Origin: Kangiella koreensis DSM 16069 | GTDB taxonomy: Bacteria; Pseudomonadota; Gammaproteobacteria; Enterobacterales; Kangiellaceae | NCBI RefSeq assembly: GCF_000024085.1 | Contig: NC_013166.1 | Span: forward strand, 1,736,001 to 1,800,000 | Reading direction: 5' to 3' | Length of the DNA stretch: 64,000 nucleotides | Shown here: piece after piece, positions 1-64,000 of the stretch | Layout of the letters: each line of letters opens with the position of its first letter | Numbering within the stretch: the stretch's first letter is position 1 | The notes under the pieces: model-generated | Seen by the model: only the letters and a program-made list of their open reading frames with translations | Told to the model about the DNA's origin: nothing | Databases searched by the model: none | Position numbers and translations under genes: made by a program

Positions 1-206
1 AAGAAAGTTTATTAAAAGAAATGAATCAGCAGGCCGAAGCAACACTGAATGCGTACACCAATGATAACGGTGATTTCACCGAAGTGATGCGCTCCAGAAT
101 TGATGAACTCAATACAAAAATTGATGCCCTTAATGTCGAGATCAATTACCTCAAGACCATCGCACAACTTAACTATCTTTTAACTCAAGCTAATACTCCA
201 GGGTGA
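1..206 (+). CDS. TolC/CusC-family outer-membrane efflux channel, C-terminal fragment
   Basis: The reading frame is already open at the window edge (codons run from base 3), so only the last 67 or so residues are present. The visible part is an amphipathic helix with the pattern Y-x5-DF-x-EVMRSRIDELN followed by a second helix ending in LNYLLTQ. This is the usual ending of the coiled-coil/beta-barrel repeat in CusC and TolC-like channels. The stop lies 4 nt before cusB, so it should be the first gene of a cusCBA operon, giving the exit duct through the outer membrane. Identification rests mainly on the gene order, because the fragment is too short for more. Confidence 0.7.
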   Translation, partial: ESLLKEMNQQAEATLNAYTNDNGDFTEVMRSRIDELNTKIDALNVEINYLKTIAQLNYLLTQANTPG

Positions 207-210
207 AACT

Positions 211-1827
211 ATGAATAACAAATCTCTAGTAAGCATTATCATTGCCGGTTTGGTCGGTGCCATCCTGGGCGTAGCTGCAGTGACTTTATTTGGTGATTCC
301 AGTGATTCGACAGAGCAGAAATCGAGCAAAAAAGAACCTTTGTATTGGGTGGCCCCAATGGATGCTAATTACAGACGTGACAAGCCCGGCAAGTCACCAA
401 TGGGCATGGATTTAGTACCCGTGTATGAAAAAGATTCAGGCTCAGATTCACCAGGCACGGTTAGCATTTCTCCTGCGGTAGAAAATAATCTTGCGGTAAG
501 AATTGCAGAAGTCAGGAAGGGCTACATTGAGCATGAAATTGATACCGTTGGTTATGTACAATTTGATGAAGACAAGCTCACTCATATTCATCCACGAGTT
601 GAAGGCTGGATAGAAAAACTCTATGTCAAAGCTGCCGGCAACCCGGTCAAAAAAGGACAACCCTTGTATGAGCTTTACTCACCGCAACTGGTCAATGCTC
701 AAGAAGAATATTTACTGGCATTGAAGCGTAACCACCGTGACTTGATTAATGCCGCAGAAAGTCGATTACGAGCACTGAAGCTATCTGATGCTGTAATTAA
801 AGAACTAAGAACAACTCGCAGTGTTCAGCAGAATGTGGTTTTTTACTCACCCACTGATGGGTTTATTGATGAACTCAATATTCGCGAAGGTTTCTTTGTA
901 AAGCCAGGAACAACCATGATGTCTGTCGGTGCCCTGGATCAAGTCTGGGTTGAAGCAGAAGTATATGAACGTCAAATTGATCGGGTTGAGGCAGGACTCC
1001 CTGTAAGCATGTCACTGGGTAATGGAAGTGCCGATATCTGGGAAGGAAACATTGACTACGTCTACCCTACCCTCAATGCTGAGAATCGCACTGGACGTGT
1101 TCGAATTCGTTTTGATAACCCAGATTATCAGCTCAAGCCCAATATGTTCAGCAACATCACGATTCATGCAAGTAGCAGCCAACAGTCAATTATTATTCCA
1201 CGAGAGGCTGTCATTCGAACTGAAAAGCAAGACCGAGTGGTGATGGCTCTTGGCGAAGGTAAATTTAAATCGATTGCAGTGAAACTGGGAGCTTTTGGTA
1301 ATGACTCAGTTGAAGTTATTGAAGGATTAAAAGCTGGAGAACGGATTGTGACATCAGCACAATTCTTAATTGATTCCGAGTCCAGTAAAAATTCAGACTT
1401 TAAACGTATAAGCCAAGACTCCTCAGTAGATACCGATACCAGCAGTGAAGCTGACACAGAATCAGTATGGGTCGAAGCAACGATCAACAGCGTTATGGCG
1501 CACCACAATATGTTGAACGTCAGTCATGGCCCCATTGAGCAATGGGGTTGGCCGTCAATGACTATGGATCTGGATACCGCTAAGGATGTAGATTTGTCGG
1601 CCGTTAAAGAAGGCATGACAGTTCATATTCAAATTACCCAATATCCCGATAACCGTTATGTCATTACTGAGATTCACATTCCAGCTCAAACTGAAGAAGA
1701 TCAACCTGAGGTAGATCACTCAAACATGAATCACTCAAACATGAATCACTCAAACATGAATCACTCAAACATGGATCATTCAGAGATGGATCATTCAGAA
1801 ATGAACCATGAGGAGAGTGAACAATGA
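211..1827 (+). CDS. cusB: CusB-type periplasmic adaptor of Cu/Ag efflux with fused CusF-like domain and His/Met tail
   Basis: Membrane-fusion subunit (538 aa) linking the inner-membrane pump CusA to the outer-membrane channel. An N-terminal membrane anchor (about residues 6-27) is followed by a short heavy-metal-binding domain (about 43-73; M50, M64 and M66 in a YWVAPM...SPMGMDLVP context). Next comes the barrel-sandwich/alpha-hairpin adaptor body (about 85-395). From about residue 418 to 495 there is a CusF-like domain with the signature H...W-PSMTM, which in CusF binds Cu(I)/Ag(I) through His, Met, Met and a cation-pi Trp. The last 36 residues are a His/Met-rich pentapeptide repeat. It ends in an ATGA overlap with cusA, indicating translational coupling. 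Fusion of the metallochaperone domain to CusB, instead of a separate CusF, is the notable point. Metal specificity is inferred from the family. Confidence 0.93.
   Translation: MNNKSLVSIIIAGLVGAILGVAAVTLFGDSSDSTEQKSSKKEPLYWVAPMDANYRRDKPGKSPMGMDLVPVYEKDSGSDSPGTVSISPAVENNLAVRIAEVRKGYIEHEIDTVGYVQFDEDKLTHIHPRVEGWIEKLYVKAAGNPVKKGQPLYELYSPQLVNAQEEYLLALKRNHRDLINAAESRLRALKLSDAVIKELRTTRSVQQNVVFYSPTDGFIDELNIREGFFVKPGTTMMSVGALDQVWVEAEVYERQIDRVEAGLPVSMSLGNGSADIWEGNIDYVYPTLNAENRTGRVRIRFDNPDYQLKPNMFSNITIHASSSQQSIIIPREAVIRTEKQDRVVMALGEGKFKSIAVKLGAFGNDSVEVIEGLKAGERIVTSAQFLIDSESSKNSDFKRISQDSSVDTDTSSEADTESVWVEATINSVMAHHNMLNVSHGPIEQWGWPSMTMDLDTAKDVDLSAVKEGMTVHIQITQYPDNRYVITEIHIPAQTEEDQPEVDHSNMNHSNMNHSNMNHSNMDHSEMDHSEMNHEESEQ
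1717..1806 (+). repeat. 15-bp tandem repeat encoding six His/Met pentapeptides (cusB tail)
   Basis: Six in-frame 15-bp units encode HSNMN (three times), HSNMD, HSEMD and HSEMN, residues 503-532 of CusB. The first three units are almost identical at DNA level and the last ones have drifted. Histidine and methionine spaced three apart suit weak, multivalent Cu(I)/Ag(I) binding. Such arrays expand and contract by slippage, so copy number may vary between strains. Confidence 0.9.
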
Positions 1828-4800
1828 TTGCTGCGATTATTCGTTGGTCTATCCATAATCGGTTTTTTGTTTTATTGGCGACTCTGATTCTCATCAGCCT
1901 TGGTATTTACTCATTAAAGAAAACGCCAGTAGATGCGATACCTGATTTATCCGATGTGCAGGTCATCATTAAAACCAACTACCCCGGGCAAGCCCCGCAA
2001 GTGGTTGAAGACCAGGTTACCTACCCTCTGACGACTGCCATGCTTTCAGTACCTGGTGCAGAAACGGTGCGCGGTTTTTCCTTCTTTGGTGACTCCTATG
2101 TCTATGTTATTTTCGATGAAGACACCGATATGTACTGGGCTCGCTCACGGGTACTGGAATACCTCAGTCAAGTTGCACCCTCCTTACCCGATACGGCTAA
2201 GCCACAGCTTGGGCCAGATGCTACCGGCGTGGGTTGGGTCTATTTGTACGCACTGGTCGATAGAACGGGACAGCATGACATCAGCCAGCTTCGAAGTCTG
2301 CAAGATTGGTTTTTAAAATATGAACTGCAAACCGTAGCTGGCGTGTCTGAAGTGGCCACTGTTGGCGGTATGGTTAAGCAGTACCAGGTTAAAGTCGACC
2401 CAGAAAAATTACGTGCTTACTCGATTCCTCTGGATCTTATTCAGCGAGCCATCAAGCAAAGCAATCAGGAAGTGGGAGCCTCTGTGGTTGAAATGGCTGA
2501 AGCCGAATACATGGTTCGTGCCAGTGGCTATCTTGAGAACCAGCAGGATATTGGCAATATTCCGCTGGGGGTAAATGAACAAGGCACTCCCCTGCTTTTA
2601 AAAGATATTGCTGATATAAGTATCGGCCCACAAATGCGCCGAGGTATTGCGGAGCTGAATGGTGAAGGCGAGACGGTGGGTGGCATTATTGTCATGCGCT
2701 ATGGCGAAAACGCACAGCAAACCATAAATTCCGTAAAAGAAAAGTTAACCCAATTAAAATCAAGCCTGCCTGAAGGCGTTGAACTGGTTACTGTCTATGA
2801 TCGTAGTGGATTAATTGAACGAGCGGTCGATAATCTATGGCAAAAATTATTCCAGGAGCTGCTGATTGTTGCCTTAGTGTGCATGATCTTTCTGTTCCAT
2901 ATTCGCTCATCGTTAGTCGCAGTGATCAGTTTGCCGGTAGGAATTCTAACCGCCTTCATTATCATGCATTGGCAAGGTTTGAACGCCAATATTATGTCGC
3001 TGGGTGGCATCGCAATCGCCATTGGAACCATGGTAGATGGTGCTATTGTGATGATCGAAAACATGCACAAACACCTGGAAAGAGAAGATACAACACATCA
3101 ACCAATTAGCCGGGAAAGACGCTGGCAGATTGTCGCCACATCAGCTACTGAAGTTGGGCCAGCATTATTTTTCAGTTTACTGATTATCACCGCAAGTTTT
3201 ATTCCTGTATTCACTCTGGAAGCACAGGAAGGCCGTATGTTTTCACCACTGGCCTTTACTAAAACCTATGCAATGGCGGCATCCGCAGCCTTAGCTATCA
3301 CATTAGTTCCTGTGTTAATGGGTTACTTTGTTCGTGGCAAAATAAAGTCAGAAAACAAGAACCCCATTAATCGCGGCCTCATTGCAATCTATAAACCGTT
3401 GCTGAAATCTGTCCTGAATTACCCCAAAGCAACACTGGGAATCACTCTGGTCGTCTTTATCATTGGCCTGTGGCCAGCAACCAAGATAGGCAGTGAGTTC
3501 ATGCCTAATCTTGATGAGGGTGACCTCATGTATATGCCGACAACCTATCCGGGGCTATCGATTGGTAAAGCACGAGAAATTCTGCAACAGACTGATAAGC
3601 TGATCAAAACGATTCCTGAAGTTGAAACGGTCTTTGGTAAAATTGGACGTGCCGACACTGCAACCGACCCGGCGCCTTTAACCATGATAGAAACATTTAT
3701 TCAGTTAAAGCCCAGAGACCAATGGCGAAAAGGTGTCACAACCGAAAGTCTGAAGCAGGAAATGGACCGATTAGTGACCATACCGGGGCTCAGTAATGCG
3801 TGGGTCATGCCTATCAAAACGCGTATTGATATGTTGGCAACGGGAATCAAAACTCCGATCGGGATCAAAATATCAGGGCCTGACCTAAGCGTCATCCAAG
3901 AGATTGGCGGGCAATTGGAAACTATTATTGGTGCTGTACCAGGTACTGCATCAGTTTACTCTGAACGGGTCGCTGGTGGCCGCTATCTGGATGTTGATAT
4001 CCAGCGTGAGCAAGCCGCCCGCTATGGTTTAACAATTGCCACCATCCAACAAGTAATTGCCACTGCGGTAGGTGGTATGAATGTCACCAACACCGTTGAA
4101 GGACTTGAGCGTTATCCTGTCAACTTACGCTATCCTCAGGAGTACCGAAACTCACCTGAGCAATTAAAGCTGTTACCGATAATAACACCCTCGGGTCAGC
4201 GAATTGCTTTAGCTGATGTGGCAGAGATTAAAATCATTGATGGCCCTCCCGCTATTAAAAGTGAAAATGCTCGAATTAACGGCACTATGTTTATTGATAT
4301 CGAAGACATCGATATTGGCCATTATGTAGCGCAGGCTCAGCAAGCAGTAAATCAACAATTGAAACTACCTGCAGGCTACTCATTAACCTGGGCAGGTCAA
4401 TATGAATACATGCTTCGGGCAGAAGAAAAACTCGGTTACGTATTGCCATTAACCTTAGCTATCATCATGGTGTTGTTGTATTTGAGTTTTAGAAATGTAA
4501 TTGAAGTCATAATCATTATGGGGACCTTACCATTAGCCATTATTGGTAGTCTCTGGCTGACCTACTTAATGGGCTTTAATTTCTCGGTGGCAATCTGGGT
4601 GGGCTTTATCGCTCTTGCTGGAGTGGCTGTGGAGATTGGGGTCATTATGTTGGTCTATCTCAATCAAGCCTATCAAAGTCTTGTCAGTGATAACGCCGGC
4701 CAAATAGACAAATCGAGCTTACGGGACTCGATTATTGAAGGAGCCTCGTTGAGGGTGCGTCCAATCATGATGACTGCAGCTTCAATCATCTTAGGTTTGC

Positions 4801-4955
4801 TTCCCATATTATTTGGAGGTGGCACTGGTGCAGAGCTGATGAGTGGTATTGCCACGCCAATGGTAGGCGGCATGGTCAGTGCTTTAGTCTTAACCTTGAT
4901 TGTGTTGCCGTTGATCTATTTTCTATGGCGTTCATCATCAATAAAAAACAAGTAA
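1824..4955 (+). CDS. cusA: CusA-type HME-RND heavy-metal efflux pump
   Basis: Inner-membrane proton-driven RND transporter (1043 aa, typical for CusA/SilA/CzcA) that extrudes metal through CusB and CusC. The N-terminal segment HNRFFVLLATLILISLG is TM1. The first large periplasmic loop starts with DAIPDLSDVQVIIKTNYPG, the classic HME-RND sequence. TM4 carries the acidic relay motif GTMVDGAIVMIEN, and two further TM blocks lie at about 340-500 and 870-1035. Met-rich stretches in the periplasmic domain (for example MPTTYPGLSIGKAR and WVMPIKTRIDMLATGIKTPIGIKI) match the Cu/Ag branch rather than the Co/Zn/Cd branch. It overlaps cusB by ATGA and is the last gene of the operon. No metal-sensing regulator gene is visible downstream. 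Confidence 0.94.
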   Translation: MIAAIIRWSIHNRFFVLLATLILISLGIYSLKKTPVDAIPDLSDVQVIIKTNYPGQAPQVVEDQVTYPLTTAMLSVPGAETVRGFSFFGDSYVYVIFDEDTDMYWARSRVLEYLSQVAPSLPDTAKPQLGPDATGVGWVYLYALVDRTGQHDISQLRSLQDWFLKYELQTVAGVSEVATVGGMVKQYQVKVDPEKLRAYSIPLDLIQRAIKQSNQEVGASVVEMAEAEYMVRASGYLENQQDIGNIPLGVNEQGTPLLLKDIADISIGPQMRRGIAELNGEGETVGGIIVMRYGENAQQTINSVKEKLTQLKSSLPEGVELVTVYDRSGLIERAVDNLWQKLFQELLIVALVCMIFLFHIRSSLVAVISLPVGILTAFIIMHWQGLNANIMSLGGIAIAIGTMVDGAIVMIENMHKHLEREDTTHQPISRERRWQIVATSATEVGPALFFSLLIITASFIPVFTLEAQEGRMFSPLAFTKTYAMAASAALAITLVPVLMGYFVRGKIKSENKNPINRGLIAIYKPLLKSVLNYPKATLGITLVVFIIGLWPATKIGSEFMPNLDEGDLMYMPTTYPGLSIGKAREILQQTDKLIKTIPEVETVFGKIGRADTATDPAPLTMIETFIQLKPRDQWRKGVTTESLKQEMDRLVTIPGLSNAWVMPIKTRIDMLATGIKTPIGIKISGPDLSVIQEIGGQLETIIGAVPGTASVYSERVAGGRYLDVDIQREQAARYGLTIATIQQVIATAVGGMNVTNTVEGLERYPVNLRYPQEYRNSPEQLKLLPIITPSGQRIALADVAEIKIIDGPPAIKSENARINGTMFIDIEDIDIGHYVAQAQQAVNQQLKLPAGYSLTWAGQYEYMLRAEEKLGYVLPLTLAIIMVLLYLSFRNVIEVIIIMGTLPLAIIGSLWLTYLMGFNFSVAIWVGFIALAGVAVEIGVIMLVYLNQAYQSLVSDNAGQIDKSSLRDSIIEGASLRVRPIMMTAASIILGLLPILFGGGTGAELMSGIATPMVGGMVSALVLTLIVLPLIYFLWRSSSIKNK

Positions 4956-4970
4956 CTTCTTTTGACTAAA

Positions 4971-4997
4971 GCCACTGATGCAGATAGCGTCAGTGGC
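4971..4997. terminator. Hairpin between convergent cusA and metF
   Basis: A perfect 8-bp stem (GCCACTGA / TCAGTGGC) with an 11-nt loop sits in the 43 bp between the two converging stop codons. There is no long U-run on either side, so it is a weak or Rho-assisted terminator candidate. Confidence 0.5.
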
Positions 4998-4998
4998 A

Positions 4999-5922
4999 TT
5001 AACTTGCAGCTGCAAAGCACTCTCTTCGCCCCAAACTATGGCAAATAGCATAGGTTAAATCTGCTCGATTCAAAGTGTAAAAATGAAAGTTTTTAATGCC
5101 CTCTTTAGACAACAGTTTAACCTGCTCAATAGCTATATGCGAAGCAATCAGCTGTCGAGTAATCAGGTCTTGATCAAGTCCTTGATAGAGTTTTTGCATC
5201 CAACCAGGAATCTCTACCTGAGTAAAGCGGGCAAATTTTAATAGTTGTATAAAATTAGTTACTGGCAAAATTCCCGGTACCAGGTCAACATCAATGCTAT
5301 TTTGCGCACACTTATCCCTAAATCGCAGGAAGCTCTCGCTATTAAAAAAGAACTGGGTGATTGCTCGATTAGCACCAGCATCAACTTTACGCTTCAAATT
5401 ATCAAGGTCTGCCTGAGCATTTAATGCTTCAGGATGAACTTCAGGATAAGCAGCCACGCTGATATCGAAATCATATAAACTTTTCAACTTGTAAATAAGG
5501 TCAGTGGCATAATTAAAATCGCCAGTATGCGAACGCTCATCAGGTTTATCGCCGCGTAATGCCACAATATGACGAACCCCCAGCTCCCAATAGCGATGGG
5601 CAATAGTCTCAATTTCGGACTCTGTTGCGTCAATGCAGGTTAAATGAGGCACCGCATTAAGACTGGTTTCGGTAAGGATTTTCTCAATCACACCATGAGT
5701 TCGTTCACGAGTGCTGGCACCAGCTCCATAAGTCACCGACACAAAATCTGGCTGCAATGGCTCTAGCTTTTTGATGCTATTCCATAATATCGAGTTCATC
5801 TCATTGCTATTGGGCGGAAAAAACTCAAACGAAAGATTCACGTTGCCGGACAAACTGGCAAAGTCATGATTAATACGTTCCAGTTCTTTTGCATGAAAAT
5901 ACTGACGCTCTGCTCTGCTCAT
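4999..5922 (-). CDS. metF: 5,10-methylenetetrahydrofolate reductase
   Basis: FAD-dependent enzyme that reduces 5,10-methylene-THF to 5-methyl-THF, the methyl donor for homocysteine methylation (307 aa). The N-terminal SFEFFPPNS motif is the hallmark of MetF. VSVTYGAGASTRERT, HLTCID, VALRGDKPDE and FFFNSESFLRF follow in family order along the TIM barrel. The chosen ATG at 5922 is preceded by AAGGAG at good spacing and overlaps the metL stop as TAATG; an upstream in-frame ATG at 5946 lacks such a site. It is the last gene of the metX-metB-metL-metF operon and is presumably MetJ-controlled. Confidence 0.96.
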   Translation of the reverse strand: MSRAERQYFHAKELERINHDFASLSGNVNLSFEFFPPNSNEMNSILWNSIKKLEPLQPDFVSVTYGAGASTRERTHGVIEKILTETSLNAVPHLTCIDATESEIETIAHRYWELGVRHIVALRGDKPDERSHTGDFNYATDLIYKLKSLYDFDISVAAYPEVHPEALNAQADLDNLKRKVDAGANRAITQFFFNSESFLRFRDKCAQNSIDVDLVPGILPVTNFIQLLKFARFTQVEIPGWMQKLYQGLDQDLITRQLIASHIAIEQVKLLSKEGIKNFHFYTLNRADLTYAICHSLGRRECFAAAS

Positions 5923-8396
5923 TATGCACTCCTTAGCAAATCGCATAAGTCATTTAAAACACCTGCAGCAGTGACCTCTCTACCAGCACCAGGACCTTGT
6001 AAAATTAGAGGGTTATCGTTATACCACTGACTACGAATAGCAAAAACATTGTCACAGGGGTTTAGGTTAGCAAAAGGATGGCTTGGCTCAATAATCTCCA
6101 GCTTTAAAGTAAGTTCATCTTTGGTTAGCGTAGCAATATAGCGTAACAGTCCACCCTGTTTTTGTACCTGCTGATATAAGGTTTCATAGTGCTCATCAAT
6201 TTTTGATGAGTTATCCCAAAAGCTTTGCAAACTGCCTTCTAGTAATGCTTCATCAAGCGCGGGCTCGAAGTTTTCAACGGCATCTATGAAACCTGCATCC
6301 CGAGCTAAAATTCGAATTTTGCGAATAACATCATTACCAGAAAGATCTTCTCTTGGATCCGGCTCAGTAAAAGCATTGGCCTTAGCTTCCAGTAGTAATT
6401 CACTGAACTTTTGTTGCCCATTGAACTGTCCGAACAACCAGGAAAGTGAGCCTGAAAAGATCCCAGAGATACTGATAATCTTATCGCCGGACTCCTTAAG
6501 CTTTTTTATGCTGGACTGGATAGGTATGCCCGCACCCGCGGTAGTATTTTTAAACCAATAGCGCTTGTTATCTTGCAGCAATTTTTCAACCTGACCAGCA
6601 AGCTCATGATTAGAAGCTGCAATTTTGTTTGCAGAGATTAGATGCCAGCCATTTCCCGCAAAAATTGGATATAGGTTTGCAATATCATTACTGGCAGTCA
6701 GGTCAACAATAACCAGCTCTTTATGGACATAGTCCTTAAGAACATTAAGGATTTCATTTCGCTGATTACTATTTACAGCACCTTCATGCACAGAGTTTAG
6801 AGATGAGCCATCTTGGTCAAGCAAATCAATTACATCAGCATTATCAAGCAAACAGGATCTTGATAACGCATAATTGCGACTATTGGCAACACCCAATAGA
6901 GACAAAGATTTATTCAAAGAAGACTCAATCTCTGCTTTATTGTCCTGCAATATACGAATGAACTGCTTGCCAATATTGCCATAACCCAAAACCACAATAG
7001 GAATTGAAGGTTCTAAAACAAAGAAAGTATCGTGTAGATCATGCAATAAATTTATAGCCTGCGTATCTTCAATCAGAACACATAAAGTATGAGCATTGGC
7101 GGGATAGTGAATTTCTTCAACGGCAAAACGCTCCAACCTGTTAACAAACTTACTGATTATTTTTTGATTCTGACGAATGCTTTGTCCCACCAAACTGATT
7201 AAGGATAAATTGTTTTTCTCCACAACAGGATAGTATTGCGCAGCTTGGATAATGGAAATGGTATTAAATCGATCGCACTCCGCCACATACAAAGTAAGGC
7301 GGTCTAAGGTTCGATCAAAGTTACTGGCATAACTGGCAACTTGATTGAGCAGTACTCTTTGCTGGATTGTTCTGGCACTTAATTCGTTTATGTTATTAAC
7401 AACGATACGTGTCAAAGACTGTTTAATGGTAATAGTCTTAACGTGACCTGATGAAACAGGGTGTTGCGTAATTTGTGTTCCTGAAGACTCTTCAATAAAA
7501 GAACTTTTTATACAAGCTTCTGTTTTATAAGTTAACAAAGGCGTAACTGTCTTTTGATGTAAAACATTGGCACCTAACTCAGATATAGCTTGTGCTTCAC
7601 ACAATGACAAATGCTCTACTCTTTTAGCATTATGCACGATATTAGGATCAGCCGTAAAAATGCCATCGACATCGGTCCAAATGGTTACGGATTTAGCTTT
7701 GACTAACTGAGCAATAATGGTTGCACTGTAATCACTACCATTTCGGCCCAAGGTAATTAACTGATCATTATTGTCACGTGCAATAAATCCAGTAAAGACA
7801 TAGCGTTTTAATCGCTCCTTGTCACCGTCCCACAGCGCTTGATATAAGCTTGAAAACTTATCATCTGCAAATTGCTCATCAAACTGGTTATATTCATGTA
7901 AAGAAGTTAGCTTTAGATAGTTACTCGCATCAACAGCCTGCGCTGCACATTGATAGCTACCCAACAATTCAGTCAATAGATTCGCTGACCACTTCTCACC
8001 GAAAGAAAGGATTTCATCATTATGAGCAGGACAATGCCGACACAACTCTCGAACTGATTCTATATCATTGTTAATCAGCGCAATAAAATTCTCAGACTCA
8101 ATGTCCAGGCCTGACACTAACCTCTCATAAAACGACTTAATATCTGATAATGCATTTACCCGACCATGAATAGCATCTAGCAAAGTATCTGTCACATTAC
8201 CATTCGCTGATACGACGATAATATCGCCCAGTCTGGTTTGCTTCGTCACTATCTCGCAAACTTTTTGCAGTTGCTCAGAGCTTGCCAAGCTTGAGCCACC
8301 AAACTTATGAACATTGATACCTAACTTTTTATAGTCAGTCGGGCTAACAACACATTTGCTGCTTTTAGTTGAATGTATCTGCACTTGCTCAGCCAT
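5922..8396 (-). CDS. metL: Bifunctional aspartokinase / homoserine dehydrogenase (MetL-like)
   Basis: Fused enzyme (824 aa, near the 810-820 of MetL/ThrA) catalysing aspartate phosphorylation and aspartate-semialdehyde reduction to homoserine. The N-terminal kinase begins with HKFGGSSLASSEQL, with GRNGSDYSATIIAQL and WTDVDGIFTADP further on. A regulatory ACT region lies at about 320-460. The C-terminal dehydrogenase starts with the nucleotide-binding VLGYGNIGKQF, then STNK-like ISANKIA, NTTAGAGIPIQSSI and EPDPREDLSGNDV. The ATG at 8396 has AAGGTG 6 nt upstream and overlaps the end of metB by 8 nt. Its place between metB and metF argues for the methionine-branch isoenzyme rather than ThrA. Feedback behaviour cannot be read from sequence alone. 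Confidence 0.94.
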   Translation of the reverse strand: MAEQVQIHSTKSSKCVVSPTDYKKLGINVHKFGGSSLASSEQLQKVCEIVTKQTRLGDIIVVSANGNVTDTLLDAIHGRVNALSDIKSFYERLVSGLDIESENFIALINNDIESVRELCRHCPAHNDEILSFGEKWSANLLTELLGSYQCAAQAVDASNYLKLTSLHEYNQFDEQFADDKFSSLYQALWDGDKERLKRYVFTGFIARDNNDQLITLGRNGSDYSATIIAQLVKAKSVTIWTDVDGIFTADPNIVHNAKRVEHLSLCEAQAISELGANVLHQKTVTPLLTYKTEACIKSSFIEESSGTQITQHPVSSGHVKTITIKQSLTRIVVNNINELSARTIQQRVLLNQVASYASNFDRTLDRLTLYVAECDRFNTISIIQAAQYYPVVEKNNLSLISLVGQSIRQNQKIISKFVNRLERFAVEEIHYPANAHTLCVLIEDTQAINLLHDLHDTFFVLEPSIPIVVLGYGNIGKQFIRILQDNKAEIESSLNKSLSLLGVANSRNYALSRSCLLDNADVIDLLDQDGSSLNSVHEGAVNSNQRNEILNVLKDYVHKELVIVDLTASNDIANLYPIFAGNGWHLISANKIAASNHELAGQVEKLLQDNKRYWFKNTTAGAGIPIQSSIKKLKESGDKIISISGIFSGSLSWLFGQFNGQQKFSELLLEAKANAFTEPDPREDLSGNDVIRKIRILARDAGFIDAVENFEPALDEALLEGSLQSFWDNSSKIDEHYETLYQQVQKQGGLLRYIATLTKDELTLKLEIIEPSHPFANLNPCDNVFAIRSQWYNDNPLILQGPGAGREVTAAGVLNDLCDLLRSA

Positions 8397-9567
8397 GCTG
8401 CTCACCTTGTAATACTTTAATTTGACATCGTTGAAAGGCACTGTCTAAATCCCTCACTAAATCATCGGCATCTTCTATGCCCACTGAGAGGCGCAGCAAA
8501 CTATTGCTAATACCCGCTTTTAATCGAGCAGCAGGATCCATTGCAGCATGCGTCATGGTAGCTGGATGACAAATCAAGCTTTCTACGCCACCTAATGATT
8601 CGGCTAACGAAAATAGACTCAGGCTATTTACAAAAGTGCGCAAATTGGCACCTTTAATCTCCAGTTCAAAAGACAGCATGGCGCCAAATCCAAGTTGTTG
8701 CTTTTTTGCGATTTGGTGGGACGGGTGAGACTCTAGTCCTGGATAGTAAATATTCTTTACCAGTGGCTGTTGTTGTAAATACTCAATAACTTTTTGAGTA
8801 TTTTCCTGATGCTGGCGCATACGCACAGACAAGGTTCTTAGTCCACGGCTAGTTATAAAACTGTCAAAGGGTGAGCCGGTAACACCAATACAATTTGCCC
8901 ACCAGGCCAGCTGTTCAAACAATGCCTGTTCCTTGGCAATAACTGCACCACCTACAACATCACTATGCCCATTAATATATTTTGTGGTTGAATGAACCAC
9001 GATATCCGCACCAAGGGTTAGTGGTTGTTGCAACACCGGTGACAAAAAGGTGTTATCGACAACTTTTATAATATCCTGGCCAGCCAGTTCACATATGTTT
9101 TGTATGTCCACCACTCGTAGCAATGGGTTACTCGGGGTTTCTATCCAGATTAACTTAGGCTTGCCTTGCAGCGCTTGCTGTATACTTTCATCACAACCTT
9201 GATCAACAAATTCAACTTTAAACCGCCCTCTTTCCGCTAAGCTGTTAAGTAAACGATAGGTCCCTCCATAGCAATCATGTGGTGCAATAATGACGTCATC
9301 CTTATCGCATAAATGGGTTACCAGATAGATAGCAGACATGCCGCTTGAAGTGATCACTCCACCACAACCCGCTTCCAACTGAGCCAAAGTGTCAGCTAGA
9401 GTATCGCGCGTTGGATTACCGGAGCGGCTATAGTCATACTGTCTTGGCTGCTCTAAATCAGCGAATGTATAGTTGGATGACAAGTATAAAGGCGGTGTCA
9501 CTGCACCGAATTGTTGATCCGACTCAATCCCGGAACGGACTGCAATGGTCTGATTACTACTGCTCAT
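8389..9567 (-). CDS. metB: Cystathionine gamma-synthase / O-acylhomoserine sulfhydrylase family PLP enzyme
   Basis: PLP-dependent Cys/Met-metabolism enzyme (392 aa). The Schiff-base lysine lies in VVHSTTKYINGHSDVVGG, and other family signatures are YDYSRSGNPTRDTLA, SSGMSAIYL and ETPSNPLLRVVDI. It transfers an acylated homoserine onto cysteine (MetB) or sulfide (MetY/MetZ-like). The neighbouring acyltransferase metX provides the substrate, but MetB and MetZ activities cannot be separated by eye. The ATG at 9567 has GAGG upstream and overlaps the metX stop by ATGA; an upstream start candidate at 9597 is less likely. Second gene of the methionine operon. Confidence 0.9.
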   Translation of the reverse strand: MSSSNQTIAVRSGIESDQQFGAVTPPLYLSSNYTFADLEQPRQYDYSRSGNPTRDTLADTLAQLEAGCGGVITSSGMSAIYLVTHLCDKDDVIIAPHDCYGGTYRLLNSLAERGRFKVEFVDQGCDESIQQALQGKPKLIWIETPSNPLLRVVDIQNICELAGQDIIKVVDNTFLSPVLQQPLTLGADIVVHSTTKYINGHSDVVGGAVIAKEQALFEQLAWWANCIGVTGSPFDSFITSRGLRTLSVRMRQHQENTQKVIEYLQQQPLVKNIYYPGLESHPSHQIAKKQQLGFGAMLSFELEIKGANLRTFVNSLSLFSLAESLGGVESLICHPATMTHAAMDPAARLKAGISNSLLRLSVGIEDADDLVRDLDSAFQRCQIKVLQGEQHG

Positions 9568-10586
9568 AATGAATTCCTCAGAAATGGTGTTATACACTCT
9601 GCCAACTGCTCGGTTTCCAGCAAAAATCCGTCGTGGCCAAATGACGAGTGGATAGTTTTAATATGAGATTTTCCTGCACAAGAATCTGCACATTCTTTAA
9701 TTAAATGTGCCGGAACTAATCTATCGCTGTCGATAGCAACAAACAGCGCATGGGCGTGGATGTCTTTTGGATTAACTTTATGCAGGTCGATAGATTGAGA
9801 AAGTGAATGATATCTTTCGATATCAAATTGGTCGGCGAACTTTTCACCATGATGCTTTAAATAATCAACAAGCTCGAAGGTTAATGTTTGGTCGTTTATC
9901 ACTCTCAATGGATTGAATCTATTTTCTAACTCCTGCTCACTTCGATAGCTTATGAATCCAAGCTCTCTTGCAATAGATATAGCCGATTTAATTTCGCCAG
10001 TACGGATACCCAGGCTCAATATCTGTTGCTGAATTTGCCGTTGAGCTACCGATACTTGTGTGTTTCTGTGCGCTGCTGCGATGCAAATTAGTTTGTTAAG
10101 CTTGGTCGGATATAACGATGCAAATGCTAAAGCCACCATGCCACCGTAGGAACTTCCAGCAATCGCTTCAACTTTGCTTAAAGTTAACTTCTCCAACACC
10201 AGGCCTATCGCCTTGGCCTGATCAAAAGGAGAAATAAGGTTTGGGTTAGCAGAATCTTGGTTAACTATGTAATCAATTCCAATCACACAAAACTGGTCGA
10301 GATTGATAGCCTTTCCTTTACCAACCAAGTCTCCCCACCAATCATGGATATTGCGCGAAGATGAAATCCCACCTAAAACTACTATGGCTGGGTTTTGCAA
10401 GGAGCCATAACAGTTGTAATGCACTTCCAAGTCTTCAATAAGTCCCCCATGCAATAATGACAAACTTTCAATATGAACTGACCCCACATCAATAAAATCC
10501 ACACTATGCCTGGGTGTCCGACTGGACACTGACAACCAATGTTGTGAATTACTATCTGAAATCAGCCCTGCACTTTGTTGTGACAT
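9564..10586 (-). CDS. metX: MetX-type homoserine O-acyltransferase (alpha/beta hydrolase)
   Basis: First gene of the methionine operon (340 aa), expected to activate homoserine by O-acylation. It has the MetX layout: an early ...LEVHYNCYGSLQNPAIVVLGGISSS stretch, the nucleophile elbow AGSSYGGMVAL (the second Ser of GSSYGG is the nucleophile), a lid region, an acid motif in FVAIDSDRLVP and a C-terminal HSSFGHDGFL holding the catalytic His. The elbow differs from the more usual GGSLGGMQ of acetyltransferases, so acetyl versus succinyl specificity is open. The start codon has only a weak ribosome-binding site. MetJ boxes lie 46-61 nt upstream of it. Confidence 0.88.
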   Translation of the reverse strand: MSQQSAGLISDSNSQHWLSVSSRTPRHSVDFIDVGSVHIESLSLLHGGLIEDLEVHYNCYGSLQNPAIVVLGGISSSRNIHDWWGDLVGKGKAINLDQFCVIGIDYIVNQDSANPNLISPFDQAKAIGLVLEKLTLSKVEAIAGSSYGGMVALAFASLYPTKLNKLICIAAAHRNTQVSVAQRQIQQQILSLGIRTGEIKSAISIARELGFISYRSEQELENRFNPLRVINDQTLTFELVDYLKHHGEKFADQFDIERYHSLSQSIDLHKVNPKDIHAHALFVAIDSDRLVPAHLIKECADSCAGKSHIKTIHSSFGHDGFLLETEQLAECITPFLRNSL

Positions 10587-10631
10587 CTCGCGACCCGCTT
10601 ATAAAACATTTAAGATTACAATTATTGAAAA

Positions 10632-10647
10632 AGACGCTTAGCCGTCT
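10632..10647. promoter_or_regulatory. MetJ operator, two adjacent met boxes (metX side)
   Basis: Two abutting 8-mers, AGACGCTT and AGCCGTCT, match the E. coli MetJ box consensus AGACGTCT at 6/8 and 7/8. Flanking 8-mers are weaker. They lie just downstream of the metX -10 box, covering the expected start of transcription, where MetJ-SAM would block initiation. Confidence 0.75.
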
Positions 10648-10655
10648 ATATGGCC

Positions 10656-10685
10656 AATATATTCTTTTATAAGTTTATAAGTCAA
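10656..10685 (-). promoter_or_regulatory. Putative sigma-70 promoter of metXBLF
   Basis: Read on the minus strand: -35 TTGACT (10680-10685), 18-nt spacer, -10 TATATT (10656-10661). It lies about 70 nt upstream of the metX start, immediately before the first pair of met boxes. The -35 edge also touches the second box pair. Confidence 0.6.
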
Positions 10686-10700
10686 GATGTTTAGAGGGCT
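10685..10700. promoter_or_regulatory. MetJ operator, two adjacent met boxes (metJ side)
   Basis: AGATGTTT followed directly by AGAGGGCT, each 6/8 to the AGACGTCT consensus and in the head-to-tail spacing MetJ dimers need. The pair overlaps the -35 region implied by the TATAAT box at 10711-10716, so it would serve metJ autoregulation. Confidence 0.6.
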
Positions 10701-10710
10701 GAAAAGGATG

Positions 10711-10716
10711 TATAAT
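10711..10716 (+). promoter_or_regulatory. -10 box (TATAAT) of metJ
   Basis: A perfect TATAAT 29 nt before the metJ start. The -35 position (about 10688-10693) is poor and is covered by the met boxes. A short leader with GAGG precedes the ATG. Confidence 0.55.
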
Positions 10717-10745
10717 AACCACATCGAATAAGACACGAGGTTAAT

Positions 10746-11042
10746 ATGGCTAAAGATTGGGATGGAAACTTTATCAATCCATACGTTGAACACGGTGAGA
10801 AAAAAGACAAAGTAAAGAAAATTACAGTATCAATACCTTTTTCGGTACTGAAAATATTGACCGACGAAAGAACTCGTCGCCAAGTTAATAATTTGCGCCA
10901 TGCCACTAATAGCGAATTATTATGTGAAGCATTTTTGCACGCTTACACAGGACAGCCCTTGCCAACAGATGATGATTTACGAAAAGATCGAGATGATTAT
11001 GTGCTGGATATGGAAACTAAAGGTGAGAAAATAAAGAAGTAG
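10746..11042 (+). CDS. metJ: MetJ methionine repressor
   Basis: Ribbon-helix-helix repressor that uses S-adenosylmethionine as corepressor. The DNA-binding strand KKITVSIP and the helix block [29 protein letters not shown] are nearly identical to the E. coli protein. At 98 aa it is slightly shorter than the 104-105 aa of enterics because the C-terminal tail is reduced. It is transcribed divergently from metXBLF. Both promoters carry box pairs, so it likely controls the operon and itself. Confidence 0.97.
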
Positions 11043-11062
11043 TCATATTTGGATTTAAAATA

Positions 11063-11092
11063 AAGAAGCAGGAATCCCCTGCTTCTTTTTTT
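11063..11092 (+). terminator. Rho-independent terminator of metJ
   Basis: A 10-bp stem AAGAAGCAGG / CCTGCTTCTT with a 5-nt loop, ending in a run of seven T. On the other strand the A-rich left flank also gives some U-rich tail, so it may serve convergent cysK too. Confidence 0.88.
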
Positions 11093-11105
11093 ATGTCGAG
11101 GAATA

Positions 11106-12053
11106 CTAACTTAATAGCTCGTCATCACTCCCTTCATTAATGCCCTCAAACAGGAAAGTGCTCATGTAGCGCTCTCCAGTGTCTGGTAGCATTGCTAAAA
11201 TAGATGCGCCCTCTTCAGCTTCTTTCGCAACCTGCAAAGCTGCGGCAAAAGTTGCTCCTGCTGAAATACCACAGAAGATGCCTTCTTTTTGTGCAAGCGC
11301 TAATGATGTATCACGCGCCAGCTCATCGCTAATAGGAATCACTTGATCATAGATCTCCTGATTCATAACATCCGCAATAAAGTCGGGGGTCCATCCTTGA
11401 ATTTTATGGGGCTGCCATTCTTTACCAGCAAGCAACGAAGCGCCCGCCGGTTCGGTTGCAATAATCTTTGTTTCTGGGCGCGCTACTTTTAGCACTTCTC
11501 CAACTCCTGTAATAGTGCCACCAGTGCCATACCCGCTGACGAAATAATCTAATCGTTTTCCCGCAAAGTCCTGCAGAATTTCAGGAGCAGTCGTATTGCG
11601 GTGATACGCTGGATTGGCTTCGTTCTCAAATTGACGAGCTAGGAACCATCCTTTTTTTTCTGATAGCTCCTTAGCAACCCTAACCATGCCAGTGCCACGC
11701 TCAGCTGCGGGAGTAAGAATGACCTTAGCCCCAAGAGCTCGCATAATCTTTCTACGCTCGATAGAAAAGGTTTCAGTCATAACCGCCACAAAGGGATACC
11801 CTTTTGCTGCACATACCATAGCCAGGGCAATGCCTGTATTCCCCGATGTGGCCTCTACTACTGTTTGACCAGGCTTAAGTAATCCACGTTGCTCCGCATC
11901 ATTGATAATAGCGTAAGCGAGACGATCCTTTACTGAAGATAGCGGATTAAAATATTCCGCTTTAACAAACATTGACACATGGCTAGGTGCCAATCGGTTT
12001 ATTCTGATAACCGGTGTATTGCCGATAGTGCCCAAAATGGAATCATGAATCAT
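11106..12053 (-). CDS. cysK: Cysteine synthase A (O-acetylserine sulfhydrylase)
   Basis: PLP enzyme (315 aa) making cysteine from O-acetylserine and sulfide. The Schiff-base lysine is K42 in NPLSSVKDRLA. The phosphate-binding/substrate loop is SGNTGIALA, the MetSIERR-type TFSIERRKIMRALGA follows, and GYGTGGTITGVG binds the cofactor phosphate. The NPLSSVKDR and TSGNTGIALAM forms resemble CysK more than CysM. It is transcribed away from cysB with a 284-bp gap, the classic position for a CysB-controlled promoter. Confidence 0.93.
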   Translation of the reverse strand: MIHDSILGTIGNTPVIRINRLAPSHVSMFVKAEYFNPLSSVKDRLAYAIINDAEQRGLLKPGQTVVEATSGNTGIALAMVCAAKGYPFVAVMTETFSIERRKIMRALGAKVILTPAAERGTGMVRVAKELSEKKGWFLARQFENEANPAYHRNTTAPEILQDFAGKRLDYFVSGYGTGGTITGVGEVLKVARPETKIIATEPAGASLLAGKEWQPHKIQGWTPDFIADVMNQEIYDQVIPISDELARDTSLALAQKEGIFCGISAGATFAAALQVAKEAEEGASILAMLPDTGERYMSTFLFEGINEGSDDELLS

Positions 12054-12323
12054 TAATAGAACCTCTATTTTGTAGCTTGACGCTATTTATCTCATAAAAT
12101 ACCGTGAGTTAAGCAATGGTATTCATAAACAGCTTTAAAGCTTAATAAACAAAAACAATGGCAAATTTATGCACAATAAGGCTCAGAAGCTAATTATTTA
12201 GCATTATGCTCTAATAACCTTTAGTTATAAAGAAGCGAAAAACATTTGCACAATATATCTCAAGGATATATAAGATATTGCCTTAAAGCATAAGACATGT
12301 TACGCTCTTCGGCCATTTAACCA

Positions 12324-12337
12324 TTTAGACGTCTAAA
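12324..12337. promoter_or_regulatory. 14-bp perfect palindrome with an exact met-box core, abutting the cysB start
   Basis: TTTAGACGTCTAAA directly precedes the cysB ATG, in the place of a Shine-Dalgarno sequence. Its core AGACGTCT equals the MetJ consensus. MetJ normally needs at least two adjacent boxes and the flanks are not box-like, so function is uncertain. Confidence 0.35.
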
Positions 12338-13345
12338 ATGAAACTGCAACAGCTAAAATATTTGATCGCTATTGCTGATAACAACCTCAGCATTACCAAT
12401 GCCGCTCAAAAAATATTTACATCCCAACCCGGGATCAGCAAACAGCTAAGACTGCTAGAAGATGAATTACAAACTAAAATCTTCGAGCGCAACGGCAAGC
12501 AGCTGGTGGGAATAACACAAGTTGGTAATGAAATACTTGGCCGTGCGCGCAAGGTCATGCAGGAAATCAGTAACATTAAACGACTCTCCAGTGAATTAAG
12601 CCAAGACGACTCCGGCTGCTTTTCAATCGGCACGACACAAACGCAGGCTCAATATGTCCTGCCGAGAACTTTTGCCGCATTCCACAAAGAATATCCCAAT
12701 CTCAAAATTGACTTGCAACAAGGTACAACCGAGCAGGTCATTGAACAGCTGCGTAAGCAGGAGATTGATTTTGTAATCGCCTCTGGCACTGCTGGTCTTG
12801 GCCCTGACATCGTTCAAATCCCTTGCTACCAATGGGATAGATCGATTCTGTTTCCCCAAGACCATGAACTAGGGGACTTAAGAAAAATTACCTTAGAAGA
12901 TGTGGTTAAATACCCACTGGTGACTTATAACTTGAGTGATAAAAACTCATCAAGTTTGATGCGCGCCTGTAAAAAAGAGAAACTGGAACCGAATATCGTC
13001 TTTACTGCCCGCGATGCGGACATCATTAAGACCTACGTTAGGAAGGGTTTTGGGGTCGGTATCATTGCTAATATGGCTTATGATCCGCAAGCAGACAAAG
13101 ACCTAATCAGCTACCCTACTTCTGATATGTTGCCACAATGCACAACCTGGCTAGCATTTCATAAAAATCTATTTTTAAAGCAGTACATGAAAGATTTTAT
13201 TGCAATGTTTGCGCCTCACATCTCACAGCAAGAGCTTATTCGCTATTTATACAGCGAGCATACATCTTCTAAAGAGTTGTTAAGCCGTTTTGAAACAAAA
13301 AGCCATAACCCTGCAAATCTTCAAGCAAGAGCAGCTACTGCATAA
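12338..13345 (+). CDS. cysB: CysB LysR-type regulator of sulfur assimilation
   Basis: LysR family activator (335 aa; E. coli CysB 324). An N-terminal winged helix-turn-helix (KLQQLKYLIAIADNNLSITNAAQKIFTSQPGISKQLRLLE) is followed by the effector domain with TTQTQAQYVLP, the sulfate/acetylserine-pocket signature of CysB, and YPLVTYN. It would respond to N-acetylserine or O-acetylserine and activate sulfur genes, including the divergent cysK. No clear ribosome-binding site is present; the palindrome TTTAGACGTCTAAA occupies that position. Confidence 0.94.
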   Translation: MKLQQLKYLIAIADNNLSITNAAQKIFTSQPGISKQLRLLEDELQTKIFERNGKQLVGITQVGNEILGRARKVMQEISNIKRLSSELSQDDSGCFSIGTTQTQAQYVLPRTFAAFHKEYPNLKIDLQQGTTEQVIEQLRKQEIDFVIASGTAGLGPDIVQIPCYQWDRSILFPQDHELGDLRKITLEDVVKYPLVTYNLSDKNSSSLMRACKKEKLEPNIVFTARDADIIKTYVRKGFGVGIIANMAYDPQADKDLISYPTSDMLPQCTTWLAFHKNLFLKQYMKDFIAMFAPHISQQELIRYLYSEHTSSKELLSRFETKSHNPANLQARAATA

Positions 13346-13377
13346 CACTGCACCGATATTAGGTGCAGTGTTACCTT
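13344..13377 (+). terminator. Rho-independent terminator of cysB
   Basis: An 11-bp perfect stem AACACTGCACC / GGTGCAGTGTT with a 7-nt loop, starting inside the cysB stop codon and followed by CCTTTTCT. Confidence 0.85.
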
Positions 13378-13401
13378 TTCTAAGACTATCGTTTGATCAA
13401 T

Positions 13402-14325
13402 TTATTCAGTAGCAGGCTTCACAAACTTGAGAGTCATGCGATCACTCTCACCAATTTCCAAATAAGTATCTCGATTTTCATCACCCAGTCTTAAGCTAGG
13501 CGGCAAAGTCCACACACCTTTAGGATGATTGGTCGTATCTTTAGGATTCGCATTAATCTGTGAACGCTCCAGAAGCTTGAATCCAGCCTCTTCCGCAAGA
13601 TCAATCACAAATTTTTCATGCATATAGCCAGAGCTCGCCTGCTCGTCTTGCTTTAAACCAGTTGCTAAACGATGCTCAACAACACCAAGGTAACCGCCAG
13701 GTTTAACGGCATCATACATTAAGCTAAAAGCGTTAAGAGCGTCATCACGACCACCACGCATCCAGTTGTGAACATTACGGAACGTGACAACGACATCAGC
13801 ACTGTTAGCGGGTGCAATTGGCGTACTTGAAGTAGCATCAAAAACGGTTAACTCAACATTTGAATACAAATCTGGATTAGCTTCTAACTTCTCCTGGAAA
13901 TTCTTTAAACCGTTACGATAGTACTCCACTTCAGAGTTCGGATCGAAATGAGCAGCATACAACTTACCTTCAGCACCCAGCCAAGGCGCAAGAATCTCTG
14001 TGTACCATCCGCCACCTGGCGAAACTTCAACTATCGTCATTCCTGGTTTGATACCAAAAAACTTAAGTGTTTCAGCAGGATGACGATATTGGTTACGAGC
14101 TTTATTTGCATCGCTTCTATGTTCACCCTCAATAATTCCCAGCAAGCTGCTTCCAGTTGTAGTCTTCTTCTCAACTTTGACTTCTTGCTCGGTCTTAGTA
14201 GTTTCTACAGCAACTAACTGGTTAGCTTCTTGCTCAGACTCGGCCTGTTCTTTTTGATCACTGCAGGCAGTAATGCCTAAGGTGACAAGAACCGCTAAGC
14301 TTAACGTTGTTATTTTGGTTTTCAT
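13402..14325 (-). CDS. Lipoprotein with class I SAM-methyltransferase fold
   Basis: Protein of 307 aa whose function I do not recognise beyond its fold. An N-terminal signal ends in a lipobox (GITAC, Cys at about 21), then an acidic/polar linker runs to about residue 60. The remaining part has a Rossmann methyltransferase pattern: MTIVEVSPGGGWYTEILAPWLG for the SAM loop (motif I), AAHFDP, then DVVVTFRNVHNWM and VKPGGYLGVVEHR. Similar secreted predicted methyltransferases occur in marine gammaproteobacteria. A strong AAAGGGGA precedes the ATG and nadA ends only 19 nt upstream, so the two are probably cotranscribed. The location is odd for a SAM-dependent enzyme, since SAM is not known to be available in the periplasm. 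Confidence 0.75.
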   Translation of the reverse strand: MKTKITTLSLAVLVTLGITACSDQKEQAESEQEANQLVAVETTKTEQEVKVEKKTTTGSSLLGIIEGEHRSDANKARNQYRHPAETLKFFGIKPGMTIVEVSPGGGWYTEILAPWLGAEGKLYAAHFDPNSEVEYYRNGLKNFQEKLEANPDLYSNVELTVFDATSSTPIAPANSADVVVTFRNVHNWMRGGRDDALNAFSLMYDAVKPGGYLGVVEHRLATGLKQDEQASSGYMHEKFVIDLAEEAGFKLLERSQINANPKDTTNHPKGVWTLPPSLRLGDENRDTYLEIGESDRMTLKFVKPATE

Positions 14326-14344
14326 AATTCCCCTTTGGTCTCAG

Positions 14345-15406
14345 TTAAATATTACTTTTGACGTTTACTTGTATATCGTTAGCAAAATTTACCATTTTCT
14401 GTAAAGGGATCAATGCTTTTTCAGCTAAATCGTGATCAACGAAGATTTCATTATCATCACGTTCAAAGACTTGCGACAAGAGTTGTAAGACATTCATCTT
14501 CATCCAGGGGCAATGTGCACAACTTCGGCAGGTTGCTCCCTCCCCCGCTGTCGGTGCAATAATCAGTTCTTTTTCAGGCGCTGCCTGCTGCATTTTATAG
14601 AAAATGCCTTTATCGGTTGCAACGATAACTTGTTTGTTCGGTAGCTCTTTAGCTGCTTTAATCAGTTGTGAGGTTGAGCCCACAAAATCAGCCAGGTCGA
14701 CAATATTCTGGGGCGATTCAGGATGCACCAATACCGCAGCTTCTGGGTATAAAGCCATACACTGCTCAAGGGCATTAAATTTAAACTCGTCGTGAACGAT
14801 ACAGGCACCTTGCCATAACAACATATCGGCACCCGTTTTCTGCTGAATATAGCGCCCCAGGTGCTTATCAGGTCCCCAGATAATCTTTTTACCCTGTTCG
14901 GCTAAATACTCAAGCACATCCACCGCAATACTAGACGTCACAACCCAATCGGCACGCGCTTTTACAGCGGCTGATGTATTAGCATACACAACCACTTCTC
15001 GGTCAGGATGCTGGTCGCAAAATTCGCTGAATGGCTCTATAGGACACCCCAGATCCAGAGAGCATGTCGCCTCCAGTGTAGGCATCAAAACACGCTTTTC
15101 AGGGCTTAGGATTTTGGCCGTTTCTCCCATAAACTTAACCCCTGCAATAATCAAGGTTTCAGCTGGGTGACGTGCTCCAAATTTTGCCATTTCTAACGAA
15201 TCACCAACAAACCCACCCGTTTCTTCTGCCAGAGACTGAATCTCGGGATCGGTGTAATAGTGAGCAATTAAAACAGCATTGTGTCTTTTCAGCAGCTCAA
15301 CTATGAGTGAACGGTGATGATTTTTCTCATCAGCAGACAACTCGACAGGTGGCTTTGGAAATGGGACATCAATTTCAATGGGCGCTACAATAGAATTCAT
15401 CGCCAT
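14345..15406 (-). CDS. nadA: Quinolinate synthase A
   Basis: Iron-sulfur enzyme (353 aa) condensing iminoaspartate with dihydroxyacetone phosphate to quinolinate in NAD biosynthesis. It shows the NadA repeats [29 protein letters not shown], the Cys in LDLGCP (about 121), the Cys in [11 protein letters not shown] (about 202) and [16 protein letters not shown] (about 293-299). These are the three regions that ligate the 4Fe-4S cluster. The start codon has a poor ribosome-binding site, and a second ATG lies two codons on. No nadB is in view. Confidence 0.95.
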
Positions 15407-15548
15407 ATTGGGTGTTGCAGAATGGTCTGAGCATTATATAACAGTTAACCCCTAACTGATAAATCTTTTATAGCTATTTGGTTTTGCATTAAATTTAGCT
15501 ATTGGTACAATCAACTCAACCTTATTTGCTCTCCTGTCCAAGGAATCT

Positions 15549-17702
15549 ATGCGCTTTCACCGTCAAGGGTACCGAACATACCATTCAACATCTAAAAATG
15601 TTACCCAAAGGTTTATCGGTAACAGCCTAATATTAATGGTTTTGATGCTGTCATTAAGTTCTTGCTCAGATGACCCGGAACCCAAGCAAGCGCCTGTAAC
15701 TAAAGTATCTTTGCCACAAAACCCGACTCAGGACTACGACTACCAATTAAATGGTGTTCAGATTCAGGACAATTACATGTGGCTGAATCAGAAAACACCC
15801 CAGCGCACAGAATGGATGGAGCAACAGACCGAACTAGTCAGCAAATATTTTTCCACATTAGAAAGTGATTTAAATGATGACCCAAAACCACAAGATATCT
15901 TCAATCACCTTTATCCACAGCAATATGTAAACAAATACTTTTATATTAAAGAAAGCACCCTAAAACCAAGTGTCATTGCGGTTTACGATAGTATAAAAGA
16001 AATTGAAATAGAATTAGGAGAGCTGCCGGATAATCAAAAGGTTGTCGCAACGTCACTCTCCCCAGAAGGACGTTTTTTTGCCATCCAGAGCCAAAACCGG
16101 CAAGAGCTTTATCGCTGGTTTATTTTTGATTTGGCGCAAAGAAGGTTTCTCTCTTATCGCCTGCCAGCAACCGAGATTCAAACCAAATTCAACTGGCTTG
16201 ATGGGTTCAATCGATTTATTTACCAAGCTGATCAGCAAGTCCACTATCTAAACTTGGGCCAAGGCCCTGACTTTAGCCAGATATTATTTGATTTAAACGA
16301 TCACATGGATGATGTAGAGCAATGGCAGATTGATGCTAAACTTACTGATGATAATCGTTTTCTGTTAGTTACTGCAAAGCATCTGATCGATACATCAGAC
16401 CAAATCTGGGTCTTGCCAATTACTGAATCAGGTGAAATTCAATCAGCCATAAGCATGGCAAGAAACACCCGCGCAAGTCTTAAATTCGTGGGTAATATCA
16501 ATGAGACATTTTATTTCCATACGAACCTGGTCGCTCCACGCTGGAGAATAATATCGATCAACTTAAATCAACCTTCGCGCCGCGATTGGAAAGAAGTCGT
16601 TTCACAACAAAATGAACTACTCATATCAGCTCAGCTTATCGATAACCAATGGTTATTACATTATCTTGATAATACCCAGCAAAAAGTCTATTTGTCTAAA
16701 CTCAATGGCAGTGCGAAACAAGAGATCGAAGTTACTTCCAATAGTGATCTGATCATTCAGCGTCCCAAAGCAATGATTAATCGGCAACTAAGCACTCTCG
16801 CTACCATCAATAGTTTCCAGCATCCGGCAAGAATTTTTACAATTGATACTAAAGCGAGACAACTGTCTAACAGCCTTTTGCCACTTGAGGAAACTTCAGA
16901 CCTGGTATCCGAAACAGTATTCTATCGCTCATCTGATGGCAGTCGAATCCCTTTAACATTGACATATCACGAGGACATTTCTAAAGATGGTGACAATCCA
17001 ACTTTATTGATCACTAACCAGGGATTTGGCCATATTCAACTGCCCTACTACTCTCCTGTTTTTACTGACTGGATATCTAAAGGAGGCGTTATTGCTATTG
17101 CTCATATTCGAGGTGGTGGTATCTATGGTGAAAGTTGGCGCCAATCCGTAAGTGGGCAAAAGCATGCAAGAGCAGTTGAGGATATTGTGGCCGCAGTAGA
17201 CTGGCTTGCCAATAATGATTTCTCAAAAAGGCAATACATTGCAGCTTATGGTGAAGGATTTGCTGGGAGCTTGTTGATGGAGGCTGCTATTCACGCCCCC
17301 CAAAACTTCCGAGCATTGGTATTAAAAAATATAGAAGCTAATTACCTGAAGTACCTGGAAGAAAAGAGTCCATACTGGATGAAAGAGTTCATGCTCAATA
17401 GTGATCAGGCATCAACGGAGTGGTTTCTTGCCGTCAGTCCTTATCACAGGCTTACTAACAAGAGCTATCCCGCTGCACTGATCATAGATGATGGTAATGA
17501 AAGCGCTGTCAGTAACTTTAAAACATTAGCAAAGTGGCAGAATCTTCAGCTCTCGCCGCATCCGATTTTATTGCTGAATAGAGATATTGCTTCAGAGCTG
17601 AGTGATGAACAGGACTTTGAACTCATTACTCAAGAAGCAATAAACTACTTCCTGAGCAATGAGTTACGAGCCAGCAAATCGGAACAACAAACTCAACCTT
17701 AG
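15549..17702 (+). CDS. Prolyl oligopeptidase-like (S9A) lipoprotein lacking the catalytic triad
   Basis: Protein of 717 aa with the full S9A layout. An N-terminal segment (about 18-42) ends in lipobox LSSC. It is followed by the entry motif DNYMWLN...EWMEQQTELV, a beta-propeller (about 120-440) and a C-terminal hydrolase domain with GFGHIQLPYYSPVF and AHIRGGGIYGESWR. The expected nucleophile elbow GGSxGG reads YGEGFAGS, placing Phe571 where the Ser should be. The acid position in the GLHD-like loop is Glu651 (DDGNESAV), and the C-terminal GxGHGG His motif is absent. Such a pattern fits a pseudo-peptidase, perhaps a binding or scaffold protein on the outer membrane. The start is supported by AAGGA 6 nt upstream. 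Confidence 0.82.
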   Translation: MRFHRQGYRTYHSTSKNVTQRFIGNSLILMVLMLSLSSCSDDPEPKQAPVTKVSLPQNPTQDYDYQLNGVQIQDNYMWLNQKTPQRTEWMEQQTELVSKYFSTLESDLNDDPKPQDIFNHLYPQQYVNKYFYIKESTLKPSVIAVYDSIKEIEIELGELPDNQKVVATSLSPEGRFFAIQSQNRQELYRWFIFDLAQRRFLSYRLPATEIQTKFNWLDGFNRFIYQADQQVHYLNLGQGPDFSQILFDLNDHMDDVEQWQIDAKLTDDNRFLLVTAKHLIDTSDQIWVLPITESGEIQSAISMARNTRASLKFVGNINETFYFHTNLVAPRWRIISINLNQPSRRDWKEVVSQQNELLISAQLIDNQWLLHYLDNTQQKVYLSKLNGSAKQEIEVTSNSDLIIQRPKAMINRQLSTLATINSFQHPARIFTIDTKARQLSNSLLPLEETSDLVSETVFYRSSDGSRIPLTLTYHEDISKDGDNPTLLITNQGFGHIQLPYYSPVFTDWISKGGVIAIAHIRGGGIYGESWRQSVSGQKHARAVEDIVAAVDWLANNDFSKRQYIAAYGEGFAGSLLMEAAIHAPQNFRALVLKNIEANYLKYLEEKSPYWMKEFMLNSDQASTEWFLAVSPYHRLTNKSYPAALIIDDGNESAVSNFKTLAKWQNLQLSPHPILLLNRDIASELSDEQDFELITQEAINYFLSNELRASKSEQQTQP

Positions 17703-17742
17703 AGCATGCCGTTCCTTGAAGCTAGCTCTTAAGTTTTGCTAG

Positions 17743-19068
17743 CTAACTAGCTAACTCGCTTAAGAATTCAGGCTTGTACTCCCTGAGCTCTTCTTCACAG
17801 GTAACCCCTTCTTTTTCAAGAAGCTCAAGAATAGGAAGGTAAATATCTTTAGTCATCGGTAAGATAATGCCTTTTCGATCTATTATGCCATCTGCAATGA
17901 GCTGACATGCAATTGCGGCAGGGTAACCGACTGTTTTAGACATTGCAGAATAACCACCCACTTGGCCAAACTCTTGTAAGGTTGAAGCAATATGGTAACG
18001 ACTACCGTCAGCTTTTTCGATTTCAAATTTGTGCTGAAGTAGTACCATATCAACCTGGTCTTCATGATAATTTAATTTCTGCACGAGCAGGTTACAAAAT
18101 GCATCAATCGGGCCTGCAAAATCACCAGTAGCTTTCTCTGAGAAACAACCTATCCAGCCCAAACCACGCCATGCTGACTCAGAAACCCTGGTTTTAAGTG
18201 CGTCAAAGTTATCAACGCCGTTTATCTGGCAAACATAATCGGTCCAAATAGTATTACCAGTTGGCACTTCTGACTCAGCATCCAACAGACTCAGATCTTT
18301 GGCTGCTTGAATGATCTCGCAAAAACCAGAATAACGGAATGTGCCACGAATAATATTTTCTGCTTCAGGAATTCCATAGATTTCCTGATAACCCGTTGAA
18401 TCACGGTTTGGATACCCTTCCAGGTTTAAACCATTTGCCTGCAAAGGTTTAGCCCATTTAAGAAGTTCTTTTGCGACAACACGTTCAACCTTACCATTAT
18501 GCAAAAATAGCGCATCATTAAGTAACGCCAACAAGACACCTTTTGGCGCCCACGAGAATTTATAGCCAAGAGGATTGTCATTGGCTTCAGGTGAAGGCAA
18601 ACCACCACACCAAGATACGAAGCTTATGACCTTTTCATTATCAGCATGTGCCTGATCAATAATTTTCATCGCGCTTAAGTGATCAATACCTGGGTCTAAA
18701 CCGATTTCATTCAAAATAGTGACACCAGCATCCAGGGCATCCTGTTTCAGCTCGCGCATTGCTGGGGATTCATAACTGGCTGTCACCATATTTTTCCCCT
18801 GTGCGATGGCTGCTTTGGCTATCACCGCATGAAGAGTCGCAGGCACTAAACTAACAACCAGATCGTAGTCAGCTATTAATGGTTCAATTTGTGCTTGATT
18901 GGTAACATCAGCCTGCACCGCGTCCACACCAGGAAACTTATTTGCCAAAGCTTGTGCTTCTTCAAGAATATGGCTAACCACTGTTACTGTATTGTCAGAG
19001 CGACGTAATAAATATTCAACTAAAGGTTCGGCAACAAATCCTGCACCGAATACTAAAAACTTAGCCAT
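17743..19068 (-). CDS. Saccharopine dehydrogenase (glutamate-forming) family protein
   Basis: NAD(P)-dependent dehydrogenase family member of 441 aa. It has an N-terminal Rossmann motif VFGAGFVAEPLVEYLLRR, the AQADVTN and SLVPATLH segments, and the diagnostic NEIGLDPGIDHLSAMKIID. The family acts on saccharopine in lysine breakdown or synthesis via aminoadipate. No lysine-ketoglutarate reductase or aminoadipate-semialdehyde dehydrogenase is nearby, so the substrate is not assured. It starts 4 nt after the upstream M14 peptidase stop, with AAGGTAG as ribosome-binding site, so the two form an operon. Confidence 0.85.
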   Translation of the reverse strand: MAKFLVFGAGFVAEPLVEYLLRRSDNTVTVVSHILEEAQALANKFPGVDAVQADVTNQAQIEPLIADYDLVVSLVPATLHAVIAKAAIAQGKNMVTASYESPAMRELKQDALDAGVTILNEIGLDPGIDHLSAMKIIDQAHADNEKVISFVSWCGGLPSPEANDNPLGYKFSWAPKGVLLALLNDALFLHNGKVERVVAKELLKWAKPLQANGLNLEGYPNRDSTGYQEIYGIPEAENIIRGTFRYSGFCEIIQAAKDLSLLDAESEVPTGNTIWTDYVCQINGVDNFDALKTRVSESAWRGLGWIGCFSEKATGDFAGPIDAFCNLLVQKLNYHEDQVDMVLLQHKFEIEKADGSRYHIASTLQEFGQVGGYSAMSKTVGYPAAIACQLIADGIIDRKGIILPMTKDIYLPILELLEKEGVTCEEELREYKPEFLSELAS

Positions 19069-19072
19069 GCTA

Positions 19073-20200
19073 CTACCTTAACTTTTTAACTAATTGATAC
19101 AATGGATTTAGCAGGGTTTGACCCAATAAGTAACTTCGGTCACCTGACCAGCCAGTTTCTTTGTTTGATAAATTTGCATTATCTTTAAATGGCATTTCCA
19201 AAGTCAGTGACAAACACTTAAATTCTTCTCCGACCCAAGCATTGGCAACCGTTAAGTTAGCCTTACCTGGCTCATCTTTGTCATAGCCAAATTCTGTTTG
19301 AAAATCAGGATTAACAGATTTCAAAATAGAACTAAACTCTTCTTCCAAATTCTTTAAACGCCCATCATAGCTTGGAATGCCTTCACAGCCGGCAACAAAC
19401 ACGTAAGGCAACCCCTCATCACCATGCAAATCTAAAAAGGCATCAACACCAATTTCCTTCATTTTATTGCGTACGTGATAAACCTCTGGGCTATTCTTGA
19501 CACTTGGGCTTTGCCATTCACGGTTGAGGTTCGCTCCAGCAGCGTTAGAACGCAAATTACCACGAATACTGCCATCAACATTCATATTCGGCACTACATA
19601 AAAAACAGCGTCCTGTAGCAAGCTTTGCGCTAAAGCATCATCTTCATTCAATAAACGCTCAATCAAACCTTCGGCACACCATTCAGCCATCGTTTCACCC
19701 GGGTGTTGGCGCGCTGTTACCCAAATCTTACGCTCACGACTTTCATCACCGATAATCAACAAATCAATGTCATGACCATCTACCGTTTGGCCTAGAATAT
19801 GATGCTGACAAAGTTCGGAATGTTGGGCTTGATGAATTAAACTTAAATGGCGTTGGTAAGAATATGGCTCAAAGTAAGCAAAGAAGATCGTGGGTTGTTC
19901 TAACTGATGTGAAAACGATAACAGTTTATTGTCATCAAATTGAGTATGAACACGGAACCAATATTCACCATCATAAGATGCTACAACTTGGTAGTCTTTC
20001 CAACCATCAACGTAAGAACACTCTTTAGCATTAATGATTTCAAAATTATAGGTTTTGCCAATCTCTCCATGCCCACGAAAATGAAACCATTGTTTAAATT
20101 CAGAGTTAGAATCATTTCTGATAGCTAGTTTTATTGCTTTACTGTCACTAGCATCAATCACCTCAATATTGCCACTATCAAATAAGCAATTGATATTCAT
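19073..20200 (-). CDS. M14 family zinc carboxypeptidase (cytosolic carboxypeptidase-like)
   Basis: Metallopeptidase of 375 aa with an N-terminal beta-sandwich pro-like domain (about 1-125) and an M14 catalytic domain. The zinc site HPGE (from ARQHPGETMAEW) and later His in LDLHGDEGLPY supply His, Glu and His ligands. NMNVDGSIRGNLRSNAAGANLNREW matches the substrate-binding Arg/Asn segment, and LTLEMPF carries the catalytic Glu. There is no signal peptide, so it is cytoplasmic. This layout fits the bacterial relatives of AGBL/CCP deglutamylases. AAGGTAG lies before the ATG. Confidence 0.87.
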   Translation of the reverse strand: MNINCLFDSGNIEVIDASDSKAIKLAIRNDSNSEFKQWFHFRGHGEIGKTYNFEIINAKECSYVDGWKDYQVVASYDGEYWFRVHTQFDDNKLLSFSHQLEQPTIFFAYFEPYSYQRHLSLIHQAQHSELCQHHILGQTVDGHDIDLLIIGDESRERKIWVTARQHPGETMAEWCAEGLIERLLNEDDALAQSLLQDAVFYVVPNMNVDGSIRGNLRSNAAGANLNREWQSPSVKNSPEVYHVRNKMKEIGVDAFLDLHGDEGLPYVFVAGCEGIPSYDGRLKNLEEEFSSILKSVNPDFQTEFGYDKDEPGKANLTVANAWVGEEFKCLSLTLEMPFKDNANLSNKETGWSGDRSYLLGQTLLNPLYQLVKKLR

Positions 20201-20262
20201 TCATTTCTACCTTAGCTTGTCCAAAAAAACCACACTTAAAAAACGTATGACCCAAAATACTA

Positions 20263-20287
20263 GAAAGGGGCCATAGAGGCCCCTTTC
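20263..20287 (-). terminator. Terminator hairpin downstream of the TonB-domain gene
   Basis: A 10-bp GC-rich perfect stem GAAAGGGGCC / GGCCCCTTTC with a 5-nt loop, located 20 nt beyond the stop at 20307. The trailing sequence on the minus strand is only moderately T-rich (TTCTAGTATTTT). A second small stem (TGTAGA/TCTACA) overlaps the stop codon. Confidence 0.65.
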
Positions 20288-20306
20288 ACAAACGATGTAG
20301 AGAATT

Positions 20307-21539
20307 CTACATTTGTGGCGCAGGAATTGAAATAGGCAATGTAGTGTTAAATGACTCTTCAGGTAACTCCTCTGGCATTGCAGGGTATGGTACCGCATCA
20401 AATAAGGCACTCATTACCGCATCATCCAGGATTTTTTCACCAGAACTGGAAACCAAACTACCACCAACCAGCTCACCATCACGATCAACTTCAAGTTGGA
20501 TGGTTACTTCGCCATGAGTACGTCCTTTTCGTGGATTCAGCAAGGCTGACTTACCATGACGACGCATAATTTCTTGAACCGGATATTGGAAAAAAGGAAC
20601 ATAATGTGAACGTATAGCCGCGTTATAACTGCTTCTCATTGCTGCGAGCTCTTCTTCTGTTGGGCCTGCGGGAACCTCTTCCACTATAGGCTGCTTAACC
20701 TCTTGCTTAGGCTCTGCTTTTTCCTCTGCCTGTTGTTGAGCCTGTTGTTGAGCTTGCTGCTGTTCACGCTCAGCAGCCAACTCAGCTTGACGTTCTCTCT
20801 CTTCTTCTTGACGTAGTTGCTCCTGAGCACGACGCTCTTCTTCCTGGCGGCGCTCTTCTGCTTCACGCTGTTTACGCTCTTCTTCTTCTTTGGCGGCCTG
20901 AGCAGCTTGATCAAACAAAGAAACCCGACTTGCTGAAGGATTTATAGAAGAAAACTTAGCTAACAAATCAGAATAATTAACGGCTGATTGACTACCCAAA
21001 ATAGAATCTTTAAATTCGGAAGATGGTGGTCTTTCACCAATCCAAGTATTAAGCATTAGCGGGAAAATACCTTCATCGATAGTATTCACAACAGCACCAT
21101 TAATCTGAATCAGTGTTCCCTGACCAGGAATAAAATCAATGTTAATCGTATCACCTGCAGCGAAATCCTGCCCCAATGTATCGGCCAGATCGCGAACACC
21201 TTTAGCGTTTTCAAGCACTAAAGAGGCTTCATTATTGTTTTTAATGCGTTCAATCCAAAAGCGTTTCAAACGGCGACCAGGTAATTCATCAGCCAGTACT
21301 TTAATTTGCATCCTCTTGATCATCGGAGAATTTAAAATTTCTTCTGGATCATCAGATTTACTACTTAAGTACAAGCCATTGAGGAACCACTCTTGACGTA
21401 GCTCGCTATGAACAGCAAGACCATTTAATTGTAGGTTTGAACCTTGAACGTTAACCTGCTCAGCAGCCTTAGCGAGGCCAGAACTACCTGAGAATGCTAT
21501 AAACAGTAGTGTCGATAAGAATAATGTTACTTTTTTCAT
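20307..21539 (-). CDS. Secreted chalcone-isomerase-like / coiled coil / TonB C-terminal fusion protein
   Basis: Exported protein of 410 aa. A Sec signal peptide (1-26) is followed by a chalcone-isomerase-like fold (about 30-190; LNGLAVHSELRQEWFLNGLYL and FIPGQGTLIQINGAVV). A highly charged Glu/Arg/Gln coiled coil (about 213-280, rich in EEERR and QQAQQQ) comes next, and then a TonB C-terminal domain (about 318-408; VTIQLEVDRDGELVGGSLVSSSGEKILDDAV). There is no membrane anchor other than the cleaved signal, so it is not a normal energy-transducing TonB. The separate domains are known families, but the combination is unfamiliar to me. It is a single-gene unit, divergent from a two-component system. 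Confidence 0.78.
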   Translation of the reverse strand: MKKVTLFLSTLLFIAFSGSSGLAKAAEQVNVQGSNLQLNGLAVHSELRQEWFLNGLYLSSKSDDPEEILNSPMIKRMQIKVLADELPGRRLKRFWIERIKNNNEASLVLENAKGVRDLADTLGQDFAAGDTINIDFIPGQGTLIQINGAVVNTIDEGIFPLMLNTWIGERPPSSEFKDSILGSQSAVNYSDLLAKFSSINPSASRVSLFDQAAQAAKEEEERKQREAEERRQEEERRAQEQLRQEEERERQAELAAEREQQQAQQQAQQQAEEKAEPKQEVKQPIVEEVPAGPTEEELAAMRSSYNAAIRSHYVPFFQYPVQEIMRRHGKSALLNPRKGRTHGEVTIQLEVDRDGELVGGSLVSSSGEKILDDAVMSALFDAVPYPAMPEELPEESFNTTLPISIPAPQM

Positions 21540-21845
21540 GATTTTACAGCCGTAATGCGTGAAAAGTTAATAAGCCAAATGATGCAACAACTGTGTCAAA
21601 TTATATGACACAGTTCATACTGTAAGAGATTAGCAGTTAAATGCAAGCATGACAATAATTAACTAAGCACTTGATTTTACAGATTATTTATTTAGAGGTG
21701 GCACATTTGGCGTAAAACTGTGTTACTATCATGCCATACAAATCTAAAAATACTTTAGATATTTAAGGCAAAGCATTGACCTGACAGGCTAAATCAGGCA
21801 ATTTAATGCTACTTTTACTGGGTGTACTCTTAAAACTATAAATCA
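21540..21845. other. 306-bp divergent intergenic region
   Basis: It holds the promoters of the TonB-domain gene (leftward) and of the two-component system (rightward). The visible elements are a 10-bp perfect inverted repeat at 21589-21615 and a candidate promoter TTTACT (21814) - 17 nt - TATAAA (21837) ending only 3 nt before the regulator ATG. A TTGACC lies at 21776 without a well-spaced -10. No small gene is evident. Confidence 0.6.
21589..21615. repeat. Inverted repeat AACTGTGTCA-N7-TGACACAGTT, likely operator
   Basis: Perfect 10-bp arms with a 7-nt AT-rich spacer, centred about 63 nt upstream of the leftward gene. No T-run follows, so a dyad operator is more likely than a terminator. 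The cognate regulator is unknown. Confidence 0.55.
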
Positions 21846-22535
21846 ATGTCGCAAACTATTTTACTTGTAGAAGATGATGACAAACTAGCTTCGTTAGTCG
21901 CAGAGTTTCTTGAAAGCAATGACTACCAAGTTCAAATTGAAGCTAATGGTTCTAAAGCCATCGATCTTATAATAGAACAACAGCCTCGAGCTGTTATCCT
22001 TGATGTCATGTTGCCTGGCGCTGATGGTCTAACAGTTTGCCGAACTGTCCGCCCACATTACAGCGGCCCAATCTTAATGCTAACCTCTATGAGCGATGAT
22101 ATTGATGAGGTTGCAGGCCTAGAAACAGGAGCTGATGACTATCTCTCCAAACCCGTTAAGTCACGCGTTTTGTTAGCTCACCTACGCGCTCTTCTTAGAC
22201 GAGTTGAAGTTTCGGAAGCTATTGAAAACAGCACAGACTTTATCCACGCAGGTAAAGTTAAGATAAACCCACAAAATCGCACCGTAATTTCTGATGGTCA
22301 AGTGGTCCACCTCACTACAGCTGAGTATAACCTTTTGTGGTTACTAGCAGAGCGCTCCGGTGAAGTGGTCAGTCGTGAAGAGTTACATCGAAAAACATTC
22401 CGCCTAGAATATGATGGCACAGATCGAAGTATCGACTTACGAATTTCAAGACTTCGAAAAAAACTGGGCGATGATCCCAAACTGCCATACATCATTAAAA
22501 CTATCCGCGGTGAAGGCTATTTACTGACCAAATGA
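21846..22535 (+). CDS. OmpR/RstA-type response regulator
   Basis: Two-component DNA-binding regulator of 229 aa. The receiver domain has the acidic pair ED10-DD, phospho-acceptor D53 in VILDVMLPG, T80 and K102 in YLSKPV. It is followed by a winged-helix output domain (about 130-228) with the LTTAEYNLLWLLAERSGEVVSREEL and DRSIDLRISRLRKKLGDDP signatures of the OmpR family. It overlaps the kinase gene by ATGA. There is no Shine-Dalgarno sequence, and a promoter-like pair ends just before the ATG. The closest family to my eye is RstA; the target genes are unknown. Confidence 0.9.
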   Translation: MSQTILLVEDDDKLASLVAEFLESNDYQVQIEANGSKAIDLIIEQQPRAVILDVMLPGADGLTVCRTVRPHYSGPILMLTSMSDDIDEVAGLETGADDYLSKPVKSRVLLAHLRALLRRVEVSEAIENSTDFIHAGKVKINPQNRTVISDGQVVHLTTAEYNLLWLLAERSGEVVSREELHRKTFRLEYDGTDRSIDLRISRLRKKLGDDPKLPYIIKTIRGEGYLLTK

Positions 22536-23893
22536 TCCGTAAAATATTTGCTCCACTACTAGTACTCATCGTAGCCAATATATTGGGTGGAACTTTCGTT
22601 TATTACGTTTATTTTCCATGGGTTTTTGATATCGGAGAGAAAGAAGTCAAAGACAACATTACATCCGATGCTCGTGAACTCAATTTCAGATTATCCATTC
22701 TAGATTATAATCACTCGCCACAGACTATCGCTCGAGCGGAATACGAGTTAGAAACTAAAATTACTTCTGAAAAACTATCAGATCTTAACCTTGATAAGAA
22801 TATTAAAGACGAGCTCAAACAGAACCGGTATCTGGTCTATATGAATGGAGAGGACGGGCCTATTGGACTAGTAATTTTAAATGATAATGAGTCTATTCTG
22901 AAACTTGGGCCCTATGACGCACCCTATTTTTATGTCACAGTTAGAGACTGGTTGGTATATGCTTTTGTATTACTTCTATTGAATGGCTCCATCCTGTACG
23001 GACTGTATTATTTAAACCAAAGAAATCTGCGCCCTGCCAGTTATGCGTTAGATAAAGTCCAATTTGATGGGCTAGCTCTCAATAGACAAAACTATGCAGT
23101 GCAAGATTTAGCAACAAATATACCTAAACTAGTTGAGCACATTAATGACTTACGTAAAGAACACCAACAAAGCCTCTATAACCAGCGAGACTTGATGCAT
23201 GCAGTTGCTCATGAGTTTCGAGGCCCTATGGCACGCCTTAGTTTTGCGCTAGACCTATTCAATGACAAAACATCAGATGCTCGTAAAGAAAAGTTAACCA
23301 CAGATATGCACGATGCTTTAGATGAGCTAGATGCGCTGGTTCGTGAGGTATTGGGTTATTCAAGGTTAAAGCATGGCCAGCATCCCTTGCAGCTATCTGA
23401 ATTCAATATTAAAGAACTAACCGAGGATGTGTGTGACAAGGTGAAGACTATCCATAACAACAAACAGTTTGTTATCTATAGTCAACCAAATCAGGGAAGC
23501 ATGCTGTACGCCGATAAAAACTTAATTGAGCGAGCACTGATCAATCTGGTCAGAAATGCAGCCCGCTTCTCTATTTCAACCGTCCAAATCAATCTCACCC
23601 AATATAACGAGTCTATTGATATTCAAGTAGAAGATGATGGCCCTGGTATTCCTCCAGGTAAACGCAAAAGAATTTTTGAGCCATTTACGCGCCTCGACTT
23701 TAGTCGCAACAGGGACTCTGGTGGCGCAGGTTTGGGACTCGCCATAGCAAAAGGGATCATTTCACGTCATCACGGGAAAATTTGGGCAGAAGACAGTCGC
23801 GTTCTAAACGGCGCCCTGTTCACCATTTCCATGCCACTCAAACAACTTGATAACGCAGTGAGCAAAGATCAAAATCAAGAGAGTGATGTGTAA
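22532..23893 (+). CDS. Sensor histidine kinase (RstB-like)
   Basis: Membrane kinase of 453 aa. TM1 (about 8-30), a periplasmic sensor loop (about 31-138), TM2 (about 139-161) and a HAMP-like linker are followed by the dimerisation box AVAHEFRGPMARLSFAL with phospho-acceptor H227. The catalytic ATPase has an N box (ERALINLVRNAARFS), G1 DDGPGIPP, F box FEPFTRLD and G2 GGAGLGLAIAKGI. The stimulus is not predictable. The unit stops here; no transporter or effector is cotranscribed. The RstB assignment is by overall resemblance only. Confidence 0.9.
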   Translation: MIRKIFAPLLVLIVANILGGTFVYYVYFPWVFDIGEKEVKDNITSDARELNFRLSILDYNHSPQTIARAEYELETKITSEKLSDLNLDKNIKDELKQNRYLVYMNGEDGPIGLVILNDNESILKLGPYDAPYFYVTVRDWLVYAFVLLLLNGSILYGLYYLNQRNLRPASYALDKVQFDGLALNRQNYAVQDLATNIPKLVEHINDLRKEHQQSLYNQRDLMHAVAHEFRGPMARLSFALDLFNDKTSDARKEKLTTDMHDALDELDALVREVLGYSRLKHGQHPLQLSEFNIKELTEDVCDKVKTIHNNKQFVIYSQPNQGSMLYADKNLIERALINLVRNAARFSISTVQINLTQYNESIDIQVEDDGPGIPPGKRKRIFEPFTRLDFSRNRDSGGAGLGLAIAKGIISRHHGKIWAEDSRVLNGALFTISMPLKQLDNAVSKDQNQESDV

Positions 23894-23942
23894 TCTAATC
23901 AAGCTTTATCAGTTACGCTGTAGGCGTGCTAACCAATAGATT

Positions 23943-24773
23943 TTATGCAGATTCCGCCCTAATTGAAGAATTAAGACCAATCTCCTGCCAGCCAAACCCA
24001 GAGTCCTGTCCAGCAATTTTTAATCGCTCAACCGGCCAGCTTAACGTTTCAGCCAATAATGTACTGACCAGCTTTGGACAATTATTTTGCTCGCTTAGAT
24101 GGGTGGCGATAACTAATTGTAGTGAGTCCCGATCCATCAGTTGCAAAAGCTCTATTGCCTGCCGGTTACTCATGTGCCCCATCCTACCGGCAACTCGCTG
24201 CTTCAATCGCTCTGGATATGAGCCATTCCACAACATCTCTTCATCATGATTACACTCGAGTAATATGCCGTGGCACGGTGTCAACTGCTCAACAATTTTC
24301 GGAGTGAAACATCCTAAATCTGTTAGTATCGCAAGCCGTAGCTCATCTTGAGTGAACAGGAACTGGCATGGCTCACGAGCATCATGAGGAACAGACAAAG
24401 GAGTCACGTCCAAACTCCCTATTGAAAAGGGTTGAAATCCCTCAATAAGGTTTAGCTCTGGTAAATTGCCACACTTTCCTGACAGCAAGCTACCTCTTGT
24501 TGACCATACCGGAATAGAAAACCGACGACTCAAGGCACCAACACCACTTATATGATCCTGATGTTCATGGGTCACTAAAATACCATCGATTTGATCCGGT
24601 TCTATGTTTAAGCGCGGGAGTCGTTTGAGAACTTCTTTGACAGTGAAGCCACAGTCAACCATGACAATAACTTCACCATTTGATACAAGAGTTGCATTGC
24701 CTTTACTTCCAGAACCCAACGATGCAACTTTTAAAGTGCTATTATTTTCCACGGCTTTTGAAGCTAGCTGCAA
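23943..24773 (-). CDS. MBL-fold hydrolase, YycJ/WalJ-like
   Basis: Metallo-beta-lactamase-fold protein of up to 276 aa. It begins with the family motif SLGSGSKGNATLV and has the metal site THEHQDH (68-74). Further ligands fall in SVPHDAREP, LTDLG and ATHLSEQNN. YycJ-type enzymes are linked to 5'-3' exonuclease and mismatch-repair roles, but activity cannot be inferred firmly. The start is uncertain. The outermost in-frame start is a TTG at 24773 with a GGAG placed too close; a GTG at 24752 would give the more family-like length. Both overlap the end of bamC. The order dapA-bamC-MBL hydrolase is common in gammaproteobacteria. Confidence 0.85.
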   Translation of the reverse strand: MQLASKAVENNSTLKVASLGSGSKGNATLVSNGEVIVMVDCGFTVKEVLKRLPRLNIEPDQIDGILVTHEHQDHISGVGALSRRFSIPVWSTRGSLLSGKCGNLPELNLIEGFQPFSIGSLDVTPLSVPHDAREPCQFLFTQDELRLAILTDLGCFTPKIVEQLTPCHGILLECNHDEEMLWNGSYPERLKQRVAGRMGHMSNRQAIELLQLMDRDSLQLVIATHLSEQNNCPKLVSTLLAETLSWPVERLKIAGQDSGFGWQEIGLNSSIRAESA

Positions 24774-25821
24774 ACTCCGGATAAATTTTTGTAACCAAAT
24801 TGGAATCTAATAAGTTACCTTCTTCATCTTTAAAGGTCATACTAACGCCATAGGTTGTGGCTGCCAGATGAATCTGATAATCACCTGGCTCCATATCTAC
24901 TTTAGCATTTGTTTCGTCATTACCCCATAACCAGGCCCAGAAGCCAGTTTCAGGCTCTTTAACATTAAAATAATAAATGCCAGCGGATTGGTCACGATCT
25001 GAAACTGATAAGTTTAAATCTTCTAACACACTTGGTAGGTGTTCCCAAATCGCGATTAGATCTCGTTCAGCAATTAAAGCTATCTGTCCTTGAGAGTTAG
25101 TGCCTAAGCTAACGTTAATCGTACCTTCCTCAAGAATACGCTCACGCGCCTCTTTAGTACGCTCCGTATCATAGAAACCTAAAAAGGCATTAAGGAACTG
25201 GCTGGCAACTGTTTTTGATGTATTCATGGTCACCCACTTATCATCAACCAGACGCTGGCTCTGTGTATTACGGGCCTGTACTGCAACTTCATTTGCATTC
25301 TGGCCTATAATTTCTAATGTCACCTTATGACGCTGACCATCAAGATTGTATGAGCCAATATATTGAGAGAAAATATCTTCATCCTCATCGCTAATCCAAT
25401 CTGAACTGATTTGTTTTTCAGTTGATGAGATAACAGGAATATTTTTTTGCATCATAAAGCGGGAAACATAATTCATGAATGGGGTGTCTTGGTGGCGAAC
25501 CCATACGGTAGGATGCGACTGCTCCGAATCTTCACGCACACCATCACCACCCACCAGCAGCAACTGCGGCGGGTCAAGACTCAATGCCTTACCTTTAGCA
25601 TTACGATTGGTAATAATCACACCCTCAGGTACGCGATAGCGATCCTGAACCTCGATCTGTTTTACATTTGGCGGAACTTGTAATTCAAGGTCTTGCTGAC
25701 TTTTCATGTAGCGGTCATCAATATCTTCAGTGCCATCTTTGGCTGAGAACCAGCTGCAAGAAGATACGGCGGCCAAAGAACTTATAATAATCAGTGTTTT
25801 ATATTTATTTAATGTCGACAT
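24742..25821 (-). CDS. bamC: BamC outer-membrane assembly lipoprotein
   Basis: Accessory lipoprotein of the BAM beta-barrel assembly complex (359 aa). The lipobox is AVSSC (Cys at about 22). The unstructured N-terminal stretch that contacts BamD is recognisable (DDRYMKSQQDLELQVPPNV and RYRVPEGV). Two helix-grip domains follow, with WVRHQDTPF...I and FWAWLWGND typical of the family. It overlaps the end of dapA by 17 nt on the 5' side and the next gene on the 3' side, consistent with a tightly coupled operon. Confidence 0.92.
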   Translation of the reverse strand: MSTLNKYKTLIIISSLAAVSSCSWFSAKDGTEDIDDRYMKSQQDLELQVPPNVKQIEVQDRYRVPEGVIITNRNAKGKALSLDPPQLLLVGGDGVREDSEQSHPTVWVRHQDTPFMNYVSRFMMQKNIPVISSTEKQISSDWISDEDEDIFSQYIGSYNLDGQRHKVTLEIIGQNANEVAVQARNTQSQRLVDDKWVTMNTSKTVASQFLNAFLGFYDTERTKEARERILEEGTINVSLGTNSQGQIALIAERDLIAIWEHLPSVLEDLNLSVSDRDQSAGIYYFNVKEPETGFWAWLWGNDETNAKVDMEPGDYQIHLAATTYGVSMTFKDEEGNLLDSNLVTKIYPEFAASFKSRGK

Positions 25822-26686
25822 TCGCTTGTTCCAACGCTTGTAATACTTGTGAATGGTACTGTTCAGCTAATACAGTCAATGGCAATAAAATGGTCTCTTG
25901 GCACTTGCCCATTTTCGCCAAAGCCCATTTAACCGGAATCGGATTGGCCTCTATAAACAAATCCTGATGTAAAGCTGACAGTTTTTCATTAATAACAGTG
26001 GCTTGCTTCCATTGTTCTGCTTTGGCCAGCTCACACATTTTACTCATCAGTGCAGGAGCGGCGTTCGCGGTAACAGAAATCACTCCATGACCACCCAACT
26101 TCATAAACTCCAAAGCTGTAGCATCATCACCACTTAACAGGGTGATTGGAGTATTGCACAGCCGATTTAGTTCCTCAACGCGGGATAAATCGCCCGTTGC
26201 CTCTTTTATCGCAACAATATTTTCAATATCTGCAAGGCGAGCAACTGTCTCAGGTAGCAAATCACACGCCGTGCGCCCCGGGACATTATAGAGGACAATT
26301 GGTAGCTTAGTGTTCTCAGCAACTGCTTTGTAGTGCTGATACAGCCCTTCTTGACTGGGTTTGCAATAATAAGGTGTCGCCACCAAAGCCGCATCCACAC
26401 CCATAGCTTCAGCCTGCTGAGTAAGGGCAATGGTTTGCTTGGTACTGATTGAGCCAGTTCCAGCTATCACAGGAACACGACCGGCAACCTGTTTAACGGT
26501 CAAGCTAATCGCTGCATCATAATCTTTGCTGTCGACCGTCGCTGACTCACCTGTAGTGCCCATAATGACAATACCATCAGTACCTTCATTAATATGCCAC
26601 TCGATAAGCTCTTTCAATGCATTTTCATCAAGAGAGCCATCCGCCTGCAAGGGACTGACAATCGCTACAATGCTACCTGAAAACAT
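25805..26686 (-). CDS. dapA: 4-hydroxy-tetrahydrodipicolinate synthase
   Basis: First enzyme of the lysine/diaminopimelate branch (293 aa), condensing pyruvate with aspartate semialdehyde. The Schiff-base lysine is K161 in VAIKEATGD, with Y133 in LYNVPGRT and the GTTGES loop (43-48). AAGGA lies 8 nt before the ATG. Unlike E. coli, no gcvR separates it from the nearby bcp gene, which is divergent here. Confidence 0.96.
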   Translation of the reverse strand: MFSGSIVAIVSPLQADGSLDENALKELIEWHINEGTDGIVIMGTTGESATVDSKDYDAAISLTVKQVAGRVPVIAGTGSISTKQTIALTQQAEAMGVDAALVATPYYCKPSQEGLYQHYKAVAENTKLPIVLYNVPGRTACDLLPETVARLADIENIVAIKEATGDLSRVEELNRLCNTPITLLSGDDATALEFMKLGGHGVISVTANAAPALMSKMCELAKAEQWKQATVINEKLSALHQDLFIEANPIPVKWALAKMGKCQETILLPLTVLAEQYHSQVLQALEQANVDIK

Positions 26687-26861
26687 GAATTAATCCTTAA
26701 GGCTCGGCCTTGTTTGCGGGCTATGTTAGCCAGCGAGGCCAGTAAAAACAAGCAAAATCACAAAAAAGCCGGGATTGCTTGCGACAATTTTTTTTCTGAC
26801 GTAAAGTGATAATGAAAACGAAAAAAAAGACTCCAGCAACATAACTTTAAAGGAGGCTGAT

Positions 26862-27329
26862 TTGAGCCAACCACAGCTTAATAAAAAAGCACCTAACTTT
26901 AAACTCCCCGCCACCGGCGACCAAACTCTTTCACTCGCCGATTTCAAAGGCAAAAACCTCGTCATCTACTTCTACCCTAAAGACAACACCCCAGGGTGCA
27001 CCACCGAAGGCCAGGATTTTCGCGATCATTACAAGCAGTTTCAAAAACACAACACTGACATTCTTGGCGTATCTCGCGATAGCGTCAGAACTCATGAAAA
27101 CTTTCGTAAAAAGCATGAGTTCCCCTTTGATTTATTGTCTGATGCTGACGAAGAAATGTGCAAAGCCTTTGATGTTATTAAACTGAAGAAACTCTATGGG
27201 CGTGAATATATGGGTATTGAGCGCAGCACCTTCTTAATTGATTCACAAGGCAAACTGAAACAAGAATGGAGGAAAGTTAAAGTCAAAGGCCATGTAGAAG
27301 AAGTATTAGAAACCGTTAAAGCACTATAA
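26862..27329 (+). CDS. bcp: Thiol peroxidase Bcp/PrxQ
   Basis: Peroxiredoxin of the PrxQ subfamily (155 aa) reducing hydroperoxides. The peroxidatic Cys46 sits in DNTPGCTTEGQDF. The resolving Cys found five residues later in E. coli Bcp is absent (Q51); the only other Cys is C100. It would therefore act as a 1-Cys enzyme or use another partner. The start is TTG, backed by an almost perfect AAAGGAGG 5 nt upstream and the absence of a suitable ATG. It precedes the PIN-PhoH gene by 22 nt, probably in one transcript. Confidence 0.93.
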   Translation: MSQPQLNKKAPNFKLPATGDQTLSLADFKGKNLVIYFYPKDNTPGCTTEGQDFRDHYKQFQKHNTDILGVSRDSVRTHENFRKKHEFPFDLLSDADEEMCKAFDVIKLKKLYGREYMGIERSTFLIDSQGKLKQEWRKVKVKGHVEEVLETVKAL

Positions 27330-27351
27330 TAAACCACTTAAGAGGTGCCTC

Positions 27352-28773
27352 ATGGTAAAAAACAATCTAGACGGAAGACGTCTATTCGTATTGGACACCA
27401 ATGTATTGATGCACGACCCAACGGCTCTATTCCGCTTTGAAGAGCATGATATTTTAATCCCAATGGTTGTTCTTGAAGAACTTGATGCTGGAAAGAAAGG
27501 TGTTTCAGAAGTAGCTCGTAATGTTCGGCAAGTTACCCGCTATCTAGATGATCTACTCTCCGCTGCCGAAGAAGGTGAGGATCCGATGGTCGAAGGTATC
27601 CACATTGGACTCATCCCACAAATCCAGGATCGCAACAAACACGGCAAGATTTATTTTCAAACCAAAGAGCACATCGACAGGCTTCCCGACTCGCTTCCAA
27701 GTAGCAAAGCTGATAACACCATTCTTAATGTAGCGCTGGCGCTGCAAGCTCGAGATGATGATCGCACCGTCACTCTGGTATCCAAAGACATTAACCTGCG
27801 CATCAAAGCCAATATCGTTGGTGTACATGCCGAGGATTACTTCAATGACAAGGTGCTGGACGATGTAGAACAGCTTTATACCGGCTATTACGAGCTACCC
27901 GAAAATTTCTGGGATACTCACAGTCGTGATATCGACTCCTGGCAAGAAGAAGGTAAAACCTTCTATCAAATTAAAGGCCCTCTAGTCTCGGAATGGTCTC
28001 TCAACCAATGCCTGTTTCAGCCCCAGGATAACTTCGAAGCCATTGTCCGCTCCGTTGAAGACAAAGATGATCAGCCTATGGCAACCATTGAGTTACTGGC
28101 TGACTACCGTAACGACAGCCATAATATCTGGGGCATCACTGCCCGCAACCGCGAACAAAGTTATGCGCTCAATCTATTGATGGATCCAGACGTTGACTTT
28201 GTCACGCTACAAGGCCCAGCTGGTACGGGCAAGACACTATTAGCCCTTGCTGCTGCTTTAGAACAAACCATTGAGCTAAAGCGCTACAAGGAAATCATTG
28301 TGACTCGGGTAACCGTTTCAGTAGGCGAAGACATCGGTTTCCTACCGGGAACCGAAGAGGAAAAGATGACCCCCTGGATGGGCGCTTTAATGGATAACCT
28401 TGAGGTGCTCTCGCCTTCCGATAATGATGAATGGGGAACAGCTGTTACCCATGACCTCTTGAGAAAGTGGATCAAAGTCCGCTCTTTAAACTTCATGCGA
28501 GGCAGAACCTTCCTCAATAAATTCATTATCATTGATGAAGCACAGAACCTGACTTCGAAACAGATGAAGACCCTCATCACCCGCGCAGGTCCAGGCACCA
28601 AAGTTGTCTGTATGGGTAACGTGGCGCAAATCGACACCCCTTACTTGTCGGAAACAACCTCGGGTATCACCTTCGTCGTTGACCGCTTCAAAAACTGGCC
28701 ACACTCAGGGCACATGACACTCAAACGTGGCGAGCGCTCGCGTTTGGCCGATTACGCCTCAGAGCTCTTATAA
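27352..28773 (+). CDS. PIN-PhoH fusion protein (PhoH2/YlaK-like)
   Basis: Protein of 473 aa joining an N-terminal PIN ribonuclease domain with a C-terminal PhoH ATPase. PIN acidic residues are visible as D15 in VLDTNVLMHD, E42/E43, D121 in KADNTILN and D146 in SKDINLR. The PhoH part has Walker A GPAGTGKT (288-295), Walker B IIIDEAQNL, and VTRVTVSVGEDIGFLPGTEEEKM. PhoH2 proteins are reported as RNA-unwinding ribonucleases. No antitoxin gene adjoins it, so it looks like the stand-alone housekeeping type. GAGGTG precedes the ATG and a strong terminator follows. Confidence 0.92.
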   Translation: MVKNNLDGRRLFVLDTNVLMHDPTALFRFEEHDILIPMVVLEELDAGKKGVSEVARNVRQVTRYLDDLLSAAEEGEDPMVEGIHIGLIPQIQDRNKHGKIYFQTKEHIDRLPDSLPSSKADNTILNVALALQARDDDRTVTLVSKDINLRIKANIVGVHAEDYFNDKVLDDVEQLYTGYYELPENFWDTHSRDIDSWQEEGKTFYQIKGPLVSEWSLNQCLFQPQDNFEAIVRSVEDKDDQPMATIELLADYRNDSHNIWGITARNREQSYALNLLMDPDVDFVTLQGPAGTGKTLLALAAALEQTIELKRYKEIIVTRVTVSVGEDIGFLPGTEEEKMTPWMGALMDNLEVLSPSDNDEWGTAVTHDLLRKWIKVRSLNFMRGRTFLNKFIIIDEAQNLTSKQMKTLITRAGPGTKVVCMGNVAQIDTPYLSETTSGITFVVDRFKNWPHSGHMTLKRGERSRLADYASELL

Positions 28774-28791
28774 AGAGATAATCTCTAAACC

Positions 28792-28821
28792 AAAAAGCCT
28801 CGTCATTGCACGAGGCTTTTT
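28792..28821 (+). terminator. Rho-independent terminator of the PIN-PhoH gene
   Basis: A 12-bp perfect stem AAAAAGCCTCGT / ACGAGGCTTTTT with a 6-nt loop. The same arms recur in the palindrome at 30873-30912. Confidence 0.92.
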
Positions 28822-29060
28822 GTTAAGCGCCAGTGTGCCAGTGTCAAGTTTTCTGCTCATACACTGGCTGTAACACTTTACAATAAAAATTCACAGGTGA
28901 TATTACATTCTCATTACCACCGCTTCACAAAGGTTTATTAGCCTTATATTTCAATTGCTTAGCGAATAACAAAAAGAAACATCTCAGCACTATTCTTGGA
29001 GTTTTCACCTCAAAATAAACACTCCTTACTGTCAGTTCGTAACCTTCCCTTTTCCCCTGA

Positions 29061-29089
29061 TTGACTTAGCAAAAATCGTGGCGTAAAAC
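29061..29089 (+). promoter_or_regulatory. Putative sigma-70 promoter of the serine hydrolase gene
   Basis: -35 TTGACT (29061-29066), 17-nt spacer, -10 TAAAAC (29084-29089), 57 nt ahead of the start codon. Confidence 0.5.
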
Positions 29090-29146
29090 TCTTCGCATAC
29101 AACTGGCAAAACTGTTGCCGCATCTAATAATAGGAGAAAGGAAGGA

Positions 29147-30835
29147 ATGAACCCCTTAAAATCAATAACAACTGCATGGGGAAGTGCTCTGTTGCTGGGC
29201 TTGACGGCTTGCGCCAGCGTACCTGAGAAAGAAAGCTCAACTACAATAGAAGCTAGCGCCTTTCAGGCGGTTCTAGAAAAAACTTATCAAACAGATGCTC
29301 CCGGAGCAACCGTGGTGGTTTCCAGAGATGGCAAAGTCATTTTCTCTGAAGCCTACGGTATGGCGGATCTTGAGATGGGGGTTGGTATGAGCGAAGAGCA
29401 TACTCTACGTATTGCCTCAGTTACCAAACAATACGCCGCCGCCGCAATACTCTTGCTAGCCGAAGAGGGAAAACTTTCACTGGACGATCCATTAACCCGT
29501 TTTCTACCAGATTTTCCCGCGGATGACGTCACCATTCATCATCTGCTCAATCACACCTCCGGTATTGCCAGCTACACCAGCATCCCAGGTTACTTCACCG
29601 ATGAGCGTATTCGTCGTGAAGTAAGTACGGATGAGCTGATCGCTGTATTTGCCGACATAGAAGATGACTTTGCTCCGGGTGAAAGCTGGCGCTATAACAA
29701 TTCAGGCTACGTATTACTCGGCGCGATTATTGAAAAAGTTAGCGGCCAAACTTGGAATGCCTACATTCAAGAAAGGCTTCTAAAACCTGCCGGAATTGAA
29801 CACACAGGTTATTACCCTGATGAACAAGTTTTGGCTGGACGTGCTCGCGGATATCAGATGGCTGACAACAAGCCCGTCAATGCGCCGTGGATAAGTATGA
29901 CCCAACCCCATGCGGCTGGTGCCCTTTCGTCGACAGCGCTGGACGTCGATCGCTGGCAACGTGCCTTACATGGCGGCAAAATTATCTCCCAAGAAATGCT
30001 GGAGAAAATGTATAGCCCGGACGAAGCCGCAAGTGAGGCCGGATACGGTTATGGACTGATGCGCGGAAGCCTGCACGAACAACTCATGCTTCATCATGGT
30101 GGCGGCATTCATGGTTTTAATACTCACGCACTCTGGTTGCCTGAAGAAAAACTGTCCGTCGTTGTGTTAAGTAATTATGCCGGTTTAGAGCCACGCCCAG
30201 GGGATGTTGCCCAACGCCTTGCCGCTCTGGCCATTAATAAGCCCTTCCCCATTGAGCTTCCTACCGTCCAGCTCTCGGATGTTGCGCTGAAGGAAGTGAT
30301 CGGTGTCTACCAAATTAACGAGAACACGACTCGTAGCTTGCGCGTGGTAGATGGAGAGATCATCAGTCAACGCGATAGTGGCGCAGAATTCAAAGTACGC
30401 CCTGTGGGTGATGATCGCTTCGTCTTCTTAAACTCCCTGAGTTCATTCCAGCTCAAGCGTGATGGCCAGGGCAAAGTAACGGGGCTTGATTTCTATCAGG
30501 GCGGCGAATCTAATCCAGAATATGCTGAGAAGATCAGCGACACTGTTGAAGTGCTAATGGAAGTTGAACTGTCTCCGACACAGATGGAACGACTGGTTGG
30601 AGATTATCAAATCCAACCCAATTTTATCCTCAGCATCCGTCGTGGTGAAAAAGGCCTAACCGGTCAAGCTACCGGCCAGCCAGCCATAGATTTTATCGCC
30701 TACAGTGAAAATATGCTTCACAACAAGCAAATTGGCGCCAAGCTAGAATTTGATTTGGAAGAAGACCAACCGGCTAGCGGTTTAACCCTCCATCAAGGCG
30801 GACAGAAAATACCAGCGCCTCGAGTGAATGATTAA
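29147..30835 (+). CDS. Serine hydrolase lipoprotein, class C beta-lactamase/DD-peptidase fold
   Basis: Lipoprotein of 562 aa; lipobox GLTAC with Cys22. The penicillin-binding fold (about 38-365) has SxxK as S91-VTK94, YNN as Y183-N-N185 and a HHGGGIHG motif (316-323) in the KTG position. That combination is typical of the EstB/AmpC/Pab87-like group: esterases, D-aminopeptidases and peptidases, not necessarily beta-lactam resistance. A C-terminal region (about 370-560) contains two lipocalin-like repeats (IGVYQINEN... and VGDYQIQPN...). AGGAGAAAGGAAGG precedes the ATG. It is monocistronic between two matching terminators. Confidence 0.87.
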   Translation: MNPLKSITTAWGSALLLGLTACASVPEKESSTTIEASAFQAVLEKTYQTDAPGATVVVSRDGKVIFSEAYGMADLEMGVGMSEEHTLRIASVTKQYAAAAILLLAEEGKLSLDDPLTRFLPDFPADDVTIHHLLNHTSGIASYTSIPGYFTDERIRREVSTDELIAVFADIEDDFAPGESWRYNNSGYVLLGAIIEKVSGQTWNAYIQERLLKPAGIEHTGYYPDEQVLAGRARGYQMADNKPVNAPWISMTQPHAAGALSSTALDVDRWQRALHGGKIISQEMLEKMYSPDEAASEAGYGYGLMRGSLHEQLMLHHGGGIHGFNTHALWLPEEKLSVVVLSNYAGLEPRPGDVAQRLAALAINKPFPIELPTVQLSDVALKEVIGVYQINENTTRSLRVVDGEIISQRDSGAEFKVRPVGDDRFVFLNSLSSFQLKRDGQGKVTGLDFYQGGESNPEYAEKISDTVEVLMEVELSPTQMERLVGDYQIQPNFILSIRRGEKGLTGQATGQPAIDFIAYSENMLHNKQIGAKLEFDLEEDQPASGLTLHQGGQKIPAPRVND

Positions 30836-30872
30836 TCAGGTTGCTTGTTTATAATTCTTCTAACAAGCTACC

Positions 30873-30912
30873 AAATGAAAAAGCCTCGTAATATTACGAG
30901 GCTTTTTCATTT
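30873..30912. terminator. Bidirectional terminator, 40-bp perfect palindrome
   Basis: A perfect 40-bp palindrome centred between 30892 and 30893. Each arm starts AAATGAAAAAGCCTCG and ends at the centre in TAAT. It lies between converging genes, with T-rich tracts in both directions. Confidence 0.92.
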
Positions 30913-30928
30913 CTAACTCAATTCCTGA

Positions 30929-32059
30929 TTAAGACTCTTCCGTAGGCTCTGGTGAGCCAAGCACTTTTTGTTCACCGAGCTCCTCTTTTTGCTTTTCTTT
31001 TTCCAGTTGGATTTTATGGTCTTTCAATGCAGATAAAACAGCATTGACCAGTATCGCTAGCGGAATGGCGAAGAAGACACCCCAGAAGCCCCACAAGCCG
31101 CCGAACAGGAGAATTGACCCTATAATGGCCACTGGATGTAAATTGACCGCTTCAGAGAAAATGAGTGGTACTAATAAATTACCATCCAGAATTTGGATAA
31201 TCAGGTATACCACTATCAGTATGTAGAAGTCGTGAGTAAAACCCCACTGGAAAAAGGCAATCAACGCCACCGGAATGGTGACCAGTGCGGCCCCGATGTA
31301 GGGGATTAAAACGGAAAGCCCCACACAGACGCCCAGTAGTAGAGCGTAGTTTAGACCCATGATCAGGAAAGCGATGTAAGAAGCGGTACCGACGATGACA
31401 ATTTCAAGCACTTTACCACGAATATAATTACCAATTTGCTGATTTACCTCACTCCACACGGCCTCGGCCAGGTGCCGCTCCTGTGGTAACCATTGGGTAC
31501 ACCAGCTGATGATCTGTCTGCGGTCTTTAAGGAAGAAAAAGACCAGCAATGGCACTAAAATGATATAGACCATTACCGTCGCCACACTCATTAAAGAACT
31601 TACAGAGGCACTTAAAATTGCCTCTCCCCACTTTGCTAGCTCGCTATTCAAGTTTGCGAAAAAAGCGCTAACTTGCTCGGTACTGACAAAGTTGGGATAT
31701 TTTTCAGGAAGCTCGAGAATACTCTCTCGTACCTTTGTCATAATATTAGGAAGTTCAGCCACCAGCTTGGCTCCCTGCTCCCAGACCAAAGGAATCAAGC
31801 CAAAAACGACAATTAGAACGAGTCCAATAAACCCGGCAAATACGAGTAGCACCGCCCAAATTCGTGGTACTCCCTTCCTTCGCAGTACAGAAACCACAGA
31901 CTCAAGTAGATACGCAAAGACCAACGCCCACAAAATTGGAGCAAGGATGTCGCCAACCGTTAGAATGATAAAAAAGCCCACAATCAGCAACATACTCAGT
32001 ACTATGGTTGCCGGGCTTGAAAAATTACGCTTAAACCAACGAGTAAAAATCGTAGTCAT
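30929..32059 (-). CDS. perM: AI-2E/PerM family permease
   Basis: Polytopic membrane protein of 376 aa with about seven to eight hydrophobic spans: an N-terminal pair (18-60), one at 67-92, a central periplasmic helix region (about 95-155), and a C-terminal bundle (155-345). The motifs VFFFLKDRRQI, IGNYIRGKVLEI and LSVLIPYIGAALVTIPVA are family hallmarks. Relatives include TqsA (AI-2 export) and PerM, but the substrate is not predictable. The C-terminal tail is charged and cytoplasmic. It is divergent from bepA, the same order as in E. coli (perM-bepA-yfgD). Confidence 0.9.
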   Translation of the reverse strand: MTTIFTRWFKRNFSSPATIVLSMLLIVGFFIILTVGDILAPILWALVFAYLLESVVSVLRRKGVPRIWAVLLVFAGFIGLVLIVVFGLIPLVWEQGAKLVAELPNIMTKVRESILELPEKYPNFVSTEQVSAFFANLNSELAKWGEAILSASVSSLMSVATVMVYIILVPLLVFFFLKDRRQIISWCTQWLPQERHLAEAVWSEVNQQIGNYIRGKVLEIVIVGTASYIAFLIMGLNYALLLGVCVGLSVLIPYIGAALVTIPVALIAFFQWGFTHDFYILIVVYLIIQILDGNLLVPLIFSEAVNLHPVAIIGSILLFGGLWGFWGVFFAIPLAILVNAVLSALKDHKIQLEKEKQKEELGEQKVLGSPEPTEES

Positions 32060-32199
32060 TGTTTATCCACTATTTTTTGTCAACTTGCAGTCGCTAACTA
32101 CTATGACACATGATACACAGTTCGAGATTGAACTTTTACCACACAAGTCCCATCATATACAGTAACCCGCTTACGATTTTACTATCGAACCATTAATTT

Positions 32200-33711
32200 A
32201 TGACAATATTGCTCAAGCCGCTACCCTACAAACGACAACTCTCTAGGTTTAAGACCTCACTTTGTCTAAGCCTTATACTCACTTTAGGTTTGTCGACCAC
32301 ATTTGCTGCATCTAACGACCTCCCGAAGTTGGGCGAAACAGCTGGTTCCACTTTATCAGTCGCAGAAGAGCAAATGATCGGCGATCAAATTATGAGTCAA
32401 ATCCGCCACAGTCAATTCCTGATGCAAGATCCTTTGGTAACAGACTATATTCAGCAACTCGGTCATAAATTAGTAGCTGCTAACCCAGATGCCTTAGGCC
32501 GTCTCTTTCAGTTCTTCGTAATACAAGAAGACTCCATCAACGCATTTGCTTTACCCGGCGGTTACATTGGTATCCACTCAGGATTAGTTACTGCATCAAA
32601 GAGCGAAAGCGAGCTTGCTTCAGTATTAGGGCATGAGGTAGCGCACGTTACACAGCGTCATTTAGCTCGACGTTTAGAGCAACAAGATAAAATTTCAATT
32701 CCCACAATTTTGGGTGTGATAGCTTCAGTCATAGTTGCGACCCAGGATCCTGAAGCAGGCATGGCCGGTGTCGCCGCAACTCAGGCTGCAGCAAATCAAA
32801 GCATAATTACTCATACACGGGATAACGAAAAAGAAGCGGATCGAATCGGCATCACTATGTTGTCCAGCGCTGGCTTTGATGTGCGCGCCGCCGCTGATTT
32901 TTTTGAAACCATGCAGCAAGTCAGTCGTTATACCCTAAAGCCACCTGAAATTTTATTGACTCACCCGCTATCCAGAAACCGTATTGCTGCAGCTCGAGAG
33001 CGCGCGGAACTCTACCCTCATATTGACCATAAGAACTCGGTCGACTACCACCTGGTCAAAGCAAGAATTAAGAGTATAGAGTTGGCCAATAATAATGACA
33101 GCTTCAGAGTGCTTCAAAGAAAGCATCAGGCGCAACAGTTAAACTCTATTGAAGAGCGCTATCTTTACGCTGAGTTATTGAAGAAAAATGGTAAAACTCA
33201 AGAAGCAATAGAGGTTCTTCAGTCGCTATACAATATCTACCCAGATAACCACCTATTATTATTTAGCTTGGCCGAAACACACAGAGCGAATAATAGCGGA
33301 GCTGCAGTATTACCCGAGTTACAGAAACAACTGGAGAAGACTCCAGGTTCAACCAAGTTAATACTAGCTACAGCCCAAGTTTATCTCGATAATAAACAAG
33401 CCGAGGATGCAGAAAAGTTACTCTTGCGCTATGCGGACGTTAACCGCTACAACCCGAATTATCTATATTTGCTTGCGGAAACCCAGGCTCAGGCTGGCCA
33501 TACACCAGAAATGCATGAAACCACAGGCCAATATCTTCTGTTATTAGGAGATTTACGGACTGCAAAAAAACACTTTGAGCTTGCTTTGAACGGAACATCC
33601 GAAGATCCCTATGCACAAACTCGCATTCAGGCACGACTAGATGATGTCAACTTTCGGATTCGTGAGTTTTTAGCCGAAAACTCCAGACGCTCCAGGTTTA
33701 GCCTCAACTAG
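32200..33711 (+). CDS. bepA: BepA-like periplasmic M48 metalloprotease with TPR domain
   Basis: Protein of 503 aa (E. coli BepA 487), with a signal peptide to about residue 37. The M48 domain has HEVAH (145-149) and a downstream EKEAD (210-214) that completes the zinc site. INAFALPGGYIGIHSGLV and LLTHPLSRNRIAAARERA are family-specific. TPR-like helices fill about 300-490. BepA degrades or assists stalled outer-membrane proteins such as LptD. Position next to perM, and near the YfgD-type gene, supports orthology. The ribosome-binding site is weak. Confidence 0.93.
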   Translation: MTILLKPLPYKRQLSRFKTSLCLSLILTLGLSTTFAASNDLPKLGETAGSTLSVAEEQMIGDQIMSQIRHSQFLMQDPLVTDYIQQLGHKLVAANPDALGRLFQFFVIQEDSINAFALPGGYIGIHSGLVTASKSESELASVLGHEVAHVTQRHLARRLEQQDKISIPTILGVIASVIVATQDPEAGMAGVAATQAAANQSIITHTRDNEKEADRIGITMLSSAGFDVRAAADFFETMQQVSRYTLKPPEILLTHPLSRNRIAAARERAELYPHIDHKNSVDYHLVKARIKSIELANNNDSFRVLQRKHQAQQLNSIEERYLYAELLKKNGKTQEAIEVLQSLYNIYPDNHLLLFSLAETHRANNSGAAVLPELQKQLEKTPGSTKLILATAQVYLDNKQAEDAEKLLLRYADVNRYNPNYLYLLAETQAQAGHTPEMHETTGQYLLLLGDLRTAKKHFELALNGTSEDPYAQTRIQARLDDVNFRIREFLAENSRRSRFSLN

Positions 33712-33718
33712 AAAGTTT

Positions 33719-33741
33719 TATCTTTAACCCTAATAAAGATA
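33719..33741. terminator. AT-rich hairpin between convergent bepA and the TlpA-like gene
   Basis: An 8-bp stem TATCTTTA / TAAAGATA with a 7-nt loop in a 40-bp gap. It is AT-rich and lacks a T-run, so it is only a weak candidate. Confidence 0.35.
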
Positions 33742-33751
33742 GGCTAATGGT

Positions 33752-34228
33752 TTACTGAGCCGTTTTTATCTTTTCTATTAACTCGATAATCTTGTGTCGG
33801 TCAACTTTTCCGAGCAGAGGTCCCATGACTTCGCCCTTTGGTGTAACAATATAGCTGGCAGGCAAGCTTTGGGGGCGCTCCATTGGGAGGAAAGGCATTG
33901 GTTCAGTGGCGACAACAGGGTACTGAATATCCAGCTTATCGGTAAGAGCAATAAGTTCTTCATTTGGTAACCTGTCAAAGCTTACACCAAGAACTTGAAT
34001 ATTTCCGTTCTCCTGCGCTAGTAAGTTTAACTCTGGGATTTCTTCCAAACAGGGCGGACACCATTCGGCCCAAAAGTTGACAACTAGCCAACTTCCTTCA
34101 TAGTCAGACAGATTCTTTTGTTCACCGCTCAATAAAGAAAACTCTTTGCTAGTGTCGCATGACACCACAAGCAGGAGCAGGAAGGCTGAAAGAATAAAGC
34201 GCAAACACAAATGTCTCATAATAATCAT
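33752..34228 (-). CDS. TlpA-like thiol-disulfide lipoprotein
   Basis: Small periplasmic thioredoxin-fold protein of 158 aa. The lipobox is VVSC (Cys24), and the active site WCPPC (56-60) is in FWAEWCPPCLEEIPEL. The cis-Pro loop is PASYIVTPKGEV. WCPPC with a short TlpA core suggests a reductant, for example in cytochrome c maturation or as an oxidised-cysteine rescuer. The partner is not encoded nearby. The start could also be the ATG three codons downstream; neither has a good ribosome-binding site. Confidence 0.87.
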   Translation of the reverse strand: MIIMRHLCLRFILSAFLLLLVVSCDTSKEFSLLSGEQKNLSDYEGSWLVVNFWAEWCPPCLEEIPELNLLAQENGNIQVLGVSFDRLPNEELIALTDKLDIQYPVVATEPMPFLPMERPQSLPASYIVTPKGEVMGPLLGKVDRHKIIELIEKIKTAQ

Positions 34229-34351
34229 TTATAAATCATTAGGTTAGAAAGGTTAAATTGAATAGAATGGTGGAAATGCCACGAACTTTCGTGCATATTA
34301 TACTGAGTGGACACGACAAATAATAGAACTAAAAACTGATAGGCGCTATTA

Positions 34352-35929
34352 ATGACAGAATTAAAGCTCACATATCCTTCTTTGCAAGCCGGTCAGGAAT
34401 TCATGCTGGATACAGCACCTGCAGCTATTAATGCCTGGTTGGAGCGTTTAGCCTTTTCTAATATTGATAATGCAATCGCTGAAATATATAAAGTTGCCAA
34501 AACCTTAAACCGCTGCCAACAAAAAACATCGCATCGAGAAGCTAACTTCCTGACCTTAAGCAAAGGTTACCTACAAATTAGCAAGCATCTACGCGAACAT
34601 AACGATCGCCGCACCATAAAAGTCAGCCACGCCCAACTTAAAGCCCTCCACGCCTTAAGCAGTGAAATGGCTTTTGCCTTTAAACGAATAGTGGACGACT
34701 TAACGGCACAAAAATTTATCCTAAAGAAAAATACGAGATTAGCCAAGGTCATTAACTTTGCTCAACATTATCTTGGCTTGATGCTCATAGAGCATTATCA
34801 ATTGCACACTCCAGTGCCAGCCTACTTGTGGCATGAGCTGCATATGCTGTATGAGTTCGCAGAGGAACGAAAATTACACCGCATAAAATCAGACAAGCTT
34901 GAAGATGCCTTAGAACCTTTACCGACAATTGAAGAGACTTATATTCGAAGTTGCTTGATGGCAATAATTGACCCTTATCATTTAGGCGATAACCTACATT
35001 GGCATTTATTCAAATACTTTTCACATTGGGGTAATAAAGTAGCCCTTGATAGCAATCTCCAGCACTTCAGCGAGAGCCGATGCTTTATCATTAATTTAAA
35101 TGAGGGCAAGAAACCTCTATTTATTCAAAAAGACACTGAGTACGAAGACTCAGGTCATTTGCGACTGTTGTTGACCAATCAATTGCTAGACGTAGTTGAA
35201 CAACAAATGTTGAAGCTAGAAGCCAGCCAGGAATTACCAAAGCCAGCTTTTTACCGAGCAATTGACACAAAATTAGCGACCAAGCTTTTACATCGAGTTT
35301 TCACTTATTGCGACCAGCATCTAAAGCGTCAATCAACACGATATCCGATGATGGGCCATGTCAGTATTGTCTGGGGCTCGGTGGCTATACACAAGATTCT
35401 CTCATCGAAGAGCAAACTAACTATCAATGAGCACTTAGGCTACCAAATTAAAGAACTGCTAGGAAATGACTACAAAACCGGTATTAACTGGCAGACGGTC
35501 AACTATAGCGAAGGCGGTATATGTATTCGGCATAACAAGGAGCAAGTTGCACAATTGCCGGTTGGAAGCATTGCTTTAATCAGGATTGATAACAATCATG
35601 AAGAACCTGATCGCTGGCAATTAGCGATCAGTCGCTGGCAAAATATTGACCATGCACGCGGAACAACTATAGGCGTCGAGTATCTGCGTGGTGAGCCAGA
35701 ACTTAATTACTACCTCACCAAAACTAAAGACGATGAAATAGTAAAACATCCAGTTATAACACTGAAACAGAGCGGTGACTTTCCATCAGTTATGATAGCG
35801 TCACGCAGCTTAATTGGCGGTCAGAAGTTATTACAAATTGAAATCGCTGGGAAGCACTACCCGAGCTATGTGACGCATATTCTTGAAAGTAGCTCACAGC
35901 TAGCTGTTTACGGAATTCGTAGAGACTAA
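34352..35929 (+). CDS. Uncharacterised protein with possible PilZ-like C-terminal domain
   Basis: Soluble protein of 525 aa without signal peptide or membrane span. The first 300 or so residues are mostly helical and begin with AAINAWLERLAFSNIDNAIAEIYK, reminiscent of large PilZ-domain proteins of pseudomonads. In the C-terminal part R326-QSTR330 gives an RxxxR motif and N384-YSEGG389 gives the [D/N]xSxxG motif. These are the two c-di-GMP contacts of PilZ domains, but they are about 55 residues apart, longer than usual. A c-di-GMP receptor role is therefore a suggestion only. Its 3' end overlaps the converging YihY-family gene by 30 nt. Confidence 0.55.
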   Translation: MTELKLTYPSLQAGQEFMLDTAPAAINAWLERLAFSNIDNAIAEIYKVAKTLNRCQQKTSHREANFLTLSKGYLQISKHLREHNDRRTIKVSHAQLKALHALSSEMAFAFKRIVDDLTAQKFILKKNTRLAKVINFAQHYLGLMLIEHYQLHTPVPAYLWHELHMLYEFAEERKLHRIKSDKLEDALEPLPTIEETYIRSCLMAIIDPYHLGDNLHWHLFKYFSHWGNKVALDSNLQHFSESRCFIINLNEGKKPLFIQKDTEYEDSGHLRLLLTNQLLDVVEQQMLKLEASQELPKPAFYRAIDTKLATKLLHRVFTYCDQHLKRQSTRYPMMGHVSIVWGSVAIHKILSSKSKLTINEHLGYQIKELLGNDYKTGINWQTVNYSEGGICIRHNKEQVAQLPVGSIALIRIDNNHEEPDRWQLAISRWQNIDHARGTTIGVEYLRGEPELNYYLTKTKDDEIVKHPVITLKQSGDFPSVMIASRSLIGGQKLLQIEIAGKHYPSYVTHILESSSQLAVYGIRRD

Positions 35930-37099
35930 CTCAACATCAAGCGCTTTTGCCATCTCCAGATTTGCCTGCTCAATCGGTGTGCTGAAGCTATCATTTTTCT
36001 CGTCTGACAACGCTTGATTATTATTGGGCAAACGCCAATTGCCACGACGATAAACCTCTTCGATGGTTAATGAATGACCTGTTAGCTTTAAGCAATATTG
36101 CTCGCCTTCAAGTTTGGCTAAAAAATTAAGCCTTAATAACTGCTCCAGATACCCTCGCAGTGTCTGCTCATGTAAATAACTGAACTTACTCTTAAGCTGC
36201 TCCAACGAAAGAGAGCTCTCTTTGTCCTGGGCCTGAATAAAAAATTGCAAAATCTTAAGTACAGAAATAAACTCATGCTCATGCTTCTCGCTTTCAACTT
36301 CAAACCGATGAAGCCCAAAGCAAACTATTACCCCTAGCAATAGAATTGACCAGGAAAGATAGACCCAAAGGAAGAAGATTGGGATGGCTGTGATCGCACC
36401 ATAAATAAGTTCATAACTGGAAAACTTAGTAACGAAGATAGCGAAGCCATATTTTGCAGCTTCAAACAGTATTGCCGTAATTACTGCCGCGATAAGGGCT
36501 TTATAAAACCTGACCTGAGTATAGGGAACCACCATATACAAGGCCGAAAAAGCTAGTACGATTAGAATAAAAGGCAAACCAAAAGTCAGTATTCCGCTGA
36601 GATCTGAAACAATCGGCAATGTCGCAAAATACGATGATGCAGCGAGGCTAGCAGCTATTAAAATGGGCGCCATGGTTAGCATTGCCCAATAAGCAAGAAT
36701 TTTGTGGATGCCTTTACGTTGGGTAGGCGTTTCCCACAATGCATTAATCGAACGGTCAATTGAGCGCATTAACAATAGCGAAGTGACTATCAAAAAACCA
36801 AGACCAATCGCCGATAAGTTTTTAGATTTAGAAACGTATTCATTAAGGTGTTCTTGAACCGCCAAACCGGTTTCAGGCATTAGATTATCAAAAATAAGAG
36901 CCTGAACCTGCGTATTAACACCTTCAAAGGAAGGAAAAACCGCCATTAGACTGACTGCAACCGTCATTAATGGCACTAACGCCAACATATTGCTGAGCGT
37001 CAACTCAGCCGCCATGGCGCTGGTTTGCTTTTGATTAAACTGGATAAAAACAAATTTAATAAAGGCTTTTAACCACTTCCATCTTTTTTCCATGCTCAT
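35900..37099 (-). CDS. YihY/virulence factor BrkB family membrane protein
   Basis: Inner-membrane protein of 399 aa, of the family formerly misnamed ribonuclease BN. About six hydrophobic segments lie between residues 30 and 270, including AAELTLSNMLALVPLMTV, which carries the family's N-terminal signature, and YGAITAIPIFFLWVYLSWSILLLG, its C-terminal one. A soluble tail of about 120 residues follows, with a winged-helix-like segment (LEQLKSKFSYLHEQTLRGYLEQLLRL), as in the longer YihY subtype. Function is unknown. A second ATG two codons downstream is an equally possible start. Confidence 0.87.
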   Translation of the reverse strand: MSMEKRWKWLKAFIKFVFIQFNQKQTSAMAAELTLSNMLALVPLMTVAVSLMAVFPSFEGVNTQVQALIFDNLMPETGLAVQEHLNEYVSKSKNLSAIGLGFLIVTSLLLMRSIDRSINALWETPTQRKGIHKILAYWAMLTMAPILIAASLAASSYFATLPIVSDLSGILTFGLPFILIVLAFSALYMVVPYTQVRFYKALIAAVITAILFEAAKYGFAIFVTKFSSYELIYGAITAIPIFFLWVYLSWSILLLGVIVCFGLHRFEVESEKHEHEFISVLKILQFFIQAQDKESSLSLEQLKSKFSYLHEQTLRGYLEQLLRLNFLAKLEGEQYCLKLTGHSLTIEEVYRRGNWRLPNNNQALSDEKNDSFSTPIEQANLEMAKALDVELVSTNSVNS

Positions 37100-37143
37100 T
37101 TATGCCTAAAATAGCCCTACGTTTGAATAAATTACATCATATT

Positions 37144-37497
37144 ATGAGTGAAATTAACATCTTACATAATCCACGCTGCTCAAAATCGCGTCAAACACTG
37201 GCTCTTTTGCAAGAAAACGGAGTCGAGCCTAACGTTATCGAGTATTTAAAGACCCCACCAAGCAAAACCAAGCTTAAGCAAATCGTAAAATTATTAGGTG
37301 TTTCACCGCGCGATATCATTCGCACTAAGGAAGCTGAATATAAAGAAGCTGGTTTGGACAACCCTGACTTGACCAAAGAGCAAATCATTGAGCTTATGGT
37401 TAGCAATCCAAAAGTCATTGAGCGCCCTATCGTTTTCTCTAATGACAAAGCAGCGGTAGGTCGTCCACCTGAAAACGTGTTAGCCGTTCTTAAGTAA
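37144..37497 (+). CDS. yfgD: ArsC/Spx-family protein, YfgD type
   Basis: Glutaredoxin-dependent arsenate reductase family member of 117 aa. Cys12 lies in HNPRCSKSRQTLALL, matching YfgD. The conserved ...RPIVF...AAVGRPPENVLAVL end carries the basic residues of the ArsC site. I place the start at 37144 because family members begin just before IxILHNPRCSKS; an in-frame ATG at 37102 would add 14 residues. E. coli has yfgD immediately after bepA. Here a TlpA-like, a PilZ-like and a YihY gene intervene, but wrbA and a DUF2069 gene follow, as in pseudomonads. Real arsenate reduction is unproven. Confidence 0.87.
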   Translation: MSEINILHNPRCSKSRQTLALLQENGVEPNVIEYLKTPPSKTKLKQIVKLLGVSPRDIIRTKEAEYKEAGLDNPDLTKEQIIELMVSNPKVIERPIVFSNDKAAVGRPPENVLAVLK

Positions 37498-37539
37498 AAA
37501 AGTGCTAAATAAAGGCTCCAAGTGAAAATAGCCCAATAA

Positions 37540-38148
<609 letters not shown>

Positions 38149-38181
38149 TCAGCCACTCTTAAAGTAAGGTAATAAAGTTCC

Positions 38182-38595
38182 ATGCAAAATGATTTGAATC
38201 CACATCTTCTCAGCGCCAGTCGCTACCGCTTAATCGGGCTCGCAGTATACTTAGCGGTCCTAATTATGATGCCTTTCTTTATTGTTAAAAATCATGAGAA
38301 CCAAGCATTAGTCTATTTTTCATTAGCGATTTGGTGGGCACCGTTGCTGATTGCGGTTCCGGGACTGTTTAAAGGCAAGACTTACACTTACGGCTGGACC
38401 GGTTTTATTATTTTACTGCCCTTCTTTTATGCCTTTTTCTACATTATTGAACCAGAGAAGTTCCAATGGTCACTCATCATAACCGTACTCTGTGTTATCT
38501 ATTTTTTCGCTTCAGTTTTGTACGTCAAGAAAAATGCATTGGGGCACGGTGTAAAGACCAATAAAGATGCTAAAAAAGCAAAAGGGCTGGAATAA
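38182..38595 (+). CDS. DUF2069 membrane protein
   Basis: Small inner-membrane protein of 137 aa with four hydrophobic segments (about 17-37, 45-62, 70-90 and 96-116) and a basic C-terminal tail. Genes of this family commonly follow wrbA in gammaproteobacteria. Function is unknown. Confidence 0.82.
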   Translation: MQNDLNPHLLSASRYRLIGLAVYLAVLIMMPFFIVKNHENQALVYFSLAIWWAPLLIAVPGLFKGKTYTYGWTGFIILLPFFYAFFYIIEPEKFQWSLIITVLCVIYFFASVLYVKKNALGHGVKTNKDAKKAKGLE

Positions 38596-38607
38596 ACCAA
38601 CCCTTTT
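38580..38607. terminator. Hairpin overlapping the DUF2069 stop codon, convergent with aroC
   Basis: AAAAGGG-C-TGG pairs with CCA-A-CCCTTTT around a 6-nt loop containing the stop codon; there is one mismatch. A T-run of four follows on the plus strand and A-rich flanks on the other side allow two-way termination. Confidence 0.6.
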
Positions 38608-38633
38608 CATTTGTTAAACACCAATGCAAAGAG

Positions 38634-39728
38634 CTAAACATTAAATAAATCTTTGTAAGCTCTGAATCGCAGATAGTGATCGCACAATACTAAAGCCGCC
38701 ATCGCTTCAACAATCGGTACAGCTCGTGGCAACACACAAGGATCGTGGCGCCCTCTGCCATGAAACACCGTTGCCTCACCTTCAAGGTTTACCGTTTCTT
38801 GCTCTTTAATGATAGTTGGGGTTGGTTTAAAGGCCACCCTGAACACAATCGGCATGCCATTGGAAATTCCGCCTAAGACTCCGCCTGAATTATTGGTTCG
38901 AGTTTTCACTTCGCCATCTTGATTAATAAAGACATCATTGTGAGTTGTGCCACTTAGCAAAGTCCCAGCAAAACCGGAACCAATTTCAAAAGCCTTTGAC
39001 GCATTGATCGCCAGCATGGATTTCGCCAAATCAGCTTCCAGTTTATCGAACACTGGCTCACCTAATCCCACAGGAACAGATTTAATTCGACATTCAACAA
39101 TACCACCCAGCGAATCACCGCTTTTGCGAGCTTGCTCAATCTTAGCAATCATCTGCTCAGCCAGTTTTAAATCAGGGCAACGCACAGGTGTCTGTTCAAT
39201 TAAGCTTGCATCCACCGCCTCAGAATCGAGTGTCATAGTCAAATCTTGTACACTTTTGACGTAAGCCACAATCTCGGTTCCAAGCGCCTGTTCAAGCACT
39301 TTACGCGCAATGGCTCCAGCTGCCACATGCCCAGCGGTAATCCGCGCCGAGCTACGGCCACCACCTGCTACATCACGTATACCGTATTTTTTCTGGTAGG
39401 TGTAATCTGCATGACTCGGCCTGAAAATGGACCCAAGCTCTGAATAGTCTTTACTGCGTTGATCCTGGTTGGGAATTAACAAGCTGATGGGCGTACCGGT
39501 AGTCATGCCATTAACGACACCAGACATAATCTGCACCTGATCCGACTCATCGCGGCGGGTGGTAATTGAGCTTTGCCCAGGACGTCGGCGATCAAGGAAA
39601 ACCTGTATATCCTCCTCAGACAGTTTCAAACCTGCTGGGCAGCCCTCAACGACAGCGCCAATCGCTTTGCCATGAGACTCACCCCAATTGGTCACTCTGA
39701 ATAAAGTTCCGAAACTATCGCCTGCCAT
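38634..39728 (-). CDS. aroC: Chorismate synthase
   Basis: Last enzyme of the shikimate pathway (364 aa): EPSP to chorismate with reduced [57 protein letters not shown] and [18 protein letters not shown] match the family. AGGAA lies before the ATG, 17 nt after aroA. It appears to be the final gene of the aroF-trp-aroA-aroC supraoperon, ending against the converging DUF2069 gene. Confidence 0.96.
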
Positions 39729-39745
39729 AAGGATTTCCTAATACT

Positions 39746-41074
39746 TTAATGTTCTGCTGAGACTGTCTCTGAAACTCTTTCTAAGACAAGTTCAGTCACC
39801 ATACCAATCTGTTCAAGATACTGCCAATAGTCTGGGAAGGACTTGGCAACTGCTTCCGATGACTCGATCGTCAGACCCTTTAACTTGATCCCTATTAAAG
39901 CCAGGCTCATAGCCAGACGGTGATCATGACAGCTGGAAACTTTGTCTGCTATTAGTTGTTTACCGCCACGAATGGTAATACTCGATTCATCATACTCACA
40001 ATCTGCGCCTAGCTTTTTCAGTTGCTCGCATAAATCGACAATTCGATTAGACTCTTTAAAAGCTAAATGGGCAATGTTAGTAATACGGGTTTCGCCTTGG
40101 GCAAAACAAGCCAGAGCGGCTAAGGTTGGCACCACATCCGGCATATTACCCATATCCACGTCGATGCCCTGCAGTGGTGAGTCATATTCAACCTTTAGAT
40201 CATCCTGCTTAAGGTAAACTTTGGCGCCCATACGTTCCAGAACTTGCGGGAACTTTGATTCGCCTTGCGGAGAATCAAAATGATAATTAAGAACAGTGCA
40301 ACTTGATTCAGCCAACAAGCCAGCGGCCAAAAAGTAACTGCTACTGACCACATCACCAGCAACATGAATATCTTTCGCAACTAAAGCTTGCTGACCGGGT
40401 ATAAAAAATTCACGGCAATTGATTCGCTTTACTTCCCCACCGAACAACTCTATAGCTCGCAAGGTTAATTCGACGTAACTTTCCGATACAGCGTCTGAGC
40501 TCAAATGAATTAAGGTATCTTTTTCAGCCTTTAAACAGGCAATCAAAAGACCACTCAAAAACTGACTACTACGTGAAGCATCCAACTCACAAGAGCCACC
40601 AGTGATTGGCCCTGAAATTTTAATTGGTAAAAAGCCCTTTTCACTCTCTATACTGACGCCAAGAGTTTCAAGGCTGGCAACACTTTCCTGCATCGGGCGT
40701 GACCGCATCTGCTGGCTTCCAGTAATCGTGATCTGGTGCCCGACTGAGGAATAAAACAGTCCTGTCAGAGCCGTAATAAATCGCGCTAAGGTTCCACTAT
40801 CATGACAATCAATAACGACGTCATCAGCCAGCTCAAAGCTTTCAATACCTTTAATCTCAACGCTGGTTTGGTCAAGCCACTCAACTTTAGCACCTAGCGC
40901 CTGAATAGCACCCAATGCCGCGAGTATATCGTCATTGCGGGGAACATTGCTAAGCCGGGTTGTTCCATCACTGATGGCGGCCAATACCACATAACGGTTG
41001 GCCAGATACTTACTACCGGGCAACCTTAATTCGAATGGTTTTATCGCACTTGAAACTATGATTCGGTCAGTCAA
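39746..41074 (-). CDS. aroA: 3-phosphoshikimate 1-carboxyvinyltransferase (EPSP synthase)
   Basis: Shikimate-pathway enzyme of 442 aa that adds PEP to shikimate-3-phosphate. LPGSKYLANRYVVLAAISDGTT is the N-terminal PEP/S3P loop. HDSGTLARFITAL (usually GNAGTAMR), SRSSQFLSGLL, MGNMPDVVPTLAALACFA and KESNRIVDLCEQLKKLGAD follow. The HDSGT form replaces the usual G-N-A-G-T glyphosate loop, so the class I sensitivity pattern is altered. The only start that keeps the N-terminus is TTG at 41074, with GAGAG rather far upstream. It sits 42 nt after yfcL. Confidence 0.93.
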   Translation of the reverse strand: MTDRIIVSSAIKPFELRLPGSKYLANRYVVLAAISDGTTRLSNVPRNDDILAALGAIQALGAKVEWLDQTSVEIKGIESFELADDVVIDCHDSGTLARFITALTGLFYSSVGHQITITGSQQMRSRPMQESVASLETLGVSIESEKGFLPIKISGPITGGSCELDASRSSQFLSGLLIACLKAEKDTLIHLSSDAVSESYVELTLRAIELFGGEVKRINCREFFIPGQQALVAKDIHVAGDVVSSSYFLAAGLLAESSCTVLNYHFDSPQGESKFPQVLERMGAKVYLKQDDLKVEYDSPLQGIDVDMGNMPDVVPTLAALACFAQGETRITNIAHLAFKESNRIVDLCEQLKKLGADCEYDESSITIRGGKQLIADKVSSCHDHRLAMSLALIGIKLKGLTIESSEAVAKSFPDYWQYLEQIGMVTELVLERVSETVSAEH

Positions 41075-41116
41075 AAGATATTGTCACTCTCTTAGTATTG
41101 GATAAACAAACCTAAT

Positions 41117-41365
41117 TTAATCTTGAGGTTGCAGCTCATCCAGTAATTCAGATAACAGCTCAACATCGCGATCGGCTAAGCCATCGGCTTCCACAGCGTC
41201 TTCAACAAACAACGCAAATTCAGCAAACCATTCATCATCGGATAAATCGTCGGCAGGTATCAAATCCACCATCGGTATCAGATACCCAATTAAAAACAAT
41301 TTCTCTTCTTCAACCTGCTGTTCCATTTCCAGCAGTTGTTGCTTGATTGTTTCTGCTATCGACAT
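41117..41365 (-). CDS. yfcL: YfcL-like small acidic protein
   Basis: Acidic protein of 82 aa, predicted largely helical. EEEKLFLIGYLIPMVDLI and EADGLADRDVELLSELLDEL line up with E. coli YfcL (ELFASGYL... and ...GELSPRDQALV). In E. coli yfcL also lies close to aroC, which supports the assignment. Function unknown. The ATG at 41365 lies inside the 3' end of trpA, in another frame, giving a 56-nt overlap. Confidence 0.65.
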   Translation of the reverse strand: MSIAETIKQQLLEMEQQVEEEKLFLIGYLIPMVDLIPADDLSDDEWFAEFALFVEDAVEADGLADRDVELLSELLDELQPQD

Positions 41366-42215
41366 AGTGTGAGCCTTTTTCAATTGATTCAGTCATGTTG
41401 AGTTCATGACGTGCATTATGAGCCGCGTTAGACATAGTCTTAGCGTATTCCGACACTAAATCTAACATTTTATCCGGCGTATTATAATGCTCATTGATCA
41501 AGTTAACTATGGCTGAGCCGGTAATAATTCCATCAACACCTGCTTGAGCAGCCTTTAACACATGCTCTGGCTTGGAAATACCAAAGCCCTGCACTAAAGG
41601 CGGTGCTCCTAACCGCCTTAGATTATCGATCAGTTCAGTTCCTGTTTCCTGCTGGCTGTTATCAGCACCTGTAATTCCTTTACGACTAAGCACATAGGTA
41701 TAACCCTGACTGTTGCTGGCGATAAGTTGCAAACTGGCCTGGCTGGCATCAGGAGGCGCAAGATAAACCGTTTCGATCTCATAGGTCTTGGCTGCTCCTG
41801 CAAATAAATTTCCCTCTTCAACAGGACAATCAGCAATCAGCACTGAGTCAACACCTGCTCTTTGAGCATCATGATAAAACTGCTCAATACCAGGGGCAAA
41901 GACCAGATTGGCATAAGTCAAAATCCCTATGGGTAAATCCGGGTATTTAGCTCGCACTTTAGCAATCAAATCAAAACCTCTCTGAACACTAAACCCATTG
42001 GCTAATGGCCTTAGACTCGCCGTTTGAATAACCGGACCATCGGCGACCGGATCAGAAAAGGCAAAACCCAGCTCCAGTGCATCAGCACCATTCTCTACTA
42101 GCCTATCGATGAGTTTTAAGGATAACGCTTCTGTTGGGTCCCCCAGCAGCATAAAGGGGATATAGGCCAATTTGTTATCGGCTTTTAATTGTTTAAATAA
42201 TTGTTGGTAACGCAT
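41310..42215 (-). CDS. trpA: Tryptophan synthase alpha chain with extended C-terminus
   Basis: Alpha subunit that cleaves indole-3-glycerol phosphate (301 aa; usual length about 268). The catalytic Glu is in DALELGFAFSDPVADGP, with the Asp in the same loop. VLIADCPVEE, YVLSRKGITGAD and QGFGISKPEHV are family blocks. The last 30 or so residues (from about NMTESIEKG) exceed the family length and read into yfcL in a second frame. The start at 42215 has GAGAG before it; the earlier in-frame TTG is unlikely. It follows trpB by 28 nt. Confidence 0.94.
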   Translation of the reverse strand: MRYQQLFKQLKADNKLAYIPFMLLGDPTEALSLKLIDRLVENGADALELGFAFSDPVADGPVIQTASLRPLANGFSVQRGFDLIAKVRAKYPDLPIGILTYANLVFAPGIEQFYHDAQRAGVDSVLIADCPVEEGNLFAGAAKTYEIETVYLAPPDASQASLQLIASNSQGYTYVLSRKGITGADNSQQETGTELIDNLRRLGAPPLVQGFGISKPEHVLKAAQAGVDGIITGSAIVNLINEHYNTPDKMLDLVSEYAKTMSNAAHNARHELNMTESIEKGSHYVDSRNNQATTAGNGTAG

Positions 42216-42243
42216 AGTCACTCTCTTTATCAAAATTGATGTG

Positions 42244-43455
42244 TTAGGCAGTCTCTTGCAAGATACTCATTACATGAGCTAAATCTTTATCGCCGCGCCC
42301 GGACAGGTTGACCAGAATATTGAGTGGCTCACTGGATTCAGCCGCTAACTTCTTGGCGTAGGCCAATGCGTGCGATGATTCAAGTGCCGGAATAATGCCT
42401 TCAGTTTTAGACAGTTCCTGAAAGGCTTTTAATGCTTCGTCATCAGTCACAGATACATATTCGGCGCGCCCTGATGTCATTAAGTGCACATGCTCAGGTC
42501 CGATGCCGGGATAATCGAGACCAGCAGAAACAGAGTGCGATTCTTGCACCTGTCCCTCGCCATCTTGCAATACATAAGTTCTTGAGCCATGCAAGATGCC
42601 CTCACGGCCTTTTAATAAGGTTGCGCCGTGTGCTTTGGTGTCGAGGCCCTTACCAGCTGGCTCAACACCAATTAATCGAACCTCCTCATCCTTAATGAAA
42701 TCGGCAAAGATACCAATCGCGTTAGAGCCTCCACCGACACAGGCTACTACTGCATCGGGTAATTGCCCGATTAATTGCATCATTTGCTGTTTGGCTTCTT
42801 CGCCAATAATTTTCTGAAAAGTGCGTACCATTTTAGGAAAGGGTGCTGGACCCGCTACCGTCCCTAATAAGTAGTGTGTGGTTTCGTAACTGGATGCCCA
42901 ATCACGTAAAGCTTCATTGATAGCATCCTTTAAGCTGGCACTACCATTATCAACTGGAATCACTTCGGCGCCCATAAGCTGCATTCTGAACACATTAGGA
43001 GCCTGGCGATCGCAATCCTTCTTACCCATATAGATGGTTGCCTTTAAACCCAGCAACGCACAAGCCAGTGCAGTTGCTACGCCATGCTGACCAGCGCCTG
43101 TTTCGGCAATGATTCGATGCTTGCCCATTTTTTTAGCCAACAAAGCCTGAGCCAAAACCTGATTGGTTTTATGAGCTCCGCCATGCAACAAATCTTCACG
43201 CTTAAGGAAAATTCGCGACTGATTAATGCGTGCATAAGAACTACACTCGGTCACTGGTGTTGGACGCCCGGCATATTCTTTAAGCAAGCGACTGAGTTCA
43301 GTTTGAAACTCATCATCAACCAAGGATGCTTCAAAAGCCTTATCCAGCTGTTGCAATGCAGGCATCAATAGTTGCGGGACAAACTGTCCTCCATACTGGC
43401 CAATATAGGTGCCATCAAACTCAAAGTTCGTAGCAGTGTTAATTGTTTGATTCAT
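42244..43455 (-). CDS. trpB: Tryptophan synthase beta chain
   Basis: PLP-dependent beta subunit (403 aa) joining indole and serine. The N-terminal [18 protein letters not shown], the Schiff-base Lys in [30 protein letters not shown] and [12 protein letters not shown] are standard. The start overlaps the trpCF stop by ATGA. Confidence 0.97.
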
Positions 43456-44912
43456 GATGAAATACCTCCAACAGCGACCGGGTTTAGATTATTATCCACC
43501 TCACGGTCTGCAGAATTAAATTGGTTACGACCAGACTGTGGTCGGGCAGCTCTGAAAAAGTATGCCAGCAAATCCTTACCTTTGACTCCAGGACTGGACT
43601 CAACCGAGCTGGACAGATCAACGTTGATGACACCTAGCTGTTTAAGATTTTGAATGTTCTCTGCGTTTACACCACCGGCAATTCGCAGTTTCTGGCTAAA
43701 TAATTGTGGATTCAGATTGCGTAGTAATGACCAATCAAAACTGACACCGGTTCCACCCCGTTGATTTTGTGTTGAATTGGTCACTTCTGTATCCAGCAAA
43801 ACTTCGTCATAGGTATCAAGTAAAGTCTTCAGTTCTTTTTCAAAAATCTCTGATGATATTTCAGGTCCAACATGAAAAACTTTGGATACTTTAATATCAG
43901 TAACTTGCTGCTTAATGGCTTGAGCAAAGTCTAAACTTTCATCACCATGTAGCTGTACGGCTTGCAGTCTGTATTGCTGAGCAGCAGACACAACCTCATC
44001 AATGGACTGATCTTGAAAAACTCCGATCAGAGGTTTTGAGGAAGTTATTATGTTGCTATCAACACAACGTTTTGAATTCGGCACGAAAATCACACCGACA
44101 CAACTGGCTGGAAGTTCTTGCAAGAGATCAGCATCAGATTGTTGCGTCACACCGCAAACTTTAATGTCGCCATATACCAGTTGCCGTGCCGCTAACTCCA
44201 AGTCATCTTCCTTCATCAGACTGGAACCTACCAAACAGGCATCTGAAAACTGAGAAAGGTCTAATACATCTTGGTGGGTATTAATACCAGATTCAGTGAC
44301 CACCAAACGGTCCGCAGGTATTTTTTTTGCGAGTGCCTGAGTGTGCTCGAAACTGGTTGATAAATCTTTGAGGTTTCGGTTGTTGATGCCAATAATCTTA
44401 GCTCCAAGCTTTATCGCTCGCTCCAGCTCTGCTTCTGTATGAACTTCGGTCAGCACATCCATGTTTAAACTTTCGGCCTGCTCCTGACAAATTGTATAGT
44501 CTTTATCATTAAGAACTGACAGCATTAACAAAACGGCATCAGCTCCAAAGTAACGCGCCTGACGAATTTGCTTTGGCGACAAGATGAAATCTTTGCACAG
44601 TAAAGGCTTATCGGTAAGCTTTCTTACTTTCTGTAGATTGGAAAAACTGCCACGAAAAAATCGCTCTTCAGTGAGTACTGAAATGGCATCTGCATATTGG
44701 TCATAAACTGGCACAATTTGGTCTAAATCAAACTTGGCACGAATTAGCCCTTTGGAAGGCGATGCTTTCTTACACTCCATAATAAAACCGTAATGTGGCT
44801 TACTGAGTGCATCATAAAAGCTTCGTTGACTAGGCTCTAAATCATGATAGTCAGCTGTGTTACCAATCACACTACGCTTATGTTCAAGGATAGTTTCTAA
44901 TACATTAAGCAT
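43452..44912 (-). CDS. trpCF: Fused indole-3-glycerol phosphate synthase / phosphoribosylanthranilate isomerase
   Basis: Bifunctional enzyme of 486 aa. Residues 1-250 form the TrpC barrel: [39 protein letters not shown] and [11 protein letters not shown]. Residues 252-455 form the TrpF barrel: [34 protein letters not shown] and [12 protein letters not shown]. The fusion order is that of enteric TrpC. A polar tail of about 30 residues after FFRAAR extends beyond the usual end. It overlaps trpD by 8 nt and trpB by 4 nt. Confidence 0.96.
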
Positions 44913-45912
44913 AGGAGGCCTCTTTTATCTTTTGTAATTGCTGATAGGCTTGACCACTTTTTAATAACTCCTTGGCCAGTTTTGTACCCGCCTTAAAATC
45001 ATCCGCAAGATTATTCAAAACAAGCAAAGCCCCACAATTGACAGCTACCATATCAATATGTGCATCACTGCCCTGACCTTTCAACAATTGTTTGGCAGCA
45101 GCAACATTATCTTCAACGTCGTTTGCCTGAATACTGGCAATACTGTGTCGACTAATTCCAAAGTTTTCTGGCGAAAGAGTGAACTCTTGGATCACTCCAT
45201 CATCAAGAGAAACAGCAAATGTACTATCATGCACCGCAATTTCATCCAACCCCGAACCATGGACCACCAATGCCTTTTTGGCACCGAGTATTTTTAGAAT
45301 CTCTGCAAAAGGTCGGCAATACTTTTTGTCATAGACTCCAAGTAATTGCACTTCGGGCAATGCTGGATTTGCCAATGGTCCTATCAGATTAAAAATGGTT
45401 CGTGTTTTAAGTGACTGTCTGATTGGCATCACATGCTTAACGCCGGGATGGTAGTCTGGCGCAAATAAAAAAGAAAAATTCACATCATCCAACAACTGCT
45501 TGCTCTGTTCCGGACTGACATGAATATTGATATCGAGCTGCTCCATCAGATCTGCAGAACCACACTTCGAAGAAACCGAGCGGTTTCCATGCTTAACTAT
45601 TTTGACGCCAGCCGTAGCAGCTAATATGCTAACAATGCTTGAAACATTAATCGTGTTCAGGCCATCACCACCGGTGCCACAGCAATCACTTACTGAAAAG
45701 TCACTCTGTGGAAACTTCACGGCTTCTTGACGCAGCGCATAAGCAGCTCCGGCAATTTCCTCGACTGACTCACCTTTAGTTTTTAAAGCTGCCAGCATTG
45801 CTGCAACCACAGGAGCTTCAACCCGCCCCTGTAGAACAGCTTGAAATGATTCTGTTGCCTGCAAGTAATTTAAACTTTCACCTTGATAGATTGTTTCAAG
45901 CAACTGCATCAT
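44905..45912 (-). CDS. trpD: Anthranilate phosphoribosyltransferase
   Basis: Transfers phosphoribose from PRPP to anthranilate (335 aa). The glycine loop is DCCGTGGDGLNTINVS, KHGNRSVSSKCGSADLMEQL binds PRPP/Mg, and HHPAM-like FLFAPDYHPGVKHVMPIRQSLKTRTIFNLIGPLANP follows. TrpD and TrpG are separate here, not fused as in E. coli. Two ATG codons in a row begin it, overlapping trpG by 14-17 nt. Confidence 0.96.
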   Translation of the reverse strand: MMQLLETIYQGESLNYLQATESFQAVLQGRVEAPVVAAMLAALKTKGESVEEIAGAAYALRQEAVKFPQSDFSVSDCCGTGGDGLNTINVSSIVSILAATAGVKIVKHGNRSVSSKCGSADLMEQLDINIHVSPEQSKQLLDDVNFSFLFAPDYHPGVKHVMPIRQSLKTRTIFNLIGPLANPALPEVQLLGVYDKKYCRPFAEILKILGAKKALVVHGSGLDEIAVHDSTFAVSLDDGVIQEFTLSPENFGISRHSIASIQANDVEDNVAAAKQLLKGQGSDAHIDMVAVNCGALLVLNNLADDFKAGTKLAKELLKSGQAYQQLQKIKEASYA

Positions 45913-46516
45913 GGCGAGCCTCCTTTACAGATTTGCCTGAGTGGCTTTCAACGGTAGTAATAAAGTTGCGTAGTAGCTTATAACCAGCAAAGCTCATAAT
46001 GCTTTCTGGATGGAACTGAACACCGAAAATAGGCAGCTCATTATGTTGTACGGCCATAATCTCACCCTGCTCTGATGTGGCCGTAATTAATAGCGACTCA
46101 GGTACGGTTGTTGCAACCAGTGAGTGATACCTTGCTACAGCAATACTTCCTTTTATGTCAGAAAACAATGTTGATTTCTCTTTTAATAAAAGCTTGGATA
46201 CTTTTCCATGTACCACTTGTTGTGCTTTTTCTACCACACCACCAAAAGCTTCAACAATTACCTGGTGCCCTAAGCAAACACCTAAAATTGGCTTCGTTTT
46301 TTGGAAGTCTTGAAGTAACTTCGCACAACAGCCAGCTTCGGACGGCTTGCCTGGACCCGGAGACAAAACAATACAGTCTGCTTTACTAGCCAGGTTAGAA
46401 ACATACCCATACTCAGCATCGTTACGCACTACGTTGACTTCAAACCCAAGTAACTGCAATTCATAGTCGAGGTTATAAATGAAGGAGTCGAAGTTATCGA
46501 TTAATAATGCTTTCAT
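45896..46516 (-). CDS. trpG: Anthranilate synthase component II (glutamine amidotransferase)
   Basis: Class I glutaminase subunit of 206 aa. LIDNFDSFIYNL is at the N-terminus. The nucleophile Cys lies in GVCLGHQVIVEAFGG and the catalytic His/Glu in FGVQFHPESIMS. It supplies ammonia to TrpE. PabA-type dual use is possible, but operon context favours Trp. The start overlaps trpE by ATGA. Confidence 0.95.
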   Translation of the reverse strand: MKALLIDNFDSFIYNLDYELQLLGFEVNVVRNDAEYGYVSNLASKADCIVLSPGPGKPSEAGCCAKLLQDFQKTKPILGVCLGHQVIVEAFGGVVEKAQQVVHGKVSKLLLKEKSTLFSDIKGSIAVARYHSLVATTVPESLLITATSEQGEIMAVQHNELPIFGVQFHPESIMSFAGYKLLRNFITTVESHSGKSVKEARHDAVA

Positions 46517-48144
46517 GCCGCACTCTCCTTACTCTTTTCTTTCAGGTTCTCATTTATGTCCTGCTCATTTATTTCCTGCTCAGCTAACTGGCATGCATTG
46601 AGAACCGCCTTGGCCTTATGAAAGGTTTCATTCGCTTCCAGTTCTGGTTTTGAGTCGTAAACAATTCCCGCACCAGCCGAAACTTTGGCGACCCCGTCAG
46701 CCACTTCAGCAGAGCGAATGATAATGGCGCTATCAAATTCTTGATTCGCATTGTAAATACTGACTGCTCCGCCATAATAACCACGCGGCTTTTGCTCTAA
46801 TTCTCGAATAATTTCCACCGCCTTGATTTTGGGTGCACCAGTTAAGGTTCCCATATTGGCGCATGCACGATAGGCATGCATGGGATTGATATCATCACGA
46901 AGCTCACCAATCACTTCCGAAACCATATGCATCACATTCGAATACTTCACAATACGTTTTAACTGTGTGACCTGACGACTACCGGCTTTAATAACTTTAG
47001 CTAAGTCATTGCGTGCCAGATCGACCAGCATCATATGTTCCGCCCCTTCCTTTTCATCACTGATAAGCTCAAATTCAGTTTTTGCATCCAGCTCAAAGTT
47101 TATTGCACCGCTTTCTGTAATGGCACGCTTACGGGTTCCTGCAATGGGGTACAGAGTAACTTTGCTGTTGTCGAAAACCTTCAGGGCACTTTCAGGACTA
47201 GAACCAAACAGCTGACTGTCCGCAAAATTAATGTAGTACATGTATGGACCTGGATTAGACTTCCTCAGTACTTGATAGGCTTTAAAAGCATCATCACACT
47301 CAGTAGAGAAAGTGCGCGACAAGACCACCTGAAAAGCATCGCCCTCAATAATGCGCTGTTTAATCTTCTCGACTTTTCCTGCAAATTGCTCATCCGTGAC
47401 ATCGATTTTAAAATCACTACTCTGTAATGGAGTAAAAGTATGGCTCATGGATGTTGCGATTAAGGATGGTGTTTTAGAAGAAGATAATAACTTTGACTCT
47501 ATCGAGTCTATAGCAACGCCCAACCGGACAGTATTAGTGGCATTGTCGCCAAAACCTTTAACAATGATTTTAGCGGACTGTGAGTCATCTTCCTGAATCA
47601 CCAACTGGTCAGCCAGATAAAACTTGAAGTCGGGTGTTGTCTTATTAAGTGATGGCAAGGCTTCATACTGATCAACAAGATCGAAACTCATGGCACCAAT
47701 CAAACAGGAGCTGACATTATCTGCTTTTTGGTTGCATTGAATCTGCTCGGTTATCAGAGTCAGCACATCTGCAATAGTTGGCTGAGTCAGGCGCTGACTT
47801 TCATAGAATCCATTGCCGTAGTTTCCTTCATTAAGCGTATAGGTTATTACCTCGCTGGATGCGTCCTGTGTAAAACCAGCTGGAACTCCATCAGACTTGG
47901 CAAGAGCTCTTATGAAACTTTTGCCATTATCATTGAGACTTTTGATGGTTACAGTACCATCAAGACCTTCTATTACAGCCGCCGCTGAAACCATACTAAT
48001 ACTGCGCTTACTCTTCTGAGTGCCAGGCTCAGCAGTCTCCAACAGCGCGGTGTGAGATGTACGACCGTTAGTCGTTAACAGGCCGAACACCTCGCAGGGC
48101 AATAAAGAAAGCGGCAGCTTCTTGGTTAGCGTATTAACTTGCAT
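46513..48144 (-). CDS. trpE: Anthranilate synthase component I
   Basis: Chorismate-utilising subunit of 543 aa. The feedback pocket motif LLES is replaced by TALLETAEPG near residue 33. The catalytic domain has SRTFSTECDDAFKAYQVLRKSNPGPYMYYINF, GSSPESALKV, PIAGTRKRA, DEKEGAEHMMLVDLARND and RACANMGTLTGAPKIKAVEII. The ATG at 48144 has AGAGGTG just upstream and overlaps aroF by 11 nt. The longer frame to 48192 would use TTG. Confidence 0.95.
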   Translation of the reverse strand: MQVNTLTKKLPLSLLPCEVFGLLTTNGRTSHTALLETAEPGTQKSKRSISMVSAAAVIEGLDGTVTIKSLNDNGKSFIRALAKSDGVPAGFTQDASSEVITYTLNEGNYGNGFYESQRLTQPTIADVLTLITEQIQCNQKADNVSSCLIGAMSFDLVDQYEALPSLNKTTPDFKFYLADQLVIQEDDSQSAKIIVKGFGDNATNTVRLGVAIDSIESKLLSSSKTPSLIATSMSHTFTPLQSSDFKIDVTDEQFAGKVEKIKQRIIEGDAFQVVLSRTFSTECDDAFKAYQVLRKSNPGPYMYYINFADSQLFGSSPESALKVFDNSKVTLYPIAGTRKRAITESGAINFELDAKTEFELISDEKEGAEHMMLVDLARNDLAKVIKAGSRQVTQLKRIVKYSNVMHMVSEVIGELRDDINPMHAYRACANMGTLTGAPKIKAVEIIRELEQKPRGYYGGAVSIYNANQEFDSAIIIRSAEVADGVAKVSAGAGIVYDSKPELEANETFHKAKAVLNACQLAEQEINEQDINENLKEKSKESAA

Positions 48145-49168
48145 AAGCCACCTCTGCCAAAGTTCTGCCACTTGCTGTGACAAAAGGTGCAAGTTGCTGC
48201 ATTAAAGTATGGAAGTCTTGAGGGGAAAGCGCTTGAGCGGCATCCGATACCGATTCTTTAGGGCTTCTATGGCACTCGATAATGACACCATCAGCACCAC
48301 AGGCCACCGCAGCTTTGGCCATCGGAGACACCAGCGTGCGAACTCCGGTACCGTGTGATGGATCCACAATCACCGGTAAGTGGCTGCGCTCTTTAATAAA
48401 CGCAACTGCATTTAAATCAAGCGTGTTACGGGTGGCAGTTTCAAAAGTCCTGATGCCGCGCTCGCAAATCATGACATTGGGATTCCCGCTGGCAACAATA
48501 TATTCGGCAGCAAGCAATAACTCTTCAATCGTTGCCGATAAACCACGCTTAAGCAATACAGGCTTTTGGGTTTCACCCACTGCTTTAAGCAACGTGTAAT
48601 TTTGCATATTACGAGCGCCAATTTGAATCGCAGAAATATAACGCGCGACGTCGTCCAGATCGTTAACGTCCATGAGCTCTGTAATGGTGTCTAAACCTGT
48701 TTCCTTACCCACCTGATGCATGATTTTTAAACCTTCAACACCTAACCCCTGAAAAGAGTAAGGGCTAGTGCGCGGCTTAAAGGCACCGCCGCGTAACACT
48801 GTTGCGCCCGCCTGTTTAACGTAACGCGCGGTTTCTAAAAGCTGATCCTCGCTCTCAATGGCACACGGGCCGGCCATGATGGTAAATTGCTCAGACCCTA
48901 CCGGCGTGTTGCCAACCTGTACAACGGTATCCTGGGCATAAATTTCACGGCTAACCAACTTGTATTTACTCAACACAGGCTTAACCAAATCAACCTGCGG
49001 CAGATTTTCCAGGTGTAGCGACTCTAAAACACGTTCATCACCTAAAGCACCGATGACAGTGCGTTCACTGCCCGGCATATGTAGCGGCTTAAGACCTGCA
49101 GCGTCAATTTTTTGCAATATTTCCTGCGCATCTTGCTCTGATGCATCGTGTCGAAGAATAATAATCAT
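48134..49168 (-). CDS. aroF: DAHP synthase, type I-beta with N-terminal ferredoxin-like regulatory domain
   Basis: First shikimate-pathway enzyme, joining PEP and erythrose-4-phosphate (344 aa). Residues 1-70 form the small FL/ACT-like domain found in Thermotoga and Bacillus-type I-beta enzymes ([21 protein letters not shown]). The barrel has [67 protein letters not shown] and DPSHGTG. This is not the AroF/G/H I-alpha type of enterics. As first gene of the trp supraoperon it would be expressed according to Trp-tRNA charging. AAGGA lies 8 nt before the ATG. Confidence 0.94.
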
Positions 49169-49240
49169 AGTGTGTTCCTTATCATTAAATTTAAAATTTT
49201 TGTAACTTAATTAGTTAGTAAATATAAAACTGTCAGACAT

Positions 49241-49268
49241 AAAAAAAGCCCGCACAATGGCGGGCTTT
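49241..49268 (-). terminator. trp attenuator terminator 2 (proximal to aroF)
   Basis: On the minus strand AAAGCCCGC - 6-nt loop - GCGGGCTTT, followed by four more T. The 5' arm with its next base can pair with GGGCGGGG next to the leader 2 stop codon, giving the alternative antiterminator. Confidence 0.9.
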
Positions 49269-49297
49269 ATCGTCTTTTCTCTAGACAATACCCCGCC

Positions 49298-49357
49298 CTA
49301 CTGGAACCACCACCAGCTTGCAGTTAGGAATGTGTGTTGCTGAGTATCTATTGTCAT
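49298..49357 (-). CDS. trp leader peptide 2
   Basis: A 19-codon open frame, MTIDTQQHTFLTASWWWFQ, with TGG TGG TGG at codons 15-17 and a TAG stop abutting the antiterminator segment. AAGAGA about 10 nt upstream is a modest ribosome-binding site. Stalling at the Trp codons would free the downstream GGGCGGGG to block terminator 2. Confidence 0.85.
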   Translation of the reverse strand: MTIDTQQHTFLTASWWWFQ

Positions 49358-49416
49358 GATTTGAATTCTCTTAATTTCTATTAGCTCAAAATTACTTGGT
49401 TCTTTTACACAGGCAT

Positions 49417-49443
49417 AAAAAAAGCCCGCTTGTGCGGGCTTTT
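49417..49443 (-). terminator. trp attenuator terminator 1 (distal)
   Basis: On the minus strand AAAAGCCCGC - ACAA - GCGGGCTTTT, then three further T: a 10-bp perfect stem with a tetraloop and a seven-T tail. The upstream GCGGGCCTTTT can pair with the 5' arm (one bulged C) as antiterminator. Confidence 0.92.
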
Positions 49444-49493
49444 AAAATCTTTGTCTTGTATCAATATCTTACAAACAATAAAAGGCCCGCTAC

Positions 49494-49541
49494 TTAAGCA
49501 ACGTGCCACCACCAAATGTTTTGTGCGATATTCATATTCAT
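49494..49541 (-). CDS. trp leader peptide 1
   Basis: A 15-codon open frame, MNMNIAQNIWWWHVA, with three consecutive TGG codons at 10-12 and a TAA stop, followed 3 nt later by the antiterminator. No Shine-Dalgarno sequence is present. The promoter position predicts that the RNA begins at or next to the ATG. Confidence 0.88.
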   Translation of the reverse strand: MNMNIAQNIWWWHVA

Positions 49542-49548
49542 GTGTTGC

Positions 49549-49577
49549 AATCTAAACCATCTTTTTTATTCGGTCAA
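49549..49577 (-). promoter_or_regulatory. Promoter of the aro-trp supraoperon
   Basis: Minus strand: -35 TTGACC (49572-49577), 17-nt spacer, -10 TAGATT (49549-49554), then 7 nt to the A of leader peptide 1. No TrpR-like palindrome overlaps it. Confidence 0.65.
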
Positions 49578-49617
49578 CTACTTTCTGGTTGAATATACTT
49601 AAATAGAATAAGAACAA

Positions 49618-50328
49618 CTACTTACCCTTAGCGAACTTATCAACCTGGGACTCTGTCTTTAATCGTGACTTAGGCAACTGAGATGCTAAGCGCTCAATAT
49701 TCGAGGTTAGTGACCAAATCTCCAGTTTAGCGGCTGGGTCATGCCATTCAGCTACCGTTAGCCCTTCAGCGAAGGAATCAAGGTAAGCAACCCGGTTACC
49801 CAATTTTGTCGGCAAATCATCAACCCCAAGCTCCTGTTTGGCATTAGCAACCACATTATCGGCAGAATTAGTCCTAACGCGATAACGATTCCAGCAAATA
49901 CGCGCTTCTAGATTTGAATTAAGCTGTTTAGCCTCGTCAACAATTTCAGCTAAATGCTTGGTGGACCAAACTTCTATCGGAGATGGACTTAAAGGAATAA
50001 GGGCAACATCAGATAATAGGACAACCGCTCTTGTTAGATTGGTAATTCTTGGGTGGCCATCAATCAGAATATAGTCATATAAGTCAGTATTTTCACGAAC
50101 CTGCTTCTGCAAATGAGCAAGATTCTTTGCTGAAACAATATCCATATTTTCAATCAGATACTGTTCGTCGCGAACTCGGTACCAAGTTTCAAGTGAGCTT
50201 TGCGGATGATCGGTATCGATCATCAGAACCTTACTTTTATCCGATAAAGTAGAGGCAATATTGGCACATAAAGTGGTTTTGCCTGCCCCACCTTTCATTT
50301 GAACAAAACTAATGACTTTTGCGCGCAC
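49618..50328 (-). CDS. Orphan ParA/MinD-type ATPase
   Basis: Deviant-Walker ATPase of 236 aa. K12-GGAGKTT is the P-loop with the signature lysine, DTDHPQSS is the A' motif (usually DxDPQ) and ILIDGHPRIT stands where DTPP is normal. GTG start with GGGGA upstream. No ParB, MinE or parS-like repeat adjoins it. It follows pilY1 by 89 nt in the same direction and ends 77 nt before leader peptide 1. A role in placing pili or another complex is conceivable by analogy with FlhG or other orphan ParA proteins, but this is speculation. Confidence 0.85.
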   Translation of the reverse strand: MRAKVISFVQMKGGAGKTTLCANIASTLSDKSKVLMIDTDHPQSSLETWYRVRDEQYLIENMDIVSAKNLAHLQKQVRENTDLYDYILIDGHPRITNLTRAVVLLSDVALIPLSPSPIEVWSTKHLAEIVDEAKQLNSNLEARICWNRYRVRTNSADNVVANAKQELGVDDLPTKLGNRVAYLDSFAEGLTVAEWHDPAAKLEIWSLTSNIERLASQLPKSRLKTESQVDKFAKGK

Positions 50329-50417
50329 AGAAAATCCCCGTATCCTGTAGTTTCACCTAATTCTACATGACACGGGGCAATTCGCAAGCTAGAGCTTTAA
50401 TCTTTAATATCAATCAG

Positions 50418-53378
50418 TTAGTCGTTTTTTAACTGCTCTAACTCTTTTTTGGTCAATTCACGCCACTTGACTGTATTAAGCTGGTTTAAAAAGTCACACT
50501 CAGAACCACTACAAATCGTCTCCAAGCCGACCAATGAAATTGCTTCCCCAGCCTGCCCTTGCCCATCGCTAGGAAATAGAACGGTCAATTCTGGAGCGAT
50601 ACCGACATAGCCAAGCTCTCTTGAGCGAACATATTCAGCTGTCTCGCCTGGCGGCAGTGGATCAGTTTCATCTTGGAAAAATACCGGTTTACCATCCAGA
50701 ATACTCAATGAATAAAGCTTATTAAGGCCAACCGATGCTTTACAAGTATTGGGCTCATTCTGTGGTGAATAAGTGGTAAAGAAGACACGATAGTTAATGG
50801 TACTCGCATCCGCAAGAACCTTCTCACCGCCCGCTAATCTCAAGTACCAACCATTATTTTTTGTCTCATCTTTCAGAATATCAAAGATACCTGCGTAACG
50901 CTCTTCACTTAACCCAGTATCGGGGTCTACAACACTAATCTTATCAGTAACATCAAATAGGCCTGACTCTGTGATAACTGTTTCAGGAATACCTTTTGAT
51001 AAGATGTTTTTATCGTAAAAGACATAGAAGCGATCTGTAATGGCTTCCTCTAAAGGGTGAGCGCGATAACCGGAGCCAATAGCTATAAGTGCCATCGTGT
51101 TGCCCGCCAGCCTAACAAAAGATATATCCGGACGATTATAGAATCGTCGATTTCCTTCCACACCTGTACCTTGAATGTCCGCTATTTTGGCACCAAATAT
51201 TTGGGTATTATCATTAATATCTTTTTGAATGATATCAAAGCGGAATAATTGGCCACCGGTATCTGTAGCATAAAGATGTTCGATCGTACCACTACCAGAT
51301 AAATCCCCGCCTGAAAGATTTGAAGCGAAGCTGTTGGTTAGCAAACTATCAAAATCGCCGCCACGATAATCAACCGCATCGTCTTTTGCGTTCCAAAGCA
51401 TCTGCCCAGACACAGCATCAGCTATGAATATGTTATTGCCTATGGTGTCAGAAGCACCCGCTTCAAGTTTTGACTTGTCCTGATTTTGGGCATCGTAACC
51501 ACCACCAAAAATCATGACGAGTTTCTTACCACCTTTCCATTTTATGTGTCCAACCACTGGCTTCGACCACGTTTGAGCTAGGCCTTCATAATAATGAACC
51601 TTGTCCCAACTCAAGCCACCGGTAATTTCTTCGGATGTTTCACGATCACCAGTAATGGTGAACATTAATTGAGGCCTTTCAGAATCCGAAATATCAATAG
51701 CATAATAATTACGGCCACCGCGACGCATACCTATATATAAATAAGCCTGCTCTCCATTATCGATTTTTCCATTTTTATTGCCGTCACTATGATAAACCGA
51801 TATATCACCATCTAAACCGTATACCCTGCTGGATACTGTTGCTAAATTTTTATTTATAACCAGTTCAGCAGTATTCTTCAATAACTGTCGCGGTATAAAT
51901 GACCACTCTTCAGTGCCACTGTTATCATCTGGGTTTATAGCATGTAAATAACCTTCATTATCGCCCATAAACAGCAAGCTTTTATTCGCATAATTAACTA
52001 CAACAGGTTTAGAATGAAGCGGGTCCGAAAAACGATTTATATAGGTGTCTAATGTTCCATCATCATCCGTATCAATTTGAACTTTGCCTTGATATAACCA
52101 GTTTATATGATTGGTTAATTCTGCATCGCTAGCAGCATTACTCAGTCCTAGGTGTGACTTAGTGATCTTATTGTTTGCTGTAGAGATATGGTTTTTCTGT
52201 GTCCACAGATTCTTTTCCAAAATATTAGAATAGACGGTTCGCGGCATAGGCATAACTTGAGCCGCTCCGCCTATTGCCAATTTATTGCCATCATACTGAC
52301 TCCATGCACTGGAGGCTGTCTCAAAGAATTGTCCATTGCTGTCTACGGCTTCGAATCCATTCTTATCAACAATTTTGCTTCCTTTAACATAGTATTTTTT
52401 CAGGTTTCCGTGCCAAAACTGTGTCTGTGCTGGCTGGAACATCGCAAGATACAATTCATTACTGCTGTTCAAGCGGTTGCTCTGGCTCAACGGAACACTC
52501 GGGGTCACCATCATGCTCTGCTCAATATCAGTTTGAATAGATGATTTAAACGCATCAACCAGACCATCTGTACTATCAGCAGTGTAACTTTGACCATTAC
52601 CTGCGTCGGCTACATTTTCAAGGAAAGTTCTGGCGTTATTATCTTCTAGGGCGAATGCAATGGTATGAGTTTTTACTTTTGATGGCGTTAAATCTTCAAT
52701 CTGATCAACAGTTGACAAAAAGCCAGCTAGCTTTTCGGAACATTCCTTGCCATCATCGCTTCGAGCACAACTACTTCCTGTCATATTTATTATGCTATTA
52801 CGATAAGAATAGCCATTATAAGACATACTATTCGGCTGACCATCTGTAAGAAAAACAATGTTACTAGCGTTACTACATCCAGGAGTTATCGGTGAAGGAA
52901 GGTTGTCATACTGACCACGAAAGTAGCTACCTGCTTCGTATAGCGCGCCCGCGGTTAAAGTACCACCATTAGCTTCAAGACCATCGATTGTTGTTAACAA
53001 TGTTGCCTTATGATTATTATCGCTCAGTTGCTTTACTTCATGTAGAAGGTCAATATTGTTTCCAGCAGAGTAAGTTAATATTCCAACTTTTACATTATCT
53101 GGCAAGTCATCAAGAAAAAGCTCCAAAGCTTCCTTCATAATATCTAATCGAGATTTCTCACCATTACCTGGATAACAACTTGGGTAGGGCTGGCCCCAGC
53201 GGTTTAAGCGACATGCGTCGGTAGTCCAAGCCATAGAGCCAGAAACATCCAACACTAGTAATAAGTTTACAGGTTGAGATTGTCCGAAATAAACTTCTGT
53301 ATCATCCGCATGCAATAAAGCAGGTACTGAGCCAGCAACAATCAATAGGGCTGAAATTAAACATTTTTTAATACACAT
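50418..53378 (-). CDS. pilY1: PilY1-like type IV pilus tip adhesin, intact MIDAS (copy 1)
   Basis: Secreted protein of 986 aa; signal peptide to about residue 24. A von Willebrand A domain has the full MIDAS: DVSGS (44-48), Thr140/142 and TDG (178-180). The C-terminal half is the PilY1 beta-propeller with SDPLHSKPVVVNY, FMGDNEGYLHAINP, YIGMRRGGRNYYAIDIS, FGGGYD and IGSGYRAHPL. Asp-rich loops DTDDDGTLD and DGNKNGKIDNGE look like calcium sites. PilY1 primes minor pilin assembly, promotes extension and acts in adhesion and surface sensing. GAGGGA precedes the ATG. It ends the operon fimT-pilV-pilW-pilX-pilY1. Confidence 0.92.
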   Translation of the reverse strand: MCIKKCLISALLIVAGSVPALLHADDTEVYFGQSQPVNLLLVLDVSGSMAWTTDACRLNRWGQPYPSCYPGNGEKSRLDIMKEALELFLDDLPDNVKVGILTYSAGNNIDLLHEVKQLSDNNHKATLLTTIDGLEANGGTLTAGALYEAGSYFRGQYDNLPSPITPGCSNASNIVFLTDGQPNSMSYNGYSYRNSIINMTGSSCARSDDGKECSEKLAGFLSTVDQIEDLTPSKVKTHTIAFALEDNNARTFLENVADAGNGQSYTADSTDGLVDAFKSSIQTDIEQSMMVTPSVPLSQSNRLNSSNELYLAMFQPAQTQFWHGNLKKYYVKGSKIVDKNGFEAVDSNGQFFETASSAWSQYDGNKLAIGGAAQVMPMPRTVYSNILEKNLWTQKNHISTANNKITKSHLGLSNAASDAELTNHINWLYQGKVQIDTDDDGTLDTYINRFSDPLHSKPVVVNYANKSLLFMGDNEGYLHAINPDDNSGTEEWSFIPRQLLKNTAELVINKNLATVSSRVYGLDGDISVYHSDGNKNGKIDNGEQAYLYIGMRRGGRNYYAIDISDSERPQLMFTITGDRETSEEITGGLSWDKVHYYEGLAQTWSKPVVGHIKWKGGKKLVMIFGGGYDAQNQDKSKLEAGASDTIGNNIFIADAVSGQMLWNAKDDAVDYRGGDFDSLLTNSFASNLSGGDLSGSGTIEHLYATDTGGQLFRFDIIQKDINDNTQIFGAKIADIQGTGVEGNRRFYNRPDISFVRLAGNTMALIAIGSGYRAHPLEEAITDRFYVFYDKNILSKGIPETVITESGLFDVTDKISVVDPDTGLSEERYAGIFDILKDETKNNGWYLRLAGGEKVLADASTINYRVFFTTYSPQNEPNTCKASVGLNKLYSLSILDGKPVFFQDETDPLPPGETAEYVRSRELGYVGIAPELTVLFPSDGQGQAGEAISLVGLETICSGSECDFLNQLNTVKWRELTKKELEQLKND

Positions 53379-53389
53379 AAGTCCCTCAC

Positions 53390-53947
53390 TTAAAGCGTTT
53401 TATTGCAACTGCGAACAACACTCACCCACTCTTCAATATGGGTCTGTGCTTCGCCAGCGTCTGCTACGTCATTCTTATTAACATCAAGGTTACCTTCTCC
53501 GATCAACTGAAAAGAGTGACACCCCAACCCTGTGTTATCCCAGGAGTTCCCAAGACATCTCAATGCGGCTGTTTCACAATCATGATAAAACGCCTCAACT
53601 CTTGCTTTTAATATTTTGTCGGATTCAAGCCTTGCATCAGCATTACAGTCAACTAAATCACCTTTTTCATCAACGCACTGCACATAGCCAACCTTGGGAG
53701 CTGTCAGAGTATCCCAGTAAGCATTGTTTGCGGTGTCCAACAGGTGTGAAGCATCATAATGATAAGTGCTGACATAGGAACTATTGGCGGTCTGAGCAGC
53801 ATGAAAAACCATAGTATCCTCCTGGTTAACTACCGCAATTTTCTGCGATGAAATACCTGAGGACATGATTGAAACACCTAGCAAAGCCATAATGGCCAAA
53901 ATGATAAGGCCCATAATCAAAGAAAAACCGTTCTGATTACTAGTCAT
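53390..53947 (-). CDS. pilX: Minor pilin assembly protein PilX (copy 1)
   Basis: Type IV minor pilin of 185 aa. The leader MTSNQNG is followed by the hydrophobic helix FSLIMGLIILAIMALLGVSIM, which lacks Glu5 like other PilX/GspK-type proteins. Four or more Cys in the C-terminal half suggest disulfides. I place the start at 53947, 4 nt beyond the pilW stop, because GGAG stands 8 nt before it. The longer frame to 54052 would put 35 residues before the leader. It is probably part of the PilV-W-X-Y1 tip complex. Confidence 0.87.
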   Translation of the reverse strand: MTSNQNGFSLIMGLIILAIMALLGVSIMSSGISSQKIAVVNQEDTMVFHAAQTANSSYVSTYHYDASHLLDTANNAYWDTLTAPKVGYVQCVDEKGDLVDCNADARLESDKILKARVEAFYHDCETAALRCLGNSWDNTGLGCHSFQLIGEGNLDVNKNDVADAGEAQTHIEEWVSVVRSCNKTL

Positions 53948-53951
53948 ATAA

Positions 53952-54719
53952 CTACTCCGAAACCAATAACGAATCTGGCGGTTGATTACCATTGTTGTTA
54001 AGAACAATGGTACTTGTGAATACTTTACGATAGCGCCCATCATTAAATGCATATGGCCCTTCGTTTAAAACTCCATTTAAAGTGACGTTTTTGTCGATGA
54101 CATTTTGTTCATCCGATGCAACCGAAAATGCAATTTGTAGAGTTTGCAATAAAGATATATCTGTTACTTCCCCAGCATCAACATACTGCAAACCATTGCT
54201 GTTTAGAACTCCATATCTGACCTGGAAACTTTCTACATTTTTAATAAGGCTAGCGCCATTACAGCGTAGTTCAGGTAACCCTTCTGTAGTCACAAGACTA
54301 TAAGTATTTTTTACAATGCCATCTGCCGGGGTGTCACCGATGCAGTCTTCCCCTCCATAGTAACGAACAGTCAAACTATCCGATGGTTTTCCGCCTTCTA
54401 TATCAGTGTTATCAGCCAACTCGTCTAGTGGTATGGACAGGCTCAAACCATCAAGCGTTTCTATATCGCTATCCACCCAGCCAGCTTTTCTTAAGTCACT
54501 AACCAAGTAACTCATTGCAAAACGACCATTATCATGAACATGGGTCATACCCGTATTAAGGCGATAGGTATGTTTGCTTGATACGAACAACATAACAATG
54601 CCGGCAATAATGATGAGACCTATCAGCATTGCCACCATCATCTCTACCAAGGTAAAAGCTTTGGTATTTGCTTGATTTAATGATCTTACGTTAATTCTTC
54701 TCACGGTAGACTTTCTCAT
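53952..54719 (-). CDS. pilW: Minor pilin PilW (copy 1)
   Basis: Pilin-like protein of 255 aa with a 20-residue leader and the prepilin site KA/FTLVEMMVAMLIGLIIIAG. Residue -1 is Ala instead of Gly; Glu5 is present. The motif NGRFAMSYLVSDLRKAGW is diagnostic for PilW. It overlaps the pilV stop by ATGA. Confidence 0.9.
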   Translation of the reverse strand: MRKSTVRRINVRSLNQANTKAFTLVEMMVAMLIGLIIIAGIVMLFVSSKHTYRLNTGMTHVHDNGRFAMSYLVSDLRKAGWVDSDIETLDGLSLSIPLDELADNTDIEGGKPSDSLTVRYYGGEDCIGDTPADGIVKNTYSLVTTEGLPELRCNGASLIKNVESFQVRYGVLNSNGLQYVDAGEVTDISLLQTLQIAFSVASDEQNVIDKNVTLNGVLNEGPYAFNDGRYRKVFTSTIVLNNNGNQPPDSLLVSE

Positions 54720-55318
54720 GGCACTAGCTCCAACTGCACACAGGCGTACTCATCCGATAAACCAAGCTCACTTTGACAACGTGTATCCTGTGCATACTCA
54801 ACTTTTCCACTAACATCCTGTCTTTCAGTCCCCTTCCACGCTAAAAACAACGATATGCGGGAGCCGTAACTGCAATTATCAGTATCACCGGTTTCACGGT
54901 CAAAACAGCTGGAACCTATAATTCCTGTAGGTATTTTGGTTCCAACCAGACTTGAACAAATCTCATAAATATCATGTTTAGCAAGATCGCTCATAGAGCA
55001 ATTAGAGCCTGTGCTGCAAGATGCTTCAGGGACAATTCCATTTTCAATATCACACCATGTGTGAATTGAATCCACATCAAAATCTAAATCACCGACATAA
55101 GCATTAGGTACACCAGTATCATTACGAAGATACTCTTGGTTGCTTCGTATTCGTGAAGCGGCATCCTGTAAAATGATAGTTGCTTGAGAGCGCGAAAAAG
55201 AATCCATTGAGCTATTCAATGCACCCATTTGTAGGGCTGCATAACCTAACAGCCCAATGCTCACCAAAAGAATCGTGATGAGCACTTCCATTAAAGAAAA
55301 ACCTGTTTGCTTATTCAT
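54716..55318 (-). CDS. pilV: Minor pilin PilV (copy 1)
   Basis: Pilin-like protein of 200 aa with leader MNKQTG and FSLMEVLITILLVSIGLLGYAALQMGAL, the typical PilV opening (Gly-1, Glu5). Several Cys lie in the C-terminal part (TWCDIENG, EASCSTGSNCS). Start at 55318 overlaps the fimT stop by ATGA. Confidence 0.9.
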   Translation of the reverse strand: MNKQTGFSLMEVLITILLVSIGLLGYAALQMGALNSSMDSFSRSQATIILQDAASRIRSNQEYLRNDTGVPNAYVGDLDFDVDSIHTWCDIENGIVPEASCSTGSNCSMSDLAKHDIYEICSSLVGTKIPTGIIGSSCFDRETGDTDNCSYGSRISLFLAWKGTERQDVSGKVEYAQDTRCQSELGLSDEYACVQLELVP

Positions 55319-55881
55319 TGGGATATACCACACTCTTGCTTAATATCAGTTACATGTACCTGACCTGATGCCAGCATGGTCAAATGTCGGCCCTTGCCAC
55401 CTGGATTACATATTGCCATACCATTTTTACCCAGAGGACTTAAGTTGGTTGTCATGCCATTTGGCATAAAAGTAATTGTTAAATTTTCTTCACCTGTCAC
55501 GCTTAGCTTTTGTTTTAATTCTACATGTCGGTGGATTAACTCTTTGCTTTCAGCACTATCTAAACCACGAGACGTCACCGTTAATACTTCCCACCCTTCG
55601 GACCAGTTGTCATTTACCGGCTTGATAGTAACTTTACTATTGGTATCAATTGCTACCTGTCTGGCGAACTGTAACGAATCAATCAACTGAGAAGCAGTTT
55701 GGTCTAATATTTTTGAGGAAAAGAGGGTAAAAAACAGATGACAGCCGCTTAATAAAAAGCCCGTTAAGAAAAGAATACTAAACATAGTTTCCACAAGGCC
55801 AAATCCAGATTGTTTGCCCCGAGAAAATGTATCCGTTGCCTTATTAGGCACATTAATGTTTATACCACTACCCCAGCTCAT
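55315..55881 (-). CDS. fimT: FimT/GspH-type minor pilin (copy 1)
   Basis: Minor pilin of 188 aa, first gene of minor pilin operon 1. A long 26-residue leader ends KQSG, then FGLVETMFSILFLTGFLLSG. The C-terminal GspH-like domain contains WSEGWEVL and CNPGGKGRHLTMLASGQVHV. It differs from classic FimT in having FGLVETM instead of FTLIELM. GAGGGAG stands just before the ATG. Confidence 0.82.
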   Translation of the reverse strand: MSWGSGININVPNKATDTFSRGKQSGFGLVETMFSILFLTGFLLSGCHLFFTLFSSKILDQTASQLIDSLQFARQVAIDTNSKVTIKPVNDNWSEGWEVLTVTSRGLDSAESKELIHRHVELKQKLSVTGEENLTITFMPNGMTTNLSPLGKNGMAICNPGGKGRHLTMLASGQVHVTDIKQECGISQ

Positions 55882-55983
55882 AGCTCCCTCGATTGAAAAG
55901 GTTCCACCAATTGCCGGATATATACTATAGAAACAAGGATCGTGTACTATTTGAGATGTGTATTGAAATTGTAGGCTTTTGTA

Positions 55984-56013
55984 TAAAAAACAACCCGTTC
56001 ACAGAACGGGTTG
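55984..56013 (-). terminator. Rho-independent terminator after pilE
   Basis: On the minus strand CAACCCGTTC - TGT - GAACGGGTTG, followed by a six-T run. It separates the two minor pilin operons. Confidence 0.9.
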
Positions 56014-56050
56014 GATACAATATTGCTTGTGGATATAAAGAGTTTATCGG

Positions 56051-56461
56051 TTAGTCAGGCCAGCCGGAAGCACCTTTGTATTCTTTTTGCCCAGCTTGAT
56101 TAATCGTCAGATCACCATCACCTTCCATTGATCCGGTGTCTGCAGCACGAATGGTATAAGTTGTTGCAGATAAATCTTCAAGCGACAAGGTGTAATATGC
56201 CGCACCACCATCTACGGGTACTTGAGTATTGAAAAAATTACCCAAAACTGCGCCATCATAGGAAAAGTTAGCTGCTTTATATCGTTCCATAGCCTCTGAA
56301 GCAGCAAGCAGTGCTTGCATGGCATCGTTACGCTTACCTTTTTTTATCTGCTCGGTATACGCTGGAACCGCGATGGCTGCCAAAATACCCACGATAGCCA
56401 CAACTATCATCACTTCCATTAAGGTAAAAGCTTTAGTTTTGTTTCTATTCAAGACTAACAT
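56051..56461 (-). CDS. pilE: PilE-like type IV pilin
   Basis: Small pilin of 136 aa with prepilin site TKA/FTLMEVMIVVAIVGILAAIAVPAYTEQIKKGKR (Ala-1, Glu5) and a short globular domain (AYYTLSLEDLSATTYTIRA) without the disulfide loop. It is most like PilE minor pilins. The ATG at 56461 is directly preceded by GGGGG, too close to act; a TTG three codons on has that sequence at proper spacing and may be the true start. Last gene of operon 2. Confidence 0.87.
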   Translation of the reverse strand: MLVLNRNKTKAFTLMEVMIVVAIVGILAAIAVPAYTEQIKKGKRNDAMQALLAASEAMERYKAANFSYDGAVLGNFFNTQVPVDGGAAYYTLSLEDLSATTYTIRAADTGSMEGDGDLTINQAGQKEYKGASGWPD

Positions 56462-56955
56462 CCCCCAACATTAATTTTACTTACTGTAACATTGCCTGCA
56501 CCTGCAATATTAATCGAGCGTCCCGCGCCACGGTCATCACAAAGAGTCAATGTTCCCCAGCCACCTAAGTTACTCATAATACCTCTTGAGGTAAACACGA
56601 TATTAGTGCCTGGCGAAGCATTTTCACTCATGGAACTAGGGTAGGCCTCTATTTCTCTTACAATTTCCTCACCTGCATCGAAGGTTCCACTATCGTTAGC
56701 ATCGACGAAGACCAGCCAACCTTGTGACCAATCACCACCGCTTGCTTCAATTCCAACCTGTTGGCGAGAGCCAATCGCTTCATTTCTGGCCGCAGATACT
56801 GAACTGACAAAATCGTTACTAAAGCCCACAAGGCGATTGTTCATTACAAGATTTCTCATGCCCGGAACAGCAATTGCAGCCATAATTGCTACAATTGCTA
56901 CTGTTGTCATCAGTTCAATGATTGTAAAGGCTTTTACTGCTTGCTTACTCATCAT
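56455..56955 (-). CDS. fimT: FimT/GspH-type minor pilin (copy 2)
   Basis: Minor pilin of 166 aa with leader MMSKQAVKA and FTIIELMTTVAIVAIMAAIAVPGMRNLV (Ala-1, Glu5). The GspH domain has FSNDFVSSVSAARNEAI, WSQGWLVFVDANDSGTFD and a C-terminal LCDDRGAGRSINIAGAGNVTV. Start at 56955 or the next ATG, with GGAAG upstream, overlaps the pilY1 stop. It lies after pilY1 here but is first in operon 1. Confidence 0.88.
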   Translation of the reverse strand: MMSKQAVKAFTIIELMTTVAIVAIMAAIAVPGMRNLVMNNRLVGFSNDFVSSVSAARNEAIGSRQQVGIEASGGDWSQGWLVFVDANDSGTFDAGEEIVREIEAYPSSMSENASPGTNIVFTSRGIMSNLGGWGTLTLCDDRGAGRSINIAGAGNVTVSKINVGGC

Positions 56956-59900
56956 CAGGTTTCTTCCGCCAATTAACACGTATGACACCATCATACCCCT
57001 TGGTCAAGGCTTCAGTAAAGGCGTCGTCTATGACCTCGTTACCAACTAGGCCAATAAATGCAGCTTCATCTCCACCCGAAGTATTTGCACCAGAGGTATA
57101 CAGTAGCTGGAACATTGGCGGGATGCCGTCACTAATTAAATCGATAGTTCGAGTATTATCATCAAAGAATGAGGTGCCATCAATTAGATTTACACCGTAC
57201 AACTTACCACTACCAACTACTGGTGAACAGATTAGTTTACTGGTATCAAGAGTCGGCACGTATGATGTGAAAACAATCTTTCCGAACAGGATTCGCGCCT
57301 CTGAGATTACCTTCTCACCCGTGAAATTAACACCATCGATCTCCAGCCCTGTCATTTTGATGTACCAACCATTACTGCCTGTTGCAGTTGGATCTGAAGG
57401 CTCTTGAGCTTCTACTATATCTGGACTGTTACTTGGATTAACCAGATTAGTAACATCCAGCAAGTCACCGCTTGTCTCCCCTGATTTAAAAGTAATCAAA
57501 TCATAGGTTGGCGTTTCTTGCAGCACGCCAACATCACGCAACATAAAGAAGTGATCCTGTATCGTTGTATTCAGCGGGTGAGCACGGTAGCCAGTCCCGA
57601 CAGCAACGGCTACAAAGGAATTACCGTTGGGACGTGGAATAAAGGCAACGGAAGGCGCGTAATAGAATCTAGCCTTATCTTGCTCACTCAATACCCCATA
57701 ATTAGCATCAAATATCTTACCACCTGCAATCGCGAAGCCATTAGTCTCATCCTCAGAGATGTCTAATCGGAAGATTTGCCCTTCAACATCACTAACATAT
57801 AAATGATCAACCGTTGTATCGTTATTCAACGAAATGGCACGAATATTGGCAGGTACTGCCGACAAATCAGTGTAAAGAGTTGGCAATTTATCTGATAATC
57901 TCCAGATGACAGATTTGCTGTTTATATCATAGATGTAAACATCATTACCTTTTGTAACCTCACCGTTGAAAGCATCGCCATCTTGATCTTGGTCGAAAAC
58001 ATCATCAACCGCAGGATCATAACCCCCACCAAAGATTACAACGGTTCTAACTCCGCTATCTTGACTCGAGTCCTCAATATTAGTCACTAAGGGAGTCGAC
58101 CAGGTCTGACCTAGTGTTTCAAAGCCAGTTGAGCCGCCTTCAATTTTAAACAAATACTTAGGCTCATTAGGTGTGCTGATATCTAGTACATAGTAATTAC
58201 CACCACCACGACGCATACCAATGAATAATAGTGCTTTTTCTGCCGTCTCTACAGCTTCTGTTGCAGGATTATCACCCAAGTCTACTCGAGTGTTTCCATT
58301 ACTATCTGCATGGGCAATAAAGATTTCACCATCCAAGCCATAGTTATGCTTTGTAGGGTCACCATCGATAGGAATATCTACCAGAAATTCCTTCATTTTA
58401 CCCAGCAACTCGTACGGAATATAGCTCCAGAGTTCACCACCGCTATTGATATTTATGGCGTGTAAGTATCCCAAATTAGTACCCATAAATACGATAGACT
58501 TATCCTCTGTCGTGTCATCGTAATCATTATACTGAACAACTTTAGGCACACTATGCAGAGGGTCACCGATTAATCTTTCTGACCGAGCAACATCCTCAAT
58601 GACATATTGTGTTTCTGCTACTAATACACCATCTGCATCATATATAGGAGTATCTAGTTGGATTGCCACATCTTTACGACTGTACCCTAAAGTTCTATCT
58701 TTAATATCTTGATAAGCCTCATCAGTTTCGGCGTCCATCAAGAAGTCACTCTTGGTTGTATCATCTTTTACTGACACAAGCCCACTATCAATGTCGGTGA
58801 ACAGGTTACGAGTCCAATCTTGATAGGTTTGGTATTGGGGGAAATAAGGGTCCTGATTACTAACCAGAAACTGGTCCAGCTCAGCTGCCGCACCACCAAG
58901 CTCCACCTGGTTACCATCAGCAGCCTCAGACCACATACTCCAGGATGTTGTGATTTGATTGGTATCTGGATCTCTTACTTCATTGAATAACCCAGTGTCA
59001 GGATTAACAGCTAGATCGCCTGGATCATCCACCAAGTTACCACCGCTAATTTTGTATTTCTTAAGGTTGCCAGGCCAGCGAGCAATGTTATCAGCCTGAA
59101 ACTGCGCGAAATATAAGTGGTTATCATGATTCAAACGGTTCTGTTGACTCACTGTCACACCCGCCTGAACGAAACTAGTACCTTGTGCTGCAACTTGCTC
59201 AATAATATCGCGCAAAATTTGGCACAAACCACCCTCTGCTTCACAAGCCACATTTTCGTTGTAATCAATCGCTTCTTGAGTACCACCTTCCCTTGCCCAA
59301 TTATCTAAGTTAGCAGCATTTCTACCTGTTGCACCAGGGTCAATAGAGTAAGTTTGAACATTGAGTACTTCACGCATATAACGAACGAGATCGGAGTCAT
59401 CGCACTCACCACCACAATAAGATTCAGGAACAATACTTGCGACATCTCCAGGCCATTCATTACCATTAATTTGACCTCGAGAAAGAACAACCATTGCATT
59501 AGTACACCCAGGGTCGTTACTGCCAGCATATCTACCATCGAAAAGAGCTCTAGAATGCGTCAACTTGGTATCGTACTTAGGGTTGCTTCCAGTAAAGTAT
59601 CGTGCAATTTCCGACATGCCTTGCACTGTTGGTGTATTACCCGAAATAGTATCTGAGAGAGTTAATGAATCGACTACCTCTTGGAAGGTTGGGCTGGTTG
59701 AGGCATTAAAAGCAATAGTAGGATAAACCACGGAAGCTTGAGGCCCTGCGTTACCCTGCCCTTTACCGATTAATGTTAAGCCTAGGTCTACTTTTTCATT
59801 GACTGAAGGATCATTGGCTAATGTATTTAAAGCCGACTTCAATTGTTCAAGTAAGCCGCCACCATTCATTGCGGAAGAGTAATCCAGACCAATCATAATT

Positions 59901-60043
59901 TTTGGCTTTGGCAACGCCAATGAAGCCCCGTCTAGGAAGTAAACTTCCGTATCATCAGCTTGTGCCGATGTAAAAGCAAAAGGTGAAGCTACATAAAGTC
60001 CGAGTAGCGCACCTTTAAGCAATTGCGATATAAACTTTTTCAT
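56945..60043 (-). CDS. pilY1: PilY1-like type IV pilus tip protein, degenerate MIDAS (copy 2)
   Basis: Secreted protein of 1032 aa; signal peptide to about residue 29. The von Willebrand-like N-terminal region has DYSSA (54-58) where MIDAS needs DxSxS, and the TDG position reads LSRGQ, so metal binding there is probably lost. The C-terminal propeller is well kept: GDPLHSVPKVVQY, FMGTNLGYLHAINI, FIGMRRGGGNYYVLDIS, FGGGYD and VGTGYRAHPL. Calcium-like loops DSNGNTRVDLGD and DQDQDGDAFNGE remain. AAGGTG precedes the ATG. Member of operon 2. Confidence 0.92.
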   Translation of the reverse strand: MKKFISQLLKGALLGLYVASPFAFTSAQADDTEVYFLDGASLALPKPKIMIGLDYSSAMNGGGLLEQLKSALNTLANDPSVNEKVDLGLTLIGKGQGNAGPQASVVYPTIAFNASTSPTFQEVVDSLTLSDTISGNTPTVQGMSEIARYFTGSNPKYDTKLTHSRALFDGRYAGSNDPGCTNAMVVLSRGQINGNEWPGDVASIVPESYCGGECDDSDLVRYMREVLNVQTYSIDPGATGRNAANLDNWAREGGTQEAIDYNENVACEAEGGLCQILRDIIEQVAAQGTSFVQAGVTVSQQNRLNHDNHLYFAQFQADNIARWPGNLKKYKISGGNLVDDPGDLAVNPDTGLFNEVRDPDTNQITTSWSMWSEAADGNQVELGGAAAELDQFLVSNQDPYFPQYQTYQDWTRNLFTDIDSGLVSVKDDTTKSDFLMDAETDEAYQDIKDRTLGYSRKDVAIQLDTPIYDADGVLVAETQYVIEDVARSERLIGDPLHSVPKVVQYNDYDDTTEDKSIVFMGTNLGYLHAININSGGELWSYIPYELLGKMKEFLVDIPIDGDPTKHNYGLDGEIFIAHADSNGNTRVDLGDNPATEAVETAEKALLFIGMRRGGGNYYVLDISTPNEPKYLFKIEGGSTGFETLGQTWSTPLVTNIEDSSQDSGVRTVVIFGGGYDPAVDDVFDQDQDGDAFNGEVTKGNDVYIYDINSKSVIWRLSDKLPTLYTDLSAVPANIRAISLNNDTTVDHLYVSDVEGQIFRLDISEDETNGFAIAGGKIFDANYGVLSEQDKARFYYAPSVAFIPRPNGNSFVAVAVGTGYRAHPLNTTIQDHFFMLRDVGVLQETPTYDLITFKSGETSGDLLDVTNLVNPSNSPDIVEAQEPSDPTATGSNGWYIKMTGLEIDGVNFTGEKVISEARILFGKIVFTSYVPTLDTSKLICSPVVGSGKLYGVNLIDGTSFFDDNTRTIDLISDGIPPMFQLLYTSGANTSGGDEAAFIGLVGNEVIDDAFTEALTKGYDGVIRVNWRKKPDDE

Positions 60044-60052
60044 AGCAACACC

Positions 60053-60598
60053 TTATAGAGTTAATTCTAAATCTTTGCCTGCAGTAAAGCAGCCACCCAC
60101 TTTTGTGACCCAGCTTTGCACAGCAACATTCGTTTTTTCAGCAACGGTCGCATCACCTGTTATTTTCCAGGCATTACAACCGATACTAGGCGACACACCC
60201 AACTCAAAATTGGGGCAAGTACCACAGCCTAAATACTCGACTCGCGAATAGGCAATAACATTTGCATAACCTTCAAACGCCTCTGCACAACTTGCTCCAT
60301 CATCAACTGGAGTCAGGATGCCACTGTCTCCTAAACAATACTCTTGCCCGACATTTGTCTCTGAAGTATTGGTACCATACAAAGCATTACCAGCAATCTC
60401 ATCCCAATAGATGGTTGCACTTACAGCACTTTCTGCCACATGGAATGCTTCGTTTTCAAGGTATACGTTTGTGGATGATTTCTGTTGAATCACCGAGTCT
60501 GACATACTGGCAACGCCTAACACGGTCAGTATTAATAAGAAGATGAGCACCATTGCTAGTGTGACACCTTGGTTTTTTGGTAACTGTTTTCTCATCAT
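60053..60598 (-). CDS. pilX: Minor pilin assembly protein PilX (copy 2)
   Basis: Protein of 181 aa with MMRKQLPKNQG/VTLAMVLIFLLILTVLGVASM, a PilX N-terminus without Glu5 and with Val instead of Phe after the cleavage site. ENEAFHVAESAVSA resembles the PilX/GspK region. Six or so Cys are in the C-terminal part. The start is one of two adjacent ATGs; a GTG at 60610 would add four residues. Confidence 0.85.
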   Translation of the reverse strand: MMRKQLPKNQGVTLAMVLIFLLILTVLGVASMSDSVIQQKSSTNVYLENEAFHVAESAVSATIYWDEIAGNALYGTNTSETNVGQEYCLGDSGILTPVDDGASCAEAFEGYANVIAYSRVEYLGCGTCPNFELGVSPSIGCNAWKITGDATVAEKTNVAVQSWVTKVGGCFTAGKDLELTL

Positions 60599-60614
60599 AG
60601 CTCTACTCACTATT

Positions 60615-61367
60615 TTAAGTCGTAATTATGAATTCTGGTTTGTTCGGGACCGATATGGTCGTCGAAAATATTTTACGAGCTTTTTTGTCGCTAACATCAT
60701 AAGTGTCGTCATGCCCCATAACGCTAAAGCTCTGAGCGCTTGTATCGGGACGAATATCATTGCTGGATGATAAAATCAGCATCACTTTTACAGCAGCTAT
60801 AGATTCACGTTCGTTAGAAGCGATCTGGTCTGCTCTTATAAACTTATTAGGAACTGTGTCACCATCAGTATCGACACCGTATAAGAAGTGTAATGCATCA
60901 ACGTTACTGATTAGCGGCTGTGGCGTACCTGCAACACCTTCACACATCAATTGTCCATCTTCGACATAGTAACGATTCTCTACAATTCCTCCGCTAGCAT
61001 TACCCAAGCAGTCTGCTGGAGCCTCATAGCGAATTTTTATCGAATCACTAGCCGCGGCACTACCTCCGTCGGCTGTCCCGCTAGCAAAATCAAAAGCAGG
61101 TGAAGTATAAAAACCGTAACCTTTTTCTTCGACATTAGCCCAACCGGCATATTGAATATCATTGGTTAAATAGTACATAGCAAAGCGCCCACTTTCCTGC
61201 ATCTGCGCAATGCTTGATTGAGTTTCGTTTGAGCGCTTCATACCAATGAATAAATAAGTTAAACCGCCAAGAAGAATTAAGCCAAGTAAAATAGCAACCA
61301 TATACTCAATTAAGGTAAATGCCTGCTGCTTACTTTTAAGAGAGTTCATCATTTTAGAATTTGTCAT
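60615..61367 (-). CDS. pilW: Minor pilin PilW (copy 2)
   Basis: Protein of 250 aa with prepilin site KQQA/FTLIEYMVAILLGLILLGGLTYLF (Ala-1, Glu5) and ESGRFAMYYLTNDIQYAGW, the PilW signature. GAGGAA 9 nt before the ATG at 61367 favours this start over the ATG at 61382, which overlaps the pilV stop. Confidence 0.9.
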   Translation of the reverse strand: MTNSKMMNSLKSKQQAFTLIEYMVAILLGLILLGGLTYLFIGMKRSNETQSSIAQMQESGRFAMYYLTNDIQYAGWANVEEKGYGFYTSPAFDFASGTADGGSAAASDSIKIRYEAPADCLGNASGGIVENRYYVEDGQLMCEGVAGTPQPLISNVDALHFLYGVDTDGDTVPNKFIRADQIASNERESIAAVKVMLILSSSNDIRPDTSAQSFSVMGHDDTYDVSDKKARKIFSTTISVPNKPEFIITT

Positions 61368-61378
61368 TTGGTGTTTCC

Positions 61379-62038
61379 TCATGGCATTAAATCAATAACG
61401 GTACAGTCAAAGTCATCACCAGGCGCCAATGCGTCACAACGAGCATTCCTGATGATACCCTGAGTTTGCCCTACATCTTCTCTAAGGGCTCCTGCTTGCC
61501 AGTAGGTATAAATACTAAATGTTGAACCAGGCGAACAAATGTCTCCATCAAGAGTATCTCTATCTTTACAAGAAACAAGCACTTGACCACCAATCATTGG
61601 ATTGTTAGCGACAGTATTAGCTGCAGACCCATCAAAGCCACTGAGAGTTGCGCACACTTTCCACACATCAAACTCCGCTTGCTGAGTGGCAGTACAATTT
61701 GAACCAGCACCTCCACAAGCCTGAGGTGGCTCTGTAGTACAGTCGTTATACGCATCATTGTTAAGGTAAGGGTTAAGTGTACCGTCAACCTCATTAATGA
61801 ACTTTCGATTACCACGCATAGATGCGGCCAAATCTTGACCTACTAATGTCGCCTGGGTGCGAGCCATTCCTTCCTGATTGGAGTTGACTGACGCAAGTTG
61901 TAAAGAAAGGAAGCCTAACAAACCAATTGCGATAATAATCATTGCAATTAAGACTTCCATTAAACTGAAACCCTGCTGTTTAGAGAAAGCAGGCTTCACT
62001 TTGGGGTATCCGGATGTTTTGAGTTTTTTCTTTAACAT
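61379..62038 (-). CDS. pilV: Minor pilin PilV (copy 2)
   Basis: Protein of 219 aa with a long basic leader ending SKQQG, then FSLMEVLIAMIIIAIGLLGFLSLQLASV (Gly-1, Glu5). Cys-rich C-terminal half (PPQACGGAGSNC, CKDRDTLDGDIC). The frame opens at a GTG at 62065; the ATG at 62038 is preferred though its ribosome-binding site is weak. First gene of operon 2. Confidence 0.87.
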   Translation of the reverse strand: MLKKKLKTSGYPKVKPAFSKQQGFSLMEVLIAMIIIAIGLLGFLSLQLASVNSNQEGMARTQATLVGQDLAASMRGNRKFINEVDGTLNPYLNNDAYNDCTTEPPQACGGAGSNCTATQQAEFDVWKVCATLSGFDGSAANTVANNPMIGGQVLVSCKDRDTLDGDICSPGSTFSIYTYWQAGALREDVGQTQGIIRNARCDALAPGDDFDCTVIDLMP

Positions 62039-62126
62039 TAATCTGGTCCAAAATAATTTTTTCACCAGTATGTTATACGAAAATGAAGGAGCAAGAGCAC
62101 GAACTAATAGACAAACGGTAAGATCT

Positions 62127-62153
62127 AGCCGATAAACGGTAAACTTATCGGCT
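62127..62153 (-). terminator. Hairpin downstream of ispH
   Basis: Stem AGCCGATA / TATCGGCT with an 11-nt loop and no T-run, in the 157-bp gap between ispH and pilV. It may be a weak terminator; the direct repeat AACGGTAA flanks and fills its loop. Confidence 0.4.
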
Positions 62154-62195
62154 CAAAGAAAGGAAAATTATAATAATCAGGAGCTTAAGTACAGG

Positions 62196-63131
62196 TTACT
62201 CTGTTCTTAATTCTGCTGGAAGTACGAATACAATGCTCTCTTCCACGCCTTCAGATTCGAAAGCCGTTGACCCGCCCTGTGACTCAAGATATTTAATCAC
62301 ATCTTGAACCAGTATTTCTGGCGCTGAAGCCCCGGCTGTAACGCCAACCTTGTTAACGCCATTAAGCCAGGATGAATCAATTTCAGTCGCATTATTAATC
62401 AAATAAGAACGGCAACCTTGATTCTCCGCGAGCTCTTGCAAACGGCTTGAATTCGAGCTGTTCTGCGCACCAACCACCAAAATGAGATCACACTCTGCAG
62501 CTAGCTGTTTAACTGCGTCTTGTCGGTTTTGTGTCGCATAGCAAATATCGTCTTTTTTAGGCCCTTGAATATTCGGGAATTTAGCCTGTAGAGCCTTCAC
62601 CAAGCGCTGGGTATCGTCAACAGATAACGTCGTCTGAGTCACGTAAAACAAGGAATTAGCATCGTTCACCTCCAGTTGAGCCACATCTTGCTCATCTTCA
62701 ACCAGGTAGATACCAGCACCTGTGTTGTCATATTGCCCCATAGTACCTTCGACTTCTGGGTGACCTTTATGACCAATTAAGACACACTCTTCGTTACGGC
62801 GGCTGTGGCGCGAAACTTCCATATGAACTTTTGTCACTAAGGGACAAGTGGCATCAAATACTTTTAAATTACGCTCTTTAGCTTCATGTCGAACCTGCTG
62901 AGAAACACCGTGTGCGCTGAAAATCAAAGTGGCATTTTCAGGCACATCATTCAGATCTTCGATAAAAACCGCACCTTTTTCACGCAGTCCATCCACAACG
63001 AATTTATTATGGACAACTTCATGCTTGACATAAATCGGAGCCCCAAAAATCTCAATCGCACGATTAACGATTTCGATGGCTCGGTCTACACCGGCACAAA
63101 AACCACGAGGATTAGCTAAAACAATGTCCAT
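62196..63131 (-). CDS. ispH: 4-hydroxy-3-methylbut-2-enyl diphosphate reductase
   Basis: Last MEP-pathway enzyme (311 aa), an iron-sulfur protein making IPP and DMAPP. The three cluster Cys are in [14 protein letters not shown] (C12), VFDATCPLV and [21 protein letters not shown] and SAHGVSQ hold the substrate histidines. AGGAA lies before the ATG, 3 nt after the fkpB stop. Confidence 0.96.
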
Positions 63132-63134
63132 CTT

Positions 63135-63572
63135 TTATTCCTGGTGTCGAATATCGACAACTTCAATTTCTACAATTATGTCCTGGTCAGCTAATGGATG
63201 ATTAAAATCCACCTTAACTGAATGGCCTTTTACTTCACGAACCATACCAGGTATTGCTCCACCACCCATTTGTTCAAAGGCAATAATAGAGCCTTCTTCC
63301 AACTTCAAATCTACCGGAAATTGGTTAATATCCATAAAGTGAACATTGTCAGGGCTGGAAGGACCAAAAAAATCCGAGCCATGAATGTCCAGCTTGCGGG
63401 TTTCGCCTTTTTCCGAGCCGAGCAATTTAGACTCAACTTTATCAGTTAAACTACCGTCACCAAAAATAAACCACACTGGTTTACCATCTACACGCGTACT
63501 GTCCGCTGCTGAGCCATCCTTAAGCAAAATATTAAAATGCACTAAAGCCTTTGAGTTTGCTTCAATTTTCAT
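63135..63572 (-). CDS. fkpB: FKBP-type peptidyl-prolyl isomerase (SlpA-like)
   Basis: Short FKBP of 145 aa of the SlpA/FkpB type, with the insert-in-flap layout: VHFNILLKDGSAADST, FIFGDGSLTDKVESKLLGSEKGE, FGPSSPDNV and VDFNHPLADQDIIVEIEVVDI. The start overlaps the lspA stop (TAATG). The lspA-fkpB-ispH order is widely kept in gammaproteobacteria. Confidence 0.93.
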   Translation of the reverse strand: MKIEANSKALVHFNILLKDGSAADSTRVDGKPVWFIFGDGSLTDKVESKLLGSEKGETRKLDIHGSDFFGPSSPDNVHFMDINQFPVDLKLEEGSIIAFEQMGGGAIPGMVREVKGHSVKVDFNHPLADQDIIVEIEVVDIRHQE

Positions 63573-64000
63573 TAATTCTTCTCGTCTATTTTAGCTTTGG
63601 ATTTTTCTTCTGGATTAACGAATGAGTCAATCAATAAAAGCCCAACGCCTATCAGGATTACGCTATCAGCAATGTTAAACGTTGGCCAATGGTAACCGTC
63701 TATGGATACATACCAGTCAATAAAATCGACCACATAACCATAAGCCATGCGGTCAATTAAATTACCAAAAGCACCACTCAGAATCAGTGCCATGCCGACA
63801 TTTGGCAGTTTCTTGCTGGATTCAGTACACCACATCCAGAACAACAACAGTAAGCTGATTCCAATCGCTACCGCAGTAAAAAACCAACGTTGCCAGCCCC
63901 CAGCATCGCCGAGAAAGCTGAATGCCGCACCGTAGTTATAGGCAAGGTTTAAATTAAAATGCGGCATCAGCTCAATGATCGGTCCGCCATGAACCGGAGC
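63572..64000 (-). CDS. lspA: Signal peptidase II (lipoprotein), N-terminally cut by window edge
   Basis: The frame stays open to base 64000, so the first 20-30 residues are outside. Visible are [19 protein letters not shown], two TM segments, and the two catalytic Asp in [18 protein letters not shown] and [11 protein letters not shown]. It cleaves the signal peptide of prolipoproteins; several such proteins are encoded in this window. Confidence 0.95.

What the first reader, a model, noticed from the sequence alone, without database searches (positions are those of the whole stretch)
49169..49617. Two complete trp attenuators in series before one operon
The minus-strand leader encodes two separate short peptides, MNMNIAQNIWWWHVA and MTIDTQQHTFLTASWWWFQ. 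Each has three consecutive UGG codons and is followed by its own antiterminator and GC-rich terminator. The string GCGGGCTTTTTTTATG ends both terminators, pointing to duplication, while the peptides have diverged apart from WWW. Serial attenuators would multiply read-through probabilities and sharpen the response to charged tRNA-Trp. Classic trp leaders have a single unit; I know of no described tandem version, but I could not search.
Basis: partly seen in the sequence, partly recalled or inferred. Interest (0 to 1): 0.92.

Follow-up and report, generated by a model that had tools for sequence, protein, structure and literature searches.

The report
Two tryptophan attenuators in series
In the marine bacterium Kangiella and some of its relatives, the genes for making tryptophan sit behind two tryptophan-sensing RNA switches in a row instead of the textbook single one, possibly making up for a missing repressor protein.

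Summary
The window lies in Kangiella koreensis (genome length matches exactly). Its operon DAHP synthase-trpEGD-trpCF-trpB-trpA is preceded on the minus strand by two short ORFs, each with three Trp codons, its own predicted antiterminator and its own terminator. A ribosome on the first Trp codon leaves a -15.7 kcal/mol antiterminator in both units; a ribosome at the stop codon removes most or all of it.

The arrangement is conserved: 20 of 20 Kangiella genomes, 34 of 38 readable genomes of the family, and 10 genomes of four other families. A good promoter match lies just upstream of unit 1 in 39 of 44, of unit 2 in 2 of 42. Unit 1 is probably leaderless.

No tandem-bearing genome examined has the TrpR repressor; all 13 TrpR-bearing genomes with the same operon have one attenuator. 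This fits a second attenuator replacing the repressor, but offers only 3-4 independent contrasts, and repressor loss alone does not bring tandems.

Eight open-access searches listed no tandem trp leader-peptide attenuator; tandem T-boxes and the two-signal mgtCBR leader are nearest. New variant of a known kind; nothing was tested in cells.

The parts
49549..49577 (-). Promoter-like site of the leader: TTGACC, 17 nt, TAGATT; the -10 hexamer ends 7 nt before the unit 1 AUG, so the transcript probably starts at or next to that AUG
   Evidence: the best site lies 6-8 nt from the AUG in 34 of 44 unit 1s by script, 35 with L018 read by eye. In the plain scan such sites were no more frequent than in shuffles (2 found, 2.7 expected); the support is conservation
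49494..49541 (-). Unit 1 leader peptide MNMNIAQNIWWWHVA, UGG run at 49514-49506
   Evidence: tandem layout with such an ORF in 44 of 69 readable leaders
49484..49507 (-). Unit 1 protector hairpin 1:2 (predicted -11.8 kcal/mol)
49479..49490 (-). Unit 1 region 2 (GCGGGCCTTTTA), pairs with the terminator 5' arm as the antiterminator
   Evidence: -15.7 kcal/mol with the ribosome at the first UGG, -4.1 at the stop; six GC-core pairs kept in 20 of 20 Kangiella, the flanking A-U pairs in only 6 to 16 of 20
49420..49443 (-). Unit 1 intrinsic terminator (10 bp, -16.0 kcal/mol) followed by a T run
49298..49357 (-). Unit 2 leader peptide MTIDTQQHTFLTASWWWFQ, UGG run at 49315-49307, weak SD-like AAGAGA upstream
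   Evidence: SD match 4 of 6 here, 2 to 4 of 6 in the 20 Kangiella
49283..49297 (-). Unit 2 region 2 (GGCGGGGTATTGTCT), pairs with 49275-49260 as the antiterminator
   Evidence: -15.7 kcal/mol with the ribosome at the first UGG, 0.0 at the stop
49245..49268 (-). Unit 2 intrinsic terminator (9 bp, -14.6 kcal/mol) followed by a T run
   Evidence: one varying pair stays paired in the genus, GC 8, GU 7, AU 5
48134..49168 (-). First structural gene: DAHP synthase (TIGR01361 type)
   Evidence: the genome also has a class I aroFGH-type and a class II DAHP synthase
41310..48192 (-). trpE, trpG, trpD, trpCF, trpB, trpA
   Evidence: trpE start codon uncertain
38634..41074 (-). aroA and aroC, possibly the end of the same operon; terminator-like site at 38607-38580
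   Evidence: (terminator-like and promoter-like sites there no more frequent than in shuffles)

Best explanation
Both units are ribosome-mediated trp attenuators acting one after the other on a single transcript that starts at unit 1. When charged tRNA-Trp is plentiful, the ribosome reaches each stop codon, covers region 2 and lets the terminator form. When it is scarce, the ribosome stalls at UGG, region 2 pairs with region 3 and RNA polymerase passes. Polymerase must pass both decision points to reach the DAHP synthase and trp genes. If the two decisions are independent, basal read-through and dynamic range multiply (for example 10% becomes 1%). I infer that this gives an operon without the TrpR repressor the low basal expression and wide range that E. 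coli gets from repressor plus one attenuator. Shown: anatomy, predicted alternative structures, conservation, a promoter match before unit 1 only, no TrpR match. Inferred: Trp response, single transcript, independence, multiplication, replacement of TrpR.
For: Stall versus stop geometry in the window and across 109 units: stalling beats stopping by more than 3 kcal/mol in 43 of 43 unit 1s, 41 of 42 unit 2s and 24 of 24 single units. Dinucleotide-shuffle control of the stalled fold: P<=0.05 in 37 of 43, 27 of 42 and 21 of 24. Region 2 carries the exact complement of the region 3 core in 75 of 99 units with CCCGC, in 5 of 9 with CCCGT and in 1 of 1 with CCCAC. Tandem layout in 44 of 69 readable leaders, five families. 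Promoter score >=8 within 70 nt upstream of unit 1 in 39 of 44, of unit 2 in 2 of 42. TrpR over cut-off in 0 of 40 genomes of the family and 0 of the 10 tandem genomes outside it, E. coli control positive. [quoted passage not shown]
Against: No expression data. Unit 2 folds no better than shuffles as a whole (z -0.85, 41 of 200), and its 1:2 hairpin is weak, so without translation its antiterminator may form. Pairing of the terminator arm alone beats shuffles at P<=0.05 in only 13 of 43, 11 of 42 and 2 of 24 units. Region 2 lacks the exact complement in 28 of 109 units, and 5 CCCGC units have an unmatched ACGGG there. Of the 44, L021 and L039 have only one Trp codon in unit 2, and L006 (unit 1) and L032 (unit 2) have imperfect terminators the script missed. 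TrpR link: 3-4 independent contrasts, sign test p=1. TrpR-less genomes with one attenuator before trpE are frequent in my sample (f20 6 of 6, f7 9 of 10, f9 1 of 1), and five TrpR-less DAHPS leaders have one unit or less.
Confidence: 0.82

Rival explanations
1. Only one unit controls the operon; the other is a relic or a constitutive terminator.
For: Whole-fold z-score of unit 2 is weak; the second unit is reduced to a single Trp codon in L021 and L039, its place is taken by a terminator-less Trp-rich ORF in f7 and f25, and one unit is missing in four f1 genomes.
Against: In Kangiella both units keep two or more UGG codons and the GC cores: 2:3 and 3:4 of unit 1 and 3:4 of unit 2 in 20 of 20 species, 2:3 of unit 2 in 12 or 13 of the 13 counted (the other 7 species have another unit 2 layout). 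Stall geometry holds in 41 of 42 unit 2s.
Confidence: 0.1
2. The second unit is read mainly as a translation-initiation sensor, or the terminated unit 1 RNA and peptide act in trans, like rnTrpL/peTrpL of Sinorhizobium meliloti.
For: Unit 1 is predicted leaderless, like S. meliloti trpL, whose operon is also not under repression (PMC7298713 passages). Unit 2 needs new initiation, has a weak SD match and lacks a strong protector hairpin.
Against: No trans target was looked for. Conservation of the unit 1 C-terminus is also explained by RNA pairing.
Confidence: 0.1
3. The two units belong to separate transcripts with their own promoters.
For: Promoter-like sites of score 8 before unit 2 in 2 of 42 genomes.
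Against: None with score >=8 in the other 40; a conserved promoter match precedes unit 1.
Confidence: 0.03
4. Chance: Trp codons near ordinary terminators.
For: The shared 16-mer also ends a terminator after an unrelated gene.
Against: Random windows; conservation over five families.
Confidence: 0.01

Closest known systems
Classical trp attenuator of Escherichia coli (Rfam RF00513)
   Same: Short ORF with consecutive Trp codons; regions 1:2, 2:3, 3:4; terminator with U run ahead of trp genes
   Different: One unit and TrpR in E. coli (PMC1183508 section 13; its SD-led leader is recalled); here two units, DAHP synthase first, no TrpR, unit 1 probably leaderless; both units score under the Rfam gathering value
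Tandem T-box riboswitches on trp operons of Bacillota (PMC12452182, passages)
   Same: Two tRNA-Trp sensing switches in a row before trp genes, same signal twice
   Different: T-boxes bind tRNA directly without translation (recalled and PMC7583486 abstract start); here ribosomes on leader peptides. No T-box match here
Tandem attenuators of Salmonella mgtCBR (PMC3641672, abstract and outline)
   Same: Two short ORFs with attenuation in one leader
   Different: Two different signals (ATP and proline), described there as a singular example; here, by codon content, one signal twice
Leaderless trpL of Sinorhizobium meliloti (PMC7298713, passages)
   Same: RNA starts at the AUG of the Trp leader ORF; no repression of initiation
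   Different: No tandem described in the passages seen; trpE(G) only
Two leader peptides of ermB (PMC8274638, listing and start of abstract)
   Same: Two leader peptides before one gene
   Different: Translational attenuation by an antibiotic

Membership tests
Ribosome-mediated trp attenuator (general mechanism) | Short ORF with a run of Trp codons ahead of trp genes | tested here: met
   both units
Ribosome-mediated trp attenuator (general mechanism) | Mutually exclusive antiterminator and terminator sharing region 3 | tested here: met
   predicted only:
Ribosome-mediated trp attenuator (general mechanism) | Ribosome at Trp codons frees region 2, ribosome at stop covers it | tested here: met
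   in silico with an assumed 12-nt mask; 43 of 43 unit 1s and 41 of 42 unit 2s
Ribosome-mediated trp attenuator (general mechanism) | Read-through depends on charged tRNA-Trp | not testable with these tools
   needs RNA or reporter measurements
Rfam RF00513 Trp_leader | Covariance-model score at or above gathering (41) | tested here: not met
   29.8 and 23.2 bits; looks like a trp leader but is not a member by Rfam's score
Tandem T-box | T-box RNA match | tested here: not met
   none among the 28 matches up to E 1
mgtCBR-type tandem attenuators | Two units responding to different signals | tested here: not met
   by codon content only: both units carry Trp codons
Tandem attenuators on one transcript | Single start upstream of both units | tested here: inconclusive
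   promoter scan only: 39 of 44 upstream of unit 1 against 2 of 42 before unit 2

The most novel reading that the evidence does not exclude
Serial leader-peptide attenuation is an ancient third design for attenuation-only control: a leaderless first switch synchronised with transcription start and an independently initiated second switch together replace the TrpR repressor. Lineages that keep TrpR with this operon carry one unit, and other lineages (f7, f25, f11, f12) keep a second Trp-rich ORF without its terminator, perhaps as a translational switch.
Probability: 0.35. Interest if true: 0.78.

Novelty: new variant of a known kind. Interest (0 to 1): 0.62.

Why it matters
The trp attenuator is the textbook case of RNA-based control. 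A natural, conserved two-stage version allows a direct test of whether attenuators in series multiply range and sensitivity, and whether attenuation alone can replace a repressor. PMC1183508 section 13 puts the leak of the E. coli trp attenuator at excess Trp at 10-15% and suggests two other ways of lowering such a leak. A recent E. [quoted passage not shown] Kangiella may show how evolution met that limit.

Tried and rejected
Duplication of one unit within the genome: rejected as a recent event. Over 41 genomes a genome's own unit 1/unit 2 pair scores 48.8 against 43.2 for unrelated pairs, mean rank 0.58, and the shared 16-mer also ends an unrelated terminator.

Fusion of a DAHPS-borne leader with a trpE-borne leader as the origin of the tandem: single Vibrionaceae units lean only slightly and not uniformly to unit 2, so undecided. 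f7 and f25 attenuators are unit-1-like by mean score, and G025 is unit-2-like.

TrpR absence as a sufficient cause: rejected (f20, f7 and f9 have single attenuators without TrpR). TrpR absence as a correlate: kept, but the tree gives only 3-4 independent pairs (a quick tree with 21 open forks of 69 inner branches and several long branches).

Tandem trp leaders outside the order: of 29 loci from 28 other genomes of the class (369 drawn from a larger group, flanks of up to 1.5 kb), 5 have trpE downstream, each with one W-rich ORF by script. In 39 regions upstream of trpE, from genomes of the order without a DAHPS hit at 1e-100, I saw no second complete unit. That sample was hand-picked from the hits listed, 39 of 366 genomes; in G201 and the six f11 genomes the script found no terminator after the Trp ORF, and G261 has an unusual leader.

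Rows dropped: G062 and G048 (leader cut by the contig end) and G031 (gene at the contig end, not fetched). L041 and L042 repeat genomes already counted. Of the 80 loci I read the leaders of L041-L053 and L061; L053, L054, L056 and L061 served as outgroups in the tree; the rest were not examined. Start codons of several leader ORFs (for example L005, L014, L026, L047, L049, L123) were chosen by eye among in-frame ATGs, which favours the 6-8 nt spacing in cases such as L005 and L014.

Literature: PMC2387123 (review of trp operon evolution) is not held, and the 2004 comparative survey of attenuators was seen only as a reference, so a mention of tandem leaders in closed papers cannot be excluded. 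In most listed papers I saw only the listing.

Full report
Identity. The window lies in a 2,852,073-base single-contig genome, the length published for Kangiella koreensis SW-125T (PMC3035244, passages). The two nearest named loci are Kangiella contigs.

Anatomy. On the minus strand a TTGACC-17-TAGATT site (49577-49549) is followed 7 nt later by the AUG of unit 1 (ORF 49541-49494), its terminator (49443-49420), unit 2 (ORF 49357-49298), its terminator (49268-49245) and DAHP synthase at 49168. Then come trpE, trpG, trpD, trpCF, trpB, trpA, and further on aroA and aroC. The genome holds a class I aroFGH-type and a class II DAHP synthase besides this one; the third PF00793 hit is KDO8P synthase. 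The one here is therefore likely a Trp-branch isozyme (inference).

Mechanism in silico. With a ribosome's A site at the first UGG and 12 nt masked downstream, the 2:3 antiterminator is -15.7 kcal/mol in both units. With the ribosome at the stop it is -4.1 (unit 1) and 0.0 (unit 2); the terminators are -16.0 and -14.6. Once region 4 exists, the antiterminator still wins in unit 1 with the ribosome at the first UGG, but the terminator fold wins at its other positions and throughout unit 2, so timing has to favour the antiterminator, as is assumed for E. coli. Unit 1 also has a strong 1:2 hairpin (-11.8). Unit 2 does not, so an untranslated unit 2 may read through, making its basal level depend on initiation (inference). 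Whole-unit folds: unit 1 z -3.85 (0 of 200 shuffles as good), unit 2 z -0.85 (41 of 200).

Conservation. I read the region upstream of this DAHP synthase in 71 genomes: 30 loci, 10, 10 named Vibrionaceae, and 21 (listed). Two are cut by contig ends (G062, G048), leaving 69. trpE follows in 67 of the 68 that could be checked (not found for G058 of f23, not checked for G029). Tandem layout: 44 (34 in the Kangiella family f1, 1 in f4, 1 in f13, 3 in f14, 5 in f15). Both units were scored in 41. The other three are L006 (unit 1 terminator with a G-U pair), L032 (unit 2 terminator imperfect) and L021 (unit 2 ORF with one Trp codon), judged by eye; L039, counted among the 41, also has one Trp codon in unit 2. 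One attenuator plus a second Trp-rich ORF without terminator: 7 (f7 5, f25 2). Single: 18 (10 Vibrionaceae, 3 f6, 1 f23, 4 f1). Of the last two groups, L036 (f23) has one Trp codon in a Phe/Tyr-rich peptide, and L040 has a stop codon before its Trp codons. Within the genus the tandem is in 20 of 20. Over 109 units the stalled state beats the stop state by more than 3 kcal/mol in 43 of 43 unit 1s, 41 of 42 unit 2s and 24 of 24 singles. Against dinucleotide shuffles the stalled fold has P<=0.05 in 37, 27 and 21 of these; pairing of the terminator arm alone reaches that in only 13, 11 and 2. In the genus the GC cores of 2:3 and 3:4 hardly vary, apart from one pair in unit 2 that stays paired as GC 8, GU 7, AU 5; several outer 2:3 pairs are not kept. 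Across families region 2 holds the exact complement of the region 3 core in 75 of 99 units with CCCGC, 5 of 9 with CCCGT and 1 of 1 with CCCAC; 5 CCCGC units have an unmatched ACGGG. The match of regions 3 and 4 in that count follows from how terminators were found, so only region 2 is informative.

One transcript. A promoter match scoring >=8 lies within 70 nt upstream of unit 1 in 39 of 44 genomes and of unit 2 in 2 of 42. The best site lies 6-8 nt from the unit 1 AUG in 34 of 44 (35 with L018 by eye), predicting a leaderless first ORF; some start codons were chosen by eye. Among 24 single units the best site lies so close in 1. S. meliloti trpL is a precedent for a leaderless Trp leader (PMC7298713 passages).

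TrpR. PF01371 over its cut-off: 0 of 40 genomes of f1 (37, 3; G014 has a sub-threshold hit of 25.1 bits) and 0 in the f4, f7, f13, f14, f15, f23 and f25 genomes. It is present in 3 of 3 f6 genomes and in 10 of 10 Vibrionaceae. So the 13 TrpR-bearing genomes with this operon are all single, and the 56 without TrpR are 44 tandem, 7 with a second Trp-rich ORF, and 5 single (4 without G058, whose trpE was not found). On the DAHPS tree the tandem lies on several deep branches, so it may be ancestral with later reductions, but support there is weak, only 3-4 independent pairs exist and the association cannot be tested. In 39 hand-picked regions upstream of trpE (from 366 genomes with a hit), TrpR-less f20 (6 of 6), f7 (9 of 10) and f9 (1 of 1) have one attenuator (in G201 of f7 the terminator was not recognised). 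f12 (4 of 4) and f25 (6 of 6), both without TrpR over cut-off, and f11 (6 of 6, 3 with TrpR) have a second short Trp-rich ORF without a recognised terminator; in f11 none was recognised after the first ORF either. Repressor loss is therefore not sufficient.

Comparison with the known. Open-access searches listed no tandem trp leader-peptide attenuator. Passages of the premature-terminator survey PMC2965389 mention a tandem terminator only for the rimP leader. Tandem T-boxes before trp operons are described in Bacillota (PMC12452182 passages), with modes of action called unknown (PMC7583486 passages), and mgtCBR is a tandem with two signals (PMC3641672 abstract). PMC1183508 section 13 states that E. 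coli trp combines a repressor range of about 70 with about 10-fold attenuation, needs 10-15% basal read-through, and that the attenuation-only his operon is supposed to have lower leak. Two units of 10% would give 1% if independent (arithmetic).

Verdict. A real, conserved tandem of predicted ribosome-mediated trp attenuators; a new variant of a known kind. The most interesting inference, replacement of TrpR, is plausible but untested.

Noticed in passing
L124-L126, L128, L135 (f7) and L133-L134 (f25), directly upstream of DAHP synthase: One unit-1-like attenuator followed by a second Trp-rich ORF (f7: MLTTKVKSWFIWWLQPIYAG or close to it in all five genomes, four genera) ending 30-33 nt before the gene in f7 and 33 and 56 nt in f25, with no terminator; possibly a translational Trp switch or a relic of unit 2.
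   Followed up: partly
L162-L165 (f12), L182-L187 (f25), L188-L193 (f11), upstream of trpE: Trp leader followed by a second short ORF ending in WRW-type motifs before trpE, without a recognised terminator; present in f11 genomes with and without TrpR.
   Followed up: no
window 49577-49541: Unit 1 predicted leaderless: -10 hexamer 7 nt before AUG; best site 6-8 nt away in 34 of 44 unit 1s, unlike single units (1 of 24).
   Followed up: yes
L006, L007, L011, L015, L016, L017, L020 (unit 2): In these Kangiella species the unit 2 ORF runs on into or through region 2 (for example ...WWLWLRRAFVREFFI), like the late-stop design suggested to lower basal read-through (PMC1183508 section 13).
   Followed up: partly
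window 38634-41309: aroA and aroC follow trpA after a short ORF, with a terminator-like site only after aroC (38607-38580), suggesting that common-pathway genes may also be under the tandem attenuator.
   Followed up: partly
L031, L033: Copies of a CCAGGGATGG-type repeat lie between the attenuator and DAHP synthase.
   Followed up: no
window 49618-50328: A ParA-family ATPase gene (NF041546, just under cut-off) precedes the leader in all 20 Kangiella loci and in G020.
   Followed up: no
L040 (G029) leader: Single unit whose ORF has an in-frame stop before the Trp codons; possibly a decayed leader or a draft error.
   Followed up: no
L036 (G058, f23) leader: Single leader peptide MNLSHQYFYFFGWFCSHSGREGMVCG with one Trp and several Phe/Tyr codons before DAHP synthase, and no trpE found downstream; perhaps tuned to Phe/Tyr instead.
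   Followed up: no
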